Shown here in pieces: positions 1-33,898 of a stretch of 33,898 nucleotides of DNA. Numbering within the stretch: the first letter of the stretch is position 1; each line of letters opens with the position of its first letter. Source of the DNA: Verrucomicrobiaceae bacterium (GTDB taxonomy: Bacteria; Verrucomicrobiota; Verrucomicrobiia; Verrucomicrobiales; Verrucomicrobiaceae); contig JARXAL010000252.1 of the NCBI GenBank assembly GCA_029865835.1, positions 1-33,898 of the forward strand, read 5' to 3'. The position numbers and the translations under genes are program-made. A model generated the notes under the pieces. That model worked only from the letters and a program-made list of their open reading frames with translations. It was not told where the DNA came from and did no database searches.

Positions 1-714
1 GTCGCCGCCGGTGTCACGGGTCTGAACTGGCTCTATGGCGTCTTCGTGCTCCCCGAGTCTTTGACCCATGACAATCGCCGCGCCTTCTCCTGGCTCTCCC
101 TCAATCCCTTCCGCTCCCTCGCCGCCCTCACCCGCTGGCCCATCGTCTCAGGCCTCGCCGGTTCGCAATTCCTCATGAACCTGGCGCACAACATCTACCC
201 CAGCCTCTGGGTGCTCTACACCGGATTCCGCTACAATTGGTCCAGCCAAACCGTCGGGCTCTCCCTCTGCGTCGTCGGCCTGACCTCAGCCATCGTCCAA
301 GGCGTCCTCGCCGGCAAAATCATCCGCAAATTCGGCGAGCGAAAGGCCGTCCTGCTCGGCCTCGGCCTCATGTCCATCACCATGGCCGGATACGGCCTGG
401 CTCCCGAAGGTTGGATGATCTTCGTCATCATCATGATCGGCGCTGTGGGCGGCGTCGCCGGTCCCGCCGAACAATCCCTCATCTCCCAAGCCGTTCCCGC
501 CGACGAACAAGGTGCGGTGCAAGGTGCCCTCAACAGCCTCGCCAGCGTCGCCGGAGTCATCGGCCCTCTCCTCTGGACCAGCATCTTCGCCGCCAGCCTG
601 GGAACCCACGGATCCATCAACCTCCCAGGACTCGCCTTCATCATCGCCGGCGTCCTCACCTTCCTCGCCCTCGTCGTCGCCATCCGCGTCCTCAAACGCT
701 GGGTCCCTGCGTGA
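1..714 (+). CDS. MFS transporter, Tet/TCR type, C-terminal part (5' truncated by window)
   Basis: This is the C-terminal part (237 codons, no start in the window) of an inner-membrane major facilitator efflux protein. Reading from base 1 gives a segment with LNWLYG followed by VLPESL, a loop typical of tetracycline/TCR-type MFS proteins. About six hydrophobic segments follow, and a loop with RKFGERKAVLLG (the second-half copy of MFS motif A) lies near 310-360. The family exports small molecules in exchange for protons; the substrate cannot be told from sequence. The GTG at base 46 is internal, because the frame is open to the edge. The next gene converges on it with an 11-bp gap. Codons end strongly in C, unlike those of the island at 8-21 kb. 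Confidence 0.85.
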   Translation, partial: VAAGVTGLNWLYGVFVLPESLTHDNRRAFSWLSLNPFRSLAALTRWPIVSGLAGSQFLMNLAHNIYPSLWVLYTGFRYNWSSQTVGLSLCVVGLTSAIVQGVLAGKIIRKFGERKAVLLGLGLMSITMAGYGLAPEGWMIFVIIMIGAVGGVAGPAEQSLISQAVPADEQGAVQGALNSLASVAGVIGPLLWTSIFAASLGTHGSINLPGLAFIIAGVLTFLALVVAIRVLKRWVPA

Positions 715-725
715 TCGCCATCACT

Positions 726-2351
726 TCACGGCTTCTCGATCACAAGCCCGGCTTTCTCATCCATTCGGGCCACAACAGTCTCGGCATGGTTGCCCTTGCC
801 TTTCACCACCGTATTCTGCGCAATCAAAAAGCGTCCGCCGCTGATGGGCACGATGCCGACCGAGGCGTTAAAATCCCACCGACCCGTGATCCGAAAGCCC
901 TCATCGGCACGCAGCAACACGGCAGGATCGCCATAGCATCCAAACCACCAGGCACCATCAGCAAAAGTGACGGTTTGAATGCCCTTCTCCGTATGACCAC
1001 TTGCAAGGATATGGCACTTCAGAAAGCGGAAAGCCTCGTCATACTCATAGACATAGTTTTCGTTCACACCCAGTGGCAGCCCACCAACAAGAATAAACTT
1101 GCCCTCGTGATGCGCCATGCCGCCCGCACCATGCACCAACTCAGGCACAGGATGGCGTGCAACTTCAGCCAGTGTATCCGCATCATACACATAAACCCAA
1201 GAATCCTCCCGCCCGGGTGGTTCATTGAACTCGCCCAGATTGGTCGCCACATAAACCCGACCATTGTGATAGCAAAGATCCCCATGATGATCCGCCACGG
1301 GCACCTGTTTGAGAATGCGGCCCTGCGCATCCGTCTTCACCAGCACATCCGTCCAGCACCAATAGATGGCGTCTCTTCCATTGGTGCAGATACCTTGGAC
1401 ATGACGTTTGTAAAAGCCCTCGCATGACACTTCCTGAAACATACCCTCAGCAGCCGGAGAAGTGGCGGTCAAAGCTTCATTGTAGAACGCCCAATTGTCC
1501 TCACCAAGCGCCTCCAAAACAAGGTTAGGATTGTGTGGAACATCGGGAAGCTGGCGGTAGGTGTGCGGAATCTTCAGCGCATCGAGATGCTGCTTGAAGT
1601 CGCGATTAAACCGCAGCGTCTCATCGCGGTCTCCGACAACTTGCCGTATGCGCACGCCACTGCGCAGCTTGTCGGTATTCTGCTCCGCGATCCGCCACGG
1701 ACTCTGCGCCTGGAAAGTCGCCATGTCTCCGCCATAGACCGTGCCGAGCACCTGATCACGCCCCTGGGGACCTGCGCGTGGTGCCTCGTTGAAATCAAAC
1801 TGCAACGGCCCCGCCCCCAACAAGGAAACCGCCGCGAAAAGTTCCGAATACTTGAAGCCCAACCGCGCCGCACCATAACCCCCCATGCTGAAACCTTCAA
1901 TAATGCGACCCTCACGTTTCGCCAACGTGCGAAACCGGCGGTCCGTATGGGGAATCAGTTCCTCAATGAACATCGTCTCCAACTTCACCGATCCGTCTCT
2001 CCAATCGCACCACATCCCCATCGGAAGGCCGTTGGGAAAAACCATGATCATCGGCGGGATTTTCCCAGCTTTCATCGCCTCGCCATACCGCCGAGCCACC
2101 TGGGCCGCCGCTGCGGGTGTGCTTCCTCCACTGCCATGCAACCAATACAGCACGGGAAAGCGCCGCTCCGTCTCTGTGTCATAGCTTTCCGGTGTGAAGA
2201 CATAGCAGCTCACCTCCTGCCCTGCCGTTGGACTGTCAAACAGCACCCGCTGCACCCGCGGTGCATTCACCTCCGGCAGCACCCAAACAGGTTTTTGCTG
2301 AGCGATGGCGGCGGACGAAACCAACGAGACGAGAAGCAATACATTCTTCAT
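726..2351 (-). CDS. Secreted esterase (PF00756-like alpha/beta hydrolase) fused to a C-terminal beta-propeller-like region
   Basis: The 541-residue product starts with a signal peptide (hydrophobic residues 4-16, likely cut after AIA). Residues about 30-295 resemble the esterase D/feruloyl esterase/antigen 85 family: LYWLHGSGGS near 68-77 is the oxyanion region, GFSMGG at 153-158 puts the nucleophile at Ser155, and GDRDE and the DVPHN stretch supply likely acid and His. Residues about 305-541 contain repeated strand-turn units (GRVYVATNL, GKFILVGGL, GRFLIAQN) that look like part of a beta-propeller, although a full blade count cannot be made by eye. Family members cleave carboxyl esters on plant polymers, sugars or lipids; the substrate here is unknown. 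The start ATG at 2351 directly precedes the signal peptide. It stands alone, tail to tail with the MFS gene. Confidence 0.82.
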   Translation of the reverse strand: MKNVLLLVSLVSSAAIAQQKPVWVLPEVNAPRVQRVLFDSPTAGQEVSCYVFTPESYDTETERRFPVLYWLHGSGGSTPAAAAQVARRYGEAMKAGKIPPMIMVFPNGLPMGMWCDWRDGSVKLETMFIEELIPHTDRRFRTLAKREGRIIEGFSMGGYGAARLGFKYSELFAAVSLLGAGPLQFDFNEAPRAGPQGRDQVLGTVYGGDMATFQAQSPWRIAEQNTDKLRSGVRIRQVVGDRDETLRFNRDFKQHLDALKIPHTYRQLPDVPHNPNLVLEALGEDNWAFYNEALTATSPAAEGMFQEVSCEGFYKRHVQGICTNGRDAIYWCWTDVLVKTDAQGRILKQVPVADHHGDLCYHNGRVYVATNLGEFNEPPGREDSWVYVYDADTLAEVARHPVPELVHGAGGMAHHEGKFILVGGLPLGVNENYVYEYDEAFRFLKCHILASGHTEKGIQTVTFADGAWWFGCYGDPAVLLRADEGFRITGRWDFNASVGIVPISGGRFLIAQNTVVKGKGNHAETVVARMDEKAGLVIEKP

Positions 2352-2435
2352 GCACAGGGTCTAACCAAAACGATGTCCATGGGTTGCAGCTTGCTTGCTC
2401 GCGGCAGTTTGACAATTAGCCACCGAACTAATCCA

Positions 2436-2840
2436 TCATCCTCCCTCTGACACAGTCGATGAGGTCAGCGCTGCCCGCGTTCCTTTTTCCCAATGGAGAC
2501 CCCAGTCCCTCATCGCCTTCACCACGGGCAAAAGAGCGGTGCCTTTTTCGGTCAGCTGATACGCCAAGTGACGCGAACCCTCGGCGTCTTTGACTTGAGT
2601 CACAACGCGATTCTCTAGCAGCCGCTTCAATCGATCCGTGAGGATATTGGTCGGGATACCTTCAGGGGAGGCGAGAAAATCTTTGAAGCGACTTCGACCC
2701 AAAATGAGATCCCGGATAACAAGCAGAGTCCAGCGGTCGCCAAACACATCGAGACTGCAGGCCACGGGGCAGGGCGAGCGGCGCACGACAGATTTGGCGG
2801 ACTTCGAGGCGGCTGAAGATTGGGGCTTGGCAGTAGGCAT
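2436..2840 (-). CDS. HxlR-family (DUF24) transcriptional regulator
   Basis: The product is a 134-residue winged-helix DNA-binding protein. The family pattern is clear: SPCPVACSLDVFGDRW near 22-37, then a helix-turn-helix region with RFKDFLASPEGIPTNILTDRL, and the wing with SRHLAYQLTEKG. Cys24 lies where DUF24 regulators such as YodB carry a conserved redox or electrophile-sensing cysteine; Cys28 is a second candidate. An upstream TTG at 2876 would add 12 residues lying inside the operator, so the ATG at 2840 is preferred. It is transcribed away from the DinB/ABM/MFS operon, and two inverted repeats lie between them. The likely role is autoregulation plus repression of that operon until a quinone, aldehyde or similar compound is sensed; the inducer is inferred only. 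Confidence 0.9.
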   Translation of the reverse strand: MPTAKPQSSAASKSAKSVVRRSPCPVACSLDVFGDRWTLLVIRDLILGRSRFKDFLASPEGIPTNILTDRLKRLLENRVVTQVKDAEGSRHLAYQLTEKGTALLPVVKAMRDWGLHWEKGTRAALTSSTVSEGG

Positions 2841-2860
2841 GTCACAAAATGCAAACTTGT

Positions 2861-2879
2861 TACTTGCAATCAACAAGTA
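2861..2879. promoter_or_regulatory. Putative HxlR operator, site 1
   Basis: TACTTG and CAAGTA are separated by 7 bases, 20 bp upstream of the HxlR start. The half-sites are identical to those of site 2 and have the TACT...AGTA form known for DUF24/HxlR boxes. The centres of the two sites are 31 bp apart, about three helical turns, so two dimers would lie on the same DNA face. Confidence 0.6.
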
Positions 2880-2888
2880 TGGATGGCT

Positions 2889-2913
2889 TTATACTTGCAT
2901 ATTGCAAGTATAA
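2889..2913. promoter_or_regulatory. Putative HxlR operator, site 2 (25-bp palindrome)
   Basis: This is a perfect inverted repeat with 11-bp arms (TTATACTTGCA / TGCAAGTATAA) around a 3-bp centre. It ends two bases before the ATG at 2916. Its core is again TACTTG-N7-CAAGTA. TATA-like elements fall inside it, so a bound repressor would block RNA polymerase on either strand. This is the strongest operator candidate in the window. Confidence 0.7.
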
Positions 2914-2915
2914 TA

Positions 2916-3503
2916 ATGAAACCGGAACACCTCCCCCAACTCGCTCCTCCTGGAGCAGGTCTCCCCAAAATCGAACGCTTCGTCGCCAATCGCATGATTC
3001 GCTGGAAGGCGGCTCGAACGACCCGTGACCAAGCCACCGCGGTCTTTGTTCAACAGCGCGAGGCCATCCTCCGTTTGTTGAAAGATCAAGATCAAACGAC
3101 CCTGGCCCAACCGGTGCTCATCAAGCGTCTACCGGGTCTCGAAGATAGCAGTCGTTACTGGTCCCTGCTCATGGTGGTGGACCACTTGCGGATCGTGAAC
3201 CGGGACATCGCCGAAGTCATCGCCAGTCTTGGCGCAGGACGCTTGCCTGAGCGTGAGGCCAGCATTGCCGCAGTGAAGCCCAATCCCCAAGTGTCGCACA
3301 CGGTGATAGCCGACTTTGAGCAAGGCTGCAGTGACTTTACCAGCATCGTCGCAGCAGTGCCTGATCTGAAAACCTCCCTGAAGTTCCCACACCCCTGGTT
3401 CGGTCCCATGGACGCCGCCACCTGGCACTTCATGACGGCCTTTCACATGCAGCTCCATATCAAGCAAATGAATCTCATCTCTGCGGGTCTTTCGAAACCA
3501 TGA
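2916..3503 (+). CDS. DinB-like (DUF1569/DinB_2 type) four-helix protein
   Basis: The 195-residue, mostly helical protein has the DinB superfamily layout: a helix with MVVDHLRIVN and a C-terminal stretch with HPWFGPM, then TAFHMQLHIKQMN. These supply the spaced histidines that bind a metal in the family. Many DinB-like proteins are metal-dependent thiol transferases (bacillithiol, mycothiol), and others have no known role. The frame stays open to 2820, but the upstream part overlaps the operator and the HxlR gene, so the ATG at 2916 is chosen. It is the first gene of a three-gene unit; its stop overlaps the next start by 4 bp (ATGA), which suggests translational coupling. A detoxification role fits the repressor and pump but is inferred. 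Confidence 0.75.
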   Translation: MKPEHLPQLAPPGAGLPKIERFVANRMIRWKAARTTRDQATAVFVQQREAILRLLKDQDQTTLAQPVLIKRLPGLEDSSRYWSLLMVVDHLRIVNRDIAEVIASLGAGRLPEREASIAAVKPNPQVSHTVIADFEQGCSDFTSIVAAVPDLKTSLKFPHPWFGPMDAATWHFMTAFHMQLHIKQMNLISAGLSKP

Positions 3504-3964
3504 AAATCGCCATCGGGTTTTTTGCCCTTCTATTCCTCATGGGACTCGCATCATTCCTCAGCCGCTGCAGCTACACCGCGCCATTTCGTCGCGTCGAATC
3601 CATATCTCAAGATGCCAGAGTGATCCTAACCCTCAGCGCGGTGGAACATCAGAAGGGCCAGCGAAAGCCCTTCTTTGACGACACCAAACGCGTGCTGGCT
3701 GATCTCCCCAATCACGCAGGCCTGGTGGGTTACTCCTACCGTTTTCAACTCCTCGGCAACAAAGCCTGGACCATGACCGCCTGGAAAGACGAGGCCTCAC
3801 GGAATCAATTCAGCCAATCCCCGGTCCACCTTTCCGCTGTTCGCAACAGTCCCATCACCGCCCAAAACATGCGCTTCATCTCAGTCACAGTACTCGCAAG
3901 CTCACTGCCCATGAGCTGGGATGAAGCCATCCGACTTTTAAACACGGCTCCAGCTTATGAATGA
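3500..3964 (+). CDS. ABM-like / spheroidene monooxygenase-like dimeric alpha-beta barrel protein
   Basis: The 154-residue protein has a hydrophobic N-terminus (residues 3-18) that ends in a Cys-containing segment, so it may be exported or membrane-anchored. Residues about 35-135 carry the pattern of small dimeric alpha-beta barrel proteins: VILTLSAVEHQKG, GLVGYSYRF, then AWTMTAWKDEAS and a FSQSPVHLSAV helix. Relatives include antibiotic biosynthesis monooxygenases and DUF3291 proteins. Such enzymes can oxidise quinol-like compounds without a cofactor, but catalytic residues cannot be assigned here. It overlaps the gene before by 4 bp and the MFS gene after by 8 bp, so the three are surely co-expressed. 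Confidence 0.65.
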   Translation: MKIAIGFFALLFLMGLASFLSRCSYTAPFRRVESISQDARVILTLSAVEHQKGQRKPFFDDTKRVLADLPNHAGLVGYSYRFQLLGNKAWTMTAWKDEASRNQFSQSPVHLSAVRNSPITAQNMRFISVTVLASSLPMSWDEAIRLLNTAPAYE

Positions 3965-5366
3965 CACACGCTACGCATGGCAAACCTTCGCGTTGGCGGC
4001 TTCCACGATCTTCATGGTCTCGCTAGATGCCACCGTAGTAGTGGCCGCCTTCCCCGCCTTGCGGGCACATTTTCCAGATGCCTCCGCTCCCTTGCTCTCT
4101 TGGATACTGAATGCCTACACCATCGTGTTTGCTGCCCTGCTCGTCCCTGCGGGAAGAATGGTGGATCAACTGGGGCATCGACGCTGCTTTCTTATCGCAG
4201 TTGCAGGTTTTACTCTGGCGTCCGCAGCCTGTGCCATCGCTTCCAGTCCGGCGACACTCATTACTGCACGAGTCGTCCAAGCTGTAGCGGCAGCCCTGGT
4301 TTCACCCGCCTCGCTCGCGCTCATTCTATCCTCATTTGCCGATGAGCATCGCTCCCGCTCCGCAGGCCTCTGGAGCGCTGTAGGCGCTTTGGCCGCCGCA
4401 TTGGGTCCACTGATTGGATCGCTGCTCATTGAGTGGTTCTCCTGGCGCATGATCTTTCTCATCAACCTGCCCATCGGCCTCACCGTGCTTTGGCTCGGGC
4501 ACCTTCGATTGAGGAGTGATAGAGTGAGCCAACAGAGGCAGAGCTATGATGTCATCGGCACACTTCTCCTCATCTTTGGGGTCGGTTGCATCGCTCATGG
4601 CTTGGCTGAAGCAGGTCAGGGGGCCTTTTTATCTCGATTGGTCATGATTCCCCTTTCGATCGGTGTCGTCTGTCTCATTGGCTTTCTGTTGCACGCTCAT
4701 GGGCGACCTGATTCGGCCCTGGATCTGCGTTTGTTCGCCGATTCAAATTATCGCTGGGCCAGTGCAGCGACGCTGGTGCTAGGCAGCGCTTTTGGCATGA
4801 TGTTTCTGTCCTTCTACCTCTTCTTCACGGGCGTTTGGCACTACCCACAATCCATGGCCGGTCTGGCCGCAACACCTGGACCCCTCCTGGCCACCCTCTT
4901 CGCCATCATCGTGAGCAAAAAACAAGGCCTATGGGGAAAGCGATGCTTGCTCACGATGGGTGGCGTTTTATTCGCTATCGGCAATCTCTGGCTAGCACTC
5001 CGCATCAGTCCTGTGCCGCATTACTTCGGCAAATGGCTGCCGGGTCAGATCATCAGCGGTATCGCCATCGGCCTCATGCTCCCCTCTCTCGCCGGAGTTG
5101 CAGTGCAGAAACTGAGGACCGATCGCCTTGGTGTCGGAAGCGCCGTCAACAACGCCATCCGCCAGCTAGGCAGCTCCCTCGGCGTCGCTCTAGCCGTCGC
5201 CCTCGCTGGCAGTGCCCTCAACAAGGTAGAACCCTTTCGACGGGTCTATCTCTGTCTTGTAGGAACAGGCCTGCTAATTGCCGCCTTGGCCCGGCAACTC
5301 GAAACCGTTGAAGGGCTGAAAAAAACCGCAGGACCACCCGAGACCGAGAATTCAGAGCACCGATGA
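3957..5366 (+). CDS. MFS efflux transporter, DHA2 (EmrB/QacA-like) family
   Basis: This is a 469-residue inner-membrane drug:proton antiporter. Diagnostic features are LDATVV in the first membrane helix (Asp24, DHA2 motif D1), GRMVDQLGHRR in the loop after helix 2 (motif A), and GALAAALGPLIGSLL (motif C of drug/H+ antiporters). The length and number of hydrophobic stretches fit 12-14 membrane helices. The start overlaps the 3' end of the ABM-like gene by 8 bp. As the last gene of the HxlR-controlled unit it probably pumps out the compound sensed by the repressor; the substrate is unknown. Only 55 bp separate its end from the converging gene, and no clear hairpin terminator was seen there. Confidence 0.9.
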   Translation: MNDTRYAWQTFALAASTIFMVSLDATVVVAAFPALRAHFPDASAPLLSWILNAYTIVFAALLVPAGRMVDQLGHRRCFLIAVAGFTLASAACAIASSPATLITARVVQAVAAALVSPASLALILSSFADEHRSRSAGLWSAVGALAAALGPLIGSLLIEWFSWRMIFLINLPIGLTVLWLGHLRLRSDRVSQQRQSYDVIGTLLLIFGVGCIAHGLAEAGQGAFLSRLVMIPLSIGVVCLIGFLLHAHGRPDSALDLRLFADSNYRWASAATLVLGSAFGMMFLSFYLFFTGVWHYPQSMAGLAATPGPLLATLFAIIVSKKQGLWGKRCLLTMGGVLFAIGNLWLALRISPVPHYFGKWLPGQIISGIAIGLMLPSLAGVAVQKLRTDRLGVGSAVNNAIRQLGSSLGVALAVALAGSALNKVEPFRRVYLCLVGTGLLIAALARQLETVEGLKKTAGPPETENSEHR

Positions 5367-5421
5367 TCTTGTATCCCTCGTTCCGAATCGGCATGACCCC
5401 GCCCTTGAAGCAACTATCCTC

Positions 5422-6699
5422 TTATTGCTTTGTCTGAAGCGCGTAATAGGCGCATTCGGCGAAAAAGAAAACGGACAGGTTAATCTTCGAGTAGTCATAG
5501 TGGCGGATCGCGCGCTCGACAGCAGCGCGGTCGGCATTGCCATCGTCGAGCGCGATGATCGCAGCAGCAGCGAGGGGATTGCGCATGTACCGGGATTCAT
5601 AGCTTTTGCGTTTGCCAAGGACAGCCTTGTCGCCCATTTCAGATAGCTTCTGGGCTTCAGCCTGCGTGCGTTGCGGGAACCAGTTCGGGTAACCCTTGCG
5701 CCAGTCCGCATGGCCAAAGACCTCCGTGTCTTGATTGTCAAACTGAGCATGCGCTTCAATTGAAACGAGGGCGTTGCGAGCATTAATCGCCAGACCCGCA
5801 CGATACTTCGCGCAAACTGATTCATCGGACTCCATGGCGATGAGCTTGGCAAGCGAAGCCTGGGAGCCGACATAAATCCACAAGCCGTACTCATCAATGC
5901 TCTTGATCGCCTCGCGGTCATGCGGGTAGCCCTCAGCACAGATTTCGACGCGTGTCAGGGTGCTCGAGGTGGGCTTCTCCGCGAGGGCCTTCTGATAGCG
6001 GTCGAGCCAGACTGGATCATTCGTGATCTCATGGGTTGCTCGCAGCATGAAAAGGTAGCGCACGGCATCGCGAAAAAGATGCCCCTGAAAACCGCCTCTA
6101 AAGTCACCTCTGAACGCACCATCACAAGGGCACTTCCAAGCGGTGGTCTCCAACACCTCGGCGACCTCCTTCACCTTCGCGGCGATCTGCTGTCGCTCTT
6201 CATCCGAGGCGAAGCCGCTGGTAAAATAGGCATGAAGACCAAGAAACCACGGATGTGTCTGATCATCGGAGCCGAGCGGGTAATGACACATGCCATCCGT
6301 GCCGATGCCACGTGCAATGAAGCCGACCACGTCCGAAACGGAGGCGCACTTGATGAGGCCAAACATCAGGCGGCGCGCATTGGCTTTGTCCACGGCATCG
6401 CCAGTCCGGCGAGCCCGCTCACATGCAGCCGGCAGGTACAGGCCCGTGAACATCGGCCCATCTTCAATCGGACTCCACCATCCGATGGCGTTAGGCCTTC
6501 CCAAAGCGCAATCCTCAGGCGTAGGCAGCTCGCCCACAAAGTCACGGATGATCCCATGAGAATCCACAAAGCGTCCCCAAAGCTCCGCATGCGCTTGCTC
6601 AACAGCCTGCGACAGTGTCAGCTGATCCGCCTGAAGCGGTCGGATCATGGTCATACTGTAAAGCACAAGACCGACGAACAATGGGAGAGTGGGTTTCAT
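5422..6699 (-). CDS. Exported protein of unknown function, helical, possibly an (alpha/alpha) toroid
   Basis: I do not recognise a named family. The 425-residue product begins with a signal peptide (residues 1-24, likely cut after LQA), so it is exported. The rest is mostly helical and rich in aromatic residues and repeated acidic-aromatic turns (WWSPIEDGPMF near 74-84, DDQTHPWFLGLHAYF, YGLWIYVGSQ, ADWRKGYPNWFPQR). This is the look of (alpha/alpha) toroid enzymes that act on sugars, such as some glycoside hydrolases and lyases, but no catalytic motif can be fixed. Two close cysteines (CPC) lie near residue 194. It is monocistronic: 174 bp separate it from the transpeptidase gene upstream, and it converges on the MFS operon. 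Confidence 0.6.
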   Translation of the reverse strand: MKPTLPLFVGLVLYSMTMIRPLQADQLTLSQAVEQAHAELWGRFVDSHGIIRDFVGELPTPEDCALGRPNAIGWWSPIEDGPMFTGLYLPAACERARRTGDAVDKANARRLMFGLIKCASVSDVVGFIARGIGTDGMCHYPLGSDDQTHPWFLGLHAYFTSGFASDEERQQIAAKVKEVAEVLETTAWKCPCDGAFRGDFRGGFQGHLFRDAVRYLFMLRATHEITNDPVWLDRYQKALAEKPTSSTLTRVEICAEGYPHDREAIKSIDEYGLWIYVGSQASLAKLIAMESDESVCAKYRAGLAINARNALVSIEAHAQFDNQDTEVFGHADWRKGYPNWFPQRTQAEAQKLSEMGDKAVLGKRKSYESRYMRNPLAAAAIIALDDGNADRAAVERAIRHYDYSKINLSVFFFAECAYYALQTKQ

Positions 6700-6873
6700 G
6701 GAGTCGAGGTCGTAAGGCTAGGGATGGCGCCTGGCAAGACGGCAATCATGCAGCCGGGCCAACACTTTACCCATACGTCGATAGGCGATGTATCTGGCTT
6801 ACAATCGCTGGGCATGAACACTGCCCACCGAAAATGCAATACCAAACAGAACACCCTTACCACCGGTCTCGTA

Positions 6874-7902
6874 TCACTGACCCGCCGTCGCGACTTCATT
6901 CGTCATGATCGTGAAATCACGCGCTGCCTTTCGCACCGCTGCTTCATCCGTCACAACGATGGTCGCCCCGGGAGTCAATAAGTCATACAACTTCGTCGCA
7001 AATTCTGGATTGAAACTCACCCGCTTCGCTAAGTCCTCAAAACTCGAACGCTTCGCATTCCCTTGATCCGCCACCGTCATCCAGTTCCGGGCTTTCCGAA
7101 AGGGTGCCAACAAACTCCACTTCTCCGTCTCCCCATCCAGCATCGAAAAAACATGCCCCCCAAGAGGTCCCTCACCCTCGATCCGAATCGCCGCCCGCCC
7201 AATCGGATTGCCATTCCGATACACATACATCGCTTTGTCAGCCCCGCTGACTAGAATCGTAATCGGACCTTCAGGACTACGCTCAGGCCTCCAGTCAAAC
7301 GCTCCATCCTCCAATGTCTTCAACATGTCAGGCGACAAATCCTTCGGTGCCAGCAGGATCCCCGGATTCGCCGCAAAATGCGGCTGTGGCGTCTTGTCAT
7401 TGCCAATCACCACCGTCCCGCCCTTCTCCGTCAAACTGAATAACAAGGTCGAAAAATCATACGGTAACCGAATGCACCCATGACTCGCCGGATACCCCGG
7501 TAGCGGCCCCGAATGCATGGCAATCCCGCTCCACGTCAGGCGCTGCATGTTCGGCATCGGCGCATTGTTGTACTTCTTGGAGCGATGACTCTGCTTCTTC
7601 TCCAAAATCGTAAACACCCCCGCTGGCGTCCCATGCCCCACCGCCCCCGTGCTGACCGACGACCGTCCCACCAGCACCCCGTTGCGATACACATGCATCA
7701 CCTGCAATGGCACCGAAACTAACACCACCACCGGCCCCGTCGGCGAGACCACCGGCGCCCACCAATATTCTCCCGGCTTTAATGGCCCGGTCGGCTTCCC
7801 TGTCGGCGTCCCCTTCGTATGAGCCGACGGCCGCTCCATGGCCCCAAACCCTGAAATCGATACGAGAACCCCGACAACACACAATAATAGGTACAGCTTC
7901 AT
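6874..7902 (-). CDS. L,D-transpeptidase (YkuD domain) with a degenerate second repeat
   Basis: The 342-residue envelope protein has an N-terminal signal sequence (residues 2-21). The YkuD domain spans about 57-168: HSGPLPGYPASHGCIRLP at 130-147 holds the catalytic His130, Ser140, His141 and Cys143. Such enzymes make 3-3 cross-links in peptidoglycan or attach proteins to it. Residues about 212-318 repeat the start of the domain (GPITILVS...YVYRNGNPIGRA against GPVVVLVS...HVYRNGVLVGRS) but lack the His/Cys part. The arrangement resembles a known two-part transpeptidase subfamily. A GTG at 7920 would add six residues; the ATG at 7902 gives a cleaner signal peptide. A 191-bp region separates it from the divergent MBOAT gene. 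Confidence 0.9.
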   Translation of the reverse strand: MKLYLLLCVVGVLVSISGFGAMERPSAHTKGTPTGKPTGPLKPGEYWWAPVVSPTGPVVVLVSVPLQVMHVYRNGVLVGRSSVSTGAVGHGTPAGVFTILEKKQSHRSKKYNNAPMPNMQRLTWSGIAMHSGPLPGYPASHGCIRLPYDFSTLLFSLTEKGGTVVIGNDKTPQPHFAANPGILLAPKDLSPDMLKTLEDGAFDWRPERSPEGPITILVSGADKAMYVYRNGNPIGRAAIRIEGEGPLGGHVFSMLDGETEKWSLLAPFRKARNWMTVADQGNAKRSSFEDLAKRVSFNPEFATKLYDLLTPGATIVVTDEAAVRKAARDFTIMTNEVATAGQ

Positions 7903-8035
7903 ACGCAGACGCCAAATCACACCCGAATCGCCATCCAGTCAAGCCACCCCTCACCTCCCCAAAAGCCCCCGGATGCAGCCCGCCAACTCAACGGCCCTTC
8001 CCCTCCGCCACCTTCGACAACTCAATGAAAAGGGT

Positions 8036-8058
8036 GGATTCAACCGCGAATTGAGTCC
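8036..8058. promoter_or_regulatory. Imperfect inverted repeat in the divergent promoter region
   Basis: GGATTCAA and TTGAGTCC (one G-T mismatch) flank a 7-base loop in the 191-bp region between the transpeptidase and MBOAT genes. AACTCAA, related to one arm, also occurs twice nearby, at about 7985 and 8019. It could be an operator or a small RNA hairpin upstream of the acylation cassette. Evidence is weak. Confidence 0.25.
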
Positions 8059-8093
8059 ATGACCGCCTGGTGAAATAGGTAGGTTGGCCGCAT

Positions 8094-9482
8094 ATGCTTT
8101 TCTCAACACCGTTTTTTGTTTTCCTCTTTCTTCCCGTCTTCTTCGTCGGGTACTGGTTCCTGCCGGCGCGTGCGTGGGTGTTGCTTCTGGGAAGTCTCGT
8201 TTTCTACGGCTGGAGCGAGCCCGTTTTCCTCTGGGTCGTCGTCCTGTCCGCCTGGATCGACTGGCTGCTTGGGAAGCGCATCGTGGAAGGTCAGCCAAAC
8301 CGGAAACCTTGGCTCATGGCAGGCCTGGTGGCCAATCTCGGCCTTCTGTTCTATGCCAAATACACCGTCTTCGCGTTCGAAAATCTCAATGGCTTGCTCA
8401 ATGCCTTCGACTGGCAATCCTTGGCCGTCCCGAAGATCGCTCTGCCTCTCGGCGTATCGTTCATCGTCTTCGAAAAAATCACCTACCTGGTCGATGTCTA
8501 CCGCGGAACCGCCAAGCCCTCGGAGTCCTTTTTGAGCTACCTCAACTACGTCTTCCTTTTCCCAAAGTTACTCGCAGGTCCCATCGTCAAGTATCACGAC
8601 ATCGCAGCCCAGCTGAACCAACCCACCCACCGCTACGAGGATGTGCGGGACGGCGTGATCCGGTTTCTGACAGGTCTGGGAAAAAAGGTGTTGCTGGCCG
8701 ACCTGTTGGCTCCGGTGGCTGACAAGGCTTTTGACTTGCCTGCCACCACACTCGATCCGGCCACCGCCTGGTTGGGCCTCGTTTGCTTCACTCTGCAGAT
8801 CTACTTCGATTTCTCCGGTTACTCAGACATGGCCATCGGAATGGGCAGGATCCTCGGCTTTCGTCTCGCCGAAAACTTCCGCGACCCCTATCTCGCAACC
8901 AGTGTCACCGACTTCTGGAAGCGCTGGCACATTTCTCTGTCCACCTGGATCCGGGACTATCTCTACTTCCCTCTTTGCGGCAAACGACCCTCTCCAGCCC
9001 GCTCCTACGCCAGTCTCTCCGCTTGTTTTGTACTCTGCGGCCTCTGGCATGGCGCGGCTTGGCATTTTGTCATCTTCGGGTGTTACCACGGCCTCATCCT
9101 GGTGTGGGATCGTGCCTTCGGATTGGAGCTTCAAAAAAGACTGCCTCGTTTCGTGAACATGAGTTTGACGCTGTTCCTGGTGATGATGAGTTTCATCATC
9201 TTCCGCTGTGCCTCCGTGGGCCAAGCTCTCCAGTATTGGGCGGCCCTCGCCGGCTCCCAGGCCGTCGCGGGCAATGCCGTCTTTCTCGAGCATGACACCA
9301 TGACCGCCCTCTGTGCCAGTCTCGCTCTGGTCTTCGCTCCCTTGGCCCGCAGCCATCCCGGTGAGAAACCCCTGTCACCCCACCGTGCGCCCGCTTTACT
9401 CTGGGCCTGCGTCTTGTTGCTGTTGTGCGCCGGAAAAATGAGCGTCAGTACCTTCCATCCATTCCTCTATTTCCAGTTCTGA
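8094..9482 (+). CDS. MBOAT-family membrane O-acyltransferase (AlgI/DltB-like)
   Basis: This 462-residue multi-pass membrane protein passes an acyl group from a cytoplasmic donor across the membrane to an envelope acceptor. Family marks are the N-terminal LFSTPFFVFLFLP, YFDFSGYSDMAIGMGRILGF near 237-256, FWKRWHISLSTWIRDYLY near 274-291 (His279) and LCGLWHGAAWHF near 314-325 (His319, the catalytic histidine of the family). AlgI and PatA relatives acetylate polysaccharides, while DltB takes D-alanine from a carrier protein. The start ATG at 8094 is followed at once by the usual N-terminus. It leads a close-packed four-gene unit: 6 bp to the KAS III gene, then ACP and SGNH genes. That makes an ACP-bound acyl donor plausible. 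Confidence 0.93.
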   Translation: MLFSTPFFVFLFLPVFFVGYWFLPARAWVLLLGSLVFYGWSEPVFLWVVVLSAWIDWLLGKRIVEGQPNRKPWLMAGLVANLGLLFYAKYTVFAFENLNGLLNAFDWQSLAVPKIALPLGVSFIVFEKITYLVDVYRGTAKPSESFLSYLNYVFLFPKLLAGPIVKYHDIAAQLNQPTHRYEDVRDGVIRFLTGLGKKVLLADLLAPVADKAFDLPATTLDPATAWLGLVCFTLQIYFDFSGYSDMAIGMGRILGFRLAENFRDPYLATSVTDFWKRWHISLSTWIRDYLYFPLCGKRPSPARSYASLSACFVLCGLWHGAAWHFVIFGCYHGLILVWDRAFGLELQKRLPRFVNMSLTLFLVMMSFIIFRCASVGQALQYWAALAGSQAVAGNAVFLEHDTMTALCASLALVFAPLARSHPGEKPLSPHRAPALLWACVLLLLCAGKMSVSTFHPFLYFQF

Positions 9483-9488
9483 AGTCCC

Positions 9489-10481
9489 ATGCTGTCTGCC
9501 CGCATCAAATCCATAGCCAGTCATCTTCCGTCGCGGCAGATGACCAATGACGATCTTGCACGCTTGCACCCAGATTGGGACATGCCCAAAATCGAGAGCA
9601 AAATCGGCATTCGTAGCCGCTCGATCGCCTCCCCTGCCGAAACCGCCTCTGACCTCGCCTTCGAGGCCTGCCAAAAGCTGTTCGCCAACCCCGAGTGTGA
9701 TCGCTCCTCCGTCGACTACCTGCTCTTCTGCACCCAAAGCCCCGACTATTTCCTCCCCACCTCAGCCTGCATTCTTCAACACCGCTTGGGACTGCGAAAA
9801 GACTTGGGCGCCATGGACTTCAATCTCGGCTGCTCAGGCTACGTCTATGGGCTCAGCATCGCCAAGGGCCTCATCGAGACCGGCCAGGCAAGCCATGTCG
9901 TGCTCCTCACTGCTGACACTTACTCCAAATTCATTCAGGCCGACGACCGCAGTCTCGTGACCCTTTTTGGCGATGGTGGAACGGCGACTTGGATTGAAGC
10001 CGTCGAAAGCGAGAGTTCCCTGATGGGCCCCTTCGTTTTCGGAACCAATGGCGAGGGCGGGCCCAATCTGATGGTGAAACACGGCGGCATGAGACATCCT
10101 CTCTCTCATCCACTTTCGGGACCCGTCCCCTGTCCGATGCACATGGACGGCCCCGAGATCCTAAACTTCGCCATCCGTGTCGTCCCCGATTGCATGCAAC
10201 GCCTTCTCGACAAAGCAGGCGTGAATCAGGAAGAAGTGGATTGGTTTGTTTTTCACCAGGCCAATCTCTACCTGCTTGAGCACCTGCGCAAGCGTCTGGG
10301 AATCCCGCCGGAAAAGTTCCTCATTCATATGGCTGACACCGGTAACACCGTCTCCTCAACGATCCCATTGGTCCTGGAAGAAGCGTCCCGGCGTCACTCG
10401 TTCAAGACGGGGGATCGGATCTTGCTCCTGGGCTTCGGCGTGGGATACTCCTGGGCAGGAACGTTGCTCACCTGGCAGTGA
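9489..10481 (+). CDS. Ketoacyl-ACP synthase III-like enzyme (FabH/CerJ type)
   Basis: The 330-residue protein is a thiolase-fold condensing enzyme. The complete KAS III triad can be seen: Cys115 in NLGCSGYVYGL, His256 in FHQAN and Asn286 in DTGNTVSS. The C-terminus shows the family's LLGFGVGYSWAGTLL. FabH condenses acyl-CoA with malonyl-ACP, and CerJ-like relatives instead transfer an acyl group to a hydroxyl; both are possible here. It lies 6 bp after the MBOAT gene and 39 bp before a dedicated ACP, and there are no other fatty-acid genes nearby. It is therefore probably specialised for making or moving the acyl group used by this cassette, rather than the housekeeping FabH. Confidence 0.92.
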   Translation: MLSARIKSIASHLPSRQMTNDDLARLHPDWDMPKIESKIGIRSRSIASPAETASDLAFEACQKLFANPECDRSSVDYLLFCTQSPDYFLPTSACILQHRLGLRKDLGAMDFNLGCSGYVYGLSIAKGLIETGQASHVVLLTADTYSKFIQADDRSLVTLFGDGGTATWIEAVESESSLMGPFVFGTNGEGGPNLMVKHGGMRHPLSHPLSGPVPCPMHMDGPEILNFAIRVVPDCMQRLLDKAGVNQEEVDWFVFHQANLYLLEHLRKRLGIPPEKFLIHMADTGNTVSSTIPLVLEEASRRHSFKTGDRILLLGFGVGYSWAGTLLTWQ

Positions 10482-10520
10482 TAAGAACCCCACACTCGCC
10501 TTCACCACCTTTCTGATTAC

Positions 10521-10760
10521 ATGGCCATGACCCCAAACGAACTGTTGCAAGCGTTGGAAAAAATTCTGCAAATCCCGCCGGGCAGCGCACACACCGATGC
10601 CGTCCTGGCTGATCAGCCGGCTTGGGATTCAATGGGCGTCATGGAATTCATCATCTGGGTTGACGATCACTTCGGCATTTCCCTTCCCGCGCATCAAATC
10701 GGAGAGTGCCGAACCATTGGCGACCTCATGGCGCTTTGCGGCAGCCATGTCACCAATTGA
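10521..10760 (+). CDS. Acyl carrier protein
   Basis: The 79-residue acidic helical protein has the carrier-protein motif AWDSMGVMEF, which places the 4'-phosphopantetheine attachment site at Ser37. Asp36 before and Met38 after it are usual. Length and helix pattern fit ACP or DltC-like carriers. A second ATG at 10527 could also serve as the start. It lies between the KAS III and SGNH genes and is much more likely to hold the cassette's own acyl intermediate than to be the main fatty-acid ACP, which normally sits among fab genes. A phosphopantetheinyl transferase gene is not present in the window. Confidence 0.92.
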   Translation: MAMTPNELLQALEKILQIPPGSAHTDAVLADQPAWDSMGVMEFIIWVDDHFGISLPAHQIGECRTIGDLMALCGSHVTN

Positions 10761-10782
10761 ATCATCGACAAGGCCTTCAAGC

Positions 10783-12498
10783 ATGCGCCCAATCACAAAC
10801 CCAGTCGGGCAGGCCGTAGAGAAATGGCTTTTTGGCGGCCTTCTCGCCCTGTTCTTGACGCCGCTCACGCTGTCGTTGATCCACCGCTCCTGGCCCGGGA
10901 TTCTGCCGAACTCGCCCTGGCTTCGCAACGAGTCCTTGGAGGGCGTGGTGGTGAAACCTCCTCACGTCACCCTCTCATGGTCGACGCTGCGGACCGGCCA
11001 ATATCAGGCAAGCTTGGCCCATCAGTTCAACAGCAACTTCGCCGCGCGCGAACTGCTGATCCGGCTCACCTGCGAGAGTTGGTATCGGTTGTTCAGGCAA
11101 AGTCCACTGACCTCAGGAATTGTCCTCGGAAAAGAGGACTGCCTCTTCACTGACTACCACCTAGCCAAATACTGTCTCCTGAGAACTTCCACCGCGCAAT
11201 TGGAACCCATGGTGACCAAGCTGCGCAGTCTTCAAGAGGCCTGCGATAAAGTCGGCACACCGTTCACGGTCCTGATCACCCCAAGTAAGGCGTCGATACA
11301 ACCTGAAAACATACCTTCACCCTGGCTCCAGCGCTACGATCCGCGTCCCAGAGCCTACGATCAATTCGTGCCTCTTCTGACAAAGCACGGCGTGCGGTTT
11401 GTCGATGGTCGTGCCCTGACCCTTGAAATCAAGGCACATGAGCCTGCACCCGTCTTCCCCAAGGGCGGCATCCATTGGGGATCCCCGTCCGCCTTCGCCA
11501 CGGCTCAGGCACTCATCACCGCCTTACAGTCCCGTGACAAACCGCTCAAACCTCTCGAACACGAAACGCTTTCACTCTCGAATAGTCCCAAGGGCGACGA
11601 CGCTGATCTCGTCCGCTTGATGAACCTGGCACGACCCTGGCGTTATCCCGTTGCCAATCTCCAAGTGAAGCCGGCCGAAAAATTGCCGGGGAACCCCGGC
11701 TTCAACGCCACCTTCATTGGTGGAAGTTTCACAACTGCCGTGGCCGAGCAATTAAGCGCTTCGGGGCAGTTCTCCGAAGTCGATGCCTTCTTCTATTACA
11801 AGCAAGACAAGAGGTGTTTCGTAAAAGGCCAACTCCATTCGCTTAAGAGCCCTGTTCCTCAAGTCGATTTTGATCGGGAGATCTTCGCCTCCGACTTTCT
11901 AATCATGGAAATCAACGAGTCGTTCCTGGACTTCACTGACCAGCGTTACACGAATACTTTCATCGATGACGCATTGAATCATCTCGAGTCATGGAATGGC
12001 AACCGGTTGCCGTTCTTGCGGGAAGGTGAGCAACACATGGCCTACCAGCCAGGCCATAAAATCTCCTTTCGGGCCGATGACCACCCCTTTGGACACGCCC
12101 GCGACTGCTTGTCAGGTTTTGCAGACTGCGAAACTGGAGCGACATGGACGCAAGGACCAATCGCGACCCTCCGGCTATCCCTCCCCCCTCCCAAACATGA
12201 CTTGCGCCTTGATGCCACTGTGGGTGCCTTCATCCATCTTCCGCAACTGCCCGCACAAATCATCCAAGTTCACGCCAACGACCAATGGGTCGGCGAATGG
12301 AAGTTCACAGATCCTGGCGAAACCCGTCGGCAGGCCATCATTCCCAAAGAGTTCGTCGACCCGAATGGCAAACTCACCCTGCGTTTCGACATCGCTAATC
12401 CCACCTCCCCGGCAAGCCTTGGCATCGGCGATGATCATCGAAAACTCGGCATCTGGTTCTCCAAATTGAAATTGAGTGACTACCACCAAGGACGATGA
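10783..12498 (+). CDS. AlgX/AlgJ-type SGNH acyltransferase-like protein with C-terminal beta-sandwich
   Basis: The 571-residue protein has one N-terminal membrane helix (about residues 16-34) and an envelope-facing body. Residues about 115-320 match the AlgJ/AlgX SGNH-like family: LGKEDCLF near 115-122, TPSKASI near 166-172, KGGIHWG at 227-233 (His231 of the catalytic pair) and FIGGSF at 311-316 (Ser315, the likely nucleophile). The acidic residue usually two before the His is Gly here. Residues about 443-566 form a separate beta-rich domain (LSGFADCETGATW ... LGIWFSKLKL) that resembles one in the converging fusion gene. Family members take an acyl group passed out by an MBOAT protein and place it on a polysaccharide. 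An ATG at 10747 overlapping the ACP gene is an alternative start. Confidence 0.8.
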   Translation: MRPITNPVGQAVEKWLFGGLLALFLTPLTLSLIHRSWPGILPNSPWLRNESLEGVVVKPPHVTLSWSTLRTGQYQASLAHQFNSNFAARELLIRLTCESWYRLFRQSPLTSGIVLGKEDCLFTDYHLAKYCLLRTSTAQLEPMVTKLRSLQEACDKVGTPFTVLITPSKASIQPENIPSPWLQRYDPRPRAYDQFVPLLTKHGVRFVDGRALTLEIKAHEPAPVFPKGGIHWGSPSAFATAQALITALQSRDKPLKPLEHETLSLSNSPKGDDADLVRLMNLARPWRYPVANLQVKPAEKLPGNPGFNATFIGGSFTTAVAEQLSASGQFSEVDAFFYYKQDKRCFVKGQLHSLKSPVPQVDFDREIFASDFLIMEINESFLDFTDQRYTNTFIDDALNHLESWNGNRLPFLREGEQHMAYQPGHKISFRADDHPFGHARDCLSGFADCETGATWTQGPIATLRLSLPPPKHDLRLDATVGAFIHLPQLPAQIIQVHANDQWVGEWKFTDPGETRRQAIIPKEFVDPNGKLTLRFDIANPTSPASLGIGDDHRKLGIWFSKLKLSDYHQGR

Positions 12499-14897
12499 AA
12501 AACCTGGCAGATGAACTCACCCTCTCTTTGCCTGTCCCCCAGTCTGAGTTTCGTCTTCGATGAGAGGATTTGGACGCTTATGCCGGTGAAAAAGACCGTG
12601 TGAAACCGCGTGTAATCATACAGATAGTCATAACAGGCCGTGGCGTGACTCATCGAGCCTCCCCGCTTGAGCAATGACCGCAAAAACAAAAAGGTCTCTA
12701 TCGGCTTGGTGAAATGCTCGATGACATTATTCGAGTAGATCCCGTCAAATCGGCGCTCCTTGAGCCCCTTCTTGGTGAGCATGTTGGGATGACTGCCTTT
12801 ATAAAACGGATCATAAGCGTGCACCTCATAACCCTCTTCGTTCAACATCGAGGCGGACTTGGACCAACCACCCGATCCGTAGTTGAGATAGACTCCCCCC
12901 TTCCGGGGTGACAAGGCATGAAAGGCGCGGATTTCATTGTGCGTGGAGTCAGCTTCTGAATAGGTGGCGTAAAGATCCTTGTAGTCCTGTGCCAGCACGG
13001 CCGGGTGGAGTTCAATGACCTTGCGGGGCCCAAAAACACAACCGCACTCCGGGCATTCGTAACGTTCCAGCCGACCGCCTCCAAAGACGCACTCCGCCTC
13101 CCTGATCGTAAACGTCTCCACACGTGCCGAATACCCACAGACAAGGCACGTTGGCTTGTAGCTTTTCAGGATGCATTGATCAAGACGGTTCACCGCTTCC
13201 CAACGCCCTCGTATCCGACGCAAAATCCCCTCACGATCCGCTTCGGTGCCGCGAACACTCGATGAGCCGCCAACTCCCTTTTGCTCAGCGACGAATCTCA
13301 TCCTGCACAGCCCGAGCCCAAGGCTCCGCTGCCCCTCCTCAAGGCAGGTCGGATGTGGCACCAGGATCTCGATCGTCGAACACGGCTTTTTGAACTCCAT
13401 GCTGAGCGTTTGTGTCTCCGGTTCCCAGGGGGGCGACCCAAATGAGAGGACTCCCACAGCATCACCACACTTCACCGAAATAGGACAATTGAGGTTCGCT
13501 CCGTAGGCACCTCCAACAACCTCGATGCTTACCCGCCCATGAAGCGGCGTTTCAAGGCTGAGCTTGACGCTCGAACCGTCACTCCACCTTCCCCAGGAGT
13601 CCGGCTCCGAAAGCCCCTCGAAATGGCAAAGAAAAAGGGGCAGTTCCTCCTGGCTGAAATCTATACCCTCCTGGGGGTCGCCTTCACTGGCTGCCGGTCC
13701 GGCTATTTCACGTCTCCGCACAGGCTCACGTCGCGGACCCGTTTCAATAAAGGTCGCCTTCCGCGTCAATCGCAAGCGCCTCCCAATTTCCCGCCATAAC
13801 CTCGAGAAACCGCCATCTCCCCTCCCCTGGCTACCCAGACCGCTCCGCTTGATTTCCAGCCTCCACTGGGGCTTGCAAAACTCATCTGAGAAGCAACGAG
13901 GAATGTCTCTTTGATCGTCAACGATTCGGGCCCTCACTTCCCCAGTGTCTTCAATCAAAGCCCTCAAAAGAACCAGCGCCTCCGAACTGTCCTTCACTGC
14001 GCCAGCGACCATTCGTCCGGCCAGTCTTGACAGGAGACAATCGTCATGAAAAACAACCGGGGTGCCAGTGATCATCGCCTCGATCGGAGAGTAGTGCAGG
14101 TGCCTCCTCTCCCTGGACGGATAATAGAGCGCGGCACTTGTTTGATAGAGCTCAATCAACTCATCATCGGTGACAAAACCCCGAACATCGGGATCAGTCG
14201 TTGGCACATCCTGCGCACCCACGATGACATGCGGTAGATGCCCGAACTCCGATTTGAACAAGCCGTAAAGCCTCGCATAATAGGGATTGGTCACGAGGTT
14301 GGGACAGACGAAAAGAATCTTCCCCGATCCCCCACGCCAAGTTCCTTCGCGCCGCCAATACGAAGAGGGAAGTCCGATCGGAAGAAACAATCCTCGTCTG
14401 ACCAGAATCCGAGGCTCGTACTCCTTCAGTTGATCATACCCTGCGGCAAACCAAAACCGATCCCCTGCCGCTTTGATTCGCTCCAAAACCTCGATCCCGT
14501 GCAAATGGGCGAGAACGGCACCATAACTTTTCCCATTCTCCAGGCCAAATGCCCGGAACAAGACCCGTCCCTCAAAATGGCGCAAAGCTTCTAATGTCTG
14601 CAGTCCGAAAGGGATGATGAAGACTGCGCCAAAGTATTGATTGATAAAACGGACGACTTCCGGGCTCCAAAGGCGGTCATAAAAGTCAACCTCATTAAGG
14701 AGCTTCAACACCTCGTCAGGAAGGCTCAGCGTTGAATCCCATTGATGGCTCACAGAAGCACTCCTGAACGCCGCATCCTGGGGTGTCACCTTGGGCACAA
14801 AGACCTCAAACCCCATTTCAACAAGAAGCGGAACCTCGTACTGCATGAGTGTCTTGTGATTCAAAAGCCACAAGATCCGGCGGTGTCTCTTAAACAT
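12480..14897 (-). CDS. Multidomain glycosyltransferase / beta-sandwich / zinc-ribbon / SAM methyltransferase
   Basis: This 805-residue protein looks like a fusion of two sugar-modifying enzymes. Residues 1-340 form a GT-B type glycosyltransferase: the second half has GKILFVCPN near 192-200, the DDELIELYQTSAALYYPS stretch near 244-261 and SPIEAMITGTPVVF near 270-283, the nucleotide-sugar region. Residues about 424-537 are a beta-rich domain (FEGLSEPDSWGRWSDG). Two Cys pairs, CLVC at 584-587 and CPECGC at 615-620, suggest a zinc ribbon. Residues about 650-805 resemble a class I methyltransferase: VYLNYGSGGW near 669-678 as the SAM-binding loop, then SNNVIEHF. It probably adds a sugar and methylates a glycan in the cytoplasm. 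Its stop lies inside the 3' end of the SGNH gene (19-bp overlap). It is last in the minus-strand run. Confidence 0.75.
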   Translation of the reverse strand: MFKRHRRILWLLNHKTLMQYEVPLLVEMGFEVFVPKVTPQDAAFRSASVSHQWDSTLSLPDEVLKLLNEVDFYDRLWSPEVVRFINQYFGAVFIIPFGLQTLEALRHFEGRVLFRAFGLENGKSYGAVLAHLHGIEVLERIKAAGDRFWFAAGYDQLKEYEPRILVRRGLFLPIGLPSSYWRREGTWRGGSGKILFVCPNLVTNPYYARLYGLFKSEFGHLPHVIVGAQDVPTTDPDVRGFVTDDELIELYQTSAALYYPSRERRHLHYSPIEAMITGTPVVFHDDCLLSRLAGRMVAGAVKDSSEALVLLRALIEDTGEVRARIVDDQRDIPRCFSDEFCKPQWRLEIKRSGLGSQGRGDGGFSRLWREIGRRLRLTRKATFIETGPRREPVRRREIAGPAASEGDPQEGIDFSQEELPLFLCHFEGLSEPDSWGRWSDGSSVKLSLETPLHGRVSIEVVGGAYGANLNCPISVKCGDAVGVLSFGSPPWEPETQTLSMEFKKPCSTIEILVPHPTCLEEGQRSLGLGLCRMRFVAEQKGVGGSSSVRGTEADREGILRRIRGRWEAVNRLDQCILKSYKPTCLVCGYSARVETFTIREAECVFGGGRLERYECPECGCVFGPRKVIELHPAVLAQDYKDLYATYSEADSTHNEIRAFHALSPRKGGVYLNYGSGGWSKSASMLNEEGYEVHAYDPFYKGSHPNMLTKKGLKERRFDGIYSNNVIEHFTKPIETFLFLRSLLKRGGSMSHATACYDYLYDYTRFHTVFFTGISVQILSSKTKLRLGDRQREGEFICQVFHRPWW

Positions 14898-14939
14898 CTT
14901 CAGAGATAGACTGACAGGAAACAGATTGCCACATGGCGG

Positions 14940-16265
14940 TCAGTGCTCCACATGGATTTTGGGTTTGATGCCGAATAGTGATTCACAGACTACCTCAATC
15001 CGCTCATTCAACGGTGCATGGCCCTCCCGCCCACCCAGGGCCGCCACCTTCGCCTTCAATTGTCCTCGCGACAGCGCAACCGCTTTCAAATGAAGGAGAC
15101 CCCGGCAAAGGTCCATGATCTGCTCCGCATATCGTTCCGCCGAACAATGCGCTCTGACCCAGCCAGGGCCAAGTCGGGACTTCTCGAGGGCCTTCGGATA
15201 GTCGCCACAGATGCCCTCCAGATGCCTGACAATATCAGCGACCTCATTTGCTGGATCGACTTTCCAAACCATGTCATCCGGCAACTGCCGATAAAATCCC
15301 GCATTCGTAACAAGCATAGGTCGCCCGTATTGCAGTCCCTCCAACACACTGCCGCTACCCCCCTCCAATGTTGGATATCGAAGGCAGCAGATCACATCCG
15401 ATGCATTCAAGCACGCGTTCATCTCCGCGTCGGTGACTCTTCCAAGGATTCGCAACCCGCGAAACCTCAGTTCGGTGGCGAGGGCTTCCAAAGCAACCCG
15501 CTGGTCATCCGTGATGGGTCCTGCAAGGGTGTAGGTCGCTCGATCCATGAGCTTTGGCAATGCCGCGATGGCCCTCATAACCGAAGCCGCCCGTTTGTTT
15601 TCATTCATGTGCCCAATCGTGCACAACACCACTTGGCTTCCTTCAAGTCGTTCACGCGGCAACCTTTGCTGCGGAGTGGCAAAGGCTGGCAACATCAGCA
15701 CCCGACACTTGCTTCGGCACGATTCAGGAAGGGCTTCAACACAATGATCCGAATGAACCACGACTGCGCTCGCTTTGGACGCGATCTCATGCATGAAAGG
15801 CCAATGCTCCGCAGCCGAGGTGACCCAGTCAAAATGGTCCAGACTCGGAGCACTCGTGGCGCTGGGATCCGGGCCGTACATCCTAATCGCCTCGTCGCAT
15901 AGCTTTTGCACAGCAGAACGCCCGCCAGTCAAATGGGCTTTGCCCAGAAAGTAATTCAGCATCGTCGCATCATGTAAAACCGCGATGCATGGGTTGGCCT
16001 GCAGGAACGCGAGCGCCTTCGCATGAAAAGGCCAATGATCGCCAAAATGAACGACTGTAGCATCAAAATCCCCCGGCGCCCGCAATTGGAAGGGCAAGCG
16101 CGCAAGAAACGGCTCCGTCAATGGCTTGGAGTGCACCCGTGTCAGATCCTCGGTTCGCACCACACTCACCTCCGCACCCAGTTGTTTCAAACAGCGCACT
16201 ACCGTGGCACTCACCCGCGCGATGGCCGAATCGACGTTCCAAGGTGTGGCCCAGAGAATCTTCAT
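14940..16265 (-). CDS. Glycosyltransferase, GT4-like (GT-B fold)
   Basis: The 441-residue cytoplasmic protein starts with MKILWATPWN, a typical GT-B first strand. The C-terminal domain carries VVLCTIGHMNENKR near 212-224, TYTLAGP near 244-250, GLRILGRVTDAEM and PTLEGGSGSVLEGLQYGRP near 298-316, where Glu301 and Glu309 form the E-x7-E motif that binds the nucleotide sugar. Such enzymes are retaining and transfer a sugar from an NDP-sugar to a growing glycan. Its start overlaps the stop of the preceding glycosyltransferase gene by 4 bp, so the two are coupled; 42 bp separate it from the fusion gene downstream. It is longer than its neighbours and diverges from them, so it probably uses another acceptor. 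Confidence 0.87.
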   Translation of the reverse strand: MKILWATPWNVDSAIARVSATVVRCLKQLGAEVSVVRTEDLTRVHSKPLTEPFLARLPFQLRAPGDFDATVVHFGDHWPFHAKALAFLQANPCIAVLHDATMLNYFLGKAHLTGGRSAVQKLCDEAIRMYGPDPSATSAPSLDHFDWVTSAAEHWPFMHEIASKASAVVVHSDHCVEALPESCRSKCRVLMLPAFATPQQRLPRERLEGSQVVLCTIGHMNENKRAASVMRAIAALPKLMDRATYTLAGPITDDQRVALEALATELRFRGLRILGRVTDAEMNACLNASDVICCLRYPTLEGGSGSVLEGLQYGRPMLVTNAGFYRQLPDDMVWKVDPANEVADIVRHLEGICGDYPKALEKSRLGPGWVRAHCSAERYAEQIMDLCRGLLHLKAVALSRGQLKAKVAALGGREGHAPLNERIEVVCESLFGIKPKIHVEH

Positions 16266-17302
16266 GCGAGCAGACGGTCTATCGTGTTACTCCAATCCGG
16301 CGAAATCTGCTCAATAGCATCCCGGGCATTCTCCCCCATCCGCTTCGCGTCAGCAGGATTAGAGATCATCAAGGTTAGCGCCATCGAGACAGACTCCGCA
16401 TCCGGTTCCACAACAAGCCCCGTTTGCCCATGACTCACCAGATCCAAAATGCCTCCCGAATCGCTGCAACAGATCACAGCCTTCGACGCGTAAAACGACT
16501 CCATCGTCACATAGCCGACCGAATCCTCATCGACAGGCAGGTAGGCGCAGGCAAGGGCCCCATTCACGTAGAAAGCAAGACGTTCCCGTGGAATGAATCC
16601 CAGGTCTAGCATCACTCGGTCATGAAGCCCAAGGTCGGCGATCAACTGTTTGAGGCGTGCTCCATCGTCCTCGCTTTCAGGGGGTCCGGCAATGATGAGT
16701 TTACATCCTGAGGGGGCATGCGCCATTGCCTCAACCAGCAGATGCTGCCGCTTCATCAGATTGATACGTCCCCCGGCAAAGATGTAATCACCATAGCCCG
16801 TATTTTGAAAATCGTCTTGGGATGTCACGGGCGGGAGAAGTATCTCCGACGAAAAGCCATTGAACTGACTCAGTCTCGCTTGAGTGATCCTTGAATTCAC
16901 AAACAGGCGTCGGCACGAGGCAAAGCACGCATTGTCAGACGAGACAATGGCATTCCGCACATCATCACTGCACTTGTCCTCGATGAGATTGGTCAGGTTC
17001 GTCCCGCGCAAGTCATAGGCCTGACGGTATTGGTGCAGCAGCCAGAGGGTCTTGTGAGGGTGGTGTATAAGGTACGCCGGGAACTTTAACGCAATGACGC
17101 GGTCCACGTTGTCAATCTGCATCGCCAGGCAACTCAAAATGGAATCGAGAATCTTCTCGGGAGGATCCCACGTGAAAGGCACTCGCACGAGTTCAGCACG
17201 CACGCCCTTGGTCACATTCAACTTTGCCGTAAGGGTGTCCGCTAGCTCCTCCGCGCCGCCCCTCACAAACGGAGCCATGTTGTTCAAAACTAGCACTTTC
17301 AT
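16262..17302 (-). CDS. Glycosyltransferase, GT4 family, tandem paralogue A
   Basis: The 346-residue GT-B glycosyltransferase starts with MKVLVLNNMAPFVRGGAEE, the usual N-terminal loop for GT4 enzymes. Its C-terminal half contains YIFAGGRINLMKRQHLLVEAM, KLIIAGPPES, LGFIPRERLAFYV, and a donor-site stretch around DEDSVGYVTMESFYASKAVI, followed by SDSGGILDLV. Length is normal for the family. It overlaps the downstream GT gene (ATGA) and the upstream paralogue by 4 bp each, so three GT genes form one tight unit. Its similarity to the next gene upstream along the whole length suggests tandem duplication. Donor and acceptor sugars are unknown. Confidence 0.9.
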   Translation of the reverse strand: MKVLVLNNMAPFVRGGAEELADTLTAKLNVTKGVRAELVRVPFTWDPPEKILDSILSCLAMQIDNVDRVIALKFPAYLIHHPHKTLWLLHQYRQAYDLRGTNLTNLIEDKCSDDVRNAIVSSDNACFASCRRLFVNSRITQARLSQFNGFSSEILLPPVTSQDDFQNTGYGDYIFAGGRINLMKRQHLLVEAMAHAPSGCKLIIAGPPESEDDGARLKQLIADLGLHDRVMLDLGFIPRERLAFYVNGALACAYLPVDEDSVGYVTMESFYASKAVICCSDSGGILDLVSHGQTGLVVEPDAESVSMALTLMISNPADAKRMGENARDAIEQISPDWSNTIDRLLA

Positions 17303-18336
17303 GACAGGAGTTGCTCTACAACGTGATCCCAGGTGATGTTCAATTCCCGGACTCTCTCCTCAGCCCGACGACCCATTTCACGCGCCAAATTTCGGTTCTC
17401 ATAGAGTCGGTCAAAACATTCCGCCAGGGCTTCAGGTGTTGGCTCGCACACCAGTCCGTTGTTCTCATGTTCGATGAGTTCGAGAACCCCTCCCGAATCA
17501 TGAGTCGTGATCACCGCCTTCCTCGAGTGACTGGCCTCAAGTGACGGATAACCATACGAATCTTCGTCCAATGGGATGTACAATGCCGCCAGACAATGTG
17601 CAAAAGCTGCGGCCTTTTCTTCCTCTGTAATCCAACAGAGGTTTGTCGTCACCTTTGATTCAAGGCCGTTCTCCCTGACGATCTTTCGCAACTCGTCCGG
17701 GTACTGCTCACTTGAAGCCGCGCCACAGAGTCTCAACTTGACTGGTGTCCGGACATGCTTCATGGCCTCCACTGCCAAATGCTGACGCTTGTGATGTTCG
17801 GCGCGGCAAACATACAGGATTTCATCCCCTAAGGACTGGAATCCAAATCGCTCCGGCTCGAATAAAGGCGGATAGAGCGTCTGACTTTCAATGCCGTTGA
17901 ACTTGCGAAGACGATTGCCGACAACGTTGGAATTCGTGAAGACCTTGCGTGACTCGCTGATCGTCGCGTTGTCCGCCGCCATCAATGCCGCCCTGACCGA
18001 GCGCAGCGCCACATTGTCCGGCCAGGGCCGGTAGGGGTGTTCCCATAGGTCGTAGAATACTCGGATATGGTGAATGAACCACAGAACCTTGTTCTCATGA
18101 GGAAGAACGTAAGAAGGCGGTCGTAGAGCTATCAATCGGTCCGCACTCTTTCCAATCTCCAAAAGACGCAACCCCATCATCTGCTGCACCAGCGTATTCG
18201 GGTCATCCGAGAAAGGCAGATAGATCTCTTCCACTTGATGACCCCGCGTCCTCAGGGTGGCCGCCAGCCATTTCACAATAAATCGTCCTCCACCGTCAAC
18301 GAAGGGCACAATGGTCGAACAGATGGCGACTTTCAT
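17299..18336 (-). CDS. Glycosyltransferase, GT4 family, tandem paralogue B
   Basis: The 345-residue GT-B protein starts at MKVAICSTIVPFVDGGG. The frame stays open further upstream to 18717, but that part is a shadow of the aminotransferase gene, and the family N-terminus fixes the ATG at 18336. The C-terminal domain shows ILYVCRAEHHKRQHLAVEAM, VKLRLCGAASS, and IPLDEDSYGYPSLEASHSRKAVI followed by HDSGGVLELI; these match paralogue A position by position. It begins one base after the aminotransferase stop and overlaps paralogue A by 4 bp. The two paralogues may add the same sugar twice or consecutive related sugars, which is inferred. Confidence 0.9.
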   Translation of the reverse strand: MKVAICSTIVPFVDGGGRFIVKWLAATLRTRGHQVEEIYLPFSDDPNTLVQQMMGLRLLEIGKSADRLIALRPPSYVLPHENKVLWFIHHIRVFYDLWEHPYRPWPDNVALRSVRAALMAADNATISESRKVFTNSNVVGNRLRKFNGIESQTLYPPLFEPERFGFQSLGDEILYVCRAEHHKRQHLAVEAMKHVRTPVKLRLCGAASSEQYPDELRKIVRENGLESKVTTNLCWITEEEKAAAFAHCLAALYIPLDEDSYGYPSLEASHSRKAVITTHDSGGVLELIEHENNGLVCEPTPEALAECFDRLYENRNLAREMGRRAEERVRELNITWDHVVEQLLS

Positions 18337-18337
18337 T

Positions 18338-19516
18338 TTACTGGCTGCAACGCTCAATGGCCTCACAAAGAATCTGAGCAATCCAAACTTGGTCCTCTTC
18401 CGAAAGCTTTTCGTGTGTCGGCAAACAAATGCCGGATTCAGAAAGCCGGGTTGAAACCGGCACTCCCCCTGCTTGATCAAGATAGGGGGGCATTGCATTG
18501 GCCGGATAAAACACTGGGCGGGTCTCAATCCCATGATGATCCATGTACTCAACCACAGCGTCACGACGGTCCGCACTAATGCCCTTAATGAAGACCACAT
18601 ACATCCAATACACATGATGCGCCCATGGTGCCACCTGAGGCAGTTGCAAACGGTCAGTGGCAGTCTCAAGCAACCGATTGTAGTTCGCGGCCACTTTTTG
18701 TCGGGCCTCGAGAGCAACCCCCACTCGTTCCATCTGCGCCAATCCGATGGCAGCGACGATGTTCGTCATGCGGTAATTGAATCCCACGACGAGGTGCCAG
18801 TAACGTCTGCATGGATCCATTCCCTGCCCCCGATACAATCGCAGTCTCGCTGCCAGTTCATCACTGTCACAAGTAATCATCCCCCCTTCACCCGTAGTGA
18901 TGATCTTATTGCCGTAAAAGCTGAACGTCGCGCAGTCCGCCAGACTGCCAACGCTGCGTTCTTTGTATCTTGACCCGTGTGCCTGGGCTGCGTCCTCAAC
19001 AACCCAAAGCCCTCTGGTCAAGGCAATCTGGTTCAGTGCATCCATATCCGCCGGGTGCCCGAAGAGATGAACCGCTATGATCCCCTTGCACTTGGAGCTG
19101 ACCTTACTCTCAAGAGAGTCAGGCGACATCGAAAGGGTCAAGGGATCGCAGTCCACAAAAATCGGCTTCGCCCCGCAATAGCGAACGGCATTGGCAGTCG
19201 CAATATAAGTCAATGCCGGCACGAGTACTTCATCCCCCTCCTTTAAACCCATGCCTACGAGAGCGAGATGCAAGGCCGTCGTTCCGTTACTACAAGCGAT
19301 CGCATGTTTGCTCCCGGTGAACTCTGCGAATCGCTGCTCAAACGCCGTGATGTATTTCCCTGCTGAGGATATCCAGGTGCTCTCAATGCACTCGGCGACC
19401 ATGGCCATGGTTTGCTCACCCAAAACGGGTGCGGCCACAGGAATGCGATGTCTGATGGGGCTCAAGGTGCTGTTAAAAAAGTGTCTTGAGATTCTTTCCT
19501 CGTGCCATGAGAACAT
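18338..19516 (-). CDS. DegT/DnrJ/EryC1/StrS-type sugar aminotransferase
   Basis: This is a PLP-dependent enzyme of 392 residues that converts a keto-sugar nucleotide to an amino sugar. Family marks are SNGTTALHLAL near 76-86, EVLVPALTYIATANAV near 96-111, VEDAAQAHGSRY near 173-184, and FSFYGNKIITTGEGGM near 199-213, where Lys204 binds PLP, then NYRMTNIVAAIGLAQM. The best matches by memory are PglE/PseC-like 4-aminotransferases. The ATG at 19516 gives a 44-bp overlap with the FkbM gene; homologues usually start just before IPVAAPVLG, so a shorter TTG start near residue 18 is possible. The NeuD/PglD-like acyltransferase two genes upstream would acylate the new amine. The dehydratase making the keto-sugar is not in the window. 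Confidence 0.92.
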   Translation of the reverse strand: MFSWHEERISRHFFNSTLSPIRHRIPVAAPVLGEQTMAMVAECIESTWISSAGKYITAFEQRFAEFTGSKHAIACSNGTTALHLALVGMGLKEGDEVLVPALTYIATANAVRYCGAKPIFVDCDPLTLSMSPDSLESKVSSKCKGIIAVHLFGHPADMDALNQIALTRGLWVVEDAAQAHGSRYKERSVGSLADCATFSFYGNKIITTGEGGMITCDSDELAARLRLYRGQGMDPCRRYWHLVVGFNYRMTNIVAAIGLAQMERVGVALEARQKVAANYNRLLETATDRLQLPQVAPWAHHVYWMYVVFIKGISADRRDAVVEYMDHHGIETRPVFYPANAMPPYLDQAGGVPVSTRLSESGICLPTHEKLSEEDQVWIAQILCEAIERCSQ

Positions 19517-20570
19517 TGGTTGTCTCCAAAAGTATCAAGTCATCGAACGAGGCTCTTCGCAGATCGCCTGAGGGTTCTTCGACGACGAACACCTCCAGGC
19601 CATGTTCTTGACAAAAGGCTTTCCAATCAGCCACCTGAGCACCTGGCCGGCTCAGGTGAGTCGCGTAAAATGAAGCCACCACACACCCATCAGGACTCCT
19701 CGCCAAAAGCTGGCGCATCCCTGCGAAAACCTCCAGTTCCGCTCCGTCCACATTCACTTTGACCAAATCAACTGCCGGCACCTCCGCCAAAACATCGTCG
19801 AGTGCCACCACCTGAACCTCGCTCATGGCAGTCGCACTTGGCGGAAAAATCGTGCCATCGTGCCCGCCGTTCGGAAACAACGGATATGGGGCCATTCCAG
19901 AGGCGGTTCCAACAAAGTTTGGATACACTTTGACTTGGGTTCCAAGGCCATTCTGAGTCACGTTCTGTCTCAGACATTCCGCAGTCTCAGGAACGGCTTC
20001 AAAAGCATGCACCTTTCCTTTTCGGCCTACACACCGTCCCGCAGCGATCGAGTGCATTCCAATATGCGCACCGACCTCGACAAATGTCATCCCTTCCTCC
20101 AGATATCGTTCAATGAAGCACCTCAGACCCGGCTCAAGTTCCCTGCTGTCGATCAAGGCACCCAGCAATACGGGGTCACGCCTGTCGCAGATCATGTATC
20201 CGACGGTAGTTCTTACGAGTGCGCGACTGGAATCCAAAGGAAACGCAAAACGGCTCGACACAAATTCATTCCGATCTGCAAACGAAACTGCCAGTGAATC
20301 CATTTTCTCGCGCAATGCCGTTTGGAGGGCGCATAACAAATCCAAGTTGTCCGCAATTGATCGGGAATGCTCAATCAGACGTGTTTTCATCTCGTTAGCA
20401 TTGGCCCGAATCGCTTTGTTCTGAATCTCAAATGAGGCGTCCAGGTCCGATCTGAGACTCGCCAAGAGCGACTTTCTTTGCACCAAATGCGCTTGGTCCA
20501 AGTGCAGCCTGAGGTGCTTCGTAAACGGTCGCGCAAGAGCCGTCGCTAGTTTCTGAAGGATGGATGCCAT
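19473..20570 (-). CDS. FkbM-family methyltransferase with helical N-terminal extension
   Basis: The 365-residue protein has two parts. Residues 1 to about 105 are charged and helical, with a look of coiled coil. Residues about 140-340 form an FkbM-type SAM methyltransferase: MTFVEVGAHIGMHS near 161-173 is the SAM-binding loop (variant of the usual VDVGANIG), KVHAFEAVPET near 186-196 is strand 2 with its acidic residue, and VDLVKVNVDGAELEVFAGM is the conserved late motif. FkbM enzymes O-methylate hydroxyls, often on sugars of exported glycans. A GTG or other start at 20609 would add 13 residues; the ATG at 20570 is preferred. It lies between the NeuD-like and DegT genes, with 110 bp upstream and 44 bp of overlap downstream. 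Confidence 0.85.
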   Translation of the reverse strand: MASILQKLATALARPFTKHLRLHLDQAHLVQRKSLLASLRSDLDASFEIQNKAIRANANEMKTRLIEHSRSIADNLDLLCALQTALREKMDSLAVSFADRNEFVSSRFAFPLDSSRALVRTTVGYMICDRRDPVLLGALIDSRELEPGLRCFIERYLEEGMTFVEVGAHIGMHSIAAGRCVGRKGKVHAFEAVPETAECLRQNVTQNGLGTQVKVYPNFVGTASGMAPYPLFPNGGHDGTIFPPSATAMSEVQVVALDDVLAEVPAVDLVKVNVDGAELEVFAGMRQLLARSPDGCVVASFYATHLSRPGAQVADWKAFCQEHGLEVFVVEEPSGDLRRASFDDLILLETTNVLMARGKNLKTLF

Positions 20571-20680
20571 GAAGCTTGAACCAGAAATCCCAATTGGGGT
20601 CCAGAGCAAAAGCTATGGAGGGTTTCCCACCGTGTCAAAGAGATACGTCGCTCCAAACGCGCCCAGAACGATCACACCTT

Positions 20681-21346
20681 TTACAAGTACGACTCTCCTG
20701 GCACACGTTCACGCACAAAGCGGCACGGCTGACCGAAACACACTGAATATCCCGGCACGTCCTGCATCACGATGGCTCCGGCCCCCACGACCGAATGCTC
20801 GCCGATGACGATATCCTGTTTAACCATCGCACCAATGCACACGGCACTGTAGGCACCCACCCGCACATTTCCGCCGAGTACGGCTCCTGGCGCAAGACTT
20901 GAAAAGTCGCCCAAGCTCGAATCATGATCCAAAGACGCATTCGTGTTGACGATGCAGAAGCGACCAATCCTCGCGTCGCTGTTCACCACAGCTCCCGCCA
21001 TGATCACCGACCCTTCAGAGATCGCCACCCCCCGGGCGATGCTTGAGTCGGGATGAACAGCGGTCGCAAACTGAAAGTCAGGACATAGGGATAGGATTTT
21101 TCTCCGAATACGGTCGCGGAGAAAATTGTCACCCACGGCAATGATGCCATAATGCACTTCCTGTTCTCGGACAATTCGCGGCAAGTCGTCATCCTGGCCT
21201 AAGACGGTGCATCCAAAGACCTGGTTGGTGACTGCGGCTTGGCTGCCACTTATCACACCAACGATGTCCCAAAGCCGCGTCTTCTCCAAGACATCGATCA
21301 CAACCCTCGCATGTCCGGCTGCACCAAAAACGACGATTCTTTTCAT
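20681..21346 (-). CDS. NeuD/PglD-family sugar N- or O-acyltransferase (left-handed beta-helix)
   Basis: The 221-residue protein begins with KRIVVFGAAGHARVVIDVLE, the Rossmann-like nucleotide-sugar domain of the NeuD/PglD family. From about residue 97 it shows hexapeptide repeats of a left-handed beta-helix (SSIARGVAISEGSVIMAGAV and further). NTNASLDHDSS near 134-144 holds His141, corresponding to the catalytic His of PglD. It ends with PCRFVRERVP, another family mark. Such enzymes use acetyl-CoA, or other acyl-CoA or acyl-ACP, to acylate an amino sugar nucleotide. With the DegT aminotransferase it forms a PglE/PglD-like pair. The ATG at 21346 is chosen over an upstream start at 21370. Confidence 0.9.
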   Translation of the reverse strand: MKRIVVFGAAGHARVVIDVLEKTRLWDIVGVISGSQAAVTNQVFGCTVLGQDDDLPRIVREQEVHYGIIAVGDNFLRDRIRRKILSLCPDFQFATAVHPDSSIARGVAISEGSVIMAGAVVNSDARIGRFCIVNTNASLDHDSSLGDFSSLAPGAVLGGNVRVGAYSAVCIGAMVKQDIVIGEHSVVGAGAIVMQDVPGYSVCFGQPCRFVRERVPGESYL

Positions 21347-21373
21347 AGTGAGTTTGAGTCGATATTGCACAGC

Positions 21374-21937
21374 CTAATGTCCGTTTCGTCTTGCCAGCAG
21401 CGTTTCCCACTTCACCGCCAGACGCTTCAGCCCGGTACTCAGCGGGAGCGCCTGCATCTCCGCCGGCGTAAACCACCTCAACTCGTGGCTCTCCTCACTA
21501 AGAGTGAACGCCGCATTCTCAGGCGCAATCAACATCCAACGAACATCATAATGAAAGTGCTCCGGCTCCAAACCATGCGCCGGTATCTCGTGAATATCCA
21601 AATCAAACGGCCTCGCCGAAGCCAGAATCAAGCCAGCAATCCCCGACTCCTCCAATGCTTCTTTTCGCGCCACGCCCAATACATCCTCATCCCCATCGCA
21701 GTGGCCCCCAAACTGCAACCATCGATCCAGCTTACGATGGTGGTGAAGAAGCACCTTTGTTCCATCCGCAGAAACAACCAGGGCACTCCCGGTGAAATGA
21801 GCCGGGAAGCATTTCCGCTCAAAACAATCCGCACCACTGTCGATGAGTTGGACCATCTTCTCTCGGAACTCGATCTCTGACAAACGATCCGACAGATCAA
21901 GGGCAGCGAGTTGGTCTCGGAATTCAGCGCGTGTCAT
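21374..21937 (-). CDS. Nudix hydrolase
   Basis: The 187-residue protein contains a full Nudix box at about 78-100: GHCDGDEDVLGVARKEALEE then SGI. It fits G-x5-E-x7-REUxEE-x-GU with Lys92 in place of the usual Arg. Glu93, Glu96 and Glu97 are the expected metal ligands. Such enzymes cleave nucleoside diphosphates linked to another group, for example NDP-sugars or oxidised nucleotides. The N-terminal 48 residues are helical; the substrate is not evident. It lies 27 bp upstream of the NeuD-like gene, on the same strand, and could be co-transcribed with the glycan genes, although codon use looks more like that of the genes to its right. Confidence 0.9.
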   Translation of the reverse strand: MTRAEFRDQLAALDLSDRLSEIEFREKMVQLIDSGADCFERKCFPAHFTGSALVVSADGTKVLLHHHRKLDRWLQFGGHCDGDEDVLGVARKEALEESGIAGLILASARPFDLDIHEIPAHGLEPEHFHYDVRWMLIAPENAAFTLSEESHELRWFTPAEMQALPLSTGLKRLAVKWETLLARRNGH

Positions 21938-21998
21938 CGTCGGGCATCGTACTCGAGAGCCTCACGCCCCGCAACAGGTCGATTCTCGGCTCACAGAC

Positions 21999-22343
21999 TC
22001 AATCCTCAAACTCATCCGCCGGATCAAACGGCGGCATCGGGATGTTGATGATCCTCAGATTCCCCACCGCCCGGTGCCTGCATCCTGGCCGAATCATCAC
22101 CGTCGTAAGCGGCTTCAACGGAATGATCTCTCCATCCGCCTCCAGGTGCCCCTCCCCCTCCAGCACCACGTAAATCTCGGTCATCTTCTTGTGATAATGC
22201 ACCCGGCTATCCTGGCAAATGTCAGTCAAATGCACCGTCGCCAAAGTGTTCCATGACTCCCCAAATGCCCGCCTCGCCTGCCCGCACGGACAAGCCACCG
22301 GATCAATCTCGTCCAACTGAGCTACAGCAAAGTTCCTCTCCAT
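21999..22343 (-). CDS. Small cupin-domain protein
   Basis: The 114-residue protein is a single cupin barrel. VHYHKKMTEIYVVLEGEG near 48-65 is cupin motif 1, with His49, His51 and Glu56 as metal ligands, and PGCRHRAVG near 86-94 is motif 2 with His90. Single-domain cupins of this kind include sugar isomerases, dioxygenases and sensors, and no specific role can be named. CPCGQARRAF near 18-27 is an N-terminal Cys-containing segment. It lies 9 bp downstream of the polyprenyl synthetase fusion gene and 61 bp upstream of the Nudix gene, all on the minus strand, so they probably form one operon. Confidence 0.85.
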   Translation of the reverse strand: MERNFAVAQLDEIDPVACPCGQARRAFGESWNTLATVHLTDICQDSRVHYHKKMTEIYVVLEGEGHLEADGEIIPLKPLTTVMIRPGCRHRAVGNLRIINIPMPPFDPADEFED

Positions 22344-22352
22344 GGTCTTCCC

Positions 22353-24140
22353 TCAATCTTTCGCCTGTTCCACCTCAATCACCACCTTCGGCTGCAAATG
22401 CGCCGCAGCAGCAGCCGCCGCAGCCCGCGCTTCCGGCGTGATCTGCACTTCAAACTCCCGGCACCAGCCCTTGATCTCCAACTCGTTGAAGATCTTCCCA
22501 ATCACCCGCCGCAGCAGCCCTTTCAAATTCGGCAACTCCACTTCCTGCAAGCTCCGAATCGCCGCCTCCTTGTAGCTCTCCAGCAAACTCATCGACTTCT
22601 CATGCGCCCCGCTCGCCTCGGCCCAAGCCCGAATTGTCGGCTTGTCCGGCAGCACCTCCGCTTGGCCGCTCCACAGCGCCTCCATCACCTCATTCACTTC
22701 CCCCTGCCCCTTCTCCCTCAACAGCGCCAAAATGATGCTCGGGCGAATCGACACATTGTTGTCCGCTGCCGAATCATCGCCCAGGTCATCCAAGTCATCG
22801 CGGATCTGATACGCAATCCCCAAGTTCTCCGAATACTGATGCAGCACCTCCTCCACCTCATCCAATCGCCCCGCCATCGCAGCACCCACCTTCAATGCCA
22901 CTTCAAAAGCGGGCGCTGTCTTGCTGCGGAAAATTTCCAGAACCTGCCTCGATGCCAGTGGCGTCGGATGATTGTTCCAAAGCAACTCCGCTCCCTGTCC
23001 CCGACACAACTCCCTTTGCCCCTCTGCCGCCACCTTCAACGTCGCCGCACGAATCCCGCTCGACGCTTCGCTGTCCGCCAACCATCGATACCCCTCGCCA
23101 ATCAACAAATCTCCCACATTCAGCGCCACCGGAATCCCATACTCCGTATGCAGCGTCGCCTCGCCGTAGCGCTGCGCATCATTGTCCTCAATGTCATCGT
23201 GAATCAGCGACGCCTTGTGAAACGCCTCCACAGCAATCGCTGCCCGTTTCACCGTGTCAGAAATCGGCGCTTCCGGATCCTCTCTCAGCGCCTGATACGC
23301 CGCCACACACAAAAACGGCCTCCAGCGCTTCCCCGCCCGCGCCAGCCACTCCCGTCCAATCTCCTCCGTCTGATCCCCCGGCGCACCCAAAAGAGCATCC
23401 AGCATCGGCCGCTCAAACCACGTCTTCACCTCATCGTGCAGCGCGTTCAAATTCAATCGCCGCGTCTTATCGTCACTGGTAAGATGAATGTAATCCCACA
23501 CCCAATCGATATCGACCGTGGTATCAATGCAGTCATCCTGCAACAAAGGCACCGCCACCGCCGGAATCGCCGCCGCCTCCACATACGGAAACGTCCGCTC
23601 CAAAACCGACAAACAAGAGATCCCCACGATAGCTTCAATCTGCCCCGTCTGGATCAGCGACATCACAATCGCACTCCCCTCCGCCACCAGCACCGCATAC
23701 CCTAACTTCTCCGCTTCATTCTGAAAATCCTGAATCGAACACAACCCGCACTGCTTGCACAAAAGTCCAAACTCATCAAAAGGCGCCGGACACTTGCTCT
23801 CCACACGCAGACACTTCGGCATCAACAGCAGTCGCTTCTCAAAGGGCACCGTCGCCAACGACTCTCGCCAAGTCTCATTCGCCAGCAACACCCCCACGTA
23901 ATCCCGATACAACCGATCAATGCCATGCCTCTCTAAAATCGTGTCCGTATGGCCCTGCAACTCATCCATCGGCACTGGCGGCACCAACTTCGTCTCTTCA
24001 GCATAAGCCCGCACCTGCGCCAGGATTCGATCTCGATCCGGTTTCGTCTGAGGAATGTTTTTCTTCGGCTGTCGAACACCACGAGTGGTGCCCGGAACAG
24101 GTGGAGGAAGCGGGGCAGATCGAACGGCTACAGTGGACAT
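22353..24140 (-). CDS. DUF116 domain fused to a polyprenyl (isoprenyl diphosphate) synthetase
   Basis: The 595-residue protein has two recognisable halves. Residues about 60-215 match DUF116: PKCLR, then Cys117 in SKCPAPFDEFG, then LLCKQCGLCSI (Cys128, Cys131, Cys134), then GYAVLVAEGSAIVM; the clustered cysteines suggest a metal site. Residues about 260-560 are a trans-isoprenyl diphosphate synthase: GKRWRPFLC near 270-278, the first Asp-rich motif DDIED at 315-319 and the second, RDDLDD, near 447-452. The enzyme condenses isopentenyl diphosphate onto an allylic chain; product length cannot be told. The C-terminus contains an alanine run. The ATG at 24140 is preferred to 24197. It could supply quinone side chains or a polyprenyl carrier. 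What the DUF116 half does is not known. Confidence 0.87.
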   Translation of the reverse strand: MSTVAVRSAPLPPPVPGTTRGVRQPKKNIPQTKPDRDRILAQVRAYAEETKLVPPVPMDELQGHTDTILERHGIDRLYRDYVGVLLANETWRESLATVPFEKRLLLMPKCLRVESKCPAPFDEFGLLCKQCGLCSIQDFQNEAEKLGYAVLVAEGSAIVMSLIQTGQIEAIVGISCLSVLERTFPYVEAAAIPAVAVPLLQDDCIDTTVDIDWVWDYIHLTSDDKTRRLNLNALHDEVKTWFERPMLDALLGAPGDQTEEIGREWLARAGKRWRPFLCVAAYQALREDPEAPISDTVKRAAIAVEAFHKASLIHDDIEDNDAQRYGEATLHTEYGIPVALNVGDLLIGEGYRWLADSEASSGIRAATLKVAAEGQRELCRGQGAELLWNNHPTPLASRQVLEIFRSKTAPAFEVALKVGAAMAGRLDEVEEVLHQYSENLGIAYQIRDDLDDLGDDSAADNNVSIRPSIILALLREKGQGEVNEVMEALWSGQAEVLPDKPTIRAWAEASGAHEKSMSLLESYKEAAIRSLQEVELPNLKGLLRRVIGKIFNELEIKGWCREFEVQITPEARAAAAAAAAHLQPKVVIEVEQAKD

Positions 24141-24278
24141 TTTTGAGGGTTGGCGCGTTGTTGAAAGACTCACGAGACTAATGGCAGTTCCGACCAATGA
24201 AAAGCCCTGAAACTCGCCACAGAATAAACCGCCTCAGCACCTGAAAGTCTTGCAGCAAATGCAATCCCTTCCCGCTCC

Positions 24279-25448
24279 TCATTTCACTTTCCACAGCTTC
24301 CCATCACTCCGCACAAACAAAGCCCCGCCACTCACCGCCGGCGTACTCAAGATCGTGTCCTTCAAAGCCACCGTGTGAACCACTTTCCCCTCGCCCGCTC
24401 CTGACGGATCAATCACTTGCAAATCCCCCTGCTCGCTCGCGATGAACAACCTCCCTCCCGATGCCACGGGCGACCCACTGAAGGGCCCCTTCATCCTCAG
24501 TTTCCACACCTCGTCCCCCGTCGCCAAATCCGCTTTCACCAGCACCCCGCTGCCATTCACCAAATACAACGCCTCTGCCAGCACCAACGGACTCGCCGTC
24601 CCAGGTTTCAACTTCTCCGCCCGCCAAAGCTGCGTCGTCGAATCCGCTTCAGGCACCAACGCGGTCATCCCGTTCGATGGAACATAAATCGCCTTCTTCG
24701 TCACCGCTGCCGACGGGATCGTCGCCGCCCCATCCGCATAGTTCCATTGCACCTTTCCCGTCATCGGATCCACCCCGGTCATCCCCTTGCTCGACTGCAA
24801 CGCCACCGTCTCCCCAAACACCACCGCACTCGTCCAGTTCGCCGCCTTCGGCCGTTCCATTTTCCACCGATTCCCCCCCGTCTTGACGTCGATTCCCAAG
24901 GCCAGTGACTCACTGTCATTCTCGCTCTGCACCACCAAAGTTTCCTTCACAACCACCGGCGATGAAGCCATCCCCAGACTGTTGGATGCATTCGTGTAGT
25001 CCAGCATCAATCCCCGCAACCAAAGCAAATTCCCCTGCAGATCATAAGCCACCAAATCATTCGAAGAAAACAGCGCAAAAACCCGCTCCCCGTCACTGCA
25101 TGGCGTCGGAGCCGCCACACTCGTCTTCTTATGGCTCATCGTACGCCCCGTCGCCCGCAGCGTCCGCTCCCACATCTTATCGCCATTCAAAGCGGAAAAA
25201 CAAAGCACATGCAGCGTGCCCTGCTCATTACCACTCGCCGCCGTCACAAACACCTTGTCCCCCACCACGATCGGACACGACAAACCGCGCCCCGGCAAGG
25301 CCACCTCCCACGCCACCTCCGGCGTTTCCCTCACCTGCTCCGCCGCCTCCGAAACCCCACTCCCATTCGGCCCGCGAAACTGGCTCCAATCATCCGCCAA
25401 CGCCATCATCGGCACTGCCAAACCCAACCAAAAAGAAATCGTTTTCAT
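24279..25448 (-). CDS. Secreted PQQ-like beta-propeller repeat protein
   Basis: The 389-residue protein starts with a signal peptide (MKTISFWLGLAVPMMALA, cut before DDWSQFRG). WSQFRGPNGSG is the usual opening of planctomycete/verrucomicrobial PQQ-like proteins. Blade-like repeats follow, for example GDKVFVTAASGNEQGTLHV, GERVFALFSSNDLVAYD and GRLFIASEQGDLQVID, each with the A-x-x-G-x-x-x-A/x type turn and a Trp (NGDKMWER, TGDEVWKL, TGNRW-like). The full set fits a 7-8 bladed propeller. Such proteins may bind PQQ-like ligands or act as outer-envelope scaffolds; no redox residues can be assigned. The ATG at 25448 is chosen from three in-frame starts. It follows the next gene by 32 bp and is probably co-transcribed with it. 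Confidence 0.85.
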   Translation of the reverse strand: MKTISFWLGLAVPMMALADDWSQFRGPNGSGVSEAAEQVRETPEVAWEVALPGRGLSCPIVVGDKVFVTAASGNEQGTLHVLCFSALNGDKMWERTLRATGRTMSHKKTSVAAPTPCSDGERVFALFSSNDLVAYDLQGNLLWLRGLMLDYTNASNSLGMASSPVVVKETLVVQSENDSESLALGIDVKTGGNRWKMERPKAANWTSAVVFGETVALQSSKGMTGVDPMTGKVQWNYADGAATIPSAAVTKKAIYVPSNGMTALVPEADSTTQLWRAEKLKPGTASPLVLAEALYLVNGSGVLVKADLATGDEVWKLRMKGPFSGSPVASGGRLFIASEQGDLQVIDPSGAGEGKVVHTVALKDTILSTPAVSGGALFVRSDGKLWKVK

Positions 25449-25480
25449 CGTCATAAAAGTTTTCCCAATCCGATCCAACC

Positions 25481-26593
25481 TCAGGACTTCGGCAGAATCG
25501 CCGTCCCCGTCGCATCACAAATCCGCAACTGAAACCGCCACTCCACCGTCCACTGCTCCGTCTGCTCATCCTGACAGCACTTCACCAGCAGCGTGTTTTT
25601 GCCCTTCTTCAACGTCACCGGCAGCTTGTACTGATCCAGCTTCATCCCCCGATGATACTCATCCCGCCCAAAGACGAGTTCGCCATTCAGCCACACTTTC
25701 CACCCGTTTTTGCACCCCAATCGAATCTCCGCCTGCCGCTCCTCGGCCGCCTCAAACTCCGTATACGCATACCCCGTCACCTCCTTCAGCATCCCGAACG
25801 GCTCATTGAAATCGATCATCCCATACTCGTCCTTGCTTTCAAAAGGCACCCAAACCGCCTCAGTCCCTTTTCCCTCATACTTCGCCTTCAAATCCACCCC
25901 CACCTCCGGCGGAAAGACCTGATCAAACCCACCCCGATCCACATTCGTGAATGGAGCGATCAACTGCCATTTCATCAAAAACCCAAAGTGCTTCGGCAAA
26001 TCCACCTGCTCACCCAAGTCCCTCAACCCCTTAGCAAGCGCATTGATCTGCTCCTCATCCCGCGCCCCATCCAGCGCCTTCTTAAAGGCTGCCACCGCTC
26101 CCTTCTTGTCCTCCTTCGCCTTCAGCGCCTGCCCCTCTTCCAATAACTCCGCCACAGCAAACAACCGCAGTTCCGCCGCCGGATCATTCAAAAGCCCAGG
26201 CCTCAATGCCTCAGCCGCTTTCGGCGCATCCTGCATCAACATCTCAAAGGCCAGCAACCTTGGAGCGGTATCATTGGCCGTGTCTTTGACCAACGCCGCC
26301 AGATCCGCCTCCGGCAATCGCCCACTCTTCCGTGCCCGATCCGCCACCGTCTCGACCGCCGCCCTCAGCCAATTCTGCGCCAGCGGATTGGCCCCATTCA
26401 TTGCATTCAATATGGCCGTCATCTTCTCGGGCTCAGCCGCAGCCGCCTCCTTCCAAGCCACACCCGCCGCCGCATTCCCCGCCCCCTCAATGCCTACAGC
26501 TCGAATCGCGTCAAAATCCCCGCCCAACGTCACATCAGCCAACCCTGACACGCTAACAACCACTCCAAACAAAAGACAAATTAAGCGCTTCAT
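25481..26593 (-). CDS. Exported helical-repeat protein with C-terminal beta-sandwich
   Basis: I cannot assign a function. The 370-residue product has a signal peptide (KRLICLLFGVVVSVSGLA, residues 2-19). Residues about 25-205 are alanine-rich helices in repeated pairs, like HEAT or TPR-type repeats. Residues about 225-370 form a beta-rich domain with NGWKVWLNGELVFGRDEYHRG and LKKGKNTLLVKCCQ; that pattern (a strand giving a sugar-like W-L-N-G turn, then K-G-x-N-x-L-L-V-K) is common in secreted beta-sandwich domains next to sugar-acting enzymes. The ATG at 26593 is preferred to 26644 because it starts the signal peptide. It is first in a two-gene unit with the PQQ-like protein. Codons end mostly in G, the mirror image of the C-ending plus-strand genes nearby. 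Confidence 0.65.
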   Translation of the reverse strand: MKRLICLLFGVVVSVSGLADVTLGGDFDAIRAVGIEGAGNAAAGVAWKEAAAAEPEKMTAILNAMNGANPLAQNWLRAAVETVADRARKSGRLPEADLAALVKDTANDTAPRLLAFEMLMQDAPKAAEALRPGLLNDPAAELRLFAVAELLEEGQALKAKEDKKGAVAAFKKALDGARDEEQINALAKGLRDLGEQVDLPKHFGFLMKWQLIAPFTNVDRGGFDQVFPPEVGVDLKAKYEGKGTEAVWVPFESKDEYGMIDFNEPFGMLKEVTGYAYTEFEAAEERQAEIRLGCKNGWKVWLNGELVFGRDEYHRGMKLDQYKLPVTLKKGKNTLLVKCCQDEQTEQWTVEWRFQLRICDATGTAILPKS

Positions 26594-26939
26594 ATTCCAA
26601 ATCGATTTCTCCAAGAACAAACAACGCCTCACTAGCCCCGTCAATTTCCACTCATCCGCTAATAGGACACCTTATTCATCTCGGATCCCGACATTCAAGG
26701 TGCTCCAGTGGCGCAGGACACAAACGGCTAGGGCTCAATAACAGCCAACGCCGATTTCTCACCCTGACCCTCTCATAAGTGAGAATTATCGCAATCCATC
26801 CAGCCCTCACAATGGATTTTAGCCCTCCAAAACACGCCCGAAGACTTCATTTTAACTCCAAAAACCGAACTCAAATGGCTTAGATCGTATATTCCATAAG
26901 ATATTAACACCCATGAATCATACATATTGTTTTAATAAT

Positions 26940-26952
26940 AATTACCGTAATT
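26940..26952. promoter_or_regulatory. Short inverted repeat upstream of the sugar transferase promoter
   Basis: AATTAC and GTAATT are separated by one C, giving a perfect 13-bp inverted repeat that ends 5 bp before the -35 box at 26958. The position suits an activator or repressor site. It lies in AT-rich DNA, so chance occurrence is possible. Confidence 0.35.
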
Positions 26953-26957
26953 TATGC

Positions 26958-26985
26958 TTGCCATAAGAATGAGATTTGATATAAT
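26958..26985 (+). promoter_or_regulatory. Sigma-70-type promoter of the sugar transferase gene
   Basis: TTGCCA (26958-26963) and TATAAT (26980-26985) are 16 bp apart, giving a near-consensus housekeeping promoter. Transcription should start around 26992, within one or two bases of the ATG at 26994, so the message would have almost no leader. The alternative is a later start, for example the in-frame ATG at 27099. Confidence 0.7.
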
Positions 26986-26993
26986 TCTCACAT

Positions 26994-28577
26994 ATGAAAG
27001 CATCTGCTTCTCACCCCCCCCTTTCCGAGCCCTTCGCCTCCCACGAAGGCTTTGCCTCTTCCAGCCTCGCCGGCGGCAGCATCGCCACCCGCCCCTCAAT
27101 GGCCGTTGGCGCCTCCCTCACCGCCTCAGCACCCACCACTCCCAATCATCGAGTCGCCTCCCGCACCTCCACCCCCAGCACCGGCTTCCGCTGGATCGCC
27201 CTCGCCGTCGCTGGCGACCTCTCCATCGCCGCTCTCGGCTCCCTGCTCGCCTTCTACGTTCGCTTCCACACCTTCGTCCGCGACCTCGGCGTCTACGAAG
27301 CCCTCTCCATGCGCCAATACCTCGGCCACATGGTTCTCGGTTCCATCTCCCTCGTCATGGTCCTCGGCTGGATGGGTGTCTATCAAAGAAGCTCCCTTCT
27401 GCGCCCTCGCTGGGTCGCCGACCGCATCCTCAAAGGCGTCGTCATGTGGACCATCGGCTTCCTCACCTTCACGCTCGCTTTCAAACTCCAACCCCCCATC
27501 TCCCGCGTCTACACCGCCCTCAACGGCGTCTGCGTCTTCGCCCTCCTCGAAATCTGGCGCTCCTTCCTCACCCAGCTCCTCCGCCAGCCCAAGCGCCTCA
27601 ATGTCCTCCGTCAGCGTGTCCTCTTCGTCGGCTGGAGCCCTGACGCCGCACGCCTCCACCGCACCCTCGCCAACGATCCCTACTCAGCCCTCAGTATCGT
27701 CGGCATGGTCACCCCCACAAATGCCCCCCTCGAAGAATCCGCCGACCAAAATCGCCCCACGCACCTCGGCTCTCTCTCGCAAGTCGAGGGCCTCCTCACT
27801 CGTCACGAAGTCGACATGGTCATCGTCGCCGACTTCTACGGACAACGCGACGAATTCACCAGCCTCTCCGCCCTCTGCGAACGCGAACTCGTCCAGTTCA
27901 AAATCATCCCCTCCTGCTTCCGCATCTTCGTCTCCGGTCTTTACCTCGAAACCATCTCCGGCACCCCCATCCTCGGCGTCGATCGCCTCCCCCTCGATAG
28001 CCCCCTCAACTGGGCCATCAAACGCGCCACCGACATCATCGGCAGCCTCGTCGGCCTCGTCCTCTCCGCCCCCATCATCGCCTTCTTCGGCGCCCTCGTC
28101 TGGCTCGAATCCCGCGGCGCCATCTTCTACCGCCAGCGCCGCACCGGCATTATCGGCAAATCCTTCGACATCTTCAAAATCCGTTCCATGAAACTCGACG
28201 CCGAAGCCGGCAAAGGCGCCCAGTGGTGCCAGGAAAACGACCCCCGCCGCCTCCGCGTCGGCTCCTTCATGCGCAAATACAACATCGATGAGGTCCCCCA
28301 ATTCTGGAACGTCCTCAAAGGGGAAATGAGCCTCGTCGGCCCCCGCCCCGAACGCCCCGAACTCATCCAGAACTTCAAACACGACATCCCCCACTACAAC
28401 GCCCGTCACCATGCCAAACCCGGCATGACCGGATGGGCCCAAATCAACGGCTTGCGCGGTGACACCGACCTCGCCGAACGCATCAAATACGACCTCTGGT
28501 ATATGGAAAATTGGAGCCTCTTCCTCGACTTCCAAATCATGTTCATGACCTTCTTCAAGCGCGCCAACGCCTACTAA
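26994..28577 (+). CDS. Polyprenyl-phosphate sugar-1-phosphate transferase (initiating transferase, WcaJ/WbaP type)
   Basis: The 527-residue inner-membrane enzyme starts glycan synthesis by moving a sugar phosphate from an NDP-sugar to polyprenyl phosphate. Residues 1-64 are a Ser/Ala/Thr/Pro-rich tail. About four membrane helices follow (68-195), then a Rossmann-like domain (about 207-330, VLFVGWSPDAARLH). The C-terminal catalytic domain begins with the re-entrant helix at about 345-370, followed by RQRRTGIIGKSFDIFKIRSM (379-399), the catalytic DE pair in NIDEVPQFWNVLKGEMSLVGPRPERPE (Asp432, Glu433) and KPGMTGWAQINGLRG (475-489). These are typical of the EpsE/WcaJ family; the sugar is unknown. 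It is separated from the GT2 gene by 26 bp. Codons end almost always in C. Confidence 0.94.
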   Translation: MKASASHPPLSEPFASHEGFASSSLAGGSIATRPSMAVGASLTASAPTTPNHRVASRTSTPSTGFRWIALAVAGDLSIAALGSLLAFYVRFHTFVRDLGVYEALSMRQYLGHMVLGSISLVMVLGWMGVYQRSSLLRPRWVADRILKGVVMWTIGFLTFTLAFKLQPPISRVYTALNGVCVFALLEIWRSFLTQLLRQPKRLNVLRQRVLFVGWSPDAARLHRTLANDPYSALSIVGMVTPTNAPLEESADQNRPTHLGSLSQVEGLLTRHEVDMVIVADFYGQRDEFTSLSALCERELVQFKIIPSCFRIFVSGLYLETISGTPILGVDRLPLDSPLNWAIKRATDIIGSLVGLVLSAPIIAFFGALVWLESRGAIFYRQRRTGIIGKSFDIFKIRSMKLDAEAGKGAQWCQENDPRRLRVGSFMRKYNIDEVPQFWNVLKGEMSLVGPRPERPELIQNFKHDIPHYNARHHAKPGMTGWAQINGLRGDTDLAERIKYDLWYMENWSLFLDFQIMFMTFFKRANAY

Positions 28578-28603
28578 GTCCATCCCAACCGACCGTTCAC
28601 GCC

Positions 28604-29578
28604 ATGCCGCCCTGCCCCGCCATCACCTTCACTGTCTTCACCCCGACCTTCAATCGGAAGCACACCCTGCATCGCGCCTACCTCAGCCTCGATGCCCAAA
28701 CCTGCCGCGACTTCGAATGGCTCATTGTCGATGACGGCTCCACCGATGGCACCGAGGAACTCGTCAAACAATGGCAGCGCGAAGGCCGCGTCCCCATTCG
28801 CTACATCCGCCAACCTCACGGCGGAGCCCATCGCGCCCATCAAACCTGCCTCGAAGAAGCCCGTGGCGAACTCGTCATCAAGCTCGACTCCGATGACGGC
28901 TGCGCCTCCGCCTCCCTCGAGCGCCTCAAACACCACTGGCTCGCCATCCCCGACCAGGACCGCCCCCGCTTCGCCGGCGTCACCGCCCTCTGCCTCGATG
29001 AACGCGGCCACCTCGTCGGCGACACCTTCCCCGCCTCCCCCCTAGACTGCACCGCCGCCGAACTCGAATACGTCCACAAGGTCACCGGCGAAAAATGGGG
29101 CTGCGTCCGCACCGACGTCCTCCGCAAATTCCCCTTTCCCGAAAACGTCCCCGGAAACTTCATCCCCGAATCCTACATCTGGGTCCAAATCTCTCGCCAC
29201 TACCTCACCCGTCACGTCAACGAAGTCCTCCGCGTCTACTGGACCGACGCCCCCAGCCTCGTCCATGGCAAGCCCGACCCCAAACGCAACGCCGTCGGTC
29301 ACCGCCTCATGTTCCAAATGGTGCTCAACCACGAAGCCACCTACTTCACCCGCGCCCCCTCACGCCTCCTCCGCGCCGCCGCCCAATACACCCGCTTCGC
29401 CAGCCACTCCGGCATGGGCCTCCGCAGCCAATGGCAAAACCTCACCAGCACACCCGCACGCCTCCTCTGGCTCACCGCTCTGCCTCTAGCCACTACCCTC
29501 CTCATCCGCGACCGCCTTCGCCATTCCCCCTCCAAACTACCCGCTACGCTCAACGTCCCCGCCCTTTCCAAAGCCTGA
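28604..29578 (+). CDS. Glycosyltransferase family 2
   Basis: The 324-residue cytoplasmic GT-A enzyme begins with ITFTVFTPTFNRKHTLHRAYLSL, the usual GT2 opening. WLIVDDGSTDGTEELV near 39-54 is the nucleotide-binding motif, and ELVIKLDSDDG near 89-99 is the DxD region that binds metal and the NDP-sugar. The C-terminal part is helical and basic. Inverting GT2 enzymes extend polyprenyl-linked oligosaccharides; as the gene right after the initiating transferase it probably adds the second sugar. The frame is open upstream to 28511, but the ATG at 28604 matches the family start and avoids overlap. Codon use matches the gene before. Confidence 0.92.
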   Translation: MPPCPAITFTVFTPTFNRKHTLHRAYLSLDAQTCRDFEWLIVDDGSTDGTEELVKQWQREGRVPIRYIRQPHGGAHRAHQTCLEEARGELVIKLDSDDGCASASLERLKHHWLAIPDQDRPRFAGVTALCLDERGHLVGDTFPASPLDCTAAELEYVHKVTGEKWGCVRTDVLRKFPFPENVPGNFIPESYIWVQISRHYLTRHVNEVLRVYWTDAPSLVHGKPDPKRNAVGHRLMFQMVLNHEATYFTRAPSRLLRAAAQYTRFASHSGMGLRSQWQNLTSTPARLLWLTALPLATTLLIRDRLRHSPSKLPATLNVPALSKA

Positions 29579-29607
29579 GCCCCGCCACCGAAGCATTGAG
29601 TCGGCGG

Positions 29608-30126
29608 TTAGAATCGAATGTCCCCATCGCCATGCACCCTCAGCATGGCATTGATCACGGCCGCAGCCTCCTGACCTTTTTTCCTGATTTCAGGGTCACT
29701 CCCGATCGCTGGATCAGCAAGCGCCCGCCACGCTTCCAACAGTGATCTCCACGCCGCCCGCCGCTCCGGTGGCAACTCGTCACTTGGAATCGCCCTGAGC
29801 TTTTCAACCAACTCACCCCGACCCTTCTCCGCTTCAGACGGATCATGGCGCAAAACCAAAACATCGCGCAAACGTGAGATAAAGGCCTTTTCAGCAAGGT
29901 GTTCACGTGCGGCATCTCCCAAAACAGTCTCTTTGACTCTCGGCTCGGGTGGCGCACTTTTTTCCGCATCCACTTCCGGATCGGCCTTCGAGGTTTTCAC
30001 CTGTTTTTGGCTGGTCTTCTCCCTTCCTCCACGCTGTGCCCTCCAGATGGATCGAACCCCAAAAATCACTCCCACGACCACAACAATCGCAAGCAGTTTG
30101 GCAACAATGGATTGGCGCAACATCAA
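29608..30126 (-). CDS. Small single-pass membrane protein of unknown function
   Basis: The 172-residue product has one N-terminal membrane helix (about residues 8-24) followed by a charged linker rich in Lys, Glu and Pro (about 30-70) and a helical domain (about 72-172) with many Arg and Glu residues. No family is recognised. It starts 9 bp after the DUF1501 gene, so it is co-transcribed and probably co-functions with it, perhaps as an anchor or helper in the periplasm. It has two adjacent ATG codons; either may start translation. Its stop is 29 bp from the converging GT2 gene. Confidence 0.6.
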   Translation of the reverse strand: MMLRQSIVAKLLAIVVVVGVIFGVRSIWRAQRGGREKTSQKQVKTSKADPEVDAEKSAPPEPRVKETVLGDAAREHLAEKAFISRLRDVLVLRHDPSEAEKGRGELVEKLRAIPSDELPPERRAAWRSLLEAWRALADPAIGSDPEIRKKGQEAAAVINAMLRVHGDGDIRF

Positions 30127-30135
30127 AACGGATCC

Positions 30136-31611
30136 TCAGGCCAAAATGGACTTCACGACAGTGCCACCCACGTTGGTAAGACGGAAATCCCGCCCTTGAA
30201 AACGATAGGTAAATCGTTCGTGGTCAATGCCGAGCAAATGCAGCATCGTGGCATGGAAATCATTGGCCGTCACCTTACCGTCAACCACATCAAATCCGAA
30301 TTCATCCGTCTCTCCATAAGAGATTCCCGGCTTCACACCGCCACCCGCAACCCAGAAGCTAAACGCATCACGATGATGCTCCCGACCGTATTCTCCCCCT
30401 TTGCCGGATGCCCCGCCTTGCGCATAGCTGGTGCGCCCGAATTCCGAGACAAACATGACCAGCGTTTCTTCCAGCAGGCCGCTTTCCTCAAGGTCTTGAA
30501 GTAGTGCCGCCGTTGGTTGATCCACATCACTGGACACTTTCGAAAAGCGCGAGATGATCCCTGAATGATGATCCCACCCCGGATGAAAAAGCTGAATGAA
30601 CCGCACACCCTGTTCGCACAACTTGCGCGCGGTCAAACAGTTGCGCGCAAAACTCCCGGGCCGCTTCACCATCTTCCCATAGCGCTCCAGCGTCTGCTTC
30701 GATTCCGTGGAGATATCCGTCACCTCCGGCACCGCCGTTTGCATCCGGAACGCCATTTCCATCTGCTTGATCCGCGCCTGAATGGCCTGCTCTCCACGCA
30801 CCCGCAACTCTTCCTGCTGCACCTCAATCATCTGCTCAACCATCTTCCGATGCAGCGTATCACTCAATCCTGCCGGATTATTCAAAAACAGCACCGGATC
30901 TTTGCCCGGCAAAAACTGCACCGCTTGATGCTGGCTCGGCAAAAAGCCACTGTCCCAAAGTCGCGATGACAGTGGCTGGTCCGCATTCCGTTTGCTCACC
31001 ATCACGATATACGCCGGCAGATTTTCATTCTCCGAGCCCAAACCATAGCTCAGCCAGGCTCCCATCGTCGGGCGCCCGGGCAGTTGATGCCCGCTGTTCA
31101 TGAAGACAATCGCAGGATCATGATTCACTGCATCCGAGACCATGCCTTTGAGGAAGCAAATCTTGTCCGCCTGCTTCGCCAAATACGGGAAGCAATCGCT
31201 CACCCAGGCACCGCTTTGCCCATGCTGTTGAAAGGGAAAAGGCGAGCTTTGAATCTGGAACCGCTCCTGATACTGAGACATCCCCAAAGGCATCCGCCCC
31301 CGAAACACAGAGTCTGGAAGCGGCTGTCCATGACGCTCGGTGAGCAGTGGCTTGTAATCAAAGGACTCAAATTGCGACATCCCGCCGCTCATAAACAGGC
31401 AAATGACCCGCTTCGCCTTCGGTGCAAAGTGCGGCAGGCCTTGAATGCCACCGCCCATCGCCACTCCACCCTCGCCCATCAATGTCGCCAGCGCCGCCCC
31501 GCCGACACCATAGCCCATGCGGCTGATCCACTCGCGACGCGTCATGCCTCTCGGTTCATCGAACCTTTGACACGGAAACAAGTCTGAAATCGCTCTCTGC
31601 ATGGTATCCAT
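30136..31611 (-). CDS. DUF1501 protein with Tat-type signal (sulfatase-like fold)
   Basis: The 491-residue protein belongs to the DUF1501 family, abundant in Planctomycetes and Verrucomicrobia and related in fold to alkaline phosphatases and sulfatases. TRREWISRMGYGVGGAALATLM near residues 24-45 is a twin-arginine export signal. Family marks are KRVICLFMSGGMSQFESFDYKP, then FVSEFGRTSYAQGG and REHHRDAFSFWVAGGGVKPG toward the C-terminus, with HATMLHLLGIDHERFTYRFQGRDFRL close to the end. These His and Asp residues are likely metal ligands. The ATG at 31611 is chosen; one at 31626 overlapping the upstream gene by 11 bp is also possible. It follows the DUF1549/DUF1553 gene directly, the usual pairing for these families. 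The substrate is unknown. Confidence 0.93.
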   Translation of the reverse strand: MDTMQRAISDLFPCQRFDEPRGMTRREWISRMGYGVGGAALATLMGEGGVAMGGGIQGLPHFAPKAKRVICLFMSGGMSQFESFDYKPLLTERHGQPLPDSVFRGRMPLGMSQYQERFQIQSSPFPFQQHGQSGAWVSDCFPYLAKQADKICFLKGMVSDAVNHDPAIVFMNSGHQLPGRPTMGAWLSYGLGSENENLPAYIVMVSKRNADQPLSSRLWDSGFLPSQHQAVQFLPGKDPVLFLNNPAGLSDTLHRKMVEQMIEVQQEELRVRGEQAIQARIKQMEMAFRMQTAVPEVTDISTESKQTLERYGKMVKRPGSFARNCLTARKLCEQGVRFIQLFHPGWDHHSGIISRFSKVSSDVDQPTAALLQDLEESGLLEETLVMFVSEFGRTSYAQGGASGKGGEYGREHHRDAFSFWVAGGGVKPGISYGETDEFGFDVVDGKVTANDFHATMLHLLGIDHERFTYRFQGRDFRLTNVGGTVVKSILA

Positions 31612-31615
31612 CCGT

Positions 31616-33898
31616 CTAATAAACATTCACGAAGGCGTCCGCACTGAAAAGCGCGCGCACCATCACCAGCGTGGCAGCGACTTCTTCCGGCGGAAGCCCT
31701 TGCTGTAAAGGCGATTCTCCAGCCGCAGCCAGCAATTGACCGGCTTGTTCCCGGTCCTTCGAATACTCCTCCCTTCCTGACTGAATAAGCTCAACCAGTG
31801 CCAACGTTTGCGCCGCAATCGGCGATTTTCCTGTAAGCGCCCGGATCGCATCTTCCACCCGCCGCGCATCCGCATCGGCGCTCGGATGCCGACCCACTAA
31901 ACGCTCAGCCAGCACACGCGCCGCTTCAAGGTACCCTTTGTCATTCCAAACGGCAAGCACCTGCAGCGGACTCACGGTCGAAGTTCGTTTGACGAGACAC
32001 ACCTCCCGACTCGGCGCGTCAAAAAGCGTCATCGTGGGTGGAGGACAGGTGCGGCGCCAAAAGGTATAAAGACTGCGCCGGTAAAGGCTGCTCCCCTTGT
32101 CCTGCTCGTAAACATGCTGCGTCGCACTGTCTTCCCACAGACCTTCCGGTTGGTAAGGCTTGACACTCGGCCCGCCAACAACAGGGTTCAACAGTCCACT
32201 GATCCTCAGCACAGAATCTCGCAGTTGTTCCGCCGTGAGCGGCAGACGCGGACCACGCGCCAACAGCGCATTGTCAGGATCAAATTCCCACTGCCCCGCC
32301 TCCACGGGCAGCGAACTGCGCGCAAACGCCTCCGACAGGGCCAATTCCCGGCAAAAGGCTTTCATGTCCCACTCCAAATCCATCAGGCGTCGCGCCAGAA
32401 AATCCAACAACTCCGGCTGGGCAGGCACTTCCCCCTGCACGCCAAAATCCTGTGGCGTCCTCACCAGGCCTTGACCAAAAAAGACACTCCATAGTCGGTT
32501 TGCCTGCACCCTCGCGGTCAGTGGATGCCTCTTGTCCACCAGCCATTGCGCCAGTCCCAACCGGTTGCGCGGTGCTCCCTCAGGCATCGGCGGAAGCGCA
32601 GCAGGTGTCCCGGGTTCCACAACCTCTCCCGGTGATCGAAAATCACCTCGCTTCAGCATCGGCGTAACCCGCCCTAACCCCGGCGTGTCCTCCATGACCA
32701 TGATGTCACGCAGACCAACGTCGAAATCCGTCTCCTTGGCACGTGCCTCATTCAAGGCCACCAGAGCCCGCACACCCTCCACATCCACCTCCCTAAAGTA
32801 CCAGTCGAACCAGGGTTCATCCCCTTCCGGCACCGGCTTCCCACTCAAAAAGAGGATCTCCACCGGGCTGAGCTTCCGGTCATACACTCTCAACTCATCA
32901 ATGGCCGCCCCAAGCAATCCGGTTTCATTGTTACTTTGCCCCAAAGAAAGCACCACTTCATGCTGGCTCCCATCAGCCACTTGCCCATCGTTTCCGTCCG
33001 CCCATTCCGACCGGTAATCAATGTCGCGCGTCAAGGAATCACGAATGATCCTGGTTTCCACCTCCTGACCGTCGACAAACAAATGCAGCCCACCAGCTCG
33101 GCTTGAGCCATCGTAACTCAGCGCCAAATGACCCCAGTTCGGGAAATCAATCTTCTCCTCCGCCTGCACCCGGATCGCGTTACCAGGGAAAAAATGCCCC
33201 AATGTCAATGTCAGTTTGCCATCCAAAAACATCAAATCATAGCCTCGATGCCCCGTGTCCACGCCCGCTCGACACCGGTGCAGGATGACCGCCCGCTCCG
33301 GCGTCTCGTTCACCTTCAACCAAAAAGAAAAGGTGAAGGGCGAGTGCTTGCGGAAGTAAGCCAGTTCCGGTGGAAATTCACACAGGCCGCCAGAACCCGC
33401 CGGGAAGTCACACGCCCTTCCCTCGACCCCGGGTTCGATCGAACGAACCGCTGGTGTGCGTGTGCGCATCGGAGGCACGACACTCAGATGAAAATCACCT
33501 TCCTTCTCATCCACCGCTTCAAAGCCGGTTGCAAACTGAGGTTCAGGCATCACCGATGGCACCCTGTCTGCATGCTCTCCACCCCAGGCATGCTTCCACA
33601 GGCCACCACCACGCAAAGGCGGCGCCGAATGACGCCTCCACTCGTCAAATCGCTCGCGCGCACTTTTCCGGACCTCCTCCAGTCGCTCCTCAGCCTCTTT
33701 TACCGCATGTTTGCGGCGCATCTGTTCGGTCTCCTGCCCAGGGAGATAAACATACGCGCTAGGCGGTGGCGTCCCGTTGCAGAACCGTGGAAAAAGACCA
33801 AACTCATCGCCCTTGTCAAAAAACGCCGCCATCTGGTAGTAATCCTTGATCGTGAAAGGATCAAACTTGTGGTCGTGACATTGCGCGCATTCCAATGT
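31616..33898 (-). CDS. DUF1549/LamG/DUF1553 protein, C-terminal part (5' end beyond window)
   Basis: This large secreted or periplasmic protein runs off the right edge; 760 codons are present. At the window end the frame reads LECAQCHDHKFDPF, the conserved end of the DUF1549 (PSCyt2) domain with a CxxCH heme-type motif. Residues about 125-365 of the visible part are a LamG/concanavalin-like domain (FSFWLKVNETPERAVIL, WGHLALSYDG, LHLFVDGQEV, AAIDELRVYDRKLSPVEILFLSG). After that comes DUF1553: NRLGLAQWLVDKRHPLTARVQANRLW, GLVRTPQDFGVQGE, LLARGPRLPLTAEQLRD and RRSLYTFWRRTCPPPTMTLFDAPSRE. The full protein usually also has an N-terminal cytochrome-c-like domain. Its DUF1501 partner follows at once. 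Biochemical role is unsettled. Confidence 0.93.
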   Translation of the reverse strand, partial: TLECAQCHDHKFDPFTIKDYYQMAAFFDKGDEFGLFPRFCNGTPPPSAYVYLPGQETEQMRRKHAVKEAEERLEEVRKSARERFDEWRRHSAPPLRGGGLWKHAWGGEHADRVPSVMPEPQFATGFEAVDEKEGDFHLSVVPPMRTRTPAVRSIEPGVEGRACDFPAGSGGLCEFPPELAYFRKHSPFTFSFWLKVNETPERAVILHRCRAGVDTGHRGYDLMFLDGKLTLTLGHFFPGNAIRVQAEEKIDFPNWGHLALSYDGSSRAGGLHLFVDGQEVETRIIRDSLTRDIDYRSEWADGNDGQVADGSQHEVVLSLGQSNNETGLLGAAIDELRVYDRKLSPVEILFLSGKPVPEGDEPWFDWYFREVDVEGVRALVALNEARAKETDFDVGLRDIMVMEDTPGLGRVTPMLKRGDFRSPGEVVEPGTPAALPPMPEGAPRNRLGLAQWLVDKRHPLTARVQANRLWSVFFGQGLVRTPQDFGVQGEVPAQPELLDFLARRLMDLEWDMKAFCRELALSEAFARSSLPVEAGQWEFDPDNALLARGPRLPLTAEQLRDSVLRISGLLNPVVGGPSVKPYQPEGLWEDSATQHVYEQDKGSSLYRRSLYTFWRRTCPPPTMTLFDAPSREVCLVKRTSTVSPLQVLAVWNDKGYLEAARVLAERLVGRHPSADADARRVEDAIRALTGKSPIAAQTLALVELIQSGREEYSKDREQAGQLLAAAGESPLQQGLPPEEVAATLVMVRALFSADAFVNVY

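Follow-up and report, generated by a model that had tools for sequence, protein, structure and literature searches.

The question raised by this locus is whether two enzyme pairs known from different acylation systems work here as one. The window, which is the whole stretch of 33,898 nucleotides that was analysed, carries on its plus strand the genes for an MBOAT O-acyltransferase of the AlgI/PatA type (8094–9482, 462 aa; assigned by Pfam and motif), a KAS III of the VioS clade (9489–10481, 330 aa; Pfam, structure match, residues and tree), a dedicated acyl carrier protein (ACP; 10521–10760, 79 aa; Pfam, residues and comparison of ACPs) and a membrane-anchored SGNH O-acyltransferase of the AlgX/AlgJ type (10747–12498; Pfam, residues and predicted fold). 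A preliminary description of the sequence had named these four closely spaced genes, and coordinates, open reading frames and Pfam families all agree with it; the key residues that it listed, His279 and His319 of the MBOAT, the Cys-His-Asn triad of the KAS III and Ser37 of the ACP, are all present.

The MBOAT and KAS III genes are separated by 6 bp and the KAS III and ACP genes by 39 bp, while the ACP stop and the SGNH start overlap by 14 bp. Both flanking genes are on the minus strand: a YkuD gene upstream (6874–7920) and, downstream, a gene encoding a GT4/DUF7024/methyltransferase fusion (12480–14897; domain search and sequence comparison). The four genes are therefore an isolated unit, in which the MBOAT and SGNH genes are the sole operon partners of KAS III and ACP. 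The fusion gene is part of the adjoining glycan cluster, which continues on the minus strand with three family-4 glycosyltransferases (14940–18717; domain search) and a stretch encoding a LegC-like DegT aminotransferase, an FkbM methyltransferase and a NeuD acyltransferase (18338–21370, with NeuD at 20681–21370). This last stretch is a candidate alternative user of the ACP, as the aminosugar part of the cluster. The DUF7024 domain of the fusion protein is weakly similar to the C-terminus of the SGNH protein. The host assembly has 4.0 Mb in 292 contigs and is 85.6% complete. A chimeric contig is unlikely, since base composition is uniform (GC 0.554–0.576 across the four-gene locus) and the ACP and SGNH genes overlap. 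Promoter and terminator scans gave no signal above chance.

The MBOAT (Pfam match 2.9e-33) has His319 within GLWHG and ends in HPFLYFQF, of which FLYFQF (457–462) is the FxYxxF acyl-shuttle motif with Tyr459. This motif is common to 84 of the 85 MBOAT relatives in our survey. Residues of PatA and of DltX/DltB relay acyl groups, and Tyr459 and His319 correspond to them (PMC12148441). In the SGNH protein (Pfam ALGX, 3.5e-14), Ser327 and His243 are present; it belongs to a subfamily with G-x-H-W in place of D-x-H-W, and the GDS of the subfamily is replaced by GGS, so that the Asp preceding Ser is Gly. Its predicted model (mean pLDDT 71, with low confidence at the C-terminus) has a transmembrane helix at residues 19–48 and an SGNH domain that matches AlgJ (4o8v, E 1.9e-11), AlgX (4knc, 1.6e-10) and PatB1 (5v8d, 8e-6). 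In the same model an extra C-terminal beta-sandwich (about residues 465–577) resembles carbohydrate-binding modules, with matches to a BcsB domain and CBM36. Both this domain and the shuttle motif of the MBOAT were absent from the preliminary description.

Relatives of the MBOAT were surveyed in 376 genomes of the phylum, and the surroundings were taken for matches at E 1e-90 or better. An SGNH gene lies within the fetched stretch at 79 of the 83 loci, and the remaining four have short flanks or sit close to the end of a contig. Eight genomes (G395, G392, G173, G144, G309, G279, G404 and G417) are among the closest relatives for both proteins, as expected of a pair travelling together. Elsewhere the MBOAT and SGNH genes are adjacent with a start-stop overlap; here they are split by KAS III and ACP. 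The pair is an ordinary relay of the AlgI/AlgJ and PatA/PatB kind. No KAS III gene was found at any of the 83 loci, and 20 further MBOAT loci of the same genus and family had neither KAS III nor ACP. The sole MBOAT locus with an ACP gene nearby (L161) was set aside, this gene being part of a convergent FAS cluster (FabH, FabG, FAS ACP).

The inserted half has a different kinship. The KAS III (Pfam ACP_syn_III, 1.6e-21; C-terminal domain, 4.4e-34) has the triad Cys115-His256-Asn286 intact, as in condensing enzymes, and its closest solved structure is 3gwa (E 5.5e-108). The ACP, with Ser37 in AWDSMG, matches PP-binding above the cut-off (3.8e-8) and is nearest to the ACPs of VioS-type loci (best 6e-17, versus 3e-5 for the FAS ACP). 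Relatives of the KAS III, at about 40–53% identity, are scattered: they occur in 14 of 388 genomes of the phylum, including the window's own, in 5 of 384 of the class sample, in 5 of 199 and 6 of 188 genomes of two other phyla, and also in Epilithonimonas, an acidobacterium and the B. glumae plasmid pBGF3. Among the 19 KAS III loci with wide flanks, an ACP gene is found at 17, a VioR-type SDR at 16, and a NeuD/VioB-type gene and a DegT gene at 8 each. MBOAT or SGNH genes were present at none of the 28 KAS III loci (these 19 and nine with short flanks).

The phylogenetic tree places the window KAS III within a fully supported main clade of 31, where the enzyme of the B. glumae viosamine island is the nearest (52% identity, with moderate support, 86/81). 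A second KAS III clade is also seen, and seven loci elsewhere bear one member of each. In pBGF3 the gene order is flagellin, fliD, fliT, TPR protein, vioA, KAS III, ACP, SDR and acetyltransferase; this stretch is a viosamine island. In P. syringae the viosamine product bears an N-(3-hydroxy-1-oxobutyl) group, and its pathway is genetically supported by vioA, vioB, vioT, vioM and vioR mutants (PMC3927599); the wfpC-wfpG genes of F. psychrophilum are proposed to make a 3,5-dihydroxyhexanoyl group (PMC6519341). In viosamine and Qui2NAc4NR glycans, this KAS III-ACP pair is already known as the R-group module (VioS/ACP, WfpC-E), and the relatives of the KAS III with a known role serve in sugar N-acylation.

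Other genes of the same genome bear on the use of this module. Five carrier domains are above the Pfam cut-off, and one of them is a clear fatty-acid ACP on contig C135; being distinct from it, the window ACP is regarded as dedicated. Contig C241 encodes an ACP, a KAS III, a VioB-like NeuD, a GT2 and a partial DegT, and is a classical-type R-group locus. Its KAS III was considered as a housekeeping FabH and rejected as such, as it falls, weakly supported, into the second KAS clade of VioS-type loci and sits in an ACP-KAS III-NeuD arrangement. The VioB-like enzyme of C241 thus has its own ACP and KAS III and does not need the window pair. The window NeuD is 22% identical to this VioB-like NeuD, and its best match (40%) is the NeuD of locus L181, beside DegT and away from the KAS gene; judged by these identities, it is not of the VioB type. 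No VioR-type 3-oxoacyl-ACP reductase was found in the window or in the genome (best match 31%, 2.4e-19, in an assembly that is 85.6% complete).

Comparison with described systems showed that each resembles the locus in part. The AlgI/AlgJ-AlgX and PatA/PatB pairs have, like the window, an MBOAT with FxYxxF and an anchored SGNH protein of the AlgJ/AlgX fold, encoded by adjacent genes in a glycan cluster, but the window has KAS III and ACP genes between them. The known members of these pairs use acetyl-CoA as donor and no carrier protein. The preliminary description had already stated that alginate-type systems are carrier-free, and the literature is explicit on this, also for the PatAB type (PMC12148441). 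With the Dlt system (DltABCDX) the window shares a carrier gene between the MBOAT and SGNH genes, in an order parallel to dltB-C-D, and, as proposed below, a carrier-fed transfer across the membrane. However, the window has a condensing enzyme and neither DltA nor DltX; an AMP-binding domain, as in DltA, was found in 0 of the 26 window proteins scanned. In Dlt the separate micro-protein DltX bears the Tyr motif, whereas the window MBOAT carries it itself. The MBOAT scores 168.9 bits against the DltB model TIGR04091, far below the cut-off of 375, and the ACP scores 16.9 against the DltC model, below the cut-off of 68. Three defining features of Dlt are lacking, and the window locus is not a Dlt system. 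The VioS-ACP-VioR-VioB systems of P. syringae and of B. glumae pBGF3 share with it the KAS III (about 52% to that of B. glumae), a similar neighbouring ACP and the glycan setting, but the window lacks both a VioR-type reductase and an adjacent VioB, and the partners are MBOAT and SGNH instead. The wfpC-wfpG O-antigen genes of F. psychrophilum likewise combine a KAS with a dedicated ACP for a short hydroxyacyl group of a surface glycan; there, however, the group is joined as an amide to Qui2NAc4N by a cytoplasmic PglD homologue, while the transferase linked to the pair in the window is an O-acyl export relay.

The most likely reading, to which we give about an even chance, is that the four products form one relay, with an R-group KAS III-ACP pair inserted into an ordinary MBOAT-SGNH acylation operon. 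Its more specific form, which we hold a little more tentatively, is a carrier-fed MBOAT-SGNH relay outside Dlt, in which an AlgI/PatA-type MBOAT takes a 3-oxo- or 3-hydroxyacyl group built by KAS III from the ACP, not from acetyl-CoA, and exports it to the outer glycan. By condensing malonyl-ACP and a short acyl-CoA, KAS III would charge the dedicated ACP with a 3-oxoacyl group (probably acetoacetyl), which a housekeeping reductase may convert to the 3-hydroxyacyl form. The ACP would dock at the cytoplasmic face of the MBOAT and the acyl group would pass to Tyr459 of the C-terminal motif, helped by His319. Ser327 of the SGNH protein would then receive the group and, with the CBM-like domain holding the polymer, esterify a hydroxyl of the exported glycan. 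The gene order, the families, the catalytic residues, the shuttle motif and the kinship of each half are read directly from the sequences; we infer that the ACP, in place of acetyl-CoA, is the donor of the MBOAT, which acyl group is carried, and that the glycan is the acceptor.

In favour of the relay, the operon stands alone, its ACP gene lies between those for MBOAT and SGNH in the manner of dltBCD, a VioB-like locus exists elsewhere in the genome, and the MBOAT is strongly divergent. The intact KAS III triad, the ACP Ser, the separate FAS ACP, the match of Tyr459 and His319 to known relay residues and a window NeuD unlike VioB count for it as well. At 12 of the 85 columns that are at least 95% conserved the window MBOAT deviates, more than any of 84 relatives, whose median is 1; its changes of Arg177 to Pro and of Gly295 to Cys, at positions otherwise invariant, occur in no other member of the set. 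This divergence counts for the relay because a changed donor would permit such changes. The argument is weak, since the protein lies on an isolated branch, with its closest relative at 45% identity, and this alone could explain the deviations. A DltB-like signature was also sought, and the deviations shared with DltB at conserved columns are not significant (P about 0.05). DltC docks on the HC helix of DltB (Met302, Val305, Ile306, Met309; PMC11035591). The window MBOAT is shorter in this region, which aligns ambiguously, and seems to be without the longer helix (Met302–Met309 of DltB); this counts against the relay, although other modes of docking are possible. Also against it are the N-acylating role of the KAS III relatives, the want of a second instance of the combination, which none of the 103 MBOAT loci and none of the 28 KAS III loci shows, and the close MBOAT-SGNH relatives, which are carrier-free, so that acyl-CoA is the default donor of the family.

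The strongest alternative, which we consider possible but less likely than the relay, is that KAS III and ACP build the acyl group with which a NeuD/VioB-type enzyme, either that at 20681–21370 or that of C241, N-acylates an amino sugar; the MBOAT and SGNH protein would separately O-acetylate the glycan from acetyl-CoA, sharing no more than the operon. Enzymes with about 50% identity to the window KAS III come from loci that also have ACP, VioR-type SDR, NeuD and DegT genes, and pBGF3 has a vioA-KAS III-ACP-SDR-acetyltransferase series behind flagellin. The vio mutants of P. syringae (PMC3927599) and the pathway proposed for WfpC/E, WfpD, WfpF and WfpG of F. psychrophilum (PMC6519341) point in the same direction, as do the ACP-KAS III-NeuD-GT genes of C241 in the same genome, the seven loci elsewhere with KAS III pairs from the two clades, and the DegT and NeuD genes about 8 kb away in the window. 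On the other hand, the window DegT and NeuD genes (about 8–10 kb from KAS III-ACP) are on the opposite strand and in a separate unit, the window NeuD is nearer to a DegT-adjacent NeuD than to the VioB type, and a VioR-type reductase was not found in the 85.6% complete genome assembly. Moreover, KAS III and ACP break up an MBOAT-SGNH pair whose genes elsewhere are adjacent, with a start-stop overlap. The preliminary description had offered the feeding of the NeuD-like enzyme by the ACP as an alternative; the local NeuD is now a weaker candidate for this role, while N-acylation in general has gained much from the recognition of the R-group module.

Two other explanations appear improbable. The four genes could be a chance neighbourhood or an assembly join of two unrelated modules with no shared function. 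The combination is seen in one fragmented assembly only (292 contigs), but the uniform GC, the single four-gene unit and the 14-bp start-stop overlap at one junction leave this with a slim probability. Slightly less probable still is that the KAS III does not condense and instead feeds or edits the donor of the MBOAT, as a CerJ-like acyltransferase or an ACP-unloading enzyme. KAS III-like enzymes can work as acyltransferases, e.g. CerJ, and there is no dedicated reductase nearby; however, the Cys-His-Asn triad is intact, and an identity of about 50% links the enzyme to the VioS group, considered to produce 3-oxoacyl-ACP.

No second instance of the MBOAT-KAS III-ACP-SGNH combination was found in more than 1,000 sampled genomes, a fraction of GTDB. 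In plasmid records, among the matches listed, Azospirillum ramasamyi alone has both KAS III and MBOAT genes, with about 51 kb between them, and viral contigs gave no relative. The open-access papers searched describe no MBOAT, ACP and KAS system, in line with the preliminary description, in which this gene set was not known from a described one. As the genomes are a fraction of GTDB and the literature is open-access only, this absence is not proof. The combination, seen once, is not a conserved family. Of the earlier interpretation, the gene identities and the Dlt-like order stand; a conserved four-gene cassette is not supported by the survey, in which the genes are not together elsewhere, an outcome that the preliminary description had itself named as refuting, and KAS III-ACP had been overlooked as a known module. 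Both halves are of known kinds, their combination was seen nowhere else in the sampled genomes and is not described in the open-access papers searched, and it may be an isolated functional fusion of the two.

The prevailing view is that, Dlt aside, MBOAT-SGNH systems are acyl-CoA-fed and carrier-free (PMC12148441). If the relay proposed here is true, the choice of donor in such systems can change from CoA to ACP, and a condensing enzyme would make the exported group to order, so that the known chemistry of surface-glycan O-acylation would be wider; donor recognition by bacterial MBOATs would also become directly testable. Even if the KAS III-ACP pair serves N-acylation instead, the locus documents the movement of R-group genes between acylation systems.

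A Wzt-like ABC ATPase (locus L036, 1495-3264) carries at its C-terminus a domain with 39% identity to the beta-sandwich in which the SGNH protein ends (window 11974-12498), and this beta-sandwich also showed a weak resemblance to the DUF7024 domain of the adjoining glycosyltransferase (12480-14897). The beta-sandwich appears to be a domain of the glycan machinery that these three proteins have in common. The glycosyltransferase itself combines a family-4 glycosyltransferase, the DUF7024 domain and a methyltransferase in a single protein, and beside the glycan cluster a DUF116 domain appears to be fused to a polyprenyl synthetase (22353-24197).

A second KAS III-ACP locus is present in the same genome, on contig C241 (L199, 2215-5528), where an ACP, a KAS III of the second clade, a VioB-like NeuD, a GT2 and a DegT, the latter a fragment at the contig end, are encoded. 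This locus is a classical R-group module for N-acylation. Contig C139 contains, near position 8888 (L195), an open frame of 2599 residues with an internal carrier domain, which probably represents a large multidomain synthase; a further small cluster of fatty-acid or polyketide type, which includes a carrier protein and an SDR, is located on contig C185 (L200, 5373-8743).

At several MBOAT loci of the phylum, two or three consecutive SGNH genes adjoin a single MBOAT (L066, 263-4104; L112, L121, L126, L144, L170 and L174), which suggests that one membrane relay serves more than one acceptor.
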